Shown here piece after piece: positions 1 to 60,347 of a stretch of 60,347 nucleotides of DNA; position 1 is the first letter of the stretch; each line of letters begins with the position of its first letter. The stretch is from Pacificibacter marinus. Lineage in GTDB: Bacteria > Pseudomonadota > Alphaproteobacteria > Rhodobacterales > Rhodobacteraceae. The notes under the pieces were generated by a model. It was not told the DNA's origin and made no database searches. It was given only the letters and a program-made list of their open reading frames with translations. The stretch covers positions 1-60,347 of the forward strand of contig NZ_JAHKPU010000024.1 of assembly GCF_018860505.1 (NCBI RefSeq), read 5' to 3'. The position numbers and the translations under genes are program-made.

Positions 1-48
1 ACGTAAGCGGGACAAGACCAAGGCGGATGGTAGGGGGGATGACAGCTG

Positions 49-1116
49 TTATGCTGAGCCTCCCTCAGAGGGAAACCAGTGTTGTGTCCTGTTTGCGAAT
101 GCGACGAGTGATAACATGACCGGCACTTCCACCAGCACGCCGACGACCGTTGCCAGCGCCGCGCCAGATCCCAGACCGAACAGGCTGATCGCGACCGCTA
201 CGGCCAGCTCGAAAAAGTTGGAGGTGCCGATGAGGGCGCAGGGGGCTGCGACGTTAAACGGAATGCCCCAAACCCGCGCGGTCCCGTAAGCCAAAAAGAA
301 AATGCCGTAGGATTGAAGCAACAACGGGACAGCAATCATGGCGATCACCAGCGGACGTTCAAGGATAACCTCTCCCTGAAACGCGAAGAGCAGCACGACA
401 GTGACCAGCAAACCGATGATCGAGAACGGCTGAACGCGAGACTTGAAAGACACGATAGCCGCTTCCCCGCCTTTGGCAACCAAGCGCTGTCGCGTCAGGT
501 ATCCGACCAACAATGGCAATATAACATATAAGCCAACCGACAACATCAAGGTGTCCCAAGGCACGACGATGTTGGTTGTCCCCAGCAGGAAGGCCACGAT
601 CGGCGCAAAGGCAAAGACCATGATAACATCGTTCACACTGACTTGAACCAAGGTGTACGTGGCGTCGCCGCGTGTCAGGTTCGACCAGACAAAGACCATG
701 GCCGTGCAGGGCGCAGCCCCCAGAAGGATCACCCCCGCGAGATAGGCTTGCGCGTCATCCGGTGGGATCAGGCCTGCGAAGACGTAGTTGAAAAACACCA
801 CGCCGAGCGCTGCCATCGTGAATGGCTTGATCAACCAGTTGACCACTAGCGTGACGACCAAACCTTTGGGCTTGTCGCCCACTTGACGCAGCGCGCCAAA
901 GTCAACACCCACCATCATGGGATAGACCATGGCCCAAATCAGCACCGCCACAGGTAAGTTGACTGACGCGATTTCCAAAGAAGCGAGTGCGGAAAAAGCG
1001 CCCGGAAACAGATTGCCGAGCAACAGCCCCGCGCCAATCGCCAGCGCCACCCAGACGGAAAGCCAGCGTTCAAAAAGTCCAAGTCCTGCCGCAGCGGGAA
1101 GTGATGTATCGGTCAT
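49..1116 (-). CDS. acr3: ACR3-family arsenite efflux permease
   Basis: A 355-residue polytopic inner-membrane protein that exports arsenite (and perhaps antimonite) using the proton motive force. About ten hydrophobic segments are visible. The ACR3 hallmark [13 protein letters not shown] lies near residues 133-145 and carries the essential membrane cysteine. The length is normal for ACR3 (about 350) and too short for ArsB. The gene is the last of a minus-strand arsenic operon: arsR lies upstream, and a collapsed arsC remnant ends one base before this start codon, so acr3 was probably translationally coupled to arsC. The family call is secure. Substrate range is inferred from the family. Confidence 0.93.
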
Positions 1117-1117
1117 G

Positions 1118-1297
1118 TCATGCTTTCTGTAGAAAGAGAGACGTCGCCAGTTTGGGTGGCAGACGTGTCAGTATCGTCGAGGGTGTGTTGCAGGGGCATT
1201 TGGTATGGCGCCCTGCTTTTGCTGTGTCGTTTGCGCGGATCGAGTGCGCAAAACTCCCAGTGCAACGGACTAAAATATTGTATCTTTCCTTGGCCAT
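1118..1297 (-). pseudogene. Remnant of arsC (thioredoxin-type arsenate reductase)
   Basis: A 59-codon reading frame starts with MAKERYN and continues ILVRCTGSFAHSI. This closely resembles the start of LMW-phosphatase-like ArsC proteins (YNVLFLCTGNSARSI), including the catalytic cysteine, but the P-loop is damaged (CTGSFAHS instead of CTGNSARS). After about 20 residues the resemblance stops, and the frame ends where a full arsC (about 140-170 codons) would need some 250 more bases. The stop lies one base before the acr3 start and the frame sits between arsR and acr3, the usual arsC position. I infer an arsC that lost its middle by deletion and then drifted. It could be a chance open frame, but position and motif both argue against that. 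Confidence 0.6.
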
Positions 1298-1306
1298 GTC
1301 TGTGTC

Positions 1307-1639
1307 CTAACAGGCGCATGCGAGTTCGTTGATGACCGGCTGGCACAGCTCTGGTTGTCCGCCACAGCAGTCCTCCATCAAAAAAGCCAGCAGGCCTCGT
1401 ACACCTTCCATATCCGAAAAGTAACGGATGCTGCGGCCTTCGCGCTCGCTTCGGATCAAACCTGAACGCGCCAAAATTGAAAGGTTGGTCGACATTGTAT
1501 TCTGGCGCACGTTCAAGGTGTCGCTGATGTCCCCAGCCGTCATGCCGACGTCACCAGCTTTGATGAGAAGACGAAAGACATCAAGTCGAGTGGCCTGACT
1601 GAGAGCGGTGAAAGCGTCGAGTGCATTAATTTTATCCAT
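1307..1639 (-). CDS. arsR: ArsR/SmtB-family arsenic-responsive repressor
   Basis: A winged-helix repressor of 110 residues that should release the ars promoter on binding As(III). The helix-turn-helix lies around MTAGDISDTLNVRQNTMSTN and the wing around SEREGRSIRYFS. Metalloid ligands are probably the cysteines of the C-terminal DCCGGQPELC and the terminal CAC, rather than the CVC in the recognition helix used by E. coli ArsR; this is the C-terminal-cysteine type. I place the start at the ATG at 1639 because a longer TTG-started version would run through the apparent -10 element. It is the first gene of the arsR-(arsC remnant)-acr3 operon and probably represses it. Confidence 0.9.
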   Translation of the reverse strand: MDKINALDAFTALSQATRLDVFRLLIKAGDVGMTAGDISDTLNVRQNTMSTNLSILARSGLIRSEREGRSIRYFSDMEGVRGLLAFLMEDCCGGQPELCQPVINELACAC

Positions 1640-1648
1640 ATATCGGGA

Positions 1649-1675
1649 ATTATAGATATGTAGAGGGTGAGTCAA
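1649..1675 (-). promoter_or_regulatory. Probable ars operon promoter
   Basis: Read on the minus strand, TTGACT (1670-1675) and a perfect TATAAT (1649-1654) are separated by 15 bp. The expected transcription start is only a few bases before the arsR ATG at 1639, so the mRNA may be leaderless. An ATATC/GATAT inverted repeat overlaps the -10 region and could be the ArsR operator. Both points are inference from sequence alone. Confidence 0.5.
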
Positions 1676-1903
1676 TCCTTCCTTTGAAGTGGCGAATGTG
1701 ACCCAAGTGAAAACGGCTATGCACTTCCACCTCAGGAGGCTTCAACGCGGTCAGCCATTGCTGATAAAGCGTTGCCTCAGTCCGTTACCCGCGACTAATA
1801 GCTACAAATTTGTGCCACGGTTTTAAACTGATAGCTGTTTTGATCTTGCACAAGGTCTTGAGAAAGGGGTCTTATAGGCTGCCAATCCATTGGAGACCAC
1901 CAG

Positions 1904-4708
1904 ATGTCTAGCACGTCCTTTGCAAGTAAAATAACGCGGCTGCCACGGGCCTTTGATCAAGATCGAGGGGCTGAAGCGGCGGCATTTGTGCCCGATTTGA
2001 CGGGGCAAACGCGTGATTTGATCATCGGTGCGGGGGGCAGTGCGCCTTATTTGCATGGGTTAATCGGGCGCGAAGCTGATTGGATAACGCTGGCGCTCAA
2101 CGACCCTGATGCGGCATTGACCTCTGAGTTGACGCGCATTGAGGCTCTGGCCCCTGATACGCAGATTACCGCATTGAACGCAGAATTGCGCCGCGCCAAA
2201 CGACGTGTCGCCTTGCTTGCGGGCTTGTGCGATTTGGCTGGAGTCTGGCCGCTGCATCAAGTCACGGGGGCCTTGTCGGATCTGGCTGATCACACGACAC
2301 ATACAGCGTTACGAGCGCATGTCGCACGTGAGATCGAACGTGGAAAATTACCAGGTCAGACCCAAGATGATGTTGAAAGCTGCGCTGGCATGGTGGCCTT
2401 GGCCATGGGCAAGCATGGGGCAGGTGAGCTCAATTATTCGTCTGATATTGATCTCATTTGCCTGTTTGACGAGACCCGATTTGATCCTGTGGACCGTATG
2501 GATGCGCGTGCGGGTTTTATTCGCGCCACACGTAAAGCCATGGCGTCTTTGTCCGAACTCACTGCGGATGGATACGTGTTTCGCACGGATTTGCGCCTGC
2601 GCCCTGATCCATCTGTGACGCCTGTCTGTTTCGCTATGGACGCGGCAGAGCGCTATTATGAAAGTGTCGGGCGCACATGGGAACGCGCGGCCTATATCAA
2701 GGCGCGTACCGCCGCGGGCGATTTGGTGGCGGGGCAGCAGTTTTTGGACACGCTCACACCTTTCGTTTGGCGCAAACATCTTGATTTTGCGGCCATTCAG
2801 GAAACCCATGATATGCGGCTGAAAATACGTAAACACAAAGGGTTAGGTGGCGCACTTAAACTTGAAGACCACAACATCAAATTGGGACTTGGAGGTATTC
2901 GAGAAATCGAGTTTTTCGCCCAAACACGGCAATTGATTGCAGGGGGACGCGACAAAGATTTACGGATGCGTGGCACTTGTGATGCATTAAGAGGATTGGC
3001 TGATAAGTCTTGGATAGAACATGATATTTGTGACATTTTGACCGCCGATTATACCGCGCATAGAGAGGTAGAACATCGCTTGCAAATGCTGCGCGACCAG
3101 CAAACGCATAGCCTGCCATCAACGCCAGACGAATTCGACCGATTGGCGTATTTGATGGGGATGGACACAGAGGCAATGCGTGCAGATATTTTGCAACGTT
3201 GCGCACGCGTACATGAGGTGACAGAGGGCTTTTTTGCCCCCTCCGAAGTGCAAGCGCCAGAGATTGACCAATCCGATGAGTTGCGCGAAATCACATCGCG
3301 CTGGCAAAGCTATCCGGCACTGCGCTCAGAGCGCGCACAGGAAATTTTTGATCGCCTGAAACGGGACATTTTAATCCGTATCCAAGCTCAAGATCGCCCT
3401 TTGGAAGTGGCTGCCAATTTGGATGGTTTCTTGCGCGGATTGCCCGCTGGCGTGCAGCTTTTTGCATTGTTTGAGGCCAATCCTCAATTGATCGACCTGA
3501 TCCTTGATATCGTTGCGACAGCACCGCATTTGGGGCGGTATTTGTCGCGAAACTCTGGCGTTTTAGATGCTGTTATTGGTGGCGCTTTCTTTGCGCCATG
3601 GCCCGGATACGATGCTTTGCGTGTCGAGTTGGCGCAGACCTTGGCCAAATCCGAAGATTACGAGTTGGCCTTGGACAATTCGCGTCGCTGGGCCAAAGAA
3701 TGGCATTTTCGCATTGGTGTCCACCAATTGCGCGGGCTCATTTCTGCGGATGAGGCTGGGCAGCAATATTGCGATTTGGCGTCTGCGTCGATTGCGGCGC
3801 TTTACGATGTGGTGGTCGATGCCTTTGCACAAAAACACGGGGTGCCGCCAGGGCGCGGTGCACTGGTTTTGGGCATGGGATCACTTGGGGCTGGACGCTT
3901 AACGGCTGCCTCTGATCTGGATATGATTGTGATTTATGATGCAGGTGGCGTTGAATATTCGGATGGAAAACGTCCATTGGCTTCAAGAACTTATTACGCA
4001 CGCTTAACGCAGGCTATGATCACGGCCGTCACCGCGCAAACCGCGCAGGGGCGACTGTACGAGGTTGACATGCGGCTGCGCCCGTCAGGCAAGCAAGGCC
4101 CTGTCGCCACCTCTTTTGACAGCTTTACGGCTTATCAACAAAACGAGGCTTGGGTCTGGGAGCACTTGGCGTTGACGCGCGCCCGTGTCGTTGTTGGCGC
4201 GCCTGATTTGTCTGCGGCGGTCGAGCAGTTCCGCACCAGCCTGCTACAAACACGACATGACGAAGCCGCGATCCGGTTTGAAACCAACGATATGCGCAGG
4301 CGTTTGGCAGAGGCCAAGCCTGGGACACCTTGGGATCCTAAAAGCGGGGCTGGACGGATGATGGATATCGAACTGGTGGCCGAGGCAGCTGCTTTGATCA
4401 CGGGTTGCCCCGCGCAAGACGTTTATACGCAGTTACAATCGGGGCGAGACTTTGGTTGGTTGACGCAAGACGAACACGACGTTTTGCGCACAACGTATAA
4501 GCTTACATGGCGCTTGCAGTCGGCAGCGCGCTTGTTGACGGGGGACAAACTTGATCCGGCGGCCATCGGTACGGATGGGCGCGCGTTTTTGATGCGCTCT
4601 ACCGAAACCGATAGCATCGAGGCCTTGTCGATACAGATCGCACAGGCAAGTGCTGCGGCTGCTGATGTGTTGGACCGCGTTCTGGCACGCCCTGCTGTGT
4701 CATCATAA
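1904..4708 (+). CDS. glnE: Bifunctional glutamine synthetase adenylyl-/deadenylyltransferase
   Basis: GlnE adds AMP to, and removes it from, glutamine synthetase GlnA in response to PII and glutamine, setting ammonia assimilation. The 934-residue protein has the expected duplicated nucleotidyltransferase layout. The deadenylylase domain carries GAGELNYSSDIDL near residue 175. The adenylylase domain carries LGMGSLGAGRLTAASDLDM near residue 660. Each domain shows the DxD-type catalytic pair, and helical regulatory segments follow each of them. Length matches the family (about 930-950). The ATG follows a 230-bp gap with no gene. A small unknown gene follows 69 bp downstream on the same strand and may be co-transcribed. 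Confidence 0.96.
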   Translation: MSSTSFASKITRLPRAFDQDRGAEAAAFVPDLTGQTRDLIIGAGGSAPYLHGLIGREADWITLALNDPDAALTSELTRIEALAPDTQITALNAELRRAKRRVALLAGLCDLAGVWPLHQVTGALSDLADHTTHTALRAHVAREIERGKLPGQTQDDVESCAGMVALAMGKHGAGELNYSSDIDLICLFDETRFDPVDRMDARAGFIRATRKAMASLSELTADGYVFRTDLRLRPDPSVTPVCFAMDAAERYYESVGRTWERAAYIKARTAAGDLVAGQQFLDTLTPFVWRKHLDFAAIQETHDMRLKIRKHKGLGGALKLEDHNIKLGLGGIREIEFFAQTRQLIAGGRDKDLRMRGTCDALRGLADKSWIEHDICDILTADYTAHREVEHRLQMLRDQQTHSLPSTPDEFDRLAYLMGMDTEAMRADILQRCARVHEVTEGFFAPSEVQAPEIDQSDELREITSRWQSYPALRSERAQEIFDRLKRDILIRIQAQDRPLEVAANLDGFLRGLPAGVQLFALFEANPQLIDLILDIVATAPHLGRYLSRNSGVLDAVIGGAFFAPWPGYDALRVELAQTLAKSEDYELALDNSRRWAKEWHFRIGVHQLRGLISADEAGQQYCDLASASIAALYDVVVDAFAQKHGVPPGRGALVLGMGSLGAGRLTAASDLDMIVIYDAGGVEYSDGKRPLASRTYYARLTQAMITAVTAQTAQGRLYEVDMRLRPSGKQGPVATSFDSFTAYQQNEAWVWEHLALTRARVVVGAPDLSAAVEQFRTSLLQTRHDEAAIRFETNDMRRRLAEAKPGTPWDPKSGAGRMMDIELVAEAAALITGCPAQDVYTQLQSGRDFGWLTQDEHDVLRTTYKLTWRLQSAARLLTGDKLDPAAIGTDGRAFLMRSTETDSIEALSIQIAQASAAAADVLDRVLARPAVSS

Positions 4709-4777
4709 ACGCTATGGCTCTTGCGCGGAGCCTTGGCACACTTTAGCTGATGAAAGCTCAAAACAGGAGAACCGCTC

Positions 4778-5071
4778 ATGTCGCGCCGCGAAACACTTGA
4801 TTACGATGAAGCGCTCGATCCGGGGGGATTGATCCGCGAATCCTACCGCATTGAAAACATCACGATCCAAGAGGCGCGGTCGATCTTTTTGGATTGGGCA
4901 ATCAAAATTGGACCGGATTTGCGACCAGATATTGCGATCCGGCGCTTGATTGGCCTTTATGAGCAAGGGGCAGCGGACCATCATCCGATGACTTTGGTCT
5001 TGCGTGAAGGTTTGGTCAGTTTGACTGGCCCAAGCGTGCGGCGTGGCGGATCTCGTGCGCGTCGCGGTTAA
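4778..5071 (+). CDS. Small conserved-type protein of unknown function
   Basis: A 97-residue soluble protein that I do not recognise. It is acidic at the N-terminus and ends in an Arg/Gly-rich tail (RRGGSRARRG) that could touch nucleic acid or a phosphorylated partner. No signal peptide or membrane segment is seen. A good ribosome site (ACAGGAG) precedes the ATG. It follows glnE by 69 bp with no terminator between, so co-transcription is likely. Codon use resembles its neighbours, which supports a real gene. Confidence 0.7.
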   Translation: MSRRETLDYDEALDPGGLIRESYRIENITIQEARSIFLDWAIKIGPDLRPDIAIRRLIGLYEQGAADHHPMTLVLREGLVSLTGPSVRRGGSRARRG

Positions 5072-5255
5072 GGCGCGCGATACTTTCGATATGCGCAATT
5101 GACTCATACTGTGATCATTTGACTAAATTTCGCGTTTTCTCTCTGAGATAGGATAACGTATTCGTAAGCAGTTTTAGGCATATTTAGAGCATTAGAACAA
5201 AAAGACCCAAGGTGCTGAGGGCTTGGATGTGCCGATCGTGGAAATGGAGTTTTAC

Positions 5256-5762
5256 ATGCGCGTTAGAAAACTTAACGGAATGTTCGCGATTGCCAATCAG
5301 GTGGAGGTGAACACGGTCCAAGATTTGGCAAAAGCCGGTTACAAAACAATTATTTGCAATCGACCAAATCATGAAGGCCTTGATCAAGTTGACTTCAGCG
5401 CAATCGCGGCCGAGGCGCAGAAACTTGGTTTAAAAGCGGTTTATCTGCCAATTCATGAGAGAGGGGCAACCGAGCAGGATCAAGCGGCGTTTGATGACCA
5501 TATATTTGCCTGCCCTAAACCGATTGTCGCCTTCTGTCGCTCAGGCACGCGCCCAGCAGCGCTCTGGGCGAAATTCGATGTTGTACATAACGGTGGACAT
5601 GTAGGTGGTCCAGAGCGCCGTGTTGACGCGATGCGATCAGGTGCGATGTCTGCGCAACCTGCGGCAAGCATGGCTTATGCAGCAGGTTTCAGAGCGCCAA
5701 GACTGAGTGCCATTACAACAATCGGGTCGAGGGCATCGCGTATAAGCCGCAGATCGAGTTGA
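5256..5762 (+). CDS. TIGR01244/DUF442-type sulfurtransferase-like protein with an aberrant C-terminus
   Basis: From the ATG at 5256 (168 residues) the first 110 residues match the phosphatase-fold/rhodanese-like family found next to persulfide dioxygenases: LNGMFAIANQV, GYKTIICNRPNHE, and the active loop FCRSGTRPAALWA with its thiol cysteine. A close paralogue lies at 49977-50393. After ALWA the paralogue closes the domain with a GYDLRGM-type helix, whereas this protein runs into about 60 low-complexity Arg/Ala/Ser-rich residues. That tail may come from an old frameshift or be a lineage extension. The loop residues are intact, so activity is possible. It converges with eda and has no sulfur genes beside it. 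Confidence 0.7.
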   Translation: MRVRKLNGMFAIANQVEVNTVQDLAKAGYKTIICNRPNHEGLDQVDFSAIAAEAQKLGLKAVYLPIHERGATEQDQAAFDDHIFACPKPIVAFCRSGTRPAALWAKFDVVHNGGHVGGPERRVDAMRSGAMSAQPAASMAYAAGFRAPRLSAITTIGSRASRISRRSS

Positions 5763-5801
5763 TCCGCAGCTTATGTAAGTGTTTTTTGGAATGAGACAGC
5801 G

Positions 5802-6443
5802 TTAGCGCGACAGTGCAGCGGCCTCGCGTGCCAGTTCTTCGATGGCTTTCCAGTCGCCTTTGTTCACCAGATCATTCGGTGCAACCCATGAACCGCCAAC
5901 GCAAAGCGCGTTGGGCAAAGACAAATACTGGTGCGCCGTCTTCAGTGAAATGCCGCCGGTTGGACAGAATTTCATTTGCGGTAAAGGCGCGCCGATGGCT
6001 TTCAGCGCAGGGGCGCCGCCGTTGGCTTCCGCAGGGAAAAACTTGGCGACAGTATAGCCGCGCTCAAGCAGGCGCATCACATCTGAGGATGTCGCAGTGC
6101 CGGCCAACAATGGCATGTCCTGTGCTTCGCAAGCATCCAAAAGAGCGTCTGTTGCGCCAGGGGATACGCCGAATTTTGCGCCCGCAGCTTTGGCGTTTGT
6201 CACGTCTTGCGCCGTCAAAAGCGTGCCCGCGCCAACTGTGCCACCTTCGACTTTTGACATCTCTTTGATAACGTCAAGGGCGCAGGGGGTGCGCAAGGTC
6301 ACTTCGAGAGCTGGCAAACCGCCCGCGACAAGCGCTTCGGCCAATGGACGTGCATGGGCGACGTCATTGACAACAAGAACAGGAACGACGGGGGCAAGTG
6401 CGCAAATTTCGGCGCACAGAATGCTGGCCTCTTGTGGGGTCAT
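5802..6443 (-). CDS. eda: 2-dehydro-3-deoxy-6-phosphogluconate (KDPG) aldolase
   Basis: Splits KDPG into pyruvate and glyceraldehyde 3-phosphate, the last step of the Entner-Doudoroff path and the entry point of uronate catabolism. The 213-residue protein carries the Schiff-base lysine in VAKFFPAE and the proton-relay glutamate in ALEVTLRT. The start is the ATG at 6443, preceded by GGAG, which gives the usual family length; a longer upstream reading exists but adds an unrelated stretch. It lies 188 bp downstream of edd with its own candidate operator (6475-6486), so it may be read both from edd and from its own promoter. Confidence 0.95.
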   Translation of the reverse strand: MTPQEASILCAEICALAPVVPVLVVNDVAHARPLAEALVAGGLPALEVTLRTPCALDVIKEMSKVEGGTVGAGTLLTAQDVTNAKAAGAKFGVSPGATDALLDACEAQDMPLLAGTATSSDVMRLLERGYTVAKFFPAEANGGAPALKAIGAPLPQMKFCPTGGISLKTAHQYLSLPNALCVGGSWVAPNDLVNKGDWKAIEELAREAAALSR

Positions 6444-6474
6444 GGTGGGGCTCCTTATGCCACAAAATAGGGGT

Positions 6475-6486
6475 GTTAGCCCTAAC
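6475..6486. promoter_or_regulatory. Candidate LacI-type operator upstream of eda
   Basis: GTTAGCCCTAAC is a near-perfect palindrome that differs in one central base from the two GTTAGCGCTAA boxes upstream of edd. It sits 32 bp before the eda start. Sharing one motif between edd and eda suggests one regulator for both. Confidence 0.55.
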
Positions 6487-6631
6487 AAGCCTATTGTCAC
6501 GCTCAGGTCAAGGGACAGTCGCTTTTGCAACGCGTTTGAGCATCACACAATGCGCCAAACTTATGAAAATGCCGCCCACAGGGTTGTGAGCGGCACATTC
6601 TTAGATCAACAGCTGGGCTTGATGGCCGATC

Positions 6632-8437
6632 CTATAGGATTGTCGCAGCGCCTTCGGTGGCATTGCCCGCGTTTTGGCGGAACACTTCGAACAGCTCGCG
6701 GCCCATGCCGATGCTATTGGCGGACAAATCAATTTGCACGGCGTCGCGGGTGTCAAAATCTGCCTCAAGCACTTCTAAAGTGCCTGCAACCGCATCCACG
6801 CGGACCAAGTCGCCATCGCGCAGTTTTGCGATCGGTCCACCATTTGCGGCCTCTGGTGAGACGTGAATGCAAGCGGGCACTTTACCAGAGGCCCCAGACA
6901 TACGGCCATCCGTGACCAGCGCCACTTTGAGACCGCGATCTTGCAGGATTGATAGAGTAGGGGTCAAGGAATGCAATTCGGGCATACCGTTGGCACGCGG
7001 ACCTTGGAAGCGCACGACAACCACGGTGTCATCAGTGAATTCGCCATTGTTAAAGGCGGGTTTCACATCGCGTTGATCGTGGAAAATGCGAACTTTGGCC
7101 TCAACGATGCGGCGCTCTGGGGCCACGGCAGAGACTTTCATCACGCCGCGTCCAATATTGCCTTTAAGCTCTTTCAGGCCACCGGTTTTTTGAAAAGCAT
7201 CAGCGACTGGGCGCAAAATACGATCGTTCAGCGTCTCTTTCGAGCCGTCTTCAAACACCAATGCGCCGTCTTTGATTTTCGGATCTTTGGTGTACAGTGA
7301 TAGCCCATCACCAGCGATGGTTTTGACATCTTCATGCAGCAAACCATTTTCCAAAAGCTGCCCAATCATATAACCAAGCCCGCCGGCCGCGTGGAAGTGG
7401 TTCACATCCGCTAAGCCGTTCGGATAGACTTTGGCCATCAAAGGGATCACTTCTGAGATATCAGAGAAATCTTGAAGGTCCAGAATGATGCCTGCAGCAC
7501 GCGCCATGGCTGGCATGTGCAACACAAGATTGGTCGAGCCACCGGTTGCCATCAAGCCAACAAGCCCGTTCACAAAAGCTTTTTCATCCAAAATCTGCGA
7601 CGTCGGACGGAAATCATTGCCCAGATTGGTAATCTCAAGGGCTCGTTTGGCCGCGGCTGCGGTCAATGCGTCACGCAGATCGGTGCCTGGATTGACAAAG
7701 GATGCGCCGGGCAGGTGCAGCCCCATGATTTCCATCAACATTTGGTTGGTGTTGGCTGTGCCGTAAAACGTACAGGTGCCAGATCCGTGATATGACGCCA
7801 TTTCAGCCTTCATCAACTCTTCACGACCAATTTCGCCAGTCGCAAATTGCTGACGCACTTTGGCTTTTTCATCATTCGGAATGCCCGAGGTCATCGGACC
7901 CGCTGGAACAAACACGGACGGAATGTGGCCATATGTCGCCGCCGCCATCACAAGGCCCGGGACGATTTTGTCACAAATTCCAAAGAACACGGCGGCGTCA
8001 AAGCAATTGTGCGACAGGCCCACACCCGCAGCCAAGGCGATCACATCACGGGAAAAGAGGGACAGTTCCATGCCTGGTTGACCTTGGGTGACACCATCAC
8101 ACATCGCTGGAACACCACCTGCGACTTGGGCTGTTGCACCAACAGAGCGCGCCGCATCGCGGATGATGTCGGGGTAATGTTCGTAAGGTTTATGTGCGGA
8201 CAGCATGTCATTATATGCGGTGATGATGCCAAGGTTTGCCGCGCGATCTGCAACAAGCGCATCTTTGTCTTGTCCCATGGCCGCGTAGGCATGAGCTTGG
8301 TTGCCGCAGCTCAAATGTGCGCGCACAGGGCCCGCGTTTGCAGCAACGCCCATCCGCTCTAAGTATGCGTCACGTGTTGGGCGTGAGCGCTCTATGATAC
8401 GGTCGGTGACGGCTTTGATCTGTGCATTAAGTGACAT
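6632..8437 (-). CDS. edd: 6-phosphogluconate dehydratase
   Basis: Dehydrates 6-phosphogluconate to KDPG, the committed Entner-Doudoroff step, using an iron-sulfur cluster. The 601-residue protein shows the IlvD/Edd hallmarks [14 protein letters not shown] and [10 protein letters not shown], with cluster cysteines conserved, and [20 protein letters not shown] near the C-terminus. I use the ATG at 8437; a TTG at 8458 is in frame but gives a longer, less typical N-terminus. It is divergent from a small gene at 8841 and is followed by eda. Two phased palindromes lie 72-104 bp upstream of the start, so regulation by a sugar-responsive repressor is likely. Confidence 0.96.
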
Positions 8438-8508
8438 GGAGCGGGCCTTTGCGGTCAATTTTAGGGTGAATTGCGTTTTGTGGGCTTGCGTGAGTTTATA
8501 TACATCTC

Positions 8509-8541
8509 GTTAGCGCTAAACTATACTGTGTTAGCGCTAAC
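8509..8541. promoter_or_regulatory. Tandem TTAGCGCTAA operators upstream of edd
   Basis: Two palindromes, GTTAGCGCTAAA (8509-8520) and the perfect GTTAGCGCTAAC (8530-8541), have centres exactly 21 bp apart, which is two helical turns. The central CG and symmetrical arms are typical of LacI-family sites. No LacI-family gene is in the window. Binding is inferred. Confidence 0.7.
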
Positions 8542-8840
8542 TTAAAGCCGCAGTGCAGAAATGTCCAGAACCATTTGCCACATCGGCGTGCGGTATAGCA
8601 TCTGCCTGTTCTTTCATCGACGAACACCAGTGAACTGGATGATGCCAAGGTATTTCTTGCGACACGATCCGGTATTTCCAACATGTTGCGCTGCAATGCA
8701 GCAGGCGCATGGCGGGGTTTCGCAATGGGTAGTGGTGGTCTGAGGCTGTGAGGCGTAGGTATGGATCAAGCAATACGACAGTGTCCTTGACCTAGGATAC
8801 AGAGCGCAAAACAAAATTACGACTTAAAAGGAAATATAAC
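8542..8840. other. Intergenic stretch between edd operators and the 53-residue gene
   Basis: About 300 bp without a convincing gene on either strand; the short open frames here lack ribosome sites. It must hold the divergent promoters. A TTGACC at 8787-8792 could be the -35 box for the small gene at 8841, but no clear -10 follows at the right distance. Confidence 0.4.
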
Positions 8841-9002
8841 ATGACAAACGCACCAGTCTCACAACTCGAACTCGTTGCAATCGAAGCGCGTGCACGTCAA
8901 CTTCGTGCTGAAACTGCTCTGAGCATCGTTACAACCGTTTCCAAATGGGTTCGTCGCCTGTTTTCCTTCGGTGCGACCTCAACAGCACAAAGCGCTGCGT
9001 AA
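8841..9002 (+). CDS. 53-residue helical basic protein (resembles RSP_7527-type)
   Basis: An ATG with a good ribosome site (AAAAGGAAATA) opens a 53-codon frame. The core AIEARARQLRAETALS is followed by a KWVRRLF amphipathic segment. From memory this resembles short Rhodobacterales proteins annotated as RSP_7527 family, of unknown function; I cannot check that here. It is predicted to be mostly helical and positively charged and may bind RNA or a membrane surface. A strong intrinsic terminator follows at 9085, so the gene is probably a separate, well-expressed unit. Confidence 0.65.
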   Translation: MTNAPVSQLELVAIEARARQLRAETALSIVTTVSKWVRRLFSFGATSTAQSAA

Positions 9003-9084
9003 ATCTGATTTTGGTACGCTTGAGAGGGCTGCCTGATCAGATTATGACCAAAAATGATATACAGGTCTTTAGATAAGACCCAGA

Positions 9085-9112
9085 AAAATCCCGCAAAATG
9101 CTGCGGGATTTT
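9085..9112 (+). terminator. Intrinsic terminator after the 53-residue gene
   Basis: A perfect 11-bp stem (9085-9095 with 9102-9112), GC-rich at its centre and with A and T tracts at its outer ends, has a 6-base loop. It would work in both directions. Confidence 0.85.
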
Positions 9113-9181
9113 CTCATTCCTGCCTCAATTCGCCATCATGGTTAACACAGAATTAATGGGGAATACCCCGGAGGCAGAGCA

Positions 9182-9805
9182 ATGAAAACCGTCACTAAAC
9201 GCGTAAAAATGATCGCAGCAATCGGCCTCATGGTCAGTGCCGCAGCCTGTGCACCTGTTGAAACAGTGTCGCGTGCCGCGCCAATTGATGCTCCGCTTTC
9301 TGGGCAGGTCTCAGCCAAACCAAATTACATCCAGCCAGATTTTAAAGTCAGCAAGATCAATGTTTTCGTGCCAAAAGATTTAACCGTATCAGAAGCCAAT
9401 ACATATAAACCAAACGCTGACATTGTGTGGCGCGGAGATGCTTACGGCAATCGTTATGAACAAGTTCAAGCTGTTTTAGAAGCAGGGCTGGCGACAGGCG
9501 CGCGGGCATTTGATGGTGCAAAAGAAGTCATCGTCGATGTGCAATTGGTACAGTTTCACGCGCAAACCGAAAAAGTGCGTTACACCTTTGGTGGCGAACA
9601 CGAAATTATGTTTGCTATGACCATTCGCGACGCCCAGACAGGGGCCACACTCGTACCGCCGCGCTTGGTGGATGCAACTTTCGATGCTTTGGGTGGTATC
9701 GCTGCCGTAAATGCCGAAAAAGCTGGCGTGACACAGAAAGTACGGATCATCGAACGACTGGCAGAAGTGATCACAACTGAGCTGCAACAGCCCTACGCCT
9801 TCTGA
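9182..9805 (+). CDS. Lipoprotein of unknown function
   Basis: A 207-residue exported protein. The N-terminus is a lipoprotein signal (MKTVTKRVKM, hydrophobic core, then SAAACAPVE), so the mature protein starts at the cysteine near residue 24 and is lipid-anchored. The rest is a soluble alpha/beta domain without motifs I know. It may belong to the Rhodobacterales family DUF6778, but that is from memory. A strong ribosome site (CCGGAGG) precedes the ATG. It lies between a terminator and an rRNA methyltransferase gene 41 bp downstream. Confidence 0.8.
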   Translation: MKTVTKRVKMIAAIGLMVSAAACAPVETVSRAAPIDAPLSGQVSAKPNYIQPDFKVSKINVFVPKDLTVSEANTYKPNADIVWRGDAYGNRYEQVQAVLEAGLATGARAFDGAKEVIVDVQLVQFHAQTEKVRYTFGGEHEIMFAMTIRDAQTGATLVPPRLVDATFDALGGIAAVNAEKAGVTQKVRIIERLAEVITTELQQPYAF

Positions 9806-9846
9806 TCCCCCTTTCATGGAACGCAAAACCTCAGTAAGAGGGGGGC

Positions 9847-11052
9847 ATGACGCACCCTTCTGAATCATTACCCACCATTCGTCTTACCCCAAAAGCCAAT
9901 GCCCGCGCAGTGCGCCACGGCAGCCCTTGGGTGTTTGACAATGAGCTGGTCCTCGACCGCCGCACGAAAAACCTCACACCCGGCGCAATTGCGCGGCTTG
10001 AGGATGCGGAGCGTAACTTTTTGGCCCTTGTTGGCGTCAATCCGAACAGCCGCATTTTTGCGCGGGTGTTGGATCGCGATCCCGACATGGCGATTGACGA
10101 GGCTTGGTTTGCCCCCCGCGTCAAACATGCGCTGCAACATCGCGAAATGATGTATGCTGAGCCCTTTTATCGCTTGATCCACGCCGAAGCCGATGGCCTG
10201 CCAGGGGTTATCGTTGATCGTTTCGGCGATACTTTGGTGATCCAGCCGAATGCGGCTTGGGCTGATGCCTTGCTGACACCTTTGGTCGCAGCTTTGAAAT
10301 CCGTCACCGGTGCCACGACTTTTGTGATGAACGGCTCTGGCCGTGCACGCACTTTGGAAGGTTTGGACGAAAAACTAGAAGTGATCGATGGCGCTGTCGA
10401 AGGCGTGATCCCCGTATCCATGAACGGCGCCACTTACATGGCCGACCTTATGGGCGGGCAAAAAACCGGATTGTTTTTTGATCAACGCGACAACCACGCC
10501 TTCGCGCAGAATCTTGTCAAAGGCAAACGCGTCTTGGATGTGTTTTCCCATGTTGGCGGGTTCGGCTTGGCAGCTTTGGCAGCCGGTGCAGAATCCGTTG
10601 TCTGTGTTGACAGCTCTGCACCTGCGCTTGAATTGGCTGCACAAGGCGCGGCTGCTATGGGCGTGTCTGACAAGTTCAGCGCCCGCAAAGGCGATGCTTT
10701 CGATACTATGGCAGCTTTGTTGGCCGAGGGCGAAAAGTTCGACGTTGTGATCTGTGATCCACCTGCGTTCGCGCCAAGCAAACCTGCACTTGAAAAGGGT
10801 CTGCGCGCCTATGAACGCGTGGCGAAAATGGCGGCTGCTTTGGTTGTCGATGGTGGATATCTGGGCCTGTGTTCGTGTTCACATGCCGCTGATTTGGAAC
10901 GGTTCCGCAATTCGTGCAACCGTGGCATTGGCCGCGCGACACGATCAGCGCAACTTATCCATACGGGCTTTGCCGGTGCCGATCATCCACTGATGCCGCA
11001 ACTCGCGGAAAGCGGATATCTTAAAGGTCTGTTTTACCGCATGATGTCTTAA
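9847..11052 (+). CDS. Class I SAM-dependent rRNA methyltransferase, RlmI-like
   Basis: A 401-residue protein with an N-terminal PUA-like RNA-binding part (IRLTPKANARAVRHGSPWVF), a central linker and a Rossmann methyltransferase domain. The domain shows GLFFDQRDNH, the SAM-binding VLDVFSHVGGFGLAALAAGA, and the cytosine-C5-type motif CDPPAFAPSK followed by LCSCSH. This architecture matches RlmI/RlmK-type enzymes that make m5C in 23S rRNA. The exact target base is not shown by the sequence. It is followed 13 bp later by a PIN-domain gene in the same direction, so they are probably co-transcribed. Confidence 0.9.
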   Translation: MTHPSESLPTIRLTPKANARAVRHGSPWVFDNELVLDRRTKNLTPGAIARLEDAERNFLALVGVNPNSRIFARVLDRDPDMAIDEAWFAPRVKHALQHREMMYAEPFYRLIHAEADGLPGVIVDRFGDTLVIQPNAAWADALLTPLVAALKSVTGATTFVMNGSGRARTLEGLDEKLEVIDGAVEGVIPVSMNGATYMADLMGGQKTGLFFDQRDNHAFAQNLVKGKRVLDVFSHVGGFGLAALAAGAESVVCVDSSAPALELAAQGAAAMGVSDKFSARKGDAFDTMAALLAEGEKFDVVICDPPAFAPSKPALEKGLRAYERVAKMAAALVVDGGYLGLCSCSHAADLERFRNSCNRGIGRATRSAQLIHTGFAGADHPLMPQLAESGYLKGLFYRMMS

Positions 11053-11065
11053 GGACTTCAAACAC

Positions 11066-11608
11066 ATGAAAAAAGTGCTCCTTGATGCCTGCGTTTTATA
11101 CCCCACAGTGATGCGTGAGGTTCTGTTGAACGTGGCCGCCAAGGGGCTTTTTACCCCGCTGTGGTCTGAGCGCATTTTAGAAGAATGGGCCAGAGCCGCG
11201 CGTAAAATTGGCCCGACGGGCGAGGCGCAGGCCCGCGCCGAAGTGGCGCTTATCAAAGCCGTTTGGCCAAAGGCTTGCGTTAAACCTCACGCGGGGTTGC
11301 AGGCGCGGCTGTATCTGCCCGATGAAAATGACATTCATGTGCTTGCTGCCGCGATTGCAGGCAATGCCGACGAGCTTGTCACCATGAACGCCTCAGATTT
11401 TCCGCAAAACACCCTGCGCGAAGAGGGCGTTGAGCGCCGTGACCCCGATGGGTTCTTGTGGGAGCTCGCCTCGCATCACCCTGATCTGGTTGGTGCTGCT
11501 TGCGAAGACGTTCGCTTGACGGCCGAACGTCTGTCTGGCCAGCCATGGGATATGCGCAAACTGATGAAAAAAGCGCGATTGCCGCGTTTGGGCAAAATGC
11601 TGGGCTAA
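11066..11608 (+). CDS. PIN-domain protein (RSP_2648-like)
   Basis: A 180-residue protein with a PIN-type ribonuclease fold. Candidate acidic metal ligands are in VLLDACVLYP, in PDENDIHVLAAAI and in VTMNASDFP. No antitoxin gene sits upstream: the neighbour is an rRNA methyltransferase, 13 bp before. This argues for a stand-alone RNase-like protein rather than a toxin, and similar single-copy proteins occur in Rhodobacterales (from memory, the RSP_2648 family). The basic C-terminal tail (KLMKKARLPRLGKML) could bind RNA. The substrate is unknown. Confidence 0.85.
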   Translation: MKKVLLDACVLYPTVMREVLLNVAAKGLFTPLWSERILEEWARAARKIGPTGEAQARAEVALIKAVWPKACVKPHAGLQARLYLPDENDIHVLAAAIAGNADELVTMNASDFPQNTLREEGVERRDPDGFLWELASHHPDLVGAACEDVRLTAERLSGQPWDMRKLMKKARLPRLGKMLG

Positions 11609-11612
11609 TTTG

Positions 11613-11834
11613 TTATTGGGTCTTTTTTGCCACCTGACGCCGCATCCATTCATCCGCAACATCGCCCAAGGTTAAATCCGTTCCGTCTTTGATCCATTGC
11701 ATAAAGGGGCGGTCAAATTTGAAGTCTTCGCCGCAGGTTTGCCGTAAAAATCGACGCACATTCTGTGTGTTTTTATAATTGGGCGTAATGGGCGTGTCTC
11801 GGTTGAGAGGGGCTGAATGCCAGTCTATCCGCAT
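11613..11834 (-). CDS. DUF6434-type small protein
   Basis: A 73-residue soluble protein with the pattern WHSAPLNRDTPI, YKNTQNVRRFLR, CGEDFKFDRPFMQWIKDG and DVADEWMRR, which I recall as the DUF6434 domain, sometimes attached to SAP DNA-binding domains. Function is unknown. It ends 4 bp from the convergent PIN gene and lies just downstream of the M48 protease gene on the same strand. A GAGG-type ribosome site (GGAGGACG) precedes the ATG. Confidence 0.75.
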   Translation of the reverse strand: MRIDWHSAPLNRDTPITPNYKNTQNVRRFLRQTCGEDFKFDRPFMQWIKDGTDLTLGDVADEWMRRQVAKKTQ

Positions 11835-11865
11835 GTGACGTCCTCCGATTGATGCGTTTATGTGG

Positions 11866-12555
11866 CTAAGCCTGCCACTTTGCCTCGTTCACCTCAATCG
11901 CTTTGATCCGTTCTTCCACTTTCGGATGGCTCATAAACCATGCAGGGGTCTTGGCGCCATGTGCGCCTGTCAGTGCATTAAGTTTCAAAAACAGTGATTT
12001 CTGCGCCTCAGTGCCAATGCCTGATTTGTGCAACAAGGCAGAGGCATAGGCGTCCGCTTCAAATTCATCGCGGCGCGACAGTTTCGCGGCGAGCATGCTG
12101 GTCATGGCTGAGGCGATATAGATCGCAAACGGGCCGATGAGAGGCACAAAACGCAATCCCATAGCGAGCGCCGTGCGCAGAGCATTTTGACCTGAAAAAT
12201 CAATCATCCGCCGTTTGGAATGACCCAAAGCGACATGGCCCAATTCATGCGCCACAACGGATGCCATTTCTTCGGCTGTGACTTCGCCAGAACGGAATTT
12301 TTGGTAAAACCCGCGCGTGATATAGACTTTGCCATCTGGGGCCGCCAAGCCGTTCACTGGCTCGATGTCATATAAAAACACTTGCACACGCGGCAAATCG
12401 AGTGCGTGAGCCAGCCGCATGAATTGATCGCGCAGGGTAGCGTCAGCCAGTTCAGCGGATTTTGACGCCAATTCACGCGCAGAGCGTCCCGCAGACATGC
12501 GGTACATAACATAGCCGTAGATGAGGGCCAAAAGGATGGGGAGGAACTTGAGCAT
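11866..12555 (-). CDS. M48-family membrane zinc metalloprotease
   Basis: A 229-residue protease with an N-terminal membrane anchor (residues 1-18) and the zinc motif HELGHVALGH in mid-protein; the third ligand is the glutamate of EFEADAYA. A second hydrophobic stretch (VPLIGPFAIYIASAM) follows the motif, as in HtpX-like enzymes, although the protein is shorter than HtpX. It probably degrades misfolded membrane or periplasmic proteins. It sits 5 bp downstream of the DedA gene and is the last gene but one in a long minus-strand run. Confidence 0.88.
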   Translation of the reverse strand: MLKFLPILLALIYGYVMYRMSAGRSARELASKSAELADATLRDQFMRLAHALDLPRVQVFLYDIEPVNGLAAPDGKVYITRGFYQKFRSGEVTAEEMASVVAHELGHVALGHSKRRMIDFSGQNALRTALAMGLRFVPLIGPFAIYIASAMTSMLAAKLSRRDEFEADAYASALLHKSGIGTEAQKSLFLKLNALTGAHGAKTPAWFMSHPKVEERIKAIEVNEAKWQA

Positions 12556-12560
12556 ATGAC

Positions 12561-13235
12561 TTATATGGTGCTCTCGGATTGTTTGGCAAAGGGGGCAGGG
12601 GCTGTTTCTTGCTTTTGCTCGTTCTCGCGGGCTTTATCCGTGGCACGTTGCGCGCGCAACACTTGGGTGATCCAAAGGCCTGCAACGGCCGCGATGACCA
12701 AAGCTGCGATCAAGCCCATGACATCGCTCACCAGTTCGGACACCAATGCCAAACTGCCCGCGAATGCAAAACCAATCCAAATGTACAGATTGACCCAAAT
12801 CGCCTCGCCTAAGACATCTGCGATGGTAAAGCGCAGCCATTTCAAACCAGCAGCGCCCGCGACCACATTTACATAGGGTCCAAGGGGCGCGACAAGCCAT
12901 GTTGAGAAAAACACACCGTATCCGCCGCGCCTGTCCACGGTTGCCTCTGCCCGTGCGATCACACGTGCGCGGGCAGGTGACCGTGACAGTCGCGTCAAAG
13001 CGCGTCGTCCGAATTTACGCCCGATAAAGAAACCGGTTTGGTCCCCCAAAACCGCGCCTGAAAACGCCGATAGCAACAAAATGGGGGCCGAAATATCACC
13101 TGAAGCTGCCAAAGCGCCGCCAGCCAGCATCATCAAAGATGTGGGGATAGGAATGAACAAACATGAAAAATAAGTGCAGATGCAGACGCCTAGATAGCCA
13201 TAGGTTGTGATCAGCGCGACAATATTATCCGTCAT
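12561..13235 (-). CDS. DedA-family membrane protein
   Basis: A 224-residue polytopic protein of the DedA/VTT family, which flips undecaprenyl phosphate or other polyprenyl/phospholipids and supports envelope integrity. Seen: YFSCLFIPIPTSLMMLAGG, the GAVLGDQTGFFIGRKFGRRA signature and FSTWLVAPLGPYVNVVAGAA. The ATG overlaps the stop of the upstream gene (ATGA), so translation is coupled. A charged, Gln/Glu-rich tail follows the last membrane segment. Confidence 0.9.
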   Translation of the reverse strand: MTDNIVALITTYGYLGVCICTYFSCLFIPIPTSLMMLAGGALAASGDISAPILLLSAFSGAVLGDQTGFFIGRKFGRRALTRLSRSPARARVIARAEATVDRRGGYGVFFSTWLVAPLGPYVNVVAGAAGLKWLRFTIADVLGEAIWVNLYIWIGFAFAGSLALVSELVSDVMGLIAALVIAAVAGLWITQVLRAQRATDKARENEQKQETAPAPFAKQSESTI

Positions 13236-13714
13236 GATCCATCCTTTGGCGCAGGGCGATGCGGAGGAGGAGGCGGCGGAGGAGAAGGGCGCGTCAGGTT
13301 GAAACTGTGGATCGCGTCTTCAATAGATGTGATCAAATCGCGCGTTGACATATCCTTTGCAGCGGCGATTTGGTCCAAGTTCATGGGGCCTTTTTTATGA
13401 CGTTGAAAATCGCCTAAGGCGTCGCCCACGATATGCGGCGGAACGGCCCAAGAGTGTGCGATATATTTTGGCGTCATCCATGGCTCTATCGCTTGGGCGC
13501 GATGTTGCGGATCATGCCAATAGACCCAAAGCGCCACGGAGCGTACAGTGAACAGCCCCGCGACCGCCAGTGAGACCACCAAGACAACCGTGGCGATTGG
13601 CGTATTTTGCCAAAGACGTTTGAAAAACTGTGATATAACGCGATCCTTTTCGGGCGTTTCGTGGGGGTTATACGCAGGTTTTGCAGTGTTCCGTCGCGTA
13701 GGGCGTGTTTTCAC
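13232..13714 (-). CDS. Single-pass membrane protein with proline-rich tail
   Basis: A 160-residue protein I do not recognise. It has a basic N-terminus, one membrane segment (about residues 38-60, TPIATVVLVVSLAVAGLFTV), a soluble region with a small helical domain (HIVGDALGDFQRHKKGPMNLDQI), and a tail with eight consecutive prolines. It starts at a GTG that overlaps the stop of the VWA gene and itself overlaps the DedA start, so the three genes are translationally coupled. The poly-proline run should need EF-P for efficient translation and may cross the periplasm or bind a partner. Confidence 0.75.
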   Translation of the reverse strand: MKTRPTRRNTAKPAYNPHETPEKDRVISQFFKRLWQNTPIATVVLVVSLAVAGLFTVRSVALWVYWHDPQHRAQAIEPWMTPKYIAHSWAVPPHIVGDALGDFQRHKKGPMNLDQIAAAKDMSTRDLITSIEDAIHSFNLTRPSPPPPPPPHRPAPKDGS

Positions 13715-14898
13715 GACCCCAATAGTTTCATACCCTTTGTCAGCCCGTCAAGCGTCATCGGCACCATGCGGTTGTCGAAAATTTCGTTAATCATGCCAAT
13801 GGATTGCGTGTAGCGCCAATGATCTTGAGGCACAGGATTAAGCCAGAGGTGATCGGGCCAATGGGCGCGGGCACGCGACAGCCAAACTTCGCCGCTTTCA
13901 TCATTGTAATGTTCGGTCGCACCACCACGCATCGCGATTTCATAAGGTGACATCGACGCATCGCCAACAAAAATCACTTTGTAGTCTTTACCGTAGGTGT
14001 TGAAAACATCTTGGGTCGGGGTTTGCCCGTTCCAACGACGGATATTGTCGCGCCAAACGCCTTCATACAAGCAGTTGTGGAAATAGTAGTATTCAAGGTG
14101 CTTGAACTCTGTGCGTGCGGCAGAAAACAATTCTTCGACCACCTTGATGTGATCATCCATCGAGCCGCCCACGTCAAAAAACATTAAGACTTTTACGGCA
14201 TTGCGCCGCTCAGGTCGCGTTTTTACATCAAGATAGCCGTTCTCAGCCGTCGCGCGGATGGTGCCGTCCAAATCCAGCTCGTCATGGGCGCCGTCTCTGG
14301 CCCAAGAGCGCAGACGTTTCATCGCAACTTTAATATTACGGGTTCCAAGTTGGGCCGTGTCGTCGAGGTTTTTGAAATCCCGTTTGTCCCAAACTTTGAC
14401 AGCTTTTCGGTGACGCGATTGGTCTTGTCCGATGCGCACGCCTTCGGGGTTGTAACCGTAGGCACCAAAGGGCGAGGTGCCGCCAGTGCCGATCCATTTA
14501 GAGCCACCTTGATGTCGGTCTTTTTGCTCGTCCAAGCGCTTTTTGAGTGTTTCCATCAGCGTGTCAAACCCACCCAAGGCGTCGATTTCGGCGCGTTCTT
14601 CGGCGCTTAGGTGTTTTTCAATTTCCTTGCGCAGCCAGTCTTCGGGCAGATCAATAGCCTCGATAACCTGTTCTGAAGATATGCTTTCAAGACCTTGAAA
14701 AGATTTTGAAAAAGCCTGATCGAACTTGTCTATGTTGCGTTCATCTTTGACCATGATAGCGCGGGCCAGAAAATAAAATTCCTCGATGTCATACTGTGCA
14801 AGACCGGTGGAGATAGCTTCCAAAAACGCGAGATATTCGCGCAAAGACACAGGCACGTTGTGACTGCGTAATGTTTGGAAAAAGGGTAAAAACATCAA
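13711..14898 (-). CDS. CoxE-like VWA-domain protein
   Basis: A 395-residue protein with an N-terminal helical part and a C-terminal von Willebrand A domain of the CoxE/YehP kind. The MIDAS-like motif reads FDVGGSMDD (Gly where many have Ser: DxGGS instead of DxSxS), followed by YYYFHNCLYEGVWRD and FVGDASMSPYEI. Such proteins pair with MoxR AAA ATPases to insert metals or assemble complexes. The MoxR gene lies about 2 kb upstream on the same strand (17067-17909), with three unrelated genes between, which makes the pairing very likely. The GTG of the next gene overlaps its stop. Confidence 0.9.
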   Translation of the reverse strand: MMFLPFFQTLRSHNVPVSLREYLAFLEAISTGLAQYDIEEFYFLARAIMVKDERNIDKFDQAFSKSFQGLESISSEQVIEAIDLPEDWLRKEIEKHLSAEERAEIDALGGFDTLMETLKKRLDEQKDRHQGGSKWIGTGGTSPFGAYGYNPEGVRIGQDQSRHRKAVKVWDKRDFKNLDDTAQLGTRNIKVAMKRLRSWARDGAHDELDLDGTIRATAENGYLDVKTRPERRNAVKVLMFFDVGGSMDDHIKVVEELFSAARTEFKHLEYYYFHNCLYEGVWRDNIRRWNGQTPTQDVFNTYGKDYKVIFVGDASMSPYEIAMRGGATEHYNDESGEVWLSRARAHWPDHLWLNPVPQDHWRYTQSIGMINEIFDNRMVPMTLDGLTKGMKLLGS

Positions 14899-14947
14899 AG
14901 GTCCCTCACATAAAGGGGCTGGTCTGCGTGGCGCAGGTCCAGGGATC

Positions 14948-15112
14948 TTAGATCAAGATATCGATGATTAGCGTGATAAATAGCCCGATCACAGAAAACC
15001 CCAGCATCAAAGCCGCAGCATATTGCAGCTTGTCCAATCGGTTTCCGTCCCGTTTTGTGGCGATACGCCACCCAAGTGTTGCGCCGACAATTGCCAATAG
15101 AATGACGATCAT
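14948..15112 (-). CDS. 54-residue membrane protein
   Basis: Two hydrophobic segments (MIVILLAIVGATLGW and LMLGFSVIGLFITLIIDILI) joined by a basic loop (RIATKRDGNRLDKLQ), so probably a hairpin in the inner membrane. The ATG at 15112 has an AAGGA site nine bases before it; a longer reading would start at a TTG at 15136 that lacks one. Function is unknown. It lies between the VWA and DUF2927 genes in the MoxR run and is probably co-expressed with them. Confidence 0.7.
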   Translation of the reverse strand: MIVILLAIVGATLGWRIATKRDGNRLDKLQYAAALMLGFSVIGLFITLIIDILI

Positions 15113-15190
15113 AGTCTTATGTCCTTCATCTGCCAAAATGCGCGCAAGCCTGCGTCACTCTCTGGGCTGTTTTTGCGAAACAGAGCCGTC

Positions 15191-16618
15191 TTAACGCCGC
15201 GCGAGACTTGCAATTTCGCTGGATCGAGCAAGGACCTGTTCATCTGTGCCAAATCCATACCGCGCCCAGCCCAGACTGTCGAGCCGAACCAGCCGTGCCT
15301 CAGAGGCGCGCCCAAGAGCGGTCAGGGCTTCGGCTTTGGTCATCATCAAAGAGGCGAGCAAGGTTGCATTGCCTGCGGTGCGCGCGATCGGGATCGCAGT
15401 GTTGGTGAGACGCAAGGCTTCGTCAAAATTGTTATCAAGCAAAGCAATGGCCGAAAGTTGCAACGCGACATGAGCCGCATGATAGGCTGTGTCGCTACGT
15501 GCCGTATAAATGGCGTAGGCATCTGACAATGCAGCCCGTGCAAGCCCGCGATCAGCCCCAACAGACAAGCGGCCAAGCAAAAAGAGTGAAAACCCTGTGC
15601 GCGAGTCATTCCACCCTTGGGACAGCGCAAAGTTGACAGCGCGTGCTGCGGCTGCGCGACGCGCATTCGGTGATGGTTGCGCGCCCATTGCGGCCTCGAC
15701 ATCGTTGATCCACGCGCGTGGTGTCGGGGTAAAGGGCGGTGTGCTCACGCGATTTCCGGCGGGATTAATGTGGCTCAAAATTGCAGGTAAGCGCTGTGCC
15801 ACCTGCGCGCGTGACATGCCGTTGCGCAGGGCAGGGTCATAGGTTGCGCGCAAAATCAACATATCAAATTCAGTCAAGATCGAATGAATATTGTCGTCAT
15901 TATACACACTGTCGGTCAAGCTATACAGGTCGTTGAGCGGTCCCAAAGCTTGGGCCAATTCTTCGTGCAGACAGTCGCGCATTTCTTGCGGCGCTTCGTC
16001 ATTGGGGATGAAGATCGACAGTTTTTCGCGCCGCATGACGTTGGTCCAGCTCAGATCACTGCGGGCGGCATGACGATATTGATCCCAGCTGGAAATATTG
16101 GGCGCAACGATGCAAGCCGCATTGGGAATACGTTGGCGTAAGTCTGCATGGGGCAGGGTCTCGATGGTGATATTCGCGTCCACATTTGGTCCGACGCGGG
16201 TGATATCAATGCCCGCCTCACGGCGCAATCGCGCGATCAAAAGCTCTAGATCAGGGCCTAAGGATGCAGGGATGGCACTCCCCGTCACGCGCAGGGTGAT
16301 CGGTCCGTCAAATCGGGTGAATTGTGACAGTTCCGTGCCATTTTCAAGTTGGAAACTCAGCGCCATAAAATCACGCGCAATTGAGGTATTCGAGCGGGTG
16401 ATTTTAGCGGGCCTCAGGGATGAAAAGAGTTTCATCGGTGGCAAATCAAGCAAGACCGAGGGTGCACGAGCTGTGTCGCGCTGCGTTCGCAGTTCAGGTG
16501 CGCCACAACCGATCAGAACCCCCATAGCCAAAACCACAGCGCCCAGCCGCCAAGCACGGCCTGCGGCGATGGGGCAAGTGGCAGAATTAGGTTTGGATAA
16601 GGGGGGGGATTTAAGCAC
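15191..16618 (-). CDS. DUF2927 lipoprotein
   Basis: A 475-residue exported protein with a lipoprotein signal ending in MGVLIGCGAPE. The N-terminal half is the DUF2927 domain, a putative metal-independent protease-like fold with a CLHEELAQALGPLND segment that resembles a HExxQ-type helix. The C-terminal half is helical with repeated Ala/Leu patterns (ALSDAYAIYTAR, ALRLTNTAIPIARTAGN) that look like TPRs. The GTG start directly follows the GNAT stop (TAAGTG), so translation is coupled. The role is unknown. Its place between the MoxR and VWA genes suggests an envelope client or assembly factor. Confidence 0.85.
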   Translation of the reverse strand: MLKSPPLSKPNSATCPIAAGRAWRLGAVVLAMGVLIGCGAPELRTQRDTARAPSVLLDLPPMKLFSSLRPAKITRSNTSIARDFMALSFQLENGTELSQFTRFDGPITLRVTGSAIPASLGPDLELLIARLRREAGIDITRVGPNVDANITIETLPHADLRQRIPNAACIVAPNISSWDQYRHAARSDLSWTNVMRREKLSIFIPNDEAPQEMRDCLHEELAQALGPLNDLYSLTDSVYNDDNIHSILTEFDMLILRATYDPALRNGMSRAQVAQRLPAILSHINPAGNRVSTPPFTPTPRAWINDVEAAMGAQPSPNARRAAAARAVNFALSQGWNDSRTGFSLFLLGRLSVGADRGLARAALSDAYAIYTARSDTAYHAAHVALQLSAIALLDNNFDEALRLTNTAIPIARTAGNATLLASLMMTKAEALTALGRASEARLVRLDSLGWARYGFGTDEQVLARSSEIASLARR

Positions 16619-17065
16619 TTATGATGGCCTTTGGTATTTCACAAACGGGGTTAAAGTGGCAACTTGATCATAGAGATTGCGGGCCGTGACGTTGGACTCT
16701 TGCGTCATCCAATACACTGATGGCGTCCCATTTTCATCTGCGGCACTGTAAACGCGGTTGATCAAGGCCCGTGCGGCCCCTTTGCCACGTGCGCTTGGCG
16801 CTACGTATAGGTCTTGCAGGTAGATCACATCTTCCAGCCGCCAATTATGGGCATGGGTGATGTAATGCACAAAACCAATGATCTTGTCGTCTAAGACAGC
16901 GACAAAAGCGGCGCGTTCAGACTGCGCAGGGTCCGTCAGCCGATTGAACGTGGCTTCTGATACTGCGTCGGGCACAGCAGACTCGTAAAACGTCAAATAG
17001 GCCTGCCAAAGCGGTTTCCATGCCTCTTGATCTGTACGCGTCAAAGATCGAATGGTGATGTTCAT
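16619..17065 (-). CDS. GNAT-family N-acetyltransferase
   Basis: A 148-residue single-domain acetyltransferase. The acetyl-CoA loop is seen as YVAPSARGKGAARALI, preceded by the strand VIYLQDL, and the C-terminal half carries NVTARNLYDQVATLTPFVKY. It is most like diamine/small-molecule acetyltransferases, but the substrate cannot be told. The ATG starts one base after the MoxR stop and the gene abuts DUF2927, so it is part of the same transcription unit. Confidence 0.9.
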   Translation of the reverse strand: MNITIRSLTRTDQEAWKPLWQAYLTFYESAVPDAVSEATFNRLTDPAQSERAAFVAVLDDKIIGFVHYITHAHNWRLEDVIYLQDLYVAPSARGKGAARALINRVYSAADENGTPSVYWMTQESNVTARNLYDQVATLTPFVKYQRPS

Positions 17066-17066
17066 C

Positions 17067-17909
17067 TCAGCGACGTCCTTTGCGGTCTAAAAAGGCCAAA
17101 CGTTCAAACAGCGCCACGTCTTGTTCGTTTTTCAACAAGGCGCCATGCAATTTGGGCAGCGCGTTTGCACTGTCCATCGCAAGGTCTTCCGGTGTTAAAT
17201 CTTCTGCCAGCAGCAATTTAAGCCAATCCAGTACTTCCGAGGTCGAGGGTTTCTTTTTCAACCCTTGAGTCTCTCTTATGGTATAGAACTGTGTCAAAGC
17301 CGTGGTCAAAAGGCGGTCTTTCAGGTTCGGGAAGTGAACGTCGACGATTTGGCGCATCACCTCCATGTCTGGAAAGCGGATGTAATGGAAAAAACAGCGC
17401 CGCAAAAACGCGTCTGGCAGTTCCTTTTCGTTGTTCGAGGTGATGATGATCACAGGGCGATGGCGCGCGCGCACGGTTTCACCCGTCTCGTAGACATGAA
17501 ATTCCATCTTATCGAGTTCTTGCAGCAAATCATTGGGAAATTCGATATCGGCCTTGTCGATTTCATCAATCAGCAAAACCACTTTTTCGTCCGCCTCAAA
17601 GGCCTGCCAAAGTTTGCCTTTCTTGATGTAATTGCTCACATCCTCGACTTTTGGATCCCCCAACTGACTGTCACGCAAGCGCGACACGGCGTCATATTCA
17701 TACAGGCCTTGCTGGGCGCGGGTGGTGGATTTGATATTCCATTCGATCATCTGCATGCCCATGCTTGCGGCCACTTGGCGTGCCAGTTCGGTTTTGCCTG
17801 TCCCCGGTTCGCCTTTGACCAAAAGAGGACGCTCCAGCGTGATGGCCGCGTTCACAGCAACTGTGAGGTCTTTGGGCGCGATATAAGTGTCAGTTGATGC
17901 GAATTTCAT
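17067..17909 (-). CDS. MoxR-family AAA+ ATPase
   Basis: A 280-residue AAA+ ATPase with Walker A GEPGTGKTELA, Walker B VVLLIDEIDKAD, sensor 1 IITSNNEKELPDAFLRRC and an arginine finger in that loop. MoxR ATPases act with VWA proteins as metal-insertion chaperones. The ATG at 17909 (MKFASTDTY) matches the family start; an upstream reading adds 18 unrelated residues. It is the first gene of a minus-strand run through GNAT, DUF2927, a small membrane protein and the CoxE-like VWA gene. The following DedA and M48 genes may read on from it. Confidence 0.93.
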   Translation of the reverse strand: MKFASTDTYIAPKDLTVAVNAAITLERPLLVKGEPGTGKTELARQVAASMGMQMIEWNIKSTTRAQQGLYEYDAVSRLRDSQLGDPKVEDVSNYIKKGKLWQAFEADEKVVLLIDEIDKADIEFPNDLLQELDKMEFHVYETGETVRARHRPVIIITSNNEKELPDAFLRRCFFHYIRFPDMEVMRQIVDVHFPNLKDRLLTTALTQFYTIRETQGLKKKPSTSEVLDWLKLLLAEDLTPEDLAMDSANALPKLHGALLKNEQDVALFERLAFLDRKGRR

Positions 17910-18092
17910 AGCTAAAGAGCCCCGATCTAACGAATTTTCAGGCCAATCATAGCAGCGGATCACAAAGGTACAACGCGTGGTAGATCACCTAGTGACATCC
18001 GCTTGCAAAGCAGGTAAATGAGCGGCAATTGGAGGTGCCGACCAGTCAAAAGTGATAGCACTTGAGCTGTCGGCGACAATGAGGTGAGCACT

Positions 18093-18515
18093 ATGACGGC
18101 CGAATTAACCCTGCCTGACGATTATCGTCCATCGGTAGACGAACCCTTTATGAACGAACGTCAGATCGAATATTTTCGTCGCAAACTTGAAAATTGGAAA
18201 GCAGAGCTGCTGGATGAAAGCCGCAACACGCTTGAAGGTTTGCAAGACGGAACCCGTAGCATTCCAGACATCGCGGACCGTGCGTCTGAAGAAACCGACC
18301 GCGCTCTTGAATTGCGCACGCGGGATCGCCAGCGCAAGCTCGTGACAAAAATCGATGCTGCCTTGCGTCGCATCGATGCTGACGAGTTTGGATATTGTGA
18401 AGATACGGGCGAGCCGATTTCGCTTAAACGTCTTGATGCACGCCCCATCGCGACCTTGAGCCTTGAGGCGCAAGAGCGTCACGAGCGCCGCGAAAAAGTA
18501 CACCGTGACGACTGA
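18093..18515 (+). CDS. dksA: DksA-type RNA polymerase-binding factor, zinc-finger reduced
   Basis: A 140-residue coiled-coil protein that binds the RNA polymerase secondary channel and, with ppGpp, adjusts rRNA and amino-acid promoters. The coil and its acidic tip are seen in DIADRASEETDRALELRTRD, and the globular part in FGYCEDTGEPISLKRLDARP. Only one of four zinc cysteines remains, the others being Asp/Thr, Ser and Glu, as in several alphaproteobacterial DksA proteins. The ATG at 18093 has GAGGTGA nine bases before it; a GTG at 18084 is in frame but lies inside that site. A strong terminator follows. Confidence 0.92.
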   Translation: MTAELTLPDDYRPSVDEPFMNERQIEYFRRKLENWKAELLDESRNTLEGLQDGTRSIPDIADRASEETDRALELRTRDRQRKLVTKIDAALRRIDADEFGYCEDTGEPISLKRLDARPIATLSLEAQERHERREKVHRDD

Positions 18516-18591
18516 TCCGCTCGTGTGTTTTTGACAGTGAGTGCGCTTTGCGCGTCATTGCGCGCAGGTGACCTGTCTTTGAATCTATGCC

Positions 18592-18622
18592 AAACACCGA
18601 AGCAATCGCTTCGGTGTTTTTC
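18592..18622 (+). terminator. Intrinsic terminator of dksA
   Basis: A perfect 12-bp stem (18592-18603 with 18608-18619), a 4-base loop and a T tract. It separates dksA from the monooxygenase gene. Confidence 0.88.
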
Positions 18623-18651
18623 GTTGCGCTGGCTTTGCATGAGGGTTTCAT

Positions 18652-19818
18652 ATGTTGATCGGACAAGATATCGCCATTCTCGGCGCTGGCGTTGCTGGCC
18701 TGACAGTTGCGCGCGCTTTGGCGCTGCGCGGGGCCCGCGTTACCGTTTATGAACGTGCGCCTGAGATTGCGGAAGTGGGGGCGGGGTTGCAACTGTCGCC
18801 AAATGGCGTGGCGGTCCTGTCGGCGCTTGGGCTGGATACAGGCCTGAATGCGATGCACTCTACGGGGGTGTTATTGCTTGATGGGTATTCTGGGCGCAAG
18901 GTTTTGCATATGGATTTCAAAGGCCTTAAGCCCGAAGCAGATTTTTTGATGGTGCACCGCGCTGATTTGATTGATGCTTTGCTCAAGGGGGCTCAGGATG
19001 CAGGCGTTCAGATCAAACTCTCACATAGCGTCGAGACGGTTGTTGACGATGGTGACGCTGTAACGCTGCGGTTTGAAGGCGGCGCGCAGTGCGTTCATGA
19101 TGTGGCTGTGGGGGCAGATGGATTGCAATCGCGCTTGCGCAAGACATTGAACGGCGAGGCCGCGCCCTTTTTCACCGGACAAACGGCTTGGCGTGCGACT
19201 GTGCCCGCCATGGGCGGCGAAGACCCGATTGCGATGATTCATATGGCGGCAGGTCAACATGTGGTGTGCTATCCGCTGCGTGATGGAACGTTGATCAATA
19301 TTGTTGCCGTCGAAGAGCGCGCCGATTGGACCGATGAAGGCTGGCATCTCTCAGGTGATCCTAATCAGCTGAGAGAACATTTCAAAGCCTTCGGTGGCGG
19401 TGTGACCAGTCTTTTGGCGCGGGTCACTGAGGTTTCAAGATGGGGATTGTTCCGTCATCCTGTGGCGCAAAATTGGCACGGCGCGCGCACAGCCTTGATT
19501 GGCGATGCGGCGCATCCGACTCTGCCGTTTTTGGCGCAGGGGGCCAATCTAGCCTTAGAAGACGCTTGGGTTTTGGCCGATTGCCTTGCCAGTATGTCGC
19601 TTGAACAAGCGCTGCCAGCCTATCAATTGCGTCGCCGTGCCCGCGTGGTGCGTGCAATTGATGCAGCCACGGCCAATGCGCGCAATTACCATTTGCGTGG
19701 CCCCAAACGGATGGCGGCCCATATGGTGTTGCGTGCGGGCGGCAAGATCGCGCCACGCACTGTGGTGGACAGGTTCAGCTGGCTTTACGACCATGATGTC
19801 ACGCGGGATGTCACTTAA
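18652..19818 (+). CDS. FAD-dependent monooxygenase, salicylate hydroxylase-like
   Basis: A 388-residue group A flavoprotein hydroxylase. The FAD-binding GAGVAGLTVARALALRGA begins near residue 10, the DG-type motif is GADGLQSRLRKTL near residue 155, and the GD motif is LIGDAAHPTLPFLAQGANLA near residue 280. It oxygenates an aromatic or similar ring using NAD(P)H and O2. The substrate is not evident; salicylate or 6-hydroxynicotinate types are closest, and UbiH is less likely. It stands alone after the dksA terminator and converges with tpiA. Confidence 0.88.
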   Translation: MLIGQDIAILGAGVAGLTVARALALRGARVTVYERAPEIAEVGAGLQLSPNGVAVLSALGLDTGLNAMHSTGVLLLDGYSGRKVLHMDFKGLKPEADFLMVHRADLIDALLKGAQDAGVQIKLSHSVETVVDDGDAVTLRFEGGAQCVHDVAVGADGLQSRLRKTLNGEAAPFFTGQTAWRATVPAMGGEDPIAMIHMAAGQHVVCYPLRDGTLINIVAVEERADWTDEGWHLSGDPNQLREHFKAFGGGVTSLLARVTEVSRWGLFRHPVAQNWHGARTALIGDAAHPTLPFLAQGANLALEDAWVLADCLASMSLEQALPAYQLRRRARVVRAIDAATANARNYHLRGPKRMAAHMVLRAGGKIAPRTVVDRFSWLYDHDVTRDVT

Positions 19819-19880
19819 ATCTCGCAAAGATACCGCGGCCCATATCAACTGGGCGGCGGTTATTTGTATTGGATGAGAGG

Positions 19881-20627
19881 TTAAGAGGCCTCTAACGCTG
19901 AAATAATGCCCGCGAAATCAGCCGCTTTTAAAGACGCACCGCCAACCAGCGCACCATCAACATCTGGGACAGCGAAAATGTCAGCCGCATTACTTGGCTT
20001 GACTGACCCACCATAAAGCAGCGGTAAATCTGCGGCGATATCGCCAAAGCGCGCAGTGAGAGTGGCGCGCATATCAGCATGGATTTCTGCAATCTCATCA
20101 AGAGTTGGCACTTTTCCCGTGCCGATGGCCCAAACCGGTTCATAGGCGATCACCAGTTTGCTGGCATCGATTTCATCGGGCAGGGACCGCAAAAGCTGCC
20201 CGTGCACCACTTTAAGCGCGTCGCCCGCTTCGCGTTGTTCCAGCGTTTCGCCAACACAGACAATTGCTGTCAGACCTGCCGCGCAAACGGCTTCGGTTTT
20301 AGAGCGCACATCCGCGTCGCTTTCGCTGTGATCGGCGCGGCGTTCCGAGTGGCCCGTGATCACATAGGTCGCACCAGCATCCGTCAATTGCGCGGCAGAG
20401 ATATCGCCCGTATGCGCGCCACTTTCATTGGAATGGCAATCTTGTCCGCCTATGGCGATGGGGCTGTCTTTGAGGATCGCGGCCATGGATGTGATCAGCG
20501 TGGCAGGGGGACAAAGCAAAATATCGACACTTGGGGTGTCAAAGGCTTTGGCCAGAGTGACGGCCTCGCCCAAGCTGGCGGTGACGCCGTTCATCTTCCA
20601 ATTGCCTGCTGCCAGTTTGCGTGCCAT
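19881..20627 (-). CDS. tpiA: Triosephosphate isomerase
   Basis: Interconverts dihydroxyacetone phosphate and glyceraldehyde 3-phosphate in the cytoplasm, downstream of the Entner-Doudoroff aldolase. The 248-residue TIM barrel carries AAGNWKMNG (catalytic Lys), GHSERR (catalytic His), AYEPVWAIGTGK (catalytic Glu) and LYGGSVKPSNA (phosphate site). The start ATG has GGAG-type sequence upstream. No operon partner is apparent: the TfoX genes behind it are separated by 93 bp. Confidence 0.97.
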   Translation of the reverse strand: MARKLAAGNWKMNGVTASLGEAVTLAKAFDTPSVDILLCPPATLITSMAAILKDSPIAIGGQDCHSNESGAHTGDISAAQLTDAGATYVITGHSERRADHSESDADVRSKTEAVCAAGLTAIVCVGETLEQREAGDALKVVHGQLLRSLPDEIDASKLVIAYEPVWAIGTGKVPTLDEIAEIHADMRATLTARFGDIAADLPLLYGGSVKPSNAADIFAVPDVDGALVGGASLKAADFAGIISALEAS

Positions 20628-20720
20628 GTCGCGCTCTCCTCAAATATGTTTCGCACATCATTGCAGCGTTGAAAGCGCCGTCAAGTGGATAGCAAGCCTG
20701 AGGGCCGCCTGCGGATGGTT

Positions 20721-21029
20721 TTAAAGCGCTGCCAAGGCCTTTTGCCCCCAATTACAGGCAAGATTTGCGTCATCCAAAGCCGCATTCGGCAATGTCCAAT
20801 AGCCCATTGGCCCACGAGGCGTTTGAAATCGCGTGGCACCTGCGCTGGCAAGACTGTCAGCAAAATCGCCTTTGGCTTTCAGATACACCGTGCCGTCGCG
20901 ATCAAGCGAGGCAAAAATGACTCCGTCGCAATAAATGGCCAAGCCGCCCATCATCTTACGTGTTGAAATCATCCCGAGTTGTGCAAACAGCTCTTCGGCA
21001 AAAGTGATCATGCTTGGCGTGATGCTCAT
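20721..21029 (-). CDS. TfoX/Sxy N-terminal domain protein (copy 2)
   Basis: A 102-residue protein with the TfoX N-terminal pattern: helix, then ISTRKMMGGLAIYCDGVIFASL and VYLKAKGDFADSL. Sxy/TfoX co-activates CRP at competence promoters in gammaproteobacteria; in alphaproteobacteria its role is unknown. It overlaps the stop of the upstream TfoX-like gene by 4 bp (ATGA), so the two paralogues are coupled. It ends in WGQKALAAL, without the basic tail seen in its neighbour. Confidence 0.82.
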   Translation of the reverse strand: MSITPSMITFAEELFAQLGMISTRKMMGGLAIYCDGVIFASLDRDGTVYLKAKGDFADSLASAGATRFQTPRGPMGYWTLPNAALDDANLACNWGQKALAAL

Positions 21030-21421
21030 GACTTTTCAGCCTTTTGTTTGCGTGCCGCTTTTTTGGCTTTCGCAATGCGCTTTTTTTCGGTGGCTTTCAA
21101 TGCTGGCGCATAAGACAGACGCGCCCAGTCGCGCGCCTCATCAGGATCATCGCTTGCGCTTTCGGGCAGTGACATCAAAGAGGTCACAACCGTTTCACCG
21201 CCTTTTTTAGGATAGGTGAAAGGCTCGGACCCCGCGTCAACAAAGGCGTCAACAGTTGTCTTATCGGATTTCATATAAATCGTGCCGCCGATGATACAGG
21301 CGAACATGATGTCGCCCTCAACATATAAAGCACTGCCCCCGAAAAGCCCGCCAACTGTGATCTCGCTTATGTCGGCGAACAGGTCGCGGGCATGGGCGAT
21401 AAGTTCAGCAGGTGCAGGCAC
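21026..21421 (-). CDS. TfoX/Sxy N-terminal domain protein (copy 1) with lysine-rich tail
   Basis: A 131-residue paralogue of the next gene: ISEITVGGLFGGSALYVEGDIMFACI and TIYMKSDKTTVDAFVD match the TfoX core. It adds a strongly basic C-terminal tail (about 20 Lys/Ala/Arg residues after APALKATEKK) suited to binding nucleic acid. It starts directly after the SufA-type gene stop, so these three genes form one tight minus-strand run. Competence involvement is not supported by other genes here. Confidence 0.82.
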   Translation of the reverse strand: MPAPAELIAHARDLFADISEITVGGLFGGSALYVEGDIMFACIIGGTIYMKSDKTTVDAFVDAGSEPFTYPKKGGETVVTSLMSLPESASDDPDEARDWARLSYAPALKATEKKRIAKAKKAARKQKAEKS

Positions 21422-21793
21422 TTACACGCCGCTTTGTTCGGACAGGCTTTCATCAAACTTGATACTTTCGCCGCAGCCGCAAGCGTCAACCACATTGGGA
21501 TTGCGGAACTTAAAACCAGATTCCAGCAAGGACACTTCGTAATCAATTTCAGTGCCAAACAAGAACATCTGCGCCATAGGCGCGATCATCACGCGGCCAC
21601 CATCTTGTTCGACCACTTCGTCCAGAGGATCGATGTCGTTCACGTAGTCCATGGTGTATTCCATGCCTGCGCAGCCGCCTTTTTTGATGCCAATGCGCAA
21701 GCCTTTGGAGCCATCTTTCTCCATCAGTTTTGCGATTTGTGCCGCCGCTTTGGGCGTGATGCTGACGGCTTGTTTGCCTGGAATACCGAACAT
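21422..21793 (-). CDS. A-type iron-sulfur carrier protein (SufA/ErpA-like)
   Basis: A 123-residue carrier that receives Fe-S clusters from a scaffold and passes them to apoproteins. The three ligand cysteines are in KKGGCAGMEY and DACGCGES. The ATG at 21793 has AAAGGAG six bases before it; the longer reading at 21841 overlaps the DUF3307 gene and is unlikely. No suf operon is nearby, but SufT is encoded at 24541-24903 on the same strand. Which A-type subfamily it belongs to needs a tree. Confidence 0.92.
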   Translation of the reverse strand: MFGIPGKQAVSITPKAAAQIAKLMEKDGSKGLRIGIKKGGCAGMEYTMDYVNDIDPLDEVVEQDGGRVMIAPMAQMFLFGTEIDYEVSLLESGFKFRNPNVVDACGCGESIKFDESLSEQSGV

Positions 21794-21815
21794 GTGCGTT
21801 CTCCTTTCCCCTAAC

Positions 21816-22580
21816 TTAGGGCTTTGCGGCCATGATCTCAAGAAGCGGATCGCCGTTTAACCCATTGTTGATCGCAAGTGTTAAGATCGCGATGGCAATG
21901 GCCCAGCTGAACGAGGCCAACGTGCCGATGATGACGTATTCGGCTTTCTCGTTTTTAGAGGCGGCATCAAAGCGCAAAACGGATTTGGCTGCGATCAAAA
22001 ACCCAATGCCTGCGGGCTGTCCAGCGAGGAACATCAAAAATATAAGACCGCGTTCCAGCAGGCCAATCATCATACCGCCTTTGGGAAGGGATTTCTTGGG
22101 GGCGCCTGTGATGAACGGCTGCATTAATTTGCCCACGGCAAAACCACCCGCACGGGTTGTGTATAAAATACCCGCCGTCAGCAGCATGGCTTTCGGTGCC
22201 CAAGCACTGATGTTAATAAGGCCTCCGCTCGCGAGGTCTTTGGTCCAGACGCCATCTGCCCATAGGGTCGGGGCAAAGGCTGCGATCGCTGCAAGGGTCA
22301 CGAGATGCGTCAGCTGATCGGTTAGATAGGGTTTGATCCCGTCGTCTTTGCGGGTTTTGACCCAGATGGCTTTCAACGCATCAATCGCCATGTGCAGTCC
22401 TGCAAGCACGGCAATTGGCCAAGCGATAGATCCCAATGCGACCACAGCGCAGAGGTAAACCACAAGCGTATGGACGAGCAGGGTGGTCACACGATCCTTG
22501 CTCTGCGCCATTTTAGAAGTCTGAAATACGTAGTCGGCGAGCACATGCGCGAAGAATAGGCCTGACAGGGTTTCAAACAT
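21816..22580 (-). CDS. DUF3307 polytopic membrane protein
   Basis: A 254-residue inner-membrane protein with six or seven hydrophobic segments. The DUF3307 signature is at the N-terminus: FFAHVLADYVFQTSKMAQ, then LLVHTLVVYLCAV, and HMAIDALKAIWV with conserved Asp and His in the membrane. Function is unknown. DUF3307 genes often stand next to SatD-family genes, and here the start overlaps the stop of the SatD-like gene by one base, so the pair is coupled. A conserved charged-residue pattern in the membrane hints at transport or catalysis. Confidence 0.85.
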   Translation of the reverse strand: MFETLSGLFFAHVLADYVFQTSKMAQSKDRVTTLLVHTLVVYLCAVVALGSIAWPIAVLAGLHMAIDALKAIWVKTRKDDGIKPYLTDQLTHLVTLAAIAAFAPTLWADGVWTKDLASGGLINISAWAPKAMLLTAGILYTTRAGGFAVGKLMQPFITGAPKKSLPKGGMMIGLLERGLIFLMFLAGQPAGIGFLIAAKSVLRFDAASKNEKAEYVIIGTLASFSWAIAIAILTLAINNGLNGDPLLEIMAAKP

Positions 22581-23224
22581 TATTGCTTTCCTGTTTCAAT
22601 ATTTATCAGTGCAATTCGAATTGCGATATACCCCGCGCTGTCGAGAGACTTTGTGATTGACTGGCGGGACTTGCCTAGTGCTTTGGCGATTTCTGTGTAT
22701 GTCGTTTTGTCTAATGGGGATAACATTCTAAGAAGTGGAGCGGCTTGTGCTGGTGTCCAGTCTTTAGATATGAAGTCCAGCAAAGTGGTGCACGCCAGAG
22801 TTTTCCCTCGAGAATAGTAGCCAATGCTAAATCCTGATTCTGGGGCAAAGCCTTTTATTATTTCTAGATTAGAGCCTGAGTTAGCAAAAACATGTGCCGT
22901 CTCATCATTGAGATTCAGTTCAAGTTGATTGTTGGTGTCTCCTTCAGCAATCCCAATATAGCTATCAAACTCACTGCCCTCAGCGCGCAAGGCCGCCCGA
23001 AACGCCAAAGCCGACCGCAGCGCATATTTCGGCTCGGCCAGCGCCACTTGCCAGCCATCGCCGCGATGGCGGGTAAAATGAAGGCTTTCCCCCATCCACT
23101 CCGCTTGCATCTCGGCACAGTCGCGCAAGGCGTCAAAAGCGCGTTCAAGCTTTTCGGGGCCCAGCGCGGTTGAGCCGACGATATCGCCAGTAAGAACGGC
23201 TATTTTGCGTGTTTTATCTGTCAT
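22580..23224 (-). CDS. SatD-like protein: cyclase-fold N-terminus plus C-terminal HTH
   Basis: A 214-residue protein. The N-terminal part, with IAVLTGDIVGSTALG and later RHRGDGWQVAL, recalls both SatD proteins (GDI-x-S motif) and class III nucleotide cyclases (DIVGST), so a nucleotide-binding role is plausible. The C-terminus holds a helix-turn-helix, TYTEIAKALGKSRQSITKSL. It starts three bases after a palindrome and has no Shine-Dalgarno sequence. The following DUF3307 gene overlaps by one base. The half of the gene encoding the C-terminus looks richer in AT than the other half. Four 30-bp-spaced palindromes upstream suggest that the HTH regulates its own operon. Neither cyclase activity nor DNA binding is shown. 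Confidence 0.75.
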   Translation of the reverse strand: MTDKTRKIAVLTGDIVGSTALGPEKLERAFDALRDCAEMQAEWMGESLHFTRHRGDGWQVALAEPKYALRSALAFRAALRAEGSEFDSYIGIAEGDTNNQLELNLNDETAHVFANSGSNLEIIKGFAPESGFSIGYYSRGKTLACTTLLDFISKDWTPAQAAPLLRMLSPLDKTTYTEIAKALGKSRQSITKSLDSAGYIAIRIALINIETGKQ

Positions 23225-23227
23225 GAT

Positions 23228-23335
23228 GCAGCCAATATAGGCTGCGTTTGTTGATATGCAACCTATTTAGGATGCGTTTGTCGTTTTGCACCCTGTTTAG
23301 GTTGCGTTTGGCAGTGCGCAGCCGATTTGGGCTGC
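23228..23335. repeat. Four palindromes in 30-bp tandem array upstream of the SatD-like gene
   Basis: Four inverted repeats of the form GCANCC-N6-GGNTGC lie at 23228-23245, 23258-23275, 23288-23305 and 23318-23335, with starts exactly 30 bp apart. The six-base centres are AT-rich in the first three (AATATA, TATTTA, TGTTTA). The 12-base spacers start GTTTG in three copies. On the minus strand the centre of the first copy (TATATT, 23234-23239) with TTGCAT (23256-23261) could be a -10/-35 pair, so operator and promoter would overlap. The spacing of about three helical turns favours cooperative binding on one face. Confidence 0.85.
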
Positions 23336-23355
23336 GCGTCAGCTTGGGGTCCACG

Positions 23356-24231
23356 TTAAGGCCCAAACCGCGTCGACGCACTCAACAATGTGCCAATCGC
23401 GTCCAAAGCAGCGCGGATGGGCGGATCATGACGGGCGTCATGATGGCTGACCAACCATTCTTCATGGGTGAGTGCATCAATCTCGGGCGAGACCTGCACC
23501 AGTTCGGGCATGGCGCGTCCAGCGAAAATGGGCAAAATCACGCGGGCTATGCCGCCAATGGCCAAATCGGCCTCAGCGCGGGGATCAGAGACGGTGCTGA
23601 TGATTTCATCGGGTTTGTTTTGCCGTAACCAGCGCTTTGATGGCGTTGTGGCAAGAGATTCGGGAAGGGTGATGTAACCCAATACGTCGGGGCTACGGGC
23701 GAATTCAGCATAAGCAATGCGTGCGGTACGCCGCCCTGCCAGCCATGTTTGATCAGGGCGCCTGTTGCGAATGCCTATGTCCGCTTCGCGCCGTGCAATG
23801 TCGACCATGGCGTCTGAAGAAACGAGCTCGGGCACCCACGGAACAGATGGCACCAAAGAGGCGTCTTGAGACCAAACCTCACCAAAATGCCGTGCGATGT
23901 ATTGTGTGGTCCAATGGCCTGCAGTGATGCGCACAAGGGAGCGTGTTTGCGTGGTGTTGAAGGCGGCCAAGTGTTGCGCGGCGGCGCGCAGATGTTCGAC
24001 CTCGGCGGCAAGGGCGCGCCCATCGCTGGTCAGCGTGTACCCGCGTGCGCCGCGCTCAAATAGACGCTTGCCCAAAGTGCGCTCCAAAGCCGTCATCCTG
24101 CGCGACAATGTGGGCGAGGGGGTGCCTGTGGTCTGCTCCGCCCCCACAAGACCGCCGCCGTCGACGACAGCGAGGAATAGCATGTAATCATCTAACTTGG
24201 GGGCGGTTTTGAGTTTGGGCTTATCTTTCAT
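23356..24231 (-). CDS. LysR-family transcriptional regulator
   Basis: A 291-residue regulator. The winged-helix part is seen as FLAVVDGGGLVGAEQ, PSPTLSRRMTALERTLGKRLFER and GYTLTSDGRAL, followed by a periplasmic-binding-like effector domain. The recognition helix is normal (SPTLSRRMTALE). Its target and effector are unknown. It is divergent from a small open frame at 24326 across a 94-bp gap, and its stop lies only 20 bp from the palindrome array of the SatD-like gene, which is transcribed in the same direction. Confidence 0.93.
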   Translation of the reverse strand: MKDKPKLKTAPKLDDYMLFLAVVDGGGLVGAEQTTGTPSPTLSRRMTALERTLGKRLFERGARGYTLTSDGRALAAEVEHLRAAAQHLAAFNTTQTRSLVRITAGHWTTQYIARHFGEVWSQDASLVPSVPWVPELVSSDAMVDIARREADIGIRNRRPDQTWLAGRRTARIAYAEFARSPDVLGYITLPESLATTPSKRWLRQNKPDEIISTVSDPRAEADLAIGGIARVILPIFAGRAMPELVQVSPEIDALTHEEWLVSHHDARHDPPIRAALDAIGTLLSASTRFGP

Positions 24232-24325
24232 TTTTGAAAGTCCAAATGCAGTTTCTGGGCGTATTTCGACAGGTTATTGTACGGTAATCTCTGCATATTG
24301 GTTTCAATAATGCAAGAGGTGCCTG

Positions 24326-24514
24326 ATGAATGACCGTTTAGCGATTTTCTTATCGCCTTCAAAATCTCAAACGCCAACAGGGTTTCAGTCAGAGCAAGCG
24401 CACTACCGCGCGCTTTATCAGCAGTTCAAAAAGGACAGAGGCGCAAGGCGGGTGCAACGGTGCTTGGGGATGTTGAGGCGCGAAAAGAAAAACGGCCCCG
24501 AAGGACCGTTTTGA
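24326..24514 (+). CDS. Possible small basic protein, doubtful
   Basis: A 62-codon frame with an AGAGGTG site five bases before the ATG. The product is basic and glutamine/arginine-rich (RALYQQFKKDRGARRVQR) with no recognised domain. The frame ends inside a terminator hairpin (24489-24512), which is allowed but unusual. It is divergent from the LysR gene and could be its target. It may also be non-coding leader sequence. Confidence 0.35.
   Translation: MNDRLAIFLSPSKSQTPTGFQSEQAHYRALYQQFKKDRGARRVQRCLGMLRREKKNGPEGPF
24489..24512. terminator. Bidirectional intrinsic terminator
   Basis: AAAACGG and CCGTTTT form the outer stem, with a GC-rich imperfect inner stem. It lies just past the end of sufT on the minus strand and can also stop plus-strand transcripts. 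Confidence 0.7.
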
Positions 24515-24540
24515 AAGCGAAATATCAACAGCGTATGCAC

Positions 24541-24903
24541 TTACATAAAGCCAAGCTCTAGACGCGCTTCATCTGACATCATTTCCATGCCCCAAGGCGG
24601 TTCCCACGCCAGATCGACGTCAACTTGTTTGACGCCCGGCAACGGTTCAATCGCATCGGCGACCCAACCCGGCATTTCGCCCGCAACAGGACAGCCCGGT
24701 GCGGTGAGAGACATGATCACATGCACTTCGTTCTCAGTGTTGATTTCGATCGTGTAGATCAACCCGAGATCATAGATGTTCACGGGAATTTCAGGGTCGT
24801 AGACGGACCGGCAAGCTTCCACGATGGCTTCGTGAAGCGGGTGTTCCGTGTTTGAAGGCTTGATCAGCGGAGTGCCTTCGACGGGAGCGTCTGAATCTGT
24901 CAT
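24541..24903 (-). CDS. sufT: SufT/MIP18-family Fe-S assembly protein
   Basis: A 120-residue DUF59 protein that aids maturation of Fe-S proteins, especially under high demand. Seen: VYDPEIPVNIYDLGLIY (DPE motif), the conserved cysteine in SLTAPGCPVAGEMPGW, and VDVDLAWEPPWGMEMMSDEARLELG at the end, as in SufT. It usually closes suf operons. Here it stands apart from suf genes but in the same region as an A-type carrier gene (21422-21793). It is followed by a terminator. Confidence 0.92.
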   Translation of the reverse strand: MTDSDAPVEGTPLIKPSNTEHPLHEAIVEACRSVYDPEIPVNIYDLGLIYTIEINTENEVHVIMSLTAPGCPVAGEMPGWVADAIEPLPGVKQVDVDLAWEPPWGMEMMSDEARLELGFM

Positions 24904-25029
24904 GTCTGTCCTCGTGTAAACTTGACCAAAGATATAGGGTTTGGCTGGGGTAAGGTCCAGACCTTGGCTTGGTCTTTTGTGCGTGCGAGGCTATTGATTG
25001 GGCAGTTGAGCACAAAAAGGGCCATTGCC

Positions 25030-25329
25030 ATGTCTATTCTCGCCGCCGATCAAAATCTGTTTCATGTCGATATCGAATATAAAGTCGATTTGGCGCTGGT
25101 TGAACCGCATATGCAAGCGCATCTGGCCTTTGTCGATGAAGGGTATGATCGTGGATTCTTTTTGGCTTCGGGTCCGAAGGTGCCGCGCACGGGTGGGGCG
25201 ATTTTGGCAACTGCGCCCAACCGCGAGATGCTGGAAACATTTTTAGCGCGCGATTCTTTTGTCACCGAAGGACTTATTGCCCTGACTGTGACTGAATTTG
25301 TGCCGCGCCGCACAGTTAATGGCCTGTAA
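25030..25329 (+). CDS. YciI-family protein
   Basis: A 99-residue ferredoxin-fold protein with the YciI pattern: HVDIEYKVDLALVEPHMQAHLAF, a conserved His, then GYDRGFFLASGPKVPRTGGAI and an Asp-bearing DSFVTEGL. The function of this family is uncertain; some act as muconolactone isomerase-like or dehalogenase partners. I use the ATG at 25030 with AAAGGG upstream because the longer reading at 24922 adds an atypical N-terminus. It converges with the RimK fusion gene. Confidence 0.88.
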   Translation: MSILAADQNLFHVDIEYKVDLALVEPHMQAHLAFVDEGYDRGFFLASGPKVPRTGGAILATAPNREMLETFLARDSFVTEGLIALTVTEFVPRRTVNGL

Positions 25330-25374
25330 CCAAAGAACCTGTAACCAAAGAAACTGTGACGGCGCGGTGAACCG

Positions 25375-26781
25375 CTAGCTGGCTGTCTTTTTACTTGCAC
25401 CTTTGCGCGCAGGCATTGGACGGACACGTTTTTCGATGGTGTCATACAAAAGACCCGCGATGTTTTTCTTGGCGGTCTTTTCAGCCCCCTCCAATCCGGG
25501 CGAAGAATTGACCTCTAGCACTTTCGGGCCATCATCCGCGCGCAGCAGGTCCACGCCAGCCATGCGCAGACCAAAGGCTTTGGCCGATCTGACGGCCGCA
25601 TCGCGTTCGGTTTTGGTGATGCGTACTGCTGTGGCTGTGCCGCCCAAATGCAGGTTCGAGCGGAAATCGCCACCGCTTGAGCTGCGTTTGATCGCAGCGA
25701 CCACTTTGCCATCGACAACAACACAGCGGATATCGACGCCTGAGGCTTCTTTGACAAAATGCTGCACCAGAAAGTTGGCTTTGAGACCGCGAAACGCGGA
25801 AATCACCGATTGCGCGGCTTTCTTGGTCTCAGCCAGTACAACGCCGCGCCCTTGGGTACTTTCAAGTAATTTAACGATCAGCGGTGCTTGCCCCGCCAAA
25901 TCGATCAGATTGTCCGTGTCTTTCGGCGAGGCGGCAAAAGCCGTGGTCGGCATATCGATGCCATGACGCGCCAAAACTTGGTGCGCATGCAATTTGTCCC
26001 GCGATTTGGCGATGCCATCGGCAGAATTGAGGCAATAGGTGCCAATGGTTTCAAACTGACGGATCACAGCACAGCCATAAGAGGTGATAGAGGCACCGAC
26101 ACGCGGGATCACAGCATCATAGCGGGGCAGGCGTTTGCCATCGTAATAAATTTCAGGCGCCATAGCGTTGATCGCCATGTAGCAGCGCGTGGTGTCAATC
26201 ACTTCGATCACATGCCCGCGCTCTTGGCCTTCGGCCACAAGGCGCTGGGTGGAATAGCTGTCAGGCTCGCGTGAGAGCACAGCGATGCGCAATGCCCGCG
26301 GCGCGCTTGAGGTGCGAATGGCCGCAGAAAAATAAGCGCTGTCATCCAGTTCAGCTTGGCAAAAACTCTCGTTCGGAGTGACAATCATGTCGTCATCAAT
26401 GGCTTGGCGCCCCAGTAGCATACGATAGGCCATATTGGTGCGATTGGTCAGAGTGATCTCGATCGGCCACGTGCGATCACCGATGGAAATATCGGTGCTG
26501 ATTACATAGCGCAGCTCGGTTTCACCATTGGAGGATGTGACTTCGCGACGATCCACCACTTTTGCAGAGCAGGCGATGACGATGTCTTCGCGTGCAGGCA
26601 CTGGATGGATGTTAAATCGCACCATTGGGGCGTTTGCAGGGCCAAAAGGTTCAATGTCGAACGCATGTAGCGCAGAGGTGCGCGCGCCTGTGTCAACTTT
26701 AACCTTAAGGGCAGGCAGACCAAGCGCGGGCAGCTTTGCCCACTCTTCCCAGCCCAAAGCGAAAGGAGCTTTGTCCGTCAT
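25375..26781 (-). CDS. Retropepsin-like domain fused to RimK-type ATP-grasp ligase
   Basis: A 468-residue two-domain protein. The N-terminal third (KVDTGARTSALHAFDIEPFG, later LLGRQAIDDDMIV) is the RimB/DUF785 retropepsin-like aspartic protease fold with the catalytic DTGA. The C-terminal two thirds form a RimK-type ATP-grasp ligase: PRVGASITSYG, PLIVKLLESTQGRGVVLAE, DIRCVVVDGKVVAAIKR and KVLEVNSSPGLEG with metal-binding Glu/Asn. In other bacteria the two are separate neighbouring genes; the ligase adds glutamate to a protein or small peptide and the protease trims it. The substrate is not evident. It stands alone. Confidence 0.9.
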   Translation of the reverse strand: MTDKAPFALGWEEWAKLPALGLPALKVKVDTGARTSALHAFDIEPFGPANAPMVRFNIHPVPAREDIVIACSAKVVDRREVTSSNGETELRYVISTDISIGDRTWPIEITLTNRTNMAYRMLLGRQAIDDDMIVTPNESFCQAELDDSAYFSAAIRTSSAPRALRIAVLSREPDSYSTQRLVAEGQERGHVIEVIDTTRCYMAINAMAPEIYYDGKRLPRYDAVIPRVGASITSYGCAVIRQFETIGTYCLNSADGIAKSRDKLHAHQVLARHGIDMPTTAFAASPKDTDNLIDLAGQAPLIVKLLESTQGRGVVLAETKKAAQSVISAFRGLKANFLVQHFVKEASGVDIRCVVVDGKVVAAIKRSSSGGDFRSNLHLGGTATAVRITKTERDAAVRSAKAFGLRMAGVDLLRADDGPKVLEVNSSPGLEGAEKTAKKNIAGLLYDTIEKRVRPMPARKGASKKTAS

Positions 26782-27141
26782 CGTTTTATCTCACATCTGA
26801 AAGGGAAGGCGGTTCGGTATGATGCCGCCAGAGACGCCCTCTCTCACCTATTCACGATTCTAGCAATAGGGTTTGTGAGTTTTGTGACAGAGCCGGATTT
26901 TTTATGCCTTTGGCGCGCGCGTGATACGCGAGAATTGGCGTCGCCCCCTCAACATGATGCGCAGCGTGACGACCTGATTTCGCTTATCAATTGGGCGAAA
27001 CTGTGGGGCAACTCGTTAAACTGCTCAAGATTTACACCAAGACAGACATTGCCCTTTAGGTAACTTAAGCCCTCAGAGCCAAGGACTTTTCATAAGACGC
27101 ATCCAAGCGCAGTCTTTCACAATACGACAAAGGGGAAGACT
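26782..27141. other. Intergenic stretch upstream of the nucleobase permease
   Basis: About 360 bp between divergent genes. One 62-codon frame (26875-27063) lacks a ribosome site and resembles nothing I know. I see no purine-riboswitch core, but a structured leader cannot be excluded by eye. It must hold both promoters. Confidence 0.35.
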
Positions 27142-28479
27142 ATGTCAGAACAAAATACGCAGTTGGTGTACAACTTAAACGACGTTCCTCCGCCGCCCAA
27201 AGCGGCCTTGGCGGCCTTTCAGCACGTCTTGGCATCCATCGTCGGCATCGCCACGCCGTCTTTGATCATTGGTGGCGTTTTGGGGCTGGGAGAACATGTG
27301 TCCTATCTCATCGCGATGGCATTTTTCGTCTCTGGGGTTGCCACGTTTATTCAATGCAGACGGGTGGGGCCGGTTGGCTCTGGTTTGTTGAGTGTTCAAG
27401 GCACGTCTTTTGCCTTTCTCGGTGCGATTTTGGCCGCGGGCTTTGCAGTGAAAGGTCAAGGCGGCACGCCAGAAGACATTCTAGCGATGATTTTCGGTCT
27501 ATGTCTGGCTGGCTCTTTGATTGAAGTCATCCTGTCGCAGTTTTTAGACAAACTCAAACGTGTGATCACGCCGACGGTGACAGGTGTTGTGATCACCGTG
27601 ATTGGTCTAAGCTTGATCAAATCTGGTTTTACCGATTTTGCTGGTGGCGCGCAGGCTGGCGAAGATCTGGGCAAGCCTTTGTTCTTGCTTTTGGGCCTTT
27701 TGGTTGTGGCCGTGATTTTGTTTGTGACGTTTTTGGGCAATCCTATGTCGCGCATCGCTGCCATCATGATCGGTCTCATCGTGGGGACTGTTGTCGCCAG
27801 CTTCTTTGGTCTGGTGAATTTTGGCGCGCTCGGCAGTGCAAAGCTGTTCGCTTTGCCTGTTCCGTTTAAATACGGCATCGACTTTGATTTTGCTTTGTTT
27901 GTGCCTATCGCGTTTTTGTATTTCGTGACAGCGATTGAAACCTCAGGCGATTTGACTGCGAACTCTGTGATTTCAGGCGAACCTGTTGACGGCGAGGTTT
28001 ACATGGGCCGCATCAAGGGCGGTGTTTTGGGCGATGGTGTCAATTCTGCCATTGCTGCCGTGTTCAACACCTTTCCAAACACCACGTTTTCGCAAAACAA
28101 CGGTGTGATCCAAATGACAGGCGTGGCCAGCCGTCATGTCGGCATGTGGATCGGTGGTCTGTTGGCTCTGATGGGGCTGTTTCCTGTCATTGGCGCGTTC
28201 TTTTTGATTATTCCTAAACCCGTTTTGGGCGGAGCTACCGTGGTGCTGTTTGCGTCCATCGCAGTTGCAGGCATTCGCATCCTTGCCTCGCAAGAGATGA
28301 CCCTGCGCCGCATCTACATCATGGCTGTGTCCTTTGGTCTGGCTTTGGGCGTGACCTTGGTGCCTGATGCCACGCAGCATTTGCCAAACTTTATGAAGCA
28401 AGTGTTTGCAGCGCCCATCACCTTGGCGGGTCTCTCTGCGATCATCCTGTCTTTGGCGATTCCTGAAGACAAAGAGTAA
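27142..28479 (+). CDS. NCS2-family uracil/xanthine permease
   Basis: A 445-residue inner-membrane symporter for purines or pyrimidines with about twelve to fourteen membrane segments. Seen: QHVLASIVGIATPSLIIGG near the N-terminus, GTSFAFLGAILAAG, the ETSGDLTANSVISGEP segment with its essential Glu, and SQNNGVIQMTGVASRHVG. This pattern favours xanthine/uric acid over uracil carriers. A strong ribosome site (AAAGGGGAAG) precedes the ATG and a strong terminator follows, so it is a single-gene unit. Confidence 0.94.
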   Translation: MSEQNTQLVYNLNDVPPPPKAALAAFQHVLASIVGIATPSLIIGGVLGLGEHVSYLIAMAFFVSGVATFIQCRRVGPVGSGLLSVQGTSFAFLGAILAAGFAVKGQGGTPEDILAMIFGLCLAGSLIEVILSQFLDKLKRVITPTVTGVVITVIGLSLIKSGFTDFAGGAQAGEDLGKPLFLLLGLLVVAVILFVTFLGNPMSRIAAIMIGLIVGTVVASFFGLVNFGALGSAKLFALPVPFKYGIDFDFALFVPIAFLYFVTAIETSGDLTANSVISGEPVDGEVYMGRIKGGVLGDGVNSAIAAVFNTFPNTTFSQNNGVIQMTGVASRHVGMWIGGLLALMGLFPVIGAFFLIIPKPVLGGATVVLFASIAVAGIRILASQEMTLRRIYIMAVSFGLALGVTLVPDATQHLPNFMKQVFAAPITLAGLSAIILSLAIPEDKE

Positions 28480-28522
28480 GAGCACCATTTGGTGCTAAGT
28501 GCACAAACGTAAAAAAATAGCG

Positions 28523-28550
28523 GCCCGCCTGAAGTTCAGGCGGGCTTTTT
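28523..28550 (+). terminator. Intrinsic terminator of the permease gene
   Basis: A stem of GCCCGCCTG pairs with CAGGCGGGC around a short AAGTT loop and is followed by five T. Confidence 0.9.
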
Positions 28551-28577
28551 GTTGGTTAAGGAAAACGAAAGGAAGGT

Positions 28578-28778
28578 CTATTCTCTATAAAGCCAAACTT
28601 TCACCAACGTGACCAGGTTTGCTATCTTGAAAAATCGGCGCATCACCACGGCCACTGCAATACTGAATAGCAAAATTGCACCTAAACTTTGGCCTTCGCT
28701 AACGACAATGAAAAGATAAGCGTCAGGAATAAATTGAGACAGATGGTCTAAAGCTAATTTCCGATGTTTGCTGGACAT
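28578..28778 (-). CDS. Small membrane protein, unknown
   Basis: A 66-residue frame with GGAG ten bases before the ATG. It has one clear hydrophobic segment (AILLFSIAVAVVM) after an amphipathic start, followed by a basic/hydrophobic C-terminus (RRFFKIANLVTLVKVWLYRE). Base composition is more AT-rich than its neighbours. No family is recognised. It is oriented against the permease gene and could be a recently gained or spurious gene. Confidence 0.45.
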   Translation of the reverse strand: MSSKHRKLALDHLSQFIPDAYLFIVVSEGQSLGAILLFSIAVAVVMRRFFKIANLVTLVKVWLYRE

Positions 28779-28816
28779 GAATGAGTCTCCAAATTGTTAT
28801 GAATTTGCAGTGCTAA

Positions 28817-30079
<1,263 letters not shown>

Positions 30080-30104
30080 CGGTAAGCTTTAACGCAAGAT
30101 ATTG

Positions 30105-30138
30105 AGGTCGCTCACATAATGTTTGAGCGGCCTTTTTT
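30105..30138 (+). terminator. Intrinsic terminator of tgt
   Basis: A 10-bp stem with one wobble pair (30105-30114 with 30124-30133), a 9-base loop and seven T. Confidence 0.85.
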
Positions 30139-30264
30139 TAAAGATTTTCGTAAAGTTTTATACTTAACCCACTGTTATCCTTGTCTTTATCTGTCTGATT
30201 TTTGCCACATTTTGGACCAAGCGTCTGGCTAGGTCTGGGACATCAGATCAATCAGGGGTATATC

Positions 30265-30537
30265 ATGTCCGTATCAAAAATGTGGAGTTTGGCCATCGGC
30301 CTGTTCTTTCTTTGCGTCTTGGCATCAACGTTGCCGTCCGCCGCCGCCATGCCTAAAAGCGCAAAGGCGACTCAATCGCCGCTGTCGCTAAAATCTGCGG
30401 TTTTACAACAGGATTCAAGGCCGTCGCTCATGAGGCAAATCCCGAACGTGGCTGTCGCTTGCGCTATGCCTTTGGATGCGACGCATCAGATTGCTCAATG
30501 CACCATAGATACTTCGGTAGACGCTTTGGTGAAATAA
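30265..30537 (+). CDS. Small secreted protein, unknown
   Basis: A 90-residue protein with a typical Sec signal peptide: SVSKMW, hydrophobic LAIGLFFLCVLAST, then an ASA-type cleavage site (PSAAAMP). The mature part is about 60 residues with two cysteines (VACAMPLDATHQIAQC) that could form a disulfide in the periplasm. AGGGG precedes the ATG. No family is recognised. It stands alone between tgt and lon. Confidence 0.6.
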   Translation: MSVSKMWSLAIGLFFLCVLASTLPSAAAMPKSAKATQSPLSLKSAVLQQDSRPSLMRQIPNVAVACAMPLDATHQIAQCTIDTSVDALVK

Positions 30538-30803
30538 TGTGTGCACGTGCCTGTGACGGCCTTGCTCCCGTCTTTGCATCACGGGTGCGTTTGAAAAATT
30601 AACGTTGCCTTAGCGAAAACATACCGAATTAACCTATTTCAGTGCTTGCGGGTCGGCGCGAAGGCGGGCAAACTAAGTCCAAATCCAACTGCACTTGGTT
30701 GAAATTGGGGGCACAGGGCCCCAAATGTGATGAACCAAGTCAGGAAAGGGCCAAAGATTGCCGCCAAGCGGGATCCGGTTCTTTTGCAAAATAAGGACAC
30801 AAA

Positions 30804-33209
30804 ATGCACGAGCAACTTCAATCATATCCCGTACTGCCTTTGCGCGACATTGTGGTTTTTCCCCATATGGTCGTGCCCCTGTTCGTGGGCCGCGAAAAAT
30901 CCGTAAAAGCGCTTGAGGAAGTGATGTCGCAAGACAAGCAAATCCTTTTGAGCGCACAAATTGATCCATCTGTTGATGATCCTGAAGCGGATGGCATCTA
31001 CCGCATGGGTGTTTTGGCGAATGTTTTGCAATTGCTCAAATTGCCCGACGGCACCGTAAAAGTGCTGGTTGAGGGCGATAAACGCGTTCAAATTACAGAA
31101 TTTGTTGAAAATGACCGTTTTTTCGAGGCGGCAACAGCCGAGCTGTTCGAAGTCGAGGGCGATCCCGCCGCTGTAACGGCCTTGGTGCGCTCTGTTGCAG
31201 AAGAATTCGCGCATTACGCCAAGATCAAAAAGAACATCCCAGAAGAGGCTTTGACCGCCGTTGATGACACCAAAGACCCTAGCAAAATGGCCGATCTTGT
31301 GGCGGGCCATTTGGGTGTCGAGGTGGCGCAAAAACAAGACTTGCTGGAAACCCTGTCGGTCGAGGCGCGCCTTGAGGCGATCTATGGCATGATGCAGGGC
31401 GAAATGTCTGTGCTTCAGGTCGAGAAAAAGATCAAAACCCGCGTCAAATCCCAGATGGAGCGCACTCAACGTGAGTACTATTTGAATGAGCAAATGAAAG
31501 CCATTCAGAAAGAGCTTGGCGATGGCGAAGAGGGTGCGAACGAGATTAACGAACTTGAAGAGAAAATTGCCAAAACCAAATTCTCTAAAGAGGCCGCTGA
31601 AAAAGTTGCAGCAGAGTTGAAGAAACTCAAATCCATGAGCCCAATGTCGGCTGAGGCCACAGTGGTGCGTAACTATTTGGATTGGATGCTGTCTATTCCA
31701 TGGGGCGTCAAATCCCGTGTGAAAAAAGACCTGAAACGTGCCGAAGAGGTGCTTGATAAAGATCACTACGGTCTGGAAAAGGTCAAAGAACGCATCGTTG
31801 AATACCTTGCCGTGCAGCAACGCAGCCAAAAACTCAAAGGCCCAATCATGTGCCTCGTGGGCCCTCCTGGTGTGGGTAAAACATCACTTGGGAAATCCGT
31901 TGCCAAAGCCACAGGGCGCGAATTTATTCGTATCTCTTTGGGTGGCGTGCGTGACGAATCCGAAATTCGCGGTCACCGTCGGACCTATATCGGGTCGATG
32001 CCCGGTAAGATCATTCAGGCGTTGAAAAAAGCCAAAACCACGAACCCGCTGATCTTGCTCGATGAAATCGACAAGATGGGCCAAGACATGCGTGGCGACC
32101 CCGCGTCTGCGATGCTTGAAGTACTTGATCCTGAACAAAACTCCACCTTCGTGGATCACTACATGGAGGTCGAATACGATCTGTCCAACGTGATGTTCTT
32201 GACCACGTCCAACAGCTACAACATGCCTGGGCCATTGTTGGACCGGATGGAAATTATTCCTTTGTCTGGCTACACCGAAGACGAAAAAGCCGAGATCGCC
32301 AAGCAGCATTTGATCCCCAAGCAGATCAAAAATCATGGCCTGAAAGCGAAAGAGTTTTCGATCTCTGACGCGGCTGTATCTGATGTGATCCGTTACTACA
32401 CACGTGAAGCAGGTGTGCGAAACTTGGAACGTGAAATGGCCAAGGTTGCGCGTAAGTCTTTGACAAAGATCGTCAAAAAAGAAGTGGATTCTGTTCAGGT
32501 CACCCCTGAAAACTTGGAAGACTTCTTGGGCGTGAAAAAGATGCGTTATGGTTTGGCCGAAAAAGAAGACCAAATCGGTGTTGTGACTGGATTGGCCTAT
32601 ACTTCTGTGGGCGGCGATTTGTTGCAAATCGAAGCCCTGCGCCTGCCTGGTAAAGGGCGGATGAAAACCACAGGTAAGCTTGGAGATGTGATGAAGGAAT
32701 CCATCGACGCAGCGTCCAGCTATGTGCGTTCAATCGCGCCAGAGATCGGGTTGAAGCCGCCTGTGTTTGACACGTTGGACATTCACGTTCACGTGCCAGA
32801 TGGTGCAACGCCGAAAGATGGACCCTCTGCAGGTTTGGCCATGGTCACCACGATTGTGTCTGTGCTCACCAAAATTCCCGTGCGCAAAGATATTGCGATG
32901 ACGGGCGAGGTCAGCTTGCGTGGCAATGCAACGGCCATCGGTGGTTTGAAAGAAAAGCTTTTGGCGGCTTTGCGCGGGGGCATCACCACTGTGTTGATTC
33001 CCGAGGAAAACGTCAAAGATCTCGCGGACATTCCAAACAATGTCAAAGAGGGCTTGGAAATCATTCCTGTGACACATGTGTCCGAGGTTCTCAAACACGC
33101 TTTGGTGCGCGCGCCTGAGCCCATTGATTGGGACCATGAGGCCGACGATGCAGCGCGGTTGGCCAAAGCCACGGCACCTGCCGCAGAGGCTGTTCCTGTC
33201 GCGCATTAA
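30804..33209 (+). CDS. lon: ATP-dependent protease Lon
   Basis: A soluble AAA+ protease that removes misfolded proteins and short-lived regulators. The 801-residue protein has the LAN substrate-binding domain (residues 6-200), a coiled-coil region, Walker A GPPGVGKTSLGKS near residue 357, Walker B PLILLDEIDKMG, and the C-terminal protease domain with the catalytic serine in PKDGPSAGLAM and the lysine in IGGLKEKLLAALRGG. Length is normal for bacterial LonA. A leader of about 265 bp precedes it; I see no clear heat-shock promoter in it. HU follows after a terminator. Confidence 0.97.
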   Translation: MHEQLQSYPVLPLRDIVVFPHMVVPLFVGREKSVKALEEVMSQDKQILLSAQIDPSVDDPEADGIYRMGVLANVLQLLKLPDGTVKVLVEGDKRVQITEFVENDRFFEAATAELFEVEGDPAAVTALVRSVAEEFAHYAKIKKNIPEEALTAVDDTKDPSKMADLVAGHLGVEVAQKQDLLETLSVEARLEAIYGMMQGEMSVLQVEKKIKTRVKSQMERTQREYYLNEQMKAIQKELGDGEEGANEINELEEKIAKTKFSKEAAEKVAAELKKLKSMSPMSAEATVVRNYLDWMLSIPWGVKSRVKKDLKRAEEVLDKDHYGLEKVKERIVEYLAVQQRSQKLKGPIMCLVGPPGVGKTSLGKSVAKATGREFIRISLGGVRDESEIRGHRRTYIGSMPGKIIQALKKAKTTNPLILLDEIDKMGQDMRGDPASAMLEVLDPEQNSTFVDHYMEVEYDLSNVMFLTTSNSYNMPGPLLDRMEIIPLSGYTEDEKAEIAKQHLIPKQIKNHGLKAKEFSISDAAVSDVIRYYTREAGVRNLEREMAKVARKSLTKIVKKEVDSVQVTPENLEDFLGVKKMRYGLAEKEDQIGVVTGLAYTSVGGDLLQIEALRLPGKGRMKTTGKLGDVMKESIDAASSYVRSIAPEIGLKPPVFDTLDIHVHVPDGATPKDGPSAGLAMVTTIVSVLTKIPVRKDIAMTGEVSLRGNATAIGGLKEKLLAALRGGITTVLIPEENVKDLADIPNNVKEGLEIIPVTHVSEVLKHALVRAPEPIDWDHEADDAARLAKATAPAAEAVPVAH

Positions 33210-33522
33210 TTTTGGGATGCGCGTTGCGTGCCCCAAATTCTAAAATGATTATGAAGTTAAAATAAAGGCGTTCCAGTATATGGGGCGCCTTTGTTATATT
33301 GATGTTGGATTTGATGCATTTGTTGTGAGAGAAAAAGATGGTTTTTCGCCTGCCGTTTAATATTTTGTGTCATATTCAATCATTTAAGATGAAATTTAGT
33401 CTTAACCTGCCTGATTTATATCCAATGCGACTTGGTGGGGCATCGTAGCCATTTCCCATTTGCAACTGGGGGCGTAGAAAGGTTAATGTTTCTATAAAAG
33501 AAACAACCTAAAGGTCTGTATC
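33210..33522. other. Intergenic stretch between lon and HU, with lon terminator
   Basis: About 310 bp, AT-rich, without a gene. A hairpin of AAAGGCG (33264-33270) and CGCCTTT (33286-33292) with a short T-rich tail is the likely lon terminator. A second TTTGGG/CCCAAA hairpin lies directly after the stop. The rest must carry the HU promoter. Confidence 0.6.
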
Positions 33523-33942
33523 ATGGCAACGCGCCGCACAACGACAACGACTGAAGAACCTAGCAAAACCACAACTCCGACAACTGTTGCAACGTCTACG
33601 CCCGCCGCTGACGTCGAAGCGCCTGAGGCCAGCCTTGTACATGTTGTGAAGAAAAAAGAGCTTATTGAACGTGTGTCTGAGGCCTCTGGCATCAAAAAAG
33701 GCATCGCGAAAAAAGTGATTGAAGCGACGCTCAAAGAAATGGGCGATATTATGCAAGAAGGCACAGAGATGAATTTGCCGCCACTTGGTAAAGTGTCGAT
33801 CAATCGCCAAAAAGAGGTTGCAAACGCGTTTATTTTGATCGCCAAATTGCGTCGCGCTAAAGGTATGCTTGCCAGCAAATCACCCGCAGGTGAAGGCGAA
33901 GTTGCATCCGGTGAAGATGTCGACACAACTGAATCTGAATAA
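33523..33942 (+). CDS. HU-family DNA-binding protein with Thr-rich N-terminal extension
   Basis: A 139-residue HU-type protein. The HU body (VVKKKELIERVSEASGIKKG through LPPLGKVSINRQKE) starts near residue 40, preceded by a Thr/Pro/Glu-rich arm (ATRRTTTTTEEPSK) not found in classical 90-residue HU. The C-terminal tail is acidic (GEGEVASGEDVDTTESE). The beta-arm RNPQT-type sequence is reduced, so binding may differ from HU-alpha/beta. It lies upstream of tRNA-Val with no other partner. Confidence 0.88.
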   Translation: MATRRTTTTTEEPSKTTTPTTVATSTPAADVEAPEASLVHVVKKKELIERVSEASGIKKGIAKKVIEATLKEMGDIMQEGTEMNLPPLGKVSINRQKEVANAFILIAKLRRAKGMLASKSPAGEGEVASGEDVDTTESE

Positions 33943-34008
33943 AGCGAAAAAAGTGGTGTGATGGCTCTTGCATCATGCGCGTCCTAGGTCTAAACACCGC
34001 GCCACGGC

Positions 34009-34084
<76 letters not shown>

Positions 34085-34097
34085 TCAGAATTCAAAG

Positions 34098-34123
34098 GGC
34101 ACACTGCAGAGTGTGCCTTTTTT
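34098..34123 (+). terminator. Intrinsic terminator of tRNA-Val
   Basis: GGCACACT pairs with AGTGTGCC around GCAG and is followed by six T. Confidence 0.88.
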
Positions 34124-34154
34124 CGTTGCGTGACGCCGCCTCACGGTCTACCTC

Positions 34155-34775
34155 ATGCGCATGATAAAACATCCCATATTTCTTTTGCGCCACGGCCAGA
34201 CAGAATGGAACTTAGAAGGCCGCATGCAAGGGCAGCTTGATAGTCCGTTGACGGCAAAAGGGTGGGCACAAGCTCAGGCGCAGCGCGATATATTGAAACC
34301 TGTGTTTGCGGCTTTCCCTCAGATTGATTTTCAAGCTAGCCCGCTTGGGCGAGCATGGGACACGGCTGTCACCGCCGCAGACGGCCATCCTGTGTATCAA
34401 AATGATGTGCTCAAGGAAGTGTTTGCTGGCAGTTGGGAAGGACGCTTGCGCGCCGACATCGTCGCAGAACGTGGTGGATCGGCAGCTGAAGAGGATATGT
34501 TCGACTTGTTCTTATCCGCCCCAGACGGGGAAGGGGCCGCCACCCTCGAGCAGCGCTGTCGCAACGCTTTGAACGCCTTGAACGGGCCGGCTGTTATCGT
34601 TTCTCATGGGGTCGTCTCTGCCTTCTTGCGCGGATTGGTGCGTGGCTTAGGTATAGTTGACATCGCACGGCTGTCGCACAACCAAGGTGTCGTTTTTGCG
34701 TTGCACAACGAGTCAGAGACGATGTTGGAAACGCGCGCAGATGCTGAACTGTATTTGGCCAGCATCCGCGCTTAA
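34155..34775 (+). CDS. Histidine phosphatase (phosphoglycerate mutase-like)
   Basis: A 206-residue histidine-phosphatase superfamily protein. The phosphohistidine motif is FLLRHGQTEWNLEGRMQG near residue 10, the partner arginine and glutamate are in the ASPLGRAWDTA and GSWEGRL segments, and the second catalytic histidine is in VIVSHGVVSAFLRGL. It is probably a broad phosphatase rather than a glycolytic mutase (too short for GpmA, and no cofactor-loop signature). It follows the tRNA-Val terminator and converges with the M20 peptidase gene. Confidence 0.9.
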   Translation: MRMIKHPIFLLRHGQTEWNLEGRMQGQLDSPLTAKGWAQAQAQRDILKPVFAAFPQIDFQASPLGRAWDTAVTAADGHPVYQNDVLKEVFAGSWEGRLRADIVAERGGSAAEEDMFDLFLSAPDGEGAATLEQRCRNALNALNGPAVIVSHGVVSAFLRGLVRGLGIVDIARLSHNQGVVFALHNESETMLETRADAELYLASIRA

Positions 34776-34787
34776 CGTATTTAGAAT

Positions 34788-36182
34788 TTAGTCCTTTGAT
34801 ACGGCATCCAAGATGCGGGCCCACGACCGAATGCCTTTGTGAAAACTTTCCACGTCGTATTTTTCATTCGGCGAATGGATTTGATCGTCATCGCGGCCAA
34901 AGCCTGCCAACATCGCATCAACACCCACGATCCGTTTGAAGTGACCGGCGATGGGAATGGAGCCGCCACAGCCAACAAACGCCGCTTCATTCGGCCATTC
35001 ATCAGACAAGGCTGCGCGGGCTTTCTCGAATGCGGGATGGTCTGTCGCCATGGTCGAGGCTTTTGAGGAACCATGCGGATTAAAGTCTACCGTGCAATCG
35101 TCTGGCAGGTTGGCGCGCACGTAGTCATAAAGTGCTGCACGAATTTTGTGAGGGTCTTGATCGCCCACCAAACGCGCTGACAACTTGACCGAGGCTTGTG
35201 ACGGCAACACTGTTTTGAACCCTTTGCCTGTATAGCCACCATTGATGCCGTTGAATTCCAGCGTGGGCTCGGACCAGATCATTTGCAGTCCTGTTTTACC
35301 GTCTTCGCCAGCAGGGGTTTGCAGTCCAACCTCTCCCAAGAATGCCTCTGCGTTAAACGCGAGGGCGTCCCATTGGCTGCGCAATTCATCGGATAACTCT
35401 GGCACGCCATCATAGAAGCCGGGCAGGGTGACACGACCTGAGTCGTCATGCAGTCCGGCAAGAATCTTGTTGAGAACCCGAATTGGATTGCGGGCGATAC
35501 CGCCAAACATCCCAGAATGCAGGTCTTTATTGGCGGCGGTGATGGTGATCTCGTCGCTCATCAAACCGCGCAGCATGGTGACAATCGCAGGCGTGTCGTG
35601 GCCGAAGAGACCTGTATCGCAAATCAAGGCCACATCGCCTTTCAGCTTGTCTTTATGCTCTTCCATGAAGGGCACCAATGACGGTGACCCGCTTTCTTCT
35701 TCGCCCTCAAAGAAGAATGTGATTTCGCAAGGCAGTTCGCCATGTTCGGCTTTCCAAGCGCGGCAGGCCTCGATAAAGGTCATCAACTGGCCTTTGTCAT
35801 CAGACGACCCGCGCCCGCGAATTACCTGTCCTTTGGCTGTGTCTTCGATTTGTGGATCAAAAGGATCAGCGTCCCAAAGATCAATAGGGTCAATGGGTTG
35901 AACATCATAGTGGCCATAGAACACCAAGTGTGGTGCGTCTGAATTGTCAGGCCCGTCGACATGCCCCATCACCATAGGGTGGCCTGGCGTGGTATAGATT
36001 TTTGCATCGACGCCGATCGAGGACAGATCCGCGACAAGCCAATCCGCCGCAGCAGCACAGTCTTCTTTATAAGCCGGATCAGTTGAAATAGATTTCAGAC
36101 GCATGAGGTCCAAAAGGCGATCCATAGACGTGGGAAGGTCTGCGTCAATACGCGACAAAACGGGAGACAGGCGTGTGGTCAT
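34788..36182 (-). CDS. M20-family dipeptidase/deacylase
   Basis: A 464-residue zinc-dependent peptidase. The ligand motif is VFYGHYDVQPID with the second ligand in GRGSSDDKGQLM and the general base in FEGEEESGSP; further ligands are in ICDTGLFG and at the C-terminal end. The dimerisation domain lies in between. This is the M20 dipeptidase (ArgE/DapE/CPG2-like) subgroup, and the specific peptide is unknown. It is divergent from hemA across a shared 250-bp region. Confidence 0.93.
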   Translation of the reverse strand: MTTRLSPVLSRIDADLPTSMDRLLDLMRLKSISTDPAYKEDCAAAADWLVADLSSIGVDAKIYTTPGHPMVMGHVDGPDNSDAPHLVFYGHYDVQPIDPIDLWDADPFDPQIEDTAKGQVIRGRGSSDDKGQLMTFIEACRAWKAEHGELPCEITFFFEGEEESGSPSLVPFMEEHKDKLKGDVALICDTGLFGHDTPAIVTMLRGLMSDEITITAANKDLHSGMFGGIARNPIRVLNKILAGLHDDSGRVTLPGFYDGVPELSDELRSQWDALAFNAEAFLGEVGLQTPAGEDGKTGLQMIWSEPTLEFNGINGGYTGKGFKTVLPSQASVKLSARLVGDQDPHKIRAALYDYVRANLPDDCTVDFNPHGSSKASTMATDHPAFEKARAALSDEWPNEAAFVGCGGSIPIAGHFKRIVGVDAMLAGFGRDDDQIHSPNEKYDVESFHKGIRSWARILDAVSKD

Positions 36183-36264
36183 GGAGGGGACTCGCTTTGG
36201 TCAAAGGGGAGGTTTCGCCACAACTTACCGCGCCAAACTGCGGTGTCCAGTCGCGGGGGGCAGT

Positions 36265-36278
36265 TTGATATAGATCAT
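36265..36278. promoter_or_regulatory. FNR-type box upstream of hemA
   Basis: TTGATATAGATCAT matches the FNR consensus TTGAT-N4-ATCAA in nine of its ten fixed positions. It lies 152-165 bp before the hemA start. FnrL control of hemA is known in Rhodobacter, so this site would link heme synthesis to oxygen. Binding is inferred. Confidence 0.65.
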
Positions 36279-36429
36279 TCCTAAATGTATTTGCTAGAAG
36301 CTACACCAAAGGGCGCTTATATAACCGCTGACCTGACTGCTTAAATATCTTGCGTTTATTGAATATGTTTTGCAAGTTAAGCATCCACCGCTGTCAAAAG
36401 CGATGAAAGACCGAATGAGAGGACGACCC

Positions 36430-37653
36430 GTGAACTATACAGCACAGCTCGATGATGCGCTTCAGCGCCTGCATGACGAAGATCGTTACAGGACCTTCAT
36501 TGATATCGAGCGCGAGCGTGGGAATTTCCCGCATGCTGTATGGAACAAGCCTGACGGCACAAAACAGCCTGTCACCGTTTGGTGCGGCAATGATTATCTG
36601 GGCATGGGGCAACACCCCGTTGTTCTTGAGGCGATGAAAGAAGCGGTGGATGCGACGGGTGCGGGCTCTGGCGGCACACGCAATATTTCTGGCACAACTG
36701 TTTATCACAAACGCCTTGAGGCCGAATTGGCCGATTGGCATCAAAAAGAAGCGGCCTTGGTGTTCTCATCCGCCTACATAGCCAATGACGCGACACTGTC
36801 GACTTTGCCGAAACTTTTCCCAGGTCTGATTATTTATTCTGATGCGCTCAATCATGCCTCCATGATCGAAGGCGTGCGCCGCAACGGTGGTGCAAAACGC
36901 GTGTTCCGTCACAATGATGTTGAACACCTGCGTGAGCTGCTGCAAGCCGACGACCCTAACGTGCCAAAATTAATCGCATTCGAATCTGTTTATTCTATGG
37001 ATGGCGATTTTGGGCCAATCGAAGCGATCTGTGATCTGGCCGATGAATTCAACGCGCTGACCTACATCGACGAAGTGCATGCCGTTGGCATGTACGGCGC
37101 GCGTGGAGCAGGGGTTGCGGAACGTGACGGCCTGCTGGATCGTCTTGATATTATCAACGGGACGCTTGGCAAAGCGGTTGGCGTCTTTGGTGGCTACATC
37201 GCGGCTTCTGCCAAGATGTGTGACGCTGTGCGGTCTTATGCGCCTGGGTTTATTTTCACTACTTCACTGCCCCCTGCCGTCGTGGCGGGCGCTGCGGCCT
37301 CTATCGCCCATCTCAAAACAGATCAGGCCTTGCGCGCACAGCATCAAACACAAGCCGCAATCCTGAAATTGCGTCTCAAAGGCCTTGGCTTGCCTATCGT
37401 CGATCATGGTAGCCATATTGTGCCGCTGATTGTTGGTGACCCTAAACACACAAAGCTGATGTCCGATATGATGCTTGAAGGCTTTGGTATCTACGTCCAA
37501 CCGATCAACTACCCAACTGTGCCCCGTGGCACAGAGCGCTTGCGCTTTACACCCTCTCCGGTTCATGGCGCACGGGAAATGGACACTTTGATACACGCAT
37601 TAGATGATCTGTGGTCCCATTGTGCGCTGAATCGTGCCGAATTGGCTGGTTAA
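36430..37653 (+). CDS. hemA: 5-aminolevulinate synthase
   Basis: Condenses glycine and succinyl-CoA to 5-aminolevulinate, the first step of tetrapyrrole synthesis in alphaproteobacteria. The 407-residue PLP enzyme shows [28 protein letters not shown], the cofactor-contacting [12 protein letters not shown], and the PLP lysine in [18 protein letters not shown]. Start: the GTG at 36430 ([11 protein letters not shown]) aligns with Rhodobacter HemA MDYNLALDTAL and has GAGAGGA before it; a TTG at 36370 gives an extra, unlike segment. An FNR box lies upstream. The gene is divergent from the M20 peptidase. Confidence 0.96.
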
Positions 37654-37746
37654 CCATTTTTCACTCTGTGCGCTGCCTTTGACCATATGCTAATTAAATA
37701 CAGATATAGCGAACGAATCGCTAAATCGAATTGGGGCAATCTAGGT

Positions 37747-38964
37747 ATGCGGATGTTGGGGCGGTGGAGTAAACCACCAGTCGAGGAAGAACAGCAGCCA
37801 CGCGGTTTTGACGACTTCGAGCTCAAGCTTGGTGACGTCATGCGCGGGGAACGTGCAACACTTGGCAAATCGCTTCTTGATGTCCAACGCGAATTGAAAA
37901 TCAAAGCGACTTATGTTGCGGCGATTGAAAACGCCGATCCTTCTGTTTTTGAAACCCAAGGCTTTATCGCGGGATATGTACGCTCTTATGCGCGCTATCT
38001 TGACCTTGATCCTGAGTGGGCTTTCGCCCGTTTCAGCGCTGAAAGCGGTTTCGCTGTGGCGCATGGCATGTCGCCCGCAGCCTCTTCTGCACGCAAGCCG
38101 TCGGCGATGGCATTGTCGACGTCAAAGCGCAAATCCGACGATCCTTATGCTGATCCGAACGCTTCTTTCGTCCCCCGTGGTGAAAGCTTTTTTGCGCGTA
38201 TCGAACCCAGTGCGATTGGATCTACTGCTGTTTTGCTCGCCCTTGTTGGGGTGATTGGCTATGGCGGCTGGTCTGTTTTGCAAGAAATTCAAAAAGTGCA
38301 ACTTGCGCCTGTTGATCAAGCGCCAGGTGTGGCTTCTGAAACCACAACACTTTCTGAGACCTCAGTTGTTGTTGCGGGGTTGGATGAAAGCGTAGGGGTT
38401 TCTACCCCCTCATCCGAGGCGCTTGACCGTCTTTACCGTCCACAAGCTTTGACCACACCGGTTCTCGTGCCGCGTGATGGCCCGATTGCCTCTCTTGATC
38501 CGCGCACCGGTGGTGCATTGGTGCAAGAAGAAAGCGCTGAAGATCGCCTTGAGGCGATGTCGCGTCAATTGGCCTCTGCTGCGATTGCCGGACCTGATGC
38601 TTCGGTGATCCAAGTTGTGGAAGAGGCCGCGCCAGAACTGGCTTTGATCGCTGTGCGCCCATCTTGGGTGCGTGTCAGCTCTGCCGATGGGTCTGTTTTA
38701 CTGGAAAAAATTCTTGATGCAGGTGAACGTTACATTTTGCCTGCGACCGAAGAAGCCCCACTTTTGCGCACGGGCAATGGCGGTGGCGTTTACTTTGCTT
38801 TGAACGGCCAAGCTTATGGCCCTGCAGGTGAATCCGGTTCTGTGGTGAAAAACATCGCTTTGTCGGAACTGGATATCTCAGACAGTTTTGAGGCCGTCGA
38901 TCTTGCGGCCAATGATTTTGTTGCTGAGATGTTCAAGGTGGCTCAAAACACCACCGCAGAATAA
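37747..38964 (+). CDS. RodZ-like cell-shape protein (HTH plus DUF4115)
   Basis: A 405-residue protein with an N-terminal cytoplasmic Xre-type helix-turn-helix (GDVMRGERATLGKSLLDVQR, GFIAGYVRSYARYL), one membrane segment near residue 180 (STAVLLALVGVIGYG), a low-complexity linker and a C-terminal DUF4115 beta domain (SWVRVSSADGSVLLEKILDAG). RodZ links MreB to the wall-building machinery. The ATG at 37747 (MRMLGRWS) is preceded by a weak GGGG site; the frame also opens at 37687. It precedes ispG, as in related genomes. Confidence 0.88.
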   Translation: MRMLGRWSKPPVEEEQQPRGFDDFELKLGDVMRGERATLGKSLLDVQRELKIKATYVAAIENADPSVFETQGFIAGYVRSYARYLDLDPEWAFARFSAESGFAVAHGMSPAASSARKPSAMALSTSKRKSDDPYADPNASFVPRGESFFARIEPSAIGSTAVLLALVGVIGYGGWSVLQEIQKVQLAPVDQAPGVASETTTLSETSVVVAGLDESVGVSTPSSEALDRLYRPQALTTPVLVPRDGPIASLDPRTGGALVQEESAEDRLEAMSRQLASAAIAGPDASVIQVVEEAAPELALIAVRPSWVRVSSADGSVLLEKILDAGERYILPATEEAPLLRTGNGGGVYFALNGQAYGPAGESGSVVKNIALSELDISDSFEAVDLAANDFVAEMFKVAQNTTAE

Positions 38965-38992
38965 TTTGATCGTTGTTCACAATATCGTTTGA

Positions 38993-39031
38993 GTTTGCCT
39001 CATCCGTAACATGCTTTTGTGCGAGGCAAAC
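38993..39031 (+). terminator. Inverted repeat after the RodZ-like gene
   Basis: GTTTGCCTC and GAGGCAAAC form a perfect 9-bp repeat around a 21-base loop, without a T tract. It may be a weak terminator or a leader structure of ispG, whose start is 100 bp on. Confidence 0.4.
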
Positions 39032-39131
39032 CCACTGCGCTGTCTGCGATTGTATGCTTTGTCCCATTGCCCCCAACGTTTACACAAACTATCTATAGGG
39101 CAACGACACAAAACGTTCCGAAAGGTGCCCC

Positions 39132-40268
39132 ATGTCCCTGAACCATATCCGTCCGTGGCGTAATATTTATCGTCGGACCAGCCGCCAGATTATGGTGGGC
39201 AATGTACCGGTTGGCGGCGATGCGCCAATTTCGGTTCAGACTATGACCAACACAGACAGTTCGGATGTACGTGCGACTTTGGATCAGGTGTTGCGCTCTG
39301 CTGATGCGGGTGCGGACATTGTGCGCATTTCAGCACCCGATGAGGGCGCCACGAAAGCTCTCAAAGAAATCTGCCGTGAAAGCCCCGTGCCCATCGTGGC
39401 TGACATTCATTTTCACTACAAACGAGCTATTGAAGCTGCTGAGGCAGGGGTGGCATGTCTGCGGATCAATCCCGGTAATATCGGTGATGAAAAGCGCGTG
39501 AAAGACGTGATCAAGGCTGCAAAAGACTATGGATGTGCAATCCGTATTGGCGTGAACGCGGGGTCTTTGGAAAAGCATCTTTTGGATAAATACGGTGAGC
39601 CTTGCCCTGACGCGATGGTCGAAAGCGGCATGGATCACATCAAGATTTTGCAAGACAATGACTTTCACGAATTCAAAATCTCAGTGAAAGCCTCTGACGT
39701 GTTTATGGCTTCTGCCGCCTATCAGCAATTGTCCGAGGCGACAGATGCGCCGATCCATTTGGGCATCACTGAGGCGGGCGGTCTGACATCCGGCACGATC
39801 AAATCTGCCATCGGAATGGGGCAATTGTTGTGGATGGGTATCGGCGATACGATCCGTGTGTCTTTATCTGCTGACCCTGTGGAAGAAGTCAAAGTTGGCT
39901 ATGAAATCCTGAAATCTTTGGGCTTGCGTCACCGCGGCGTGAACATCATTTCGTGTCCATCTTGCGCGCGTCAAGGATTTGACGTGATCAAAACCGTCGA
40001 GACCTTGGAAAAGCGTTTAGAGCATATCAAAACACCGATGAGCCTATCTATCATCGGCTGTGTTGTGAATGGTCCTGGCGAGGCGTTGATGACCGATGTC
40101 GGTTGGACAGGCGGCGGCGCTGGATCAGGTATGGTGTATTTGGCAGGCAAGCAATCGCACAAGCAGTCCAACGAGGACATGGTGGATCATATCGTCGAAC
40201 AGGTTGAAAAAAAGGCGGCTGAAATTGCCAAGCGTATGGCCGAAGAAGACATGGCCGCAGCCGAGTAA
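39132..40268 (+). CDS. ispG: 4-hydroxy-3-methylbut-2-enyl-diphosphate synthase
   Basis: Reduces methylerythritol cyclodiphosphate to HMBPP, the penultimate step of the MEP isoprenoid path, with a 4Fe-4S cluster. The 378-residue protein shows the barrel motif [13 protein letters not shown], and the cluster ligands in [13 protein letters not shown] and [12 protein letters not shown] (three Cys plus a C-terminal-side Glu). A GAAAGGTG site precedes the ATG. It ends in an acidic tail and is closed by a clear terminator. It follows the RodZ-like gene. Confidence 0.97.
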
Positions 40269-40288
40269 ACTTGGGTGTCGTCTAAAGA

Positions 40289-40315
40289 AAAACCCCGCTT
40301 GATTGGCGGGGTTTT
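40289..40315 (+). terminator. Intrinsic terminator of ispG
   Basis: A perfect 10-bp stem, AAAACCCCGC/GCGGGGTTTT, with a 7-base loop. It can act on both strands and also serves the convergent DsbA-family gene. Confidence 0.9.
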
Positions 40316-40345
40316 GTCATTTCAAAATCGCATGTGTTAAGGCCC

Positions 40346-41113
40346 TTAGCCCTGTGCACGCAGCTCTGCCACGATTTCGACCATGCTGTCGTAGGGCACA
40401 TAGCCACGGACCACTTCGGATTCCATGATGAAGGCGGGCGTGCCGTTGATTTGCATCGCCTGACCTAATGCATGATTTTGTGCGATGATTTGGGTGACCT
40501 CATCGGACTCCATTCGGTCCATCACGGCGTCAACATCGACATCCGTGCCGCGCAACAGGCGCTTCAAGCTGCCCTCTGAGACGTTGTTGCCGCCAGACAT
40601 CAAAGCCTCATGCACCTGCGCGTAGGCTTCATCACCGGCCACCAAGTGTGTGGCGATGGCAAAGCGTGAGGCCAAAATGGAATCTTCGCCCAGAATAGGG
40701 AATTCTTTAACGATCAATTTAATATTGCCGTCGTTTTCAAGCAAAGCAGACACATCAGGATGCGCTCTTTTGCAATAGCTACAACGGTAGTCCAAAAACT
40801 CGACCAATGTGATGTCGCCCTCAGGGTTGCCCAAAACCAAATCCGCAGGGGACTCGAATAAGGCAACCGCATTTGCTGAAACCAAATTGCGGTCTGTTTC
40901 TTCGGCCGTTTGCGCATTGCGCTGTTCCAACACGGCAATGGCTTCCATCAAGACTTCTGGATTGTCCAAAAGATAGGCGCGCACTTCAGCGCGAAAGGCG
41001 TCACGGTCGGCGTCGTTCAGATCGGTCAGATCGCTGGACCAAGCGGCACTCGCCACAGACAAAGCCGTAAGCGCGCAGACACTTAGGGTCAAAAGAGGGC
41101 GGGTGAAACGCAT
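40346..41113 (-). CDS. DsbA-family periplasmic thiol oxidoreductase
   Basis: A 255-residue exported thioredoxin-fold protein. A Sec signal (LLTLSVCALTALSVASAAWS) precedes an N-terminal helical part. The active site is CSYC in FLDYRCSYCKRAHPD near residue 115, and the cis-proline is in INGTPAFIME. The CSYC motif and the N-terminal extra helix suggest the BdbD/ScsC-like group, which oxidises or shuffles disulfides in envelope proteins. A GGAGAAC site precedes the ATG. It converges with ispG. Confidence 0.9.
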   Translation of the reverse strand: MRFTRPLLTLSVCALTALSVASAAWSSDLTDLNDADRDAFRAEVRAYLLDNPEVLMEAIAVLEQRNAQTAEETDRNLVSANAVALFESPADLVLGNPEGDITLVEFLDYRCSYCKRAHPDVSALLENDGNIKLIVKEFPILGEDSILASRFAIATHLVAGDEAYAQVHEALMSGGNNVSEGSLKRLLRGTDVDVDAVMDRMESDEVTQIIAQNHALGQAMQINGTPAFIMESEVVRGYVPYDSMVEIVAELRAQG

Positions 41114-41285
41114 TGGTGTTCTCCATTTTAATGTGTCGCCTTAGGTCTAGCACAGATAAATGCGGCGTCCAGCCAACAGTTTTATGAAAGGCGGGATGCC
41201 GCACCCCTAAAGTCAGGCATGGCATTGCGTTTTTGGGGCTGCGCTGGCATCCCTAGCGAAATGCCCGTTTCAAGAGTGATCGCAG

Positions 41286-42434
41286 ATGAAAATTTCACGC
41301 CGCAGTGCCGTTGCCCCCTTTATCGTCATGGATGTGATGGAGGCCGCCCGCGCCGCCGAAGCTGAGGGGCGCCATATTATTCATATGGAAGTGGGGCAGC
41401 CCGCAACGGGGGCGCCAGCACTGGCGCGTGCGCGTTTGGCACAAGAGATGGAGCAAGGTCCCTTGGGCTACACCGTCGCTTTGGGCTTGCCTGATCTGCG
41501 AAAAGGCATCGCGGAGTTGTACAAAGATTGGTACGGTATCGATCTTGATCCTGCGCGTGTGATCGTGACCTCAGGGTCGTCGGGCGCGTTTGTTTTGGCC
41601 TTTACGGCCTTGTTTGATGCAGGAGCCAAAGTGGGGTTGGGCGAACCGGGGTATCCCTCATATCGTCAAATTTTGAGCGCGCTTGATCTTGAACCTGTTG
41701 GCATTCAGTCCAAGTTGGAAAATAGATTGCAACCGGTGCCCAGTGATCTACCGAACGGGCTAGATGGCTTGATCGTGGCCTCTCCGGGCAATCCATCGGG
41801 CACGATGCTGGATCGCAGTGCCATGGCTGCATTGATAGAAACCTGCGCAGACACAGGCGTGTCGTTTATTTCGGACGAGATTTATCATGGCATTCAATAT
41901 GACGGACGCGCGGTATCGGCCTTGGAAGTCTCTGATGATGTCTATGTGATCAATTCCTTTTCCAAGTATTTTTCGATGACGGGCTGGCGTGTTGGCTGGA
42001 TGGTTGTTCCCGAAGATCACGTGCGGGTGATCGAGCGTTTGGCGCAAAATCTATTTATATGTCCGCCGCATGCGGCCCAAATCGCAGCACTTGGCGCACT
42101 GCAATCGCGTGAGGAATGTGATGCGCATACACAGGTCTACGCGGAAAATCGTAGGCTGATGCTGGATGGCTTGCCCAAAGCGGGTTTTGACAAAATAGCA
42201 CCGCCGGACGGGGCGTTTTATATCTACGCAGATGTGTCTGAATTGACGGAGGACAGCCGTGCCTTTTGCGCTGAAATTTTGCAACAGGCTGGTGTTGCAG
42301 TGACGCCTGGGTTGGATTTTGACAAACAACGTGGCGCGCAGACGTTACGGTTTTCTTATGCACGATCCACGGCGGATATTGTTGAAGGGCTCGCACGCCT
42401 CAACGCCTTTATGACATCGCGCCGTAAGAGATGA
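41286..42434 (+). CDS. Class I/II PLP-dependent aminotransferase
   Basis: A 382-residue fold-type I aminotransferase. Seen: GHIIH-type cofactor region MEVGQPATGAPALA, LGYTVALGLPDLRKGIA, the Asp of FISDEIYHGIQYDG, and the PLP lysine in INSFSKYFSMTGWRVGW. This group includes aspartate/aromatic and MalY-like enzymes. The amino donor is not clear from sequence. It follows the DsbA-family gene divergently and is 99 bp from the amidase gene, with no sure partnership. Confidence 0.92.
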   Translation: MKISRRSAVAPFIVMDVMEAARAAEAEGRHIIHMEVGQPATGAPALARARLAQEMEQGPLGYTVALGLPDLRKGIAELYKDWYGIDLDPARVIVTSGSSGAFVLAFTALFDAGAKVGLGEPGYPSYRQILSALDLEPVGIQSKLENRLQPVPSDLPNGLDGLIVASPGNPSGTMLDRSAMAALIETCADTGVSFISDEIYHGIQYDGRAVSALEVSDDVYVINSFSKYFSMTGWRVGWMVVPEDHVRVIERLAQNLFICPPHAAQIAALGALQSREECDAHTQVYAENRRLMLDGLPKAGFDKIAPPDGAFYIYADVSELTEDSRAFCAEILQQAGVAVTPGLDFDKQRGAQTLRFSYARSTADIVEGLARLNAFMTSRRKR

Positions 42435-42533
42435 AATATGCCCGAAAGTTCTGTGCTTCTTGGCTAGAATTTTTTCCACCTGCAAGTTACACTGCACTTT
42501 AAGAGCCTAAAATAAGGTTCAGATGAGGTAAAA

Positions 42534-43769
42534 ATGCAGTTTCCCAAAACCTGTTTGATCGCAGCGGCGTTTGGCGCGTGGAGTTTTTTCACGCCGGTTA
42601 GTCTGTCCGCGCAAGACAATTTCGTTGCTTTGGCGCAGGTGAGCGGCGATGACGCGCGCGTCGTGGATCGTGGTGATGGAGCGACATTGAACCTGTCTCT
42701 GAGCCAGCCCGTGCCATATCGCATTTTTACTCTGACTGATCCACTGCGCATGGTTATCGATTTTGCTGAAGTGGACTGGACGGGGTTTAACCCTATCAGT
42801 TTTGATCAAGCCACGTCTGTCATGGCTGTCAGAGTGGGGGGCTTTCGCCCTGGTTGGTCGCGCATGGTCTTGGATCTGTCCAGCCCGATTGCTGTAACCT
42901 CGGCGCAGATGTTGCGCACCGACGCGGGGGCGACGTTGCTGCTCAGTTTAGATTCTGTAAACGATGCAGATTTTACTGCGGGCTCTGGCGTGCCTGAAAC
43001 GGCACAATTTGCATTGGCGGGGGATCCTGTTGAGCTTGCCCCTGTGGCCCGTGCGCCGATTGGCACTGGACCTTTGCGGGTTGTGCTTGATCCGGGACAT
43101 GGCGGGATCGACCCCGGTGCGGTGCGCGATGGTCTTCATGAAGCGGATTTGATGCTGAGCTTTGCCCAAGAATTGCGAGATGTCTTGGTGCGAGCCGGCG
43201 GGTTTGAAGTCGTCTTGACGCGTGATGATGATTCCTTTGTTCCGCTTGAAAGCCGTATTTCTATCGCGCGTGCCGTGGCCGCTGACGTGTTTATATCGCT
43301 GCACGCTGATGCGATTTCCGAAGGCCATGCAGAGGGCGCAACTGTATATACGCTGGCTGAACGGGCATCAGACGAAGCGTCTGTGAAATTAGCGGAACGT
43401 CATGATCGGGCTGATCTGTTGGCGGGTATCGATTTGAGTGACCAAGATGATGTGATCGCATCCGTCTTGCTGGATATGGCACGCACAGAAACAGTACCGC
43501 GCACAGATCGTTTGGCCGAGGCTTTGGTGTCACGGCTGCAAAAGTCGATTGAAATGCACAAACGTCCACGGATGGAAGCTGGTTTTTCTGTGCTTAAATC
43601 CGCAGATGTGCCGTCGATATTGCTTGAATTAGGGTTTCTATCGTCGCCCAAAGATCGTGCCAATTTGATCGATGTCGAATGGCGTCAGACGACGGCGCAA
43701 GCAATCCGTGATGCGCTTGTCACTTGGGTAGATGAAGAACGTGCTGTCGCGGTGAAAACGCGCCAATAG
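42534..43769 (+). CDS. N-acetylmuramoyl-L-alanine amidase, AmiC-like
   Basis: A 411-residue periplasmic enzyme that cuts peptide stems from peptidoglycan during cell separation. It has a signal peptide (ending SLSAQD), an AMIN domain for septal targeting (residues 40-130, VPYRIFTLTDPLRMVIDFAEV) and a zinc Amidase_3 domain with VLDPGHGGIDPGAVRDG, the catalytic Glu and FISLHADAISEGHA. GAGGTAAAA precedes the ATG. It lies upstream of PBP1A, a common wall-remodelling pair. Confidence 0.94.
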   Translation: MQFPKTCLIAAAFGAWSFFTPVSLSAQDNFVALAQVSGDDARVVDRGDGATLNLSLSQPVPYRIFTLTDPLRMVIDFAEVDWTGFNPISFDQATSVMAVRVGGFRPGWSRMVLDLSSPIAVTSAQMLRTDAGATLLLSLDSVNDADFTAGSGVPETAQFALAGDPVELAPVARAPIGTGPLRVVLDPGHGGIDPGAVRDGLHEADLMLSFAQELRDVLVRAGGFEVVLTRDDDSFVPLESRISIARAVAADVFISLHADAISEGHAEGATVYTLAERASDEASVKLAERHDRADLLAGIDLSDQDDVIASVLLDMARTETVPRTDRLAEALVSRLQKSIEMHKRPRMEAGFSVLKSADVPSILLELGFLSSPKDRANLIDVEWRQTTAQAIRDALVTWVDEERAVAVKTRQ

Positions 43770-43935
43770 ATGCAATACCGCCGTGATCTGTGTCGATCTG
43801 CGGTGGTCATCCGATAATTCCCCGTATTTGAAGCGCAATTCTGCTCACATTATCGCCAGTTGGTTTTGACCCGCGCCTCGACCCCGTATAAGTAAGGACG
43901 GCAGACGCAGGCACGAGCAACGACTCGTGTGATCG

Positions 43936-46467
43936 GTGGTGAGAAAGGCTCTCAATTTGGCTCGGTTTATTTTTTCCTTCATTGGGACGATCTTTTCGTG
44001 GATCACTACGGCCGCATTCTTGGGTGCTGCTGTTATTGGTGGTATCTTTTGGATGTACGGGCGTGATTTGCCTGACCACGAGGCCTTGGCACAATATACG
44101 CCGCCAACCATCAGTCGCATTTATTCTGGCGAGGGGCGTATCATCGATGAATTCGCGCGTGAGCGTCGATTGTACACGCCTGCCGCAGAAATTCCCGATT
44201 TGGTGAAATATGCGTTTATTTCGGTCGAGGATAAGAATTTCTATTCCCACAAGGGCTATGATCCTTTGGGGATTCTCAAAGCCGCCGTGCAATGTGCTCA
44301 GGGTGCACGCTGTCGTGGGGCCTCGACCATCACGCAACAGGTGATGAAAAACTTTTTGCTGTCCTCGGACAGGTCAGCAGAACGTAAGATCAAAGAAATC
44401 ATCTTGGCTGCGCGCCTTGAAAGAACCTTGTCGAAGGACGACATCCTTGCGCTTTATCTGAATGAAATCGATCTGGGGGCGCGCTCTTTTGGTGTGACGG
44501 CTGCGGCGCAGACCTATTTCAACAAATCTTTGAGCGAGTTGAATATCGAAGAGGCCGCATTTCTAGCGATTCAGCCCAGAGCCCCTTATTCTTACCACCC
44601 CGTCAACAATTATGACGCTGCTTTGGATCGCCGCAACAATGTCGCGCTGCGTGAAATGTACGAGAACGGGCATATTTCTTTAGAGCAATACGAGCATGCA
44701 AAAGCACAGCCGATCAGATCTGTGCAAAATGGTGATTTTGACAGCTACCGCAAAGCTTTGCCGCCACGCGATTACTTCACCGATGAAATCCGTCGCCAAC
44801 TATCCAAAAACTTTGGTACAGATGAATTTTTCGAAGGCGGCTTGTCCATTCGTGCGACCATCGATCCTGAACTGCAAACCCAAGCGGCGCATGCGTTGCA
44901 AGGTCGTTTGGAAACGCTGGATCGTGAACAGGGGCGCTGGCGTGGCACAGGCAAAAGCATCGATGCCGCAGCTTTGGACAACGGGACTTGGGAAGAGGCT
45001 TTGAGCGATGTTCGCGTGGCTCGTGACGTGACGCTCGACAGTCAATGGTTTGTGGGGGTCGTTGATCAAGTTGGCGATCAATCCATGACGCTAATGGTTG
45101 AAACCGTTGGCGAGGCCACCGTACCGCGCAATGATATTGGCTGGGTCAGAGGGTCGTTCAAAGACAACTTTACCCGTGGCGATATCGTTCATGTGCGTCG
45201 CATGACGTCGGGTGACAATGGCACAGGTGATTTCATTCGCTGGACATTGCGCCAAGTGCCCGAAGTGCAAGGCGGCTTTATGGCGATGGACGTCAACACC
45301 GGCCGTGTGATTGCGATGCAGGGCGGTTTTTCTTATCAAAACTCGGTGTTTAACCGTGCAACCCAAGCCACGCGCCAGCCGGGGTCATCGTTTAAGCCCT
45401 TTGTTTATGCCGCCGCTCTTGATTCAGGGTTTTCGCCCGCAACGATTGTTGTAGATGCGCCGATCGAGATCAACACACCCCAAGGGGTTTGGCGTCCGAA
45501 AAACGCATCGCGTCGTTTTTATGGCCCAACGCCGCTGCGCACAGGGATCGAACAATCACGGAACTTGATGACCATCCGTTTGGCCCAAGAGGTTGGTATG
45601 GATGTGGTTGCAAGCTATGCAGAACGGTTCGGCGTTTATGATCGCATGGGGCAATATTTGGCCTCGTCTTTGGGAGCCGAAGAAACAACGCTGTTCAAAA
45701 TGGTGGCCGCTTACGCGATGTTTGCCAATGGCGGCGAACGGGTTGAGCCGACACTTGTGGACCGTGTGCAAGACCGCTGGGGCAAGACCATCTATCGTCA
45801 TGATCAACGCATCTGTGAAGAATGTGATCTGCCTGACATCAGCGCTGGAGTAGCACCGACGATTGTGTCCAACCGCGAACGCGTGATGAACGCGATCACA
45901 GCCTATCAATTGACATCCATGATGCAGGGCGTTGTCAGCCGCGGCACAGCTAGAGGTCGGGTGAACCTGCCTGTACCTGTAGCTGGTAAAACAGGCACCA
46001 CGAACGATGGTAAAGACGCTTGGTTCGTTGGCTTTACCTCGAACATCGTTGCTGGTTGCTACATTGGGTATGATACGCCGCGCGCTATGGCTGGGGCCTC
46101 TGGTGGTGGGTTCTGTGGCCCTGTGTTCAACGAATTCATGCAAAAAGCCGTGGCCAAATATGGCTCAGGTAAGTTCCGCGTGCCGCCCGGCGGACGCTTT
46201 ATCAAGATTGACCGCTTCACCGGTGCGCGCTTGTCTGATGATGCCTCTGGTGCAAATGTTGTTGCGGAATATTTCCGTAACGGCGAAGAGCCAGTGTTCG
46301 GTTTGGCCTTTGATGGTGGTTTTGCGATGGGGTCAGATTTGCCGCTTTACACATCTGATGCATCTGACGCGGGCGGCACGCGTGACGTGCAAACCGGTTC
46401 CGGTCGGGTGATCAAAGTGCCCAAAAAAGCGACCATCAATTCCCTGTCCTCTGGCGGGCTTTATTGA
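43936..46467 (+). CDS. mrcA: Penicillin-binding protein 1A (bifunctional)
   Basis: Polymerises and cross-links peptidoglycan in the periplasm. The 843-residue protein has an N-terminal membrane anchor, the glycosyltransferase motifs SVEDKNFYSHKGYDP, GASTITQQVMKNF and AARLERTLSKDDIL, an OB-like linker, and the transpeptidase triad: the serine of GSSFKPFVYAA (SxxK), the SRN-type EQSRNLM, and KTGTTNDGKDAW. It starts at a GTG at 43936, or at the next GTG three bases on. A perfect hairpin follows the stop. It is preceded by the amidase gene. Confidence 0.95.
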   Translation: MVRKALNLARFIFSFIGTIFSWITTAAFLGAAVIGGIFWMYGRDLPDHEALAQYTPPTISRIYSGEGRIIDEFARERRLYTPAAEIPDLVKYAFISVEDKNFYSHKGYDPLGILKAAVQCAQGARCRGASTITQQVMKNFLLSSDRSAERKIKEIILAARLERTLSKDDILALYLNEIDLGARSFGVTAAAQTYFNKSLSELNIEEAAFLAIQPRAPYSYHPVNNYDAALDRRNNVALREMYENGHISLEQYEHAKAQPIRSVQNGDFDSYRKALPPRDYFTDEIRRQLSKNFGTDEFFEGGLSIRATIDPELQTQAAHALQGRLETLDREQGRWRGTGKSIDAAALDNGTWEEALSDVRVARDVTLDSQWFVGVVDQVGDQSMTLMVETVGEATVPRNDIGWVRGSFKDNFTRGDIVHVRRMTSGDNGTGDFIRWTLRQVPEVQGGFMAMDVNTGRVIAMQGGFSYQNSVFNRATQATRQPGSSFKPFVYAAALDSGFSPATIVVDAPIEINTPQGVWRPKNASRRFYGPTPLRTGIEQSRNLMTIRLAQEVGMDVVASYAERFGVYDRMGQYLASSLGAEETTLFKMVAAYAMFANGGERVEPTLVDRVQDRWGKTIYRHDQRICEECDLPDISAGVAPTIVSNRERVMNAITAYQLTSMMQGVVSRGTARGRVNLPVPVAGKTGTTNDGKDAWFVGFTSNIVAGCYIGYDTPRAMAGASGGGFCGPVFNEFMQKAVAKYGSGKFRVPPGGRFIKIDRFTGARLSDDASGANVVAEYFRNGEEPVFGLAFDGGFAMGSDLPLYTSDASDAGGTRDVQTGSGRVIKVPKKATINSLSSGGLY

Positions 46468-46470
46468 ATT

Positions 46471-46497
46471 CTGCCGCACCTTTATGAGGTGCGGCAG
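46471..46497 (+). terminator. Hairpin after mrcA
   Basis: CTGCCGCACCT and AGGTGCGGCAG pair perfectly around TTATG. There is no T tract, so termination is uncertain, but the 11-bp stem is strong. Confidence 0.5.
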
Positions 46498-46622
46498 ACC
46501 CATTTGCGAACAGGCGCGGCATTGATTGTTGGGAAATCCCTTGTGTCTGGCGTGATGCGCTCGTAAATGTATTTCCCAATTCAGACGTGGCCTTTTGGCT
46601 ATATATAATAAGGTAGATGCAC

Positions 46623-47747
46623 GTGCGCGCCGAGATTCAAAATTCAGTTACGAAGATCGAAAAATCCATCGAGTTGCTCAAACAGCGCCTCGACTGGGAA
46701 ACCGCGCCGTATCGCTTGGAAGAATTTGGCGCGATGATCGAAGATCCGACCCTGTGGGATGATCCTGAACGGGCACAGAAATTGATGCGGGATCGTCAGA
46801 CCTTGATGGATGCTGTCGATATGGCCAAAAGCATCGCGCAAGAGATGCAAGACAACATCGACATGATCGAACTTGGCGAAATGGAAGAGGACCAAGAGGT
46901 CATCACCGACGCCGAACAAGCTCTACAAGCGCTTGAAGTCAAAGCGGCTGAGAAAGAGTTGGAGGCTTTGCTGGACGGTGAAGCGGACGGCAATGACACC
47001 TTTCTTGAGATCAATTCTGGCGCTGGCGGCACAGAGTCATGTGACTGGGCATCTATGTTGGCGCGTATGTATATTCGTTGGGCCGAGAAAAAAGGCTATA
47101 AGGTCGAATTGCAATCTGAAAGCGCGGGCGAGGAAGCTGGCATCAAATCTGCCGCTTATAAAATTTCGGGCCACAATGCCTATGGTTGGTTGAAATCTGA
47201 AAGCGGCGTGCACCGTCTTGTGCGGATTTCGCCCTTTGACAGTGCAGCCAAGCGCCACACCTCTTTTACATCGGTGAAAGTCTACCCTGTGGTGGACGAC
47301 AATATCGAGATTGAGGTGAACCCATCAGACATTCGCATCGACACCTACCGGTCGTCCGGGGCAGGTGGGCAGCACGTGAACACCACGGACTCTGCCGTGC
47401 GGATCACGCACGCGCCAACGGGCATCGTGGTGACGTCGTCAGAAAAGTCACAACACCAAAACCGTGACATCGCCATGAAAGCTTTGAAATCGCGCCTGTA
47501 CCAAATCGAGTTGGACAAACGTTCTGCCATGGTCAATGAAGTCCATGAAAACGCAGGCGATGCGGGCTGGGGCAACCAAATCCGGTCCTACGTGTTGCAG
47601 CCTTATCAGATGGTCAAAGACCTGCGCACGAACTTTGAAACCTCTGACACCAAAGGTGTTTTGGACGGCGATTTGGACGGTTTGATGGCGGCCACTTTGG
47701 CGCAAAACGTGTCTGGAAAATCCCGCGCGGATGCTCAAGGCGAGTAA
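46623..47747 (+). CDS. prfB: Peptide chain release factor 2
   Basis: Reads UGA and UAA stop codons and triggers peptide release. The 374-residue protein has the coil domain 1, the codon-reading SPFDSA segment and the GGQ loop [17 protein letters not shown]. There is no programmed frameshift near codon 26, as expected in alphaproteobacteria. I prefer the GTG at 46623 (MRAEIQ) because an AAGG lies nine bases before it and homologues begin similarly; an ATG at 46617 is also possible. A TATAAT at 46604-46609 would place the transcription start almost on it. Confidence 0.95.
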
Positions 47748-48088
47748 ACCTGTTCGAGCCGTTGCGCCCTATTTGTGACTGCCCTTTGGTCTAGGGATGT
47801 CGCAATTGCGAGTGCGACATTGCATTGTGATTTCGATCTTAGTGCGGGGTTTCCAAGATGTCATATAAATCATTACTTTGTCGTGTTCCGAGTTGGTCTG
47901 CCTTAGGCTTTTAAAAGCCGTGCGGTGTGCCAAACCGTGTCTTTTTGCATAGCGGAAATGAAGAAAACCGCATTCATATTCCATTTTTCCGATCTTATGT
48001 GACAAACTCACGGACGCGGCCTGTTCCTTGGCTTAGACAGGGGACAAATACGACGTGCCACAACACGTCTTTGACAAGGAAACGCACA
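47748..48088. other. Intergenic stretch before the reactive-sulfur operon
   Basis: About 340 bp without a gene. It holds an 8-bp inverted repeat with an 8-base loop, ATGTCGCA/TGCGACAT (47797-47820), and a perfect 14-bp palindrome GGCTTTTAAAAGCC (47906-47919). Either could be a terminator hairpin for prfB or an operator for the sulfur genes. The sulfide-regulator pattern ATTC-N8-GAAT was looked for and not found. Confidence 0.5.
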
Positions 48089-48523
48089 ATGATTACGGAA
48101 TTTACACCATGGGCATCATTGATCGGGGGTATCCTGATTGGTGGCTCTGCGGTCTTACTGATGGCCTTTCAGGGACGAGTGTTTGGCGCGACAGGTATTT
48201 TGGCTGGGTTCTTGCAACCCAACGGATCAGGCGACTGGGCGTGGCGTGCTGCCATATTGGCGGGCATGGTCACGGGGCCAACGCTGTACATGCTGTTCAC
48301 GGGCGCTATGCCAGCGGTTGATGTGCCTGTGTCGCGTCTGGCGTTGATCGTCGGTGGATTTATTGTTGGCCTTGGGGTCACTTTCGGCTCTGGCTGCACC
48401 TCTGGTCACGGTGTCTGCGGTATGGCGCGGCTCAGTCCGCGGTCTATTGCGGCAACTGTTACTTTTATGATCACCACTGGCTTCACAGTCTACATTGTGC
48501 GCCATATTTTGGGAGGTGTCTAA
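48089..48523 (+). CDS. YeeE/YedE-type membrane protein (PmpA-like)
   Basis: A 144-residue half-size YeeE/YedE protein with four hydrophobic segments. The family signature is FGSGCTSGHGVCGMARLSPRS with conserved membrane cysteines, which take up or pass thiosulfate or sulfane sulfur. The ATG at 48089 has ACAAGGAAACG before it. It starts the operon, with DUF6691 (48525), the persulfide dioxygenase-like gene and the sulfurtransferase gene following. The two half proteins together match one full YeeE. Confidence 0.9.
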   Translation: MITEFTPWASLIGGILIGGSAVLLMAFQGRVFGATGILAGFLQPNGSGDWAWRAAILAGMVTGPTLYMLFTGAMPAVDVPVSRLALIVGGFIVGLGVTFGSGCTSGHGVCGMARLSPRSIAATVTFMITTGFTVYIVRHILGGV

Positions 48524-48524
48524 G

Positions 48525-48968
48525 ATGAAACATGTTTTGACCTATGCGATTGGTTTGATGTTTGGCCTTGGAATTTCCATGGGCGGCATGGCCAATCCTG
48601 CAAAAGTTGTTAACTTCTTTGATGTGGCTGGCACTTGGGACGCATCTTTGGCCTTTGTGATGGGCGGAGCTGTGATTACGGCTTTTATCGGCTATCGTAT
48701 TGTGTTTGGCCGCTGGGACACCCCAGTGTTCGAGCCTACTTTCAACGTGCCAACCAGCCGTCGGATTGATGTGCGCCTGATTGGTGGAGCGGCTGTCTTT
48801 GGTATCGGTTGGGGCATCGCTGGGTTCTGCCCTGGTGGCGCTTTGCCAGCCCTTGGTACTGGCGATGCGGATGTCTTTATCTTTTTTGCGGCTTTGGTCG
48901 CGGGCATCTTGGCAGCGAAATTTTTGATGAAACGGTCCGCGATGCGCGCAACGCAAACGGCGACCTAA
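48525..48968 (+). CDS. DUF6691 membrane protein (PmpB-like)
   Basis: A 147-residue protein with four hydrophobic segments, partner of the YeeE-like protein. It carries the matching half signature GIGWGIAGFCPGGALPALGTG with one membrane cysteine. Its start lies just past the stop of the first gene (GGGAGG before the ATG), so the two are translationally linked. Together they should form the sulfur-compound channel of the operon. Confidence 0.9.
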   Translation: MKHVLTYAIGLMFGLGISMGGMANPAKVVNFFDVAGTWDASLAFVMGGAVITAFIGYRIVFGRWDTPVFEPTFNVPTSRRIDVRLIGGAAVFGIGWGIAGFCPGGALPALGTGDADVFIFFAALVAGILAAKFLMKRSAMRATQTAT

Positions 48969-49003
48969 CGACAATAGACTTAAAGACAATAAAGGACGAT
49001 ATC

Positions 49004-49894
49004 ATGACGCTGCAATATCCTGTCAACATGTCACAAATACCTGACGTGAAAGCCTTTTTTGATCCAGCAACATGGACCATTTCTTATGTGGTGCGTGATC
49101 CGAACTCAAAGTCTTGCGCTGTCGTCGACAGTGTGATGGATATCGATTACGCGGCGGGGCGCATTTCCTATGAAAGTGCTGATGCGATCATCGCCTATAT
49201 CGAGGCCGAAGGGCTGACGCTGGAATGGCTTTTGGAAACCCATGTCCATGCTGATCACCTGTCAGGCGCGCCGTATATTCAAGGTAAACTGGGCGGCAAA
49301 ATTGGCATCGGTGAAAATATCACCATCGTCCAAGATGTCTTTGGCAAAGTGTTTAATGAGGGCACTGAATTTCAACGCGACGGGTCACAGTTCGATCGTC
49401 TGTTTAAAGACGGTGATACTTATAAAATCGGTACATTGGACTGTTTCACCATGCACACGCCTGGTCACACGCCAGCTTGCATGACGCATACTGTTGGCAA
49501 CGCCACCTTTACCGGCGATACGCTCTTTATGCCCGATGGAGGGTCAGCGCGTGCGGATTTCCCCGGTGGGGATGCGGCGACCTTGTTTGACAGTATTCAA
49601 AAGGTACTGGCCTTGCCTGACGATATGCGCCTGTTTATGTGTCACGATTACGGGCCAAATGGACGTGATATCGAGTGGGAAACCACAGTGGGCGACGAGC
49701 GTGCGCATAATATCCACGTTGGTGCAGGTAAAACCAAAGAGGATTTCGTTACCTTCCGCGAGGAACGCGACGCTCAACTGGACATGCCACGGCTGATTAT
49801 TCCGTCTTTGCAGGTGAATATGCGCGCTGGGGAATTGCCCCCAGCCGATAAGGATGGCAAAACTTTCTTAAAGGTGCCAGTGAACGGTCTGTAA
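49004..49894 (+). CDS. MBL-fold persulfide dioxygenase-like protein (Blh/ETHE1 group)
   Basis: A 296-residue metallo-beta-lactamase-fold protein. The metal motif is ETHVHADHLSGAPYIQ (HxHxDH) near residue 80, with further ligands in TPGHTPACM, FTGDTLF and MCHDYG. Persulfide dioxygenases oxidise glutathione persulfide to sulfite with O2 in sulfide detoxification. The ATG at 49004 has AAAGGA before it; earlier in-frame starts lie inside the DUF6691 gene. A sulfurtransferase gene follows. Confidence 0.9.
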   Translation: MTLQYPVNMSQIPDVKAFFDPATWTISYVVRDPNSKSCAVVDSVMDIDYAAGRISYESADAIIAYIEAEGLTLEWLLETHVHADHLSGAPYIQGKLGGKIGIGENITIVQDVFGKVFNEGTEFQRDGSQFDRLFKDGDTYKIGTLDCFTMHTPGHTPACMTHTVGNATFTGDTLFMPDGGSARADFPGGDAATLFDSIQKVLALPDDMRLFMCHDYGPNGRDIEWETTVGDERAHNIHVGAGKTKEDFVTFREERDAQLDMPRLIIPSLQVNMRAGELPPADKDGKTFLKVPVNGL

Positions 49895-49976
49895 ACCGTC
49901 AAAATCGCGCAGCACCCTGTTCTGTCCCTCAAAGGGGCAGGGCGGTTTAGACCCTACAGCATGGAAAGTACGCCTC

Positions 49977-50393
49977 ATGGATTTCAATAAAATCAACGAT
50001 CAACTCACTGTCAGCGGGCAAATTCTACCAACTGAAGTCACAACTTTGGTTGAAAAAGGTTTTAAAACCTTGATCTGCAATCGCCCTGATGAGGAAGTTG
50101 AAGAGGTATTGCAATCAACCGCAATGGAAACCGCAGCTAAGGCCGCTGGCCTGAACTTTCGCTATATTCCGATTTACCCCGGTCAGTTCACCGAAGAGAA
50201 TGTGTCTGAGCTAACAGCCGTGATGACCGATCTTGATGGACCTATCTATGCTTACTGTCGCTCAGGCACGCGGTCTTGCACCCTTTGGGCCTTGTCGCAG
50301 GCAGGTCTTTTGGACGCGGGCGATATTATTTCGCAAGCCGCCGATGGGGGCTATGATTTGCGCGGTATGGCTGCTTATCTCACTGGAAAATAA
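49977..50393 (+). CDS. TIGR01244/DUF442 sulfurtransferase-like protein
   Basis: A 138-residue protein with the rhodanese-like loop YAYCRSGTRSCTLWAL (catalytic thiol) and the motif GFKTLICNRPDEEVEE. It should transfer sulfane sulfur or act as a phosphatase-fold partner of the dioxygenase. The C-terminal GYDLRGMAAYLTGK is intact, in contrast to the paralogue at 5256-5762. It is the fourth gene of the sulfur operon, 82 bp after the dioxygenase gene. Confidence 0.9.
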   Translation: MDFNKINDQLTVSGQILPTEVTTLVEKGFKTLICNRPDEEVEEVLQSTAMETAAKAAGLNFRYIPIYPGQFTEENVSELTAVMTDLDGPIYAYCRSGTRSCTLWALSQAGLLDAGDIISQAADGGYDLRGMAAYLTGK

Positions 50394-50422
50394 TCTGTGG
50401 CCTAGATGCGTGTCGTTAACAC

Positions 50423-50464
50423 CGCGCGGCGCAGATTACAGGTTTTTGATCACTTCGCCGCGCG
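50423..50464 (+). terminator. Inverted repeat after the sulfurtransferase gene
   Basis: CGCGCGGCG and CGCCGCGCG pair over a 24-base loop. There is no clear T tract after it, so it may only attenuate transcription into the SulP gene. Confidence 0.4.
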
Positions 50465-50628
50465 TTTGAATGTGCTTGTGATATTGAAAATACGGCACTT
50501 GGCTCAAACTGGATAGGGCACAATGGCATCTGCCAACGGATGTGAGTTTTGCTCTGTCATGGTGGAGCCATTCCCTGCTCGGCTGGTGGATTATTGGACC
50601 AAGCGCCACTCATATAAGGAACGTTCAA

Positions 50629-52395
50629 GTGTCTTTTGCCCCTCGTAAATTTCGTAGATATTTCCCCATTCTCGATTGGGGGTCACGCTATACCCGTGAC
50701 ACGTTTTTCAATGACGGTATGGCGGCTTTGATCGTGACGATCATGCTCATCCCGCAGTCTTTGGCCTATGCTTTATTGGCGGGTCTGCCTGCAGAGATGG
50801 GGCTTTATGCGTCGATTTTGCCTCTCGTGGCCTATGCGATTTTTGGCACGTCACGCGCATTGGCGGTCGGGCCTGTGGCTGTTGTGTCGCTGATGACGGC
50901 GGCGGCTGTTGGCAATATGGCGCTGCAAGGCACTGCCGAATATGCCATGGCGGCGATCACTCTGGCGTTTTTATCTGGTCTGATATTGCTGGTTATGGGG
51001 TTGTTCCGGTTGGGTTTCTTGGCGAATTTCCTAAGCCACCCAGTGATTGCAGGGTTCATCACTGCCTCTGGCATTTTGATTGCGACCTCGCAGTTGAAAC
51101 ATATTTTGGGGGTGACGGCCTCTGGCCACACGTTGCTGGAAATGGTCCAATCGATCCTAAGCCATTTGGGGCAAATCAATATCATCACGCTGATCATTGG
51201 GGGGGCTGCGGTCGCGTTTTTGTTCTGGGTGCGCAAAGGGTTGAAGCCGTTTTTGACTGGCAAGGGCGTCTCGCCGCGGATGGCGGATATCGCAACCAAA
51301 GCGGGGCCTGTGGCTGTCGTTGTTGTGACAACACTTGTGTCTTTCGGCTTTGGTTTGGCCGATCACGGGGTGAAAATTGTCGGTGACGTGCCACGCGGAT
51401 TGCCACCTTTGACCCTGCCTGTGTTTTCTGGTGAGGTTTGGTCGCAACTGTTTGGCGCGGCTGTGTTGATCTCGATCATCGGGTTTGTTGAATCTGTTTC
51501 CGTGGCGCAAACCTTGGCCGCCAAACGACGTCAGCGTATCGTGCCTGATCAAGAATTGATTGGTCTTGGGGCGTCTAATATTGCAGCTGCGATGTCAGGC
51601 GGCTACCCCGTCACTGGCGGCTTTGCGCGCTCTGTCGTTAACTTTGATGCAGGGGCAGAAACGCCGGCTGCGGGTGCCTTTACCGCTATTGGTATTGGGC
51701 TGGCTGCACTGTTTTTAACGCCACTTTTGTATTTTTTGCCCATTGCCACTTTGGCTGCCACAATCATTGTCGCTGTGATGTCCTTGGTCGATTTTTCAAT
51801 CCTGCGCGGCACTTGGGCCTATAGCAAAGCCGATTTTGTTGCCGTCTTGGCCACAATTTTGCTGACGCTTGGTATTGGGGTCGAAACAGGTGTTTCGGCT
51901 GGGGTGATTTTGTCCATCGGTCTGCATCTGTACAAGACATCACGGCCTCATATCGCCGAAGTTGGCTTGGTGCCGGGCACAGAGCATTTTCGCAACATCA
52001 AACGCCATGAAGTTTTAACGCAGCCGCATGTGGTGACCATTCGCGTCGATGAAAGCCTGTATTTTGCCAATGCTCGGTTTTTGGAAGACTACATCTATGA
52101 CCGTGTCGCGGATTGTGATGAGATCAAACATATCGTGCTGATGTGCCCTGCGGTGAACGAGATTGATCACTCTGCGCTGGAAAGTCTTGAAGCGATCAAT
52201 TTGCGGCTAAAAGATATGGGGATTTCGCTTCATTTGTCTGAGGTGAAAGGGCCAGTGATGGACCGCTTACAGAAATCTCATTTTTTGCAAGCTCTGACAG
52301 GGCAGGTGTTCTTGTCACAATTTGCGGCCATCAAAGCGCTTGAGACACCCCTCAGCGATAATGACAGTTCGCGTGATGCTCATGCAGTCTTATAA
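50629..52395 (+). CDS. SulP-family anion (sulfate/bicarbonate) transporter
   Basis: A 588-residue inner-membrane transporter with about ten to twelve membrane segments and a C-terminal cytoplasmic STAS domain (HVVTIRVDESLYFANARFLE, then NEIDHSALESLEAINLRL). The SulP signature reads GLPAEMGLYASILPLVAYA. In this setting it could export or import sulfite/sulfate made by the dioxygenase. Start: the GTG at 50629 with AAGGA ten bases before it; a longer in-frame reading from 50542 starts in an unlikely segment. It is the last gene of the sulfur region. Confidence 0.9.
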   Translation: MSFAPRKFRRYFPILDWGSRYTRDTFFNDGMAALIVTIMLIPQSLAYALLAGLPAEMGLYASILPLVAYAIFGTSRALAVGPVAVVSLMTAAAVGNMALQGTAEYAMAAITLAFLSGLILLVMGLFRLGFLANFLSHPVIAGFITASGILIATSQLKHILGVTASGHTLLEMVQSILSHLGQINIITLIIGGAAVAFLFWVRKGLKPFLTGKGVSPRMADIATKAGPVAVVVVTTLVSFGFGLADHGVKIVGDVPRGLPPLTLPVFSGEVWSQLFGAAVLISIIGFVESVSVAQTLAAKRRQRIVPDQELIGLGASNIAAAMSGGYPVTGGFARSVVNFDAGAETPAAGAFTAIGIGLAALFLTPLLYFLPIATLAATIIVAVMSLVDFSILRGTWAYSKADFVAVLATILLTLGIGVETGVSAGVILSIGLHLYKTSRPHIAEVGLVPGTEHFRNIKRHEVLTQPHVVTIRVDESLYFANARFLEDYIYDRVADCDEIKHIVLMCPAVNEIDHSALESLEAINLRLKDMGISLHLSEVKGPVMDRLQKSHFLQALTGQVFLSQFAAIKALETPLSDNDSSRDAHAVL

Positions 52396-52417
52396 TGATG
52401 TGAGACTGCATTGACTT

Positions 52418-52433
52418 AATTGGTATACAATTT
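52418..52433. promoter_or_regulatory. UxuR/ExuR-like operator upstream of the aldo/keto reductase
   Basis: AATTGGTATACAATTT matches the E. coli UxuR/ExuR consensus AATTGGTATACCAATT in fourteen of sixteen positions (consensus from memory). It overlaps a TTGACT (52411-52416), so binding could block transcription of the gene at 52557. Confidence 0.6.
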
Positions 52434-52556
52434 TGCTCAAGGGGCGTGCGTGCAAAACTCTGGATCATACTAGCATTTCAGGTCATCATTACACCAAGGC
52501 ATTCGGGCCTGTGCAATCAAGACAGGCTGCACACCTCGTGAATTGGAGAAAACGCT

Positions 52557-53600
52557 ATGACTTATACCCCCGCAGAAAACCGTTATGAGACCATGAAATA
52601 TCGCCGATGTGGCAATTCAGGGCTGAAACTGCCCGCAGTGTCCTTGGGACTGTGGCACAACTTTGGTGATGACACGCCACATCAATTGAAACGCGACATT
52701 TTGCACACGGCATTTGATGCAGGCATCACCCATTTTGATTTGGCCAATAACTATGGTCCGCGCCCTGGCGCCGCTGAAACTGCTTTTGGTGAGATTCTTA
52801 AAACTGATTTTGCCGGCTACCGCGATGAGATGATCATCTCAAGCAAAGCGGGATATTATATGTGGGATGGCCCTTACGGTGAATGGGGGTCACGCAAATA
52901 TCTGATGGCATCTTGCGATCAATCCCTCAAACGTATGGGCGTTGATTACGTCGATATTTTCTATTCGCACCGCTTTGACCCAGATACACCGCTTGAAGAA
53001 ACAATGGGCGCGTTGGATAGCATCGTGCGTCAAGGTAAGGCGCTATATGTTGGTATTTCCTCATATAATTCGGATCGCACCCGCGAAGCAGTTCGCATTT
53101 TGAACGAACTCGGTACGCCCTGTGTCATTCATCAGCCAAGCTACAATATGCTCAACCGCTGGGTTGAACACGATGGGTTGAAGGACACATTGCAAGAATT
53201 GGGCGTCGGGTCCATCGCGTTTACGCCTTTGGCGCAGGGCATGCTGACCAACAAATACTTGAAAGGTATTCCAGAAGGATCACGCGCGACCCAAGGCAAA
53301 TCTCTGAAGCCTGAATTCGTATCTGACACCGCGATAGCCAACCTTAATAAACTCAATGAGCTGGCCTCTGGGCGCGGTCAAACTTTGGCACAAATGGCCA
53401 TCGCTTGGGTTCTGCGCAACAACGGGATCACGACGGCTTTGATCGGTGCGTCCAAACCGTCTCAGGTTACGGATTGCGTGGCTGCGGTGAACAATCTTGA
53501 ATTCACTGCTGAAGAGCTTGCTTTCATTGATGAGCATGCGGACGAGGAAAAGATCAATCTTTGGGCGCTGTCATCCGAGGGCAAAGGCGAAGCGAAGTGA
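52557..53600 (+). CDS. Aldo/keto reductase (L-glyceraldehyde 3-phosphate reductase-like)
   Basis: A 347-residue NADPH-dependent reductase barrel of the YghZ/MgrA/Kv-beta type. The catalytic tetrad is seen: Asp in ITHFDLANNYG (with Tyr), Lys in MIISSKAGYYM and His in IFYSHRFDPD. The NADPH end is GASKPSQVTDC. It probably detoxifies aldehydes or reduces a sugar-derived aldehyde. The UxuR-like site upstream ties it to the sugar acid genes at 53-60 kb. A strong terminator follows. Confidence 0.92.
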   Translation: MTYTPAENRYETMKYRRCGNSGLKLPAVSLGLWHNFGDDTPHQLKRDILHTAFDAGITHFDLANNYGPRPGAAETAFGEILKTDFAGYRDEMIISSKAGYYMWDGPYGEWGSRKYLMASCDQSLKRMGVDYVDIFYSHRFDPDTPLEETMGALDSIVRQGKALYVGISSYNSDRTREAVRILNELGTPCVIHQPSYNMLNRWVEHDGLKDTLQELGVGSIAFTPLAQGMLTNKYLKGIPEGSRATQGKSLKPEFVSDTAIANLNKLNELASGRGQTLAQMAIAWVLRNNGITTALIGASKPSQVTDCVAAVNNLEFTAEELAFIDEHADEEKINLWALSSEGKGEAK

Positions 53601-53635
53601 TCTAAAGCCCCGCGAAGCGGATCGAGACCTTATGG

Positions 53636-53663
53636 CGCGGCCTGTTCATCGGGCCGCGTTTTT
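53636..53663 (+). terminator. Intrinsic terminator of the aldo/keto reductase gene
   Basis: CGCGGCC (53636-53642) pairs with GGCCGCG (53652-53658), followed by five T. Confidence 0.85.
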
Positions 53664-53852
53664 ATATGACGTTTCGTCCGGTGAAATATGTCCAGTAAAG
53701 ACTGTCATCAAAGACTGGTCCTTTACGAGGGGGCGTATTGGCATATATGCGGTAGAGACCAAAGGGCCAAAGCGCTATGCGTGTCGGTCTGTCTCGCAGT
53801 AGGCCCTCAGGCGGCGCACCGCCCCCGTGGGTCACGTTTAAAGGATGATTAC

Positions 53853-54710
53853 ATGAGCTGGACCTCACGCCTAATGGTGTATGATTTCGAAGAAGGAAAA
53901 TCCTTTCCAGTCTTGGAAACAGATATGCATATCGCAGCCCCAAACTGGGCACCTGAAGGCGATGCGCTGATCGTAAACGGCGATGGAAGTCTGTTTTGGG
54001 TCGATCTTGAAAATCCGGAACTGTGGGAAATCGATACCGGATTATGTATCAAACTCAACAACGATCACGGTGTTACGCCAGATGGCGAGACCTTGATTTT
54101 CTCGGATCATACCTATGGTCAAGGGGCAGTGATCTGGACGCAAAAGCTTGGAGACGAAACCGAAGGTGCCGACCCAAACCGTGTGACGCCCAACAGCCCG
54201 TCATGGTGGCATGGTGTGTCGCCCGACGGTAAAACATTGACCTATACTGCCGTGCGAAATGGCATGTTTGGCATTTACACAATTCCGATTGAAGGTGGCG
54301 ACGAGACCTGTGTGATCGAGGGCGATCATCATTACGACGGGCCTGATTTCACCGCTGACGGGGACTGGATTTGGTTTAATTCCGAACGCTCGGGCAATGG
54401 GTCATCTGATCTGTGGCGTGTGCGTGTCGATGGTTCTGACGTCGAACAAATGACGGATGACGCGCGCGTTAATTGGTTTCCGCACCCCTCTCCTGATGGC
54501 GATAAAGTTGTTTATGTGTCGTACCTTGAGGGTGTCGAGGGGCACCCAGAAGGCCAAGAAGTCGAGCTGCGTTTGTTCAAGGGCAAAGATATTGCGCCTG
54601 AAACGATTGTGTCGCTGTATGGCGGGCAGGGCACCCTTAATGTTCCGTCATGGTCGCCCGATGGGGTGGCTTTTGCCTATGTGGAATATGCGCGACCAGA
54701 TCAGGCTTAG
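53853..54710 (+). CDS. PD40/TolB-like beta-propeller protein
   Basis: A 285-residue propeller with PD40 repeats: APNWAPEGDALIVNGDGSLF, WHGVSPDGKTLTYTA, GPDFTADGDWIWFNSERSG, WFPHPSPDGDKVVYVS and PSWSPDGVAFAYVEY. No signal peptide is visible, so it is probably cytoplasmic. It is shorter than oligogalacturonate lyases, which share the fold, and lacks clear catalytic histidines. The ATG at 53853 has AAAGGATG before it. It sits inside the sugar acid region, and a ligand- or sugar-binding role is an inference. Confidence 0.8.
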   Translation: MSWTSRLMVYDFEEGKSFPVLETDMHIAAPNWAPEGDALIVNGDGSLFWVDLENPELWEIDTGLCIKLNNDHGVTPDGETLIFSDHTYGQGAVIWTQKLGDETEGADPNRVTPNSPSWWHGVSPDGKTLTYTAVRNGMFGIYTIPIEGGDETCVIEGDHHYDGPDFTADGDWIWFNSERSGNGSSDLWRVRVDGSDVEQMTDDARVNWFPHPSPDGDKVVYVSYLEGVEGHPEGQEVELRLFKGKDIAPETIVSLYGGQGTLNVPSWSPDGVAFAYVEYARPDQA

Positions 54711-55113
54711 CCTAACTCGTGAGGGCCTTACACATGAGATCCTTGCGCGCTGCGCCGTTTAGCGGTGTGTGGCGTGCATCCTACATTTGGTGGTCCTGTC
54801 ACAGTTCAATTTACTGTTTTTCAGAGGATCAGCAGCACAGGCTTCACACGATTTGGTGATACATCCTCATCTTGAAGATGAGCTAATAACAAGTCTTTCG
54901 ATGGCTTAAACGTCATGGGTAAAAGCCAACTTTGGCAGGTATTTTGCACGCAATTGGGTTGCAATTCCGACCGAGACGTTCAATTACTATGCCTGTTGGT
55001 TGCGCGGATGGTATACCATTTTTGCTTGCGCGAACCGAGCTGGAAATTATCTAAGGGCACTTGGTGCCCTGCGAATTAAACGCACACCAGATTGGTGGCG
55101 GAAAGGTTGTCTC
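54711..55113. other. Intergenic stretch with a UxuR-like operator
   Basis: About 400 bp without a gene. Near its end lies the perfect 12-bp palindrome ATGGTATACCAT (55008-55019), listed separately. The rest is moderately AT-rich; a long open frame from 55000 is only an upstream extension of the dehydrogenase gene. Confidence 0.45.
55008..55019. promoter_or_regulatory. Perfect palindrome, GntR/UxuR-type operator
   Basis: ATGGTATACCAT is an uninterrupted palindrome containing the UxuR/ExuR core TGGTATACCA. It lies 95 bp before the dehydrogenase start. The GntR-FCD regulator encoded at 57773-58483 is the obvious candidate to bind it. Confidence 0.7.
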
Positions 55114-56628
55114 ATGACGTTCACCCCACACGGAAAACATCTCATCAGCGGCGAATGGATCGGAACTGATGCTGTCTTTACATCAGAGCCAGCAACCGGA
55201 GACGCGCATGACTTTAGCATCGGAACGCCTGCTTTGGTCGATCAAGCTGTTCAAGCTGCGGAAGACGCATTTTGGAGCTTTGGATATTCTTCTCGCGAAA
55301 GCCGTGCGAAATTTTTGAACGCGATTGCCGATGAAATGGAAGCGCGCGCTGATGCGATCACTCAAATCGGTTCTGAAGAAACAGGTCTGCCACAGGCGCG
55401 CTTGCAAGGCGAACGTGGCCGCACAACAGGCCAGTTGCGTTTGTTTGCAGCCCACATTTTGGCAGGCGACTACCTAGACCGCCGCTTTGATGAAGCTTTG
55501 CCTGATCGTGCACCAATGGCGCGTCCTGAAATTCGTATGATGCAGCGTCCGATCGGCCCTGTTGCTGTATTCGGCGCATCAAACTTTCCGCTCGCGTTCT
55601 CAACCGCTGGTGGCGATACGGCTGCTGCTTTGGCTGCAGGCTGTCCTGTCGTTGTCAAAGGTCACTCTGCGCATCCGGGCACAGGCGAAATCGTTGCCGA
55701 AGCCATTCTCGCTGCGATCAAATCCTGCGATATTCACCCTGGCGTATTTTCACTGATCCAAGGCGGCAAACGCGATGTCGGGACATCTTTGGTTCAGCAT
55801 CCGTTGATCAAGGCCGTTGGCTTCACCGGTTCACTTGGTGGTGGTCGCGCCTTGTTCGATTTGTGTGCTCAACGCCCTGAGCCCATTCCGTTCTTTGGTG
55901 AGCTTGGATCTGTTAACCCAATGTTCTTTATGCCGAATGCTCTGTCAAACCGTGGCACAGAAATTGCTGAAGGCTGGGCCGGTTCTTTGACCATGGGCGC
56001 GGGGCAGTTCTGTACCAATCCTGGCATCAGCGTGATCTTGGATGGCCCAGATGCAGATGCATTTGTTGAAACAGCGACAAAGGCTTTGTCTACGATTGCA
56101 CCTCAAACAATGCTGACAGATGGCATTGCTGACGCTTACCGCAAGGGTGGGGCCAGCATTTCTGCGGCAAAAGGCGTGCAAGAATTGATTGCGTCAACCT
56201 GTGACTTGCGCGATGCGGCGCCTTATCTGTTCGTGACCTCAGGCAAAGACTGGTTGGAAAACGAAGTGCTGGGTGAAGAAGTGTTTGGCCCTCTTGGCTT
56301 GATCGTTCGTGCGAAAGATATGGACGAAATGGCAGTGATTGCGAAAGCCTTGAAAGGTCAGTTGACCTGCACAATTCATCTGGATGATGAAGATGCGCAA
56401 GACGCCCAAAAATTGCTGCCGATCCTTGAGCGCAAAGCCGGTCGTATTTTGGCGAATGGTTTCCCAACTGGCGTTGAAGTTTGTGATGCGATGGTTCACG
56501 GCGGACCTTACCCTGCATCGACAAACTTTGGTGCGACATCTGTCGGGACTTTGTCTATTCGTCGCTTCTTGCGTCCGATCAGCTACCAAAACATTCCTGC
56601 TGCGGTTCTTCCGGCTGACTTTTCTTAA
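55114..56628 (+). CDS. Alpha-ketoglutarate semialdehyde (2,5-dioxovalerate) dehydrogenase
   Basis: A 504-residue NADP-dependent aldehyde dehydrogenase. The N-terminus (GKHLISGEWI) and the catalytic cysteine in MGAGQFCTNPGI near residue 300 with glutamate in FFGELGSVNP follow the KGSADH pattern. It oxidises the semialdehyde at the end of oxidative pentose or hexarate routes to alpha-ketoglutarate. The ATG at 55114 has GGAAAGG before it; the in-frame extension to 55000 is unlikely. A terminator follows 184 bp after the stop. Confidence 0.9.
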   Translation: MTFTPHGKHLISGEWIGTDAVFTSEPATGDAHDFSIGTPALVDQAVQAAEDAFWSFGYSSRESRAKFLNAIADEMEARADAITQIGSEETGLPQARLQGERGRTTGQLRLFAAHILAGDYLDRRFDEALPDRAPMARPEIRMMQRPIGPVAVFGASNFPLAFSTAGGDTAAALAAGCPVVVKGHSAHPGTGEIVAEAILAAIKSCDIHPGVFSLIQGGKRDVGTSLVQHPLIKAVGFTGSLGGGRALFDLCAQRPEPIPFFGELGSVNPMFFMPNALSNRGTEIAEGWAGSLTMGAGQFCTNPGISVILDGPDADAFVETATKALSTIAPQTMLTDGIADAYRKGGASISAAKGVQELIASTCDLRDAAPYLFVTSGKDWLENEVLGEEVFGPLGLIVRAKDMDEMAVIAKALKGQLTCTIHLDDEDAQDAQKLLPILERKAGRILANGFPTGVEVCDAMVHGGPYPASTNFGATSVGTLSIRRFLRPISYQNIPAAVLPADFS

Positions 56629-56811
56629 ACTTAAAATGCATCCTACCACGTCTTTCGCGTGGTGGGGTGACGCCGCTGAGACGTCTCGGATTGGTCGGAT
56701 TTAAGGTCTATAATCGATTTGTTTTATGGCACGGGTTTTTGCGTTTTCAAGCCACGCGATGCGTTTTTGAAAACTTATCGCCCAAGCTTTGATTTTTGTG
56801 CAATGGTTACA

Positions 56812-56846
56812 AAAACACCCATACGCTTGATGTGTATGGGTGTTTT
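56812..56846. terminator. Bidirectional terminator between the dehydrogenase and kdgK
   Basis: A perfect 13-bp stem (56812-56824 with 56834-56846), AAAACACCCATAC at its left arm, with a 9-base loop and A/T tracts at both ends. It separates convergent genes. Confidence 0.92.
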
Positions 56847-56877
56847 GATTGTACTCATCCGTCAATGAAAAGGCCGC

Positions 56878-57783
56878 TTACAAAGCGATCAGCGCGCCGC
56901 GATGTTGAACGACTTGCGATGACAGCATCATGCCGGATCTCAACGCGCCTTCCAGATCAGCGCCTTGCATCCGCGCAGTGATATAGCCAGCGTTGAAACT
57001 ATCGCCCGCCGCAGTGCTGTCCACTGGGGTCACTGGGTCGGGAGAGATCGACATGCCCCCTTCGCCTTGCGACCAAGCGTACATTTCATGCGCGCCGTTT
57101 TTGACAATAACAGTGTGCGCGCCCAGATCACGGTATCGTTGAGCGGTGTCTTGGGGTTTGGCATCCCCGAACATTTCTTCTTCCTCGTCGAAAGAAGGCA
57201 ACATGACGTCAGCAATTTGGGCTGCTTTTGACAGCCACTCTTTGGTCTCGACTGGCGTTTTCCAAAGGCGCGGGCGAATATTGGTGTCAAAGACCACTTG
57301 CGCCCCTTGAGCACGCGCACGTGAGAGCGCTTCGATCAGGTTTTGGCGATGCTCTGGCGACAAAATCGCAAGAGTGATACCGGAGAACAGCAGGATTTTA
57401 TCACCCGTAAAGGCCGCATCTAACGCGTCCGAATTGCTTGCCAAGAGTTTGGCGGCAGAATTATCGCGCCAATAGGCAAAGGACCGTTCGCCATCGGCCA
57501 ACTGGATTGTGTAAAGGCCGGCTGTGCGGTCTGGGATGCGGCTGATGTGAGTTGTATCGATGCCGGATGTGGTGAAAAAATCCACCATCTGATCGGAAAT
57601 ACCATCTGTGCCCACCGCTGTAAGATAGCCGACGGCATAGTCGTCAAGGCCTTTGAGGCAGCGTTTGGCGTACCAAGCTGTGTTGAGCGTATCGCCAGCG
57701 AAGTTCATGGAGTATTTTCCATGCCCGTCTGGCGCCATTTCGACCATGCATTCGCCGATGGTCAAAAGTGTCTTAGTTTTCAT
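56878..57783 (-). CDS. kdgK: 2-keto-3-deoxygluconate kinase
   Basis: Phosphorylates KDG to KDPG, which Eda then splits. The 301-residue PfkB-family kinase shows GECMVEMAPDGHGKYSMNFAGDTLNTAW at its sugar-binding end, and the anion-hole/catalytic motif VDSTAAGDSFNAGYI. Substrate assignment to KDG rests on the family pattern and the uxaC/kduI neighbours. It starts 11 bp inside the end of the regulator gene, so the two are co-expressed. Confidence 0.9.
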   Translation of the reverse strand: MKTKTLLTIGECMVEMAPDGHGKYSMNFAGDTLNTAWYAKRCLKGLDDYAVGYLTAVGTDGISDQMVDFFTTSGIDTTHISRIPDRTAGLYTIQLADGERSFAYWRDNSAAKLLASNSDALDAAFTGDKILLFSGITLAILSPEHRQNLIEALSRARAQGAQVVFDTNIRPRLWKTPVETKEWLSKAAQIADVMLPSFDEEEEMFGDAKPQDTAQRYRDLGAHTVIVKNGAHEMYAWSQGEGGMSISPDPVTPVDSTAAGDSFNAGYITARMQGADLEGALRSGMMLSSQVVQHRGALIAL

Positions 57784-58483
57784 GGTCGTCCTCTTCGAAA
57801 AACTCGGTGTGTTCGGCCCGAATTGTATGGATGGTGTCTGCGATACGGTTCAGGTGTGACCGCATGAGATCGTTTACAGTTTGCTTGTCATCGGCTTTCA
57901 TCGCCGCCAAAATCGCAACATGTTCGTTGAAAGCTGTCGTGGAACTTTTCTTATCCAGTGCGAGATAGCGCACGCGGTCCATGTGCGCTTTGTTGTCTTT
58001 GATCAGGGTCCAGACTTCTGGATGGCCTGCAATGGTGCAAATTAAAGCGTGAAACGCGTCGTCGAGTTCATGAAATACATCGCGCTGATCTGTCTCAATG
58101 GCCTGCCTTTGGTGCTCAAGGTTGTCTTCGAGGGTCTGAAAATCCTCAGGTGTGGCTCGTTTCAGTGCGGCGCAGGTTGTTTCCAACTCTAAGGCCGTAC
58201 GAATAAAGCGGGCTTTGAGGACTGCGGCTGGCGAAATTTTACTTACAACTGTCGCCCGTTGGGGGCGTATCAGTAAGAACCCCTGTTGGCTGAGGCGATA
58301 GAACGCGTCGCGTACTGGTTGGCGCGAGACGCCCAACTGGCTTGCGACATCCGCTTCGGACAGCTTTGTTCCCGGCGGCATCGCGAGGCCAACGATGCTA
58401 TCGTAAAGCTGCCCGTAAACGATGTCTGTGACAGAAGGCGCGCGTTCCTGTGTTAGCGCTTGTAGTTTCAGGCCTTGTCCCAC
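57773..58483 (-). CDS. GntR-family regulator with FCD domain
   Basis: A 236-residue repressor. The winged helix is LSEADVASQLGVSRQPVRDAF (recognition helix VSRQPVRDAFYRL), followed by an all-helical FCD effector domain with the metal/ligand His and Asp residues (DAFHALICTIAGHPEV). FCD regulators of the UxuR/ExuR kind bind sugar acids. It is transcribed with kdgK and is divergent from uxaC across a 238-bp region. It may repress both units and the TGGTATACCA sites. Confidence 0.9.
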   Translation of the reverse strand: MGQGLKLQALTQERAPSVTDIVYGQLYDSIVGLAMPPGTKLSEADVASQLGVSRQPVRDAFYRLSQQGFLLIRPQRATVVSKISPAAVLKARFIRTALELETTCAALKRATPEDFQTLEDNLEHQRQAIETDQRDVFHELDDAFHALICTIAGHPEVWTLIKDNKAHMDRVRYLALDKKSSTTAFNEHVAILAAMKADDKQTVNDLMRSHLNRIADTIHTIRAEHTEFFEEDDHEN

Positions 58484-58606
58484 CTTGTGCCTCCTTTGCG
58501 TTTGTTGCCACAGTTTTTACGGTTTTCGCGCAGAGGGTCAATCTGTGCGAGGTTTCATGTGTTGATGCTTCATTTGGCCATATGATTGTACCGATATGAA
58601 GCTGCG

Positions 58607-58635
58607 TTGACATGGATTTGCAACTAGCATATTAG
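58607..58635 (+). promoter_or_regulatory. Sigma70-type promoter of uxaC
   Basis: TTGACA (58607-58612) and TATTAG (58630-58635) with a 17-bp spacer, giving a leader of about 80 bases before the uxaC ATG. Confidence 0.65.
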
Positions 58636-58721
58636 GTTATCGAGGAATTGAACACCCCCTACAACACGAATGCTAAAAGCTATTTTAGTGACAAAAGGGT
58701 CTGGGGGTTAGGGGGGATCAC

Positions 58722-60131
58722 ATGGCACTACTCGACCCAGATCGTTTGTTTCCAGTGGAAGACCGCACTCGTGGTTTAAGTCGTGAGATATATGATGGCA
58801 TTAAGGACTTGCCGATCATTTCGCCACATGGGCACACAGATCCGTCTTGGTTTGCGTTGAACGAAAATTTTCCCGACCCTGCGCGTTTGTTTGTGACGCC
58901 TGACCATTATGTCTTTCGGATGTTCTGTTCTCAGGGCATTGATCTGGCCAGTTTAGGTGTGCCGCGCGTCGATGGTGGCGAGACAGAACCAGATCCGCGC
59001 AAAATTTGGCGGGTGTTCGCTGAAAACCTGTATTTGTTGCGGGGCACACCGTCATCCATGTGGCTCAATCACGCCTTTCAAGAGGTGTTTGGCATTGAGA
59101 CACCGCTGAGCCGTGACACTGCTGACGAGATTTATGATCACATCGATGCCTGCTTGCGAACCGATGCATTTAAACCGCGGGCCTTGTACGACCGGTTTAA
59201 CATTGAGGCGCTGTCGACCACAGAGATGGCTTTGGATGACCTGAAACATCATAAGACTATCCGTGAAAGCGATTGGAACGGCACGGTTATTTCCGCCTAT
59301 CGCCCTGACAATGTGATCGACCCTGAGTTTGCAGGGTTCACCGATAATGTGATGCAGCTTGGCGTTTTGACAGGTGAAGACACGACCACTTGGGGCGGGT
59401 ATTTGAATGCGCATCGCACGCGGCGCGCTTACTTTAAACAGGTCGGTCGTGTTACCTCGTCTGACCACGGCCACCCGACAGCGCGCACTGAAAACTTGAG
59501 CGCTTCGGTTGCCAATGAGTTGTTCCAAAAGGCGCTCAGTGGCACATGCACAGCGGACGAGGCAGACGCGTTTCGCGGGCATATGCTGACCGAAATGGCG
59601 CGTATGTCGCTTGATGATGGTTTGACGATGCAAATCCATGCGGGATCACATCGCAATCATTCTGGGCCTATGTTGGCTCAGTTTGGGCGCGACAAAGGGT
59701 TCGATATTCCGAGCAAAACAGAATTTGTGAACAACTTGAAACCCTTGCTGAATGCTGTGGGCATGGAACGTGATCTGACAGTGATCTTGTTTATGCTCGA
59801 TGAGACCACGCAAAGCCGTGAACTTGCGCCCTTGGCGGGGGTATATCCTGCGCTGCGACTTGGGCCGCCTTGGTGGTTCCACGACAGTTTTGAAGGCATG
59901 AAGCGCTTTCGTGAAAACACCACGGAAACCGCTGGGTTCTATAACACCGTCGGGTTCAACGACGACACCCGCGCGTTTTGCTCTATCCCTGCGCGCCATG
60001 ATGTCGCTCGCCGTGTGGACGCTGGATACCTTGCCACTTTGGTGGCCACGGGGCGGCTCTCACGAAATGAAGCACATGAGGTCGCGCAAGACCTCACATA
60101 TAACTTGGTCAAAAAAGCATACAGGCTTTGA
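58722..60131 (+). CDS. uxaC: Glucuronate isomerase
   Basis: Isomerises glucuronate to fructuronate (and galacturonate to tagaturonate), the first uronate step. The 469-residue protein matches UxaC: ISPHGHTDPSWFALNENF near the N-terminus, the AVGMERDLTVILFMLDE region, and the C-terminal GFNDDTRAFCSIPARHDVARR. GGGGGG lies before the ATG. The gene is the first of a plus-strand unit whose next gene is kduI. No uxuA/uxuB gene is in view. Confidence 0.95.
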   Translation: MALLDPDRLFPVEDRTRGLSREIYDGIKDLPIISPHGHTDPSWFALNENFPDPARLFVTPDHYVFRMFCSQGIDLASLGVPRVDGGETEPDPRKIWRVFAENLYLLRGTPSSMWLNHAFQEVFGIETPLSRDTADEIYDHIDACLRTDAFKPRALYDRFNIEALSTTEMALDDLKHHKTIRESDWNGTVISAYRPDNVIDPEFAGFTDNVMQLGVLTGEDTTTWGGYLNAHRTRRAYFKQVGRVTSSDHGHPTARTENLSASVANELFQKALSGTCTADEADAFRGHMLTEMARMSLDDGLTMQIHAGSHRNHSGPMLAQFGRDKGFDIPSKTEFVNNLKPLLNAVGMERDLTVILFMLDETTQSRELAPLAGVYPALRLGPPWWFHDSFEGMKRFRENTTETAGFYNTVGFNDDTRAFCSIPARHDVARRVDAGYLATLVATGRLSRNEAHEVAQDLTYNLVKKAYRL

Positions 60132-60200
60132 TCGAATGTCCAGTTCATCTGCAAAGACATGTCCCAACGCGATGGGGCATATGTATATAGAAAGCAATCC

Positions 60201-60347
60201 ATGACACAGCTTAACGTCGAAACCCGCCACGCCATTCACCCCGATCACGCCAAAGGTATGGACACCCAAGCCTTGCGTGATAATTTTTTGGCTGAAGGGA
60301 TGTTTGCCGATGGCGAAATTCGTCTGGTTTACACTCATTACGACCGC
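60201..60347 (+). CDS. kduI: 5-dehydro-4-deoxy-D-glucuronate isomerase, truncated by window end
   Basis: The first 49 codons are present. ETRHAIHPDHAKGMDTQALR, FLAEGMFADGEIRLVYTHYDR matches the N-terminus of KduI (E. coli: VRQSIHSAHAKTLDTQGLR). It converts the unsaturated uronate product of pectin or alginate breakdown to 2,5-diketo-3-deoxygluconate, en route to KDG. It lies 69 bp after uxaC on the same strand. Recognition is from the N-terminus only. Confidence 0.85.
   Translation, partial: MTQLNVETRHAIHPDHAKGMDTQALRDNFLAEGMFADGEIRLVYTHYDR

Follow-up and report, generated by a model that had tools for sequence, protein, structure and literature searches.

Among described systems, AcuR and HipB come nearest in design to the locus reported here, although the regulator at this locus is itself of another kind, with a cyclase-like domain. 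AcuR, from the acuR-acuI-dddL operon of Rhodobacter sphaeroides, is described as an autoregulator whose site, an inverted repeat with a 6-nt spacer, overlaps the promoter, and whose gene lacks a Shine-Dalgarno site and is expressed from a leaderless transcript (PMC3017554). HipB, the HTH protein of a two-gene operon, is described as binding cooperatively to four operators of the form TATCC-N8-GGATA in its own hipBA promoter (PMC3920265). The locus considered here lies in a stretch of 60,347 nucleotides from Pacificibacter marinus, referred to throughout as the window. Its regulator comes from the same bacterial order as AcuR, is predicted to bind its own promoter, and resembles AcuR in its 6-nt-spaced inverted repeats overlapping the predicted promoter and in a gene that is predicted to be leaderless and, to judge by sequence, has no Shine-Dalgarno site. 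Unlike this regulator, AcuR belongs to the TetR family and has one operator described in the cited account (PMC3017554), whereas the window protein joins a cyclase-like domain to an HTH and stands behind a phased array. With HipB it shares the plan of an HTH protein in a two-gene operon with four dyads in its own promoter, but HipB, a Cro-like protein, serves as antitoxin to a kinase (PMC3920265), and the window regulator has a different fold. In further contrast to hipBA, the second gene here encodes a membrane protein, and steps of 28-30 bp recur across genera.

On the protein side, the mycobacterial Rv0386 joins a class III cyclase domain to a DNA-binding HTH; cyclases of this type are much larger proteins with a LuxR-type HTH, and we know of no operator array associated with them. 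SatD (PF16264) belongs to the sat operon of Streptococcus mutans. A gene with the annotation satD has been reported from Streptococcus pyogenes as an accessory one, present in 178 of 249 genomes, that nevertheless proved essential in those strains that were tested (PMC11323703); by annotation it is a possible parallel to the regulator. Our literature search, which covered subscription journals in small part, returned little on the SatD family or PF16264 and no paper bringing most of the subjects SatD, HTH, operator, autoregulation and nucleotidyl cyclase together; in the same search DUF3307 was found by name just in a phage annotation table.

A regularly spaced dyad array upstream of a two-gene operon

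An earlier note, made from the letters of the window, had reported four GCANCC-N6-GGNTGC inverted repeats that start exactly 30 bp apart, the first of them three bases from the start codon of a gene that it called SatD-like, with GTTTG shared by the spacers. All of this was recovered: the pattern has four exact matches across 23228-23335, with start-to-start distances of 30, 30 and 30 bp, and TRF likewise detected a 30-bp period. Bases 23225-23227 are all that separate the proximal dyad from the regulator ATG (23222-23224, minus strand), and GTTTG opens all three 12-nt linkers on the plus strand, a feature kept only in part among relatives. The observation is thus confirmed (Table 1). The note had further placed the spacing close to three helical turns; at 10.5 bp per turn, however, 30 bp makes 2.86 turns, and steps in the family run from 28 to 30 bp and are mostly 29, which rules out an exact phasing of the sites.

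The single dyad occurs at nine places in the 3.65-Mb assembly, four of them within the window array, compared with three for a reversed-pattern control. A 48-bp double unit with at most three mismatches occurs at four places genome-wide (control, 0): three overlapping places without mismatch, all in the window array and with no such match elsewhere in the genome, and one place outside the array with three mismatches. In repeating a single dyad at constant steps within the promoter region of the presumed binder's gene, the locus shows what would be expected of an autoregulatory array.

Table 1 Positions of the features discussed, in coordinates of the window
Feature	Position	Strand	Description
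Operator 1 (proximal dyad; putative)	23228..23245	-	gene-strand GCAGCC-TATATT-GGCTGC; ends 3 nt before start codon
Operator 2 (putative)	23258..23275	-	exact dyad match
Operator 3 (putative)	23288..23305	-	exact dyad match
Operator 4 (most upstream; putative)	23318..23335	-	20 bp past LysR stop codon
Candidate -10 box TATATT	23234..23239	-	spacer of operator 1; putative function, from spacer composition
Candidate weak -35 TTGCAT	23256..23261	-	operator 2 inner end plus two linker bases; putative, read from sequence
SatD-like regulator, 214 aa	22580..23224	-	class III cyclase-like N-terminal domain and C-terminal HTH (101-homologue profile)
Recognition helix, residues 186-194 (SRQSITKSL)	22643..22669	-	covariation with the half-site: R187 with base 1, Q188 with base 2, K192 with base 5
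DUF3307 membrane protein, 254 aa	21816..22580	-	PF11750, E 9.5e-15; 55.2 bits (gathering score 23)
LysR-type gene	23356..24231	-	upstream of array; Pfam; precedes 15/105 homologous loci
FeS_assembly_P (SufT/PaaD-like) gene	24541..24903	-	Pfam; usual upstream neighbour, 89/105 loci
Fe-S_biosyn (IscA/HesB-like) gene	21422..21793	-	Pfam; downstream border of module
Low-score homologous loci without helix Arg	L040, L046, L053, L070, L073, L081, L084, L099, L112, L113

The regulator and its membrane partner

Searches of Pfam with the 214-aa regulator gave no family above cut-off and weak HTH-type matches around residues 160-195, and NCBIfam likewise gave weak HTH-type matches and nothing stronger. 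A profile built from 101 homologues was more informative. Against PDB sequences its positions 2-99 matched the class III cyclase Ma1120 (PDB 4wp8, 4wp9) at E 4.3e-6, and positions 150-202 matched HTH regulators; a single-sequence search reached E 0.001. Similarity to a solved class III structure is therefore a property of the N-terminal part, the match spanning the first 100 positions only, and the C-terminal HTH sets the family apart from these cyclases. The two aspartates expected of a class III cyclase are present, D14 in 107 of 108 regulator sequences and D56 also in 107 of 108; we take them to be metal-binding from the Ma1120 alignment and from the motifs of cyclases. Position 118, a candidate for the cyclase arginine, is Arg in 65 of the 108 sequences. 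Predicted structures built from five-sequence alignments had mean pLDDT values of 47.7 (regulator) and 39.4 (DUF3307 protein), too poor to use.

PF16264 does not match the window regulator at E 1; it matches 4 of the 101 homologues at E <= 0.01 (best 8.7e-5), the likeness in two proteins running over the first 50-60 residues with a best E of 2.5e-5, and the scores of the Vibrio lentus homologue (24.5 bits) and of L065 (18.4 bits) lie below the gathering score of 29. A six-frame search with the same model found it in 0 of 31 genomes, where the controls were silent as well. SatD-like is therefore fair as a loose label for a distant kinship, and not as a statement of membership. Among phage proteins, the regulator HTH resembles the D5-like regulators of phrog_323 (E 8e-4), a search of 50,697 phage records (E 0.01) brought up no homologue of the regulator, and none was confirmed in viral contigs, in which 28 stretches fitted a pattern.

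The second gene belongs to PF11750 (DUF3307) with a score above the gathering threshold, and its first bases are shared with the last ones of the regulator gene. This pairing is nearly constant, a DUF3307 gene lying downstream of the regulator on the same strand at 104 of the 105 loci compared below; in 50 of them the two frames overlap, the DUF3307 match starting 8 or 4 nt ahead of the regulator frame's end. Among 108 DUF3307 proteins, the window copy included, residues H12, D16, Q20, H37, H63, D67, D88, Q89 and H92 are nearly invariant (103-105 of 108), and E176/R177, K199 and R203 are shared in the same way. So many conserved His, Asp and Gln residues suggest that DUF3307 is more likely a membrane-embedded enzyme or transporter than a simple pore. 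The set looks like that of a membrane-embedded metal-dependent enzyme. The protein also resembles the membrane proteins of phrog_2470 (E 3.2e-13).

Two observations concern the wider neighbourhood. Downstream of the IscA-like gene, two adjacent TfoX_N-domain genes at 20721-21421 overlap by 4 bp, and a 15-bp tandem repeat (25323-25357, 2.3 copies, 95% match) lies just below the end of a RimK-like gene (25375).

The array recurs in relatives that carry the regulator gene

Homologues of the regulator were found in 19 of 61 genomes that comprised its own and those of relatives, in 87 of 394 family genomes sampled at roughly one for each genus (three of these matches weak), in 9 of 289 class genomes and in 12 of 299 phylum genomes. 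Three of the class-level genomes and four of the phylum-level genomes are family members; the remaining six of the nine class-level matches (L054-L059) were weak matches to other cyclases and were rejected as homologues. The same-genus loci come from Celeribacter and Pacificibacter contigs, Celeribacter being placed by the NCBI taxonomy in the Rhodobacterales, family Roseobacteraceae. Once duplicates were set aside, upstream DNA was analysed at 105 loci, of which 97 belong to the family, where group codes indicate about 80 genera, and 8 lie elsewhere in the phylum. This count follows removal of duplicates (L020-L024, L041, L052 and L060) and of the other cyclases, and of the 87 matched family genomes it leaves out two that were partial (G386, G315) and three that were weak (G074, G142, G180). 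The weakest homologue, L068, is within the 105 loci and outside the protein alignment A4, as are the close copies L006, L009 and L012.

Dyads were first counted in pairs with no motif specified. Similar dyads at lags of 28, 29 and 30 bp numbered 26, 90 and 57, against 0.10-0.15 in shuffled sequences, and a second peak appeared at 56-60 bp. A small peak at 25 bp comprised 11 pairs; ten of these reflect dyads with a spacing of about 29 bp whose register had been displaced, and the remaining one, at L104, is a chance pair. A calibrated array score of at least 8 was reached by 80 of the 105 loci and by 1 of 2100 shuffles, on which ground a chance origin of the array was rejected; a score of at least 6 was reached by 90 loci (shuffle rate 0.33%). 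Scoring with lag triples that overlapped neither 28-30 bp nor its double yielded no more than 2 loci. The earlier note had named absence of the array upstream of homologous pairs in relatives as the outcome that would count against it; arrays scoring at least 6 were in fact present at 82 of 97 family loci and at all 8 of the other phylum loci. These arrays hold two (35 loci), three (35), four (19) or five dyads (1). Within the family the steps measure 29 bp (87 steps), 30 bp (51) or 28 bp (15), and outside it 28 bp (9) or 29 bp (4). The step also follows the half-site class, C at base 5 going with 30 bp (42 of 51 steps) and other bases with 29 bp (80 of 102).

We then considered genomes that lack the gene. 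In 12 chosen relatives without the regulator, the SufT-like gene was present in 11, with an IscA-like gene immediately after it in 8, farther off in 2 and not seen in 1. Over whole 3.3-kb regions these loci scored 4-7, whereas three gene-bearing loci scored 16-22, values of 6-7 being uncalibrated over 3.3 kb since the shuffle calibration came from 206-bp stretches. Four family genomes keep SufT-like and DUF3307 genes with no profile-detectable regulator, and they scored 4-5; these four remain from seven regions taken, after setting aside one at a contig end (L150) and two without a DUF3307 model hit (L151 and L153). No array was seen at any of these regulator-less loci, even where DUF3307 stays, and the array thus depends on the presence of the regulator gene. 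One of the four, L152, has its SufT-like and DUF3307 genes separated by an acetyltransferase-like frame.

Recognition-helix residues covary with half-site bases

The half-sites fall into several classes: GCANCC in the window and its allies, GCAAGC in most loci, and TCAAGC, GAAAGC and others. Across the 86 loci of alignment A4 with a score of at least 6, these classes go with residues of the recognition helix. Arg at 187 (helix position 2) and G at base 1 occur together at 71 loci and are both missing at 13, with 2 exceptions (agreement at 84 of 86), and Lys at 192 (helix position 7) and C at base 5 occur together at 23 and are both missing at 62, with 1 exception (85 of 86). The crossed helix-base pairs gave no significant association (p 0.34 and 0.06). 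In a scan of all 1206 residue-by-base pairs over 85 loci, R187 with base 1 ranked first, S193 and K192 with base 5 ranked second and third, and for base 2 the strongest residue was Q188, while no clear helix partner emerged for bases 3, 4 and 6. One locus, L036, was kept out of both the scan and the test that follows, its half-site having been called in a shifted register.

Changes were also placed on a tree built from the N-terminal 150 residues only. Every helix change shared its branch and direction with the matching base change (R187, 4 of 4; K192, 5 of 5; Q188, 4 of 4; 13 of 13 overall), the matching base changes on the tree numbering 5 at base 1, 6 at base 5 and 7 at base 2. Two mismatched controls, neither of them involving Q188, shared 0 of 4 and 0 of 5 branches (0 of 9). 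The p-values of this branch test assume equal branches, use one parsimony reconstruction and were obtained once the pairs had been chosen. A stricter test with independent pairs found 3 supported pairs in one case and 2 in the other; its random pairings were at no time discordant, and the pairs are too few for significance. On the basis of this covariation, the regulator very probably binds its own operators, and the pairings would amount to a natural specificity code, with Arg for G1, Gln for C2 and Lys for C5.

Promoter features of the proximal dyad

The earlier note had also proposed that the centre of the first dyad doubles as a -10 box and that the start codon has no ribosome site, and comparison across loci supports both proposals. 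The last dyad lies 0-4 nt before the assigned start codon at 57 of 90 loci and overlaps the codon by one base at 2 more; start codons were set by rule, so single loci may be wrong. In the 59 loci with a gap of at most 5 nt, the central two spacer positions of the proximal dyad are T in 83% and A in 86%, compared with 43% and 43% in 122 upstream dyads, and the spacer is exactly TATATT at 14 of the 59. A Shine-Dalgarno-like core is found at just 4 of these 59 loci, against 13 of 28 with a gap of at least 11 nt (Fisher p 3.7e-5). The missing ribosome site and the -10-like spacer together lead us to predict a leaderless start: the -10 box would lie in the proximal dyad, the transcript would have almost no leader, and regulator-DUF3307 operons would be mostly leaderless. 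In the window, the candidate -35 sits 16 nt from the candidate -10. A simple consensus scan reported no sigma-70 promoter in 23180-23420, missing the candidate -35 as well, and the accompanying terminator scan found nothing.

A proposed autoregulatory switch and its alternatives

The best explanation of these results, and one that we consider likely, is that the cyclase-like HTH regulator binds the four-operator array and autoregulates its own operon; the control is probably autorepression. The four dyads would be operators for the protein encoded directly behind them, each taken by one regulator dimer, with the cyclase-like N-terminal domain presumably mediating dimerisation and sensing the ligand. 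Dimers on adjacent dyads, at steps of 28-30 bp, would bind together. We propose that, with the proximal dyad covering the -10 region and the start of a (nearly) leaderless transcript, its occupancy would shut off the regulator-DUF3307 operon, and that the upstream dyads would steepen the switch. A signal at the cyclase-like domain, possibly a nucleotide, would then release the regulator, and the level of DUF3307, a membrane protein with several helices, would rise.

The same elements could be arranged differently, with the regulator activating from the upstream dyads and the proximal dyad alone repressing at high concentration, as a homeostatic switch. Such a reading would suit upstream dyads that extend to about 110 bp before the start codon, where activators can bind, a promoter that may need help given that no good -35 was found, and a dyad copy number ranging from 2 to 5. 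The position of the proximal dyad over the candidate -10 in short-gap loci nonetheless favours repression, and we regard activation as unlikely. We give still less weight to a toxin-antitoxin-like module, in which the HTH protein would act as antitoxin and repress its own operon, DUF3307 would be a membrane toxin, and the array would serve to sense their ratio as in hipBA or relBE. Four family genomes keep DUF3307 behind a SufT-like gene with no detectable regulator, which makes a strict need for the regulator unlikely; the conserved His/Asp set of DUF3307 is more like that of an enzyme or transporter; and the defence-system models of PADLOC returned nothing beyond a weak HTH match (mad1, E 0.0066). 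These points stand against the overlap of the two genes, the likeness of the multi-site operator to the four described for HipB (PMC3920265), and the S. pyogenes gene annotated satD, reported as accessory yet essential where tested (PMC11323703).

Another protein might bind the array, for example the product of the LysR-type gene that lies directly upstream of it in the window. We consider this very improbable. LysR precedes just 15 of the 105 loci, on which ground it was rejected as the binder; the gene is thus not the reason for the array, as the earlier note had maintained. Arrays are also found where the SufT-like gene is directly upstream instead (L007, L011 and L019), and it is with the HTH encoded downstream that the half-sites covary. 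That the units act as RNA hairpins of a leader or attenuator deserves almost no credence and was rejected, even though each one is an inverted repeat. The presumed start lies downstream of the array, and in 72 GCANCC operators the arms pair in 96-100% at positions 1-3, in 88% at positions 5-6 and in just 38% at position 4, so it is the letter and not the pairing that matters and the signal is one of DNA, not RNA.

Returning to the autoregulatory switch, its most far-reaching form is one that we hold tentatively and think rather doubtful as a whole: an undescribed class of one-component regulator in which a class III cyclase-like palm, with both Asp residues of the presumed metal site retained, senses or makes a nucleotide signal, the protein is bound as a filament over phased operators, and it switches DUF3307 as a membrane-embedded metalloenzyme or effector. 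If true, a stress or defence module of the cyclic-nucleotide kind would here be joined to the switch of its own promoter, and the cyclase-like regulator would have a readable three-position protein-DNA recognition code. In its plainer form, the switch already turns a little-studied gene pair into a regulatory system with a named target DNA, a probable binder, candidate contact residues and bases, and a membrane protein as its likely regulated product. A helix and half-sites that coevolve over about 80 genera should be useful for studying how repressors change specificity, and the signal of the cyclase-like domain is a question now within reach of a promoter reporter.

Plasmid-borne copies and exceptional loci

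Fifteen of the 105 loci score below 6. In ten of them a residue other than Arg occupies helix position 2 (8 Gln, 1 Lys and 1 Pro; Table 1), and these homologues may bind another motif or may have lost DNA binding. The other five have at least one dyad of the family half-site kind, and L015 has two at 31 bp.

Seven plasmid records were examined after the rule had been drawn from the main loci, and five reached an array score of at least 7: Vibrio lentus, two Pseudoalteromonas and two Salinivibrio. The Vibrio lentus plasmid has three TTAGCC dyads at 28 bp and a helix with T2 and K7; the two Pseudoalteromonas plasmids have GTAACC half-sites and R2 and K7; and the two Salinivibrio plasmids have weaker arrays (TTTGCT/TTAGCC) and N2 and K7, in each case as predicted. 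The Segatella copri copy has a weak array, scoring 5 or 9 by the start chosen, that is a misfit with its helix, and the Sphingomonas insulae copy (L132) shows no array, though its helix predicts one. On the Sphingomonas insulae plasmid the gene pair (region 4983-9434) adjoins an annotated Pycsar effector and an adenylate/guanylate cyclase and lies near a TIR-domain gene, neighbours that give it a defence-like setting.
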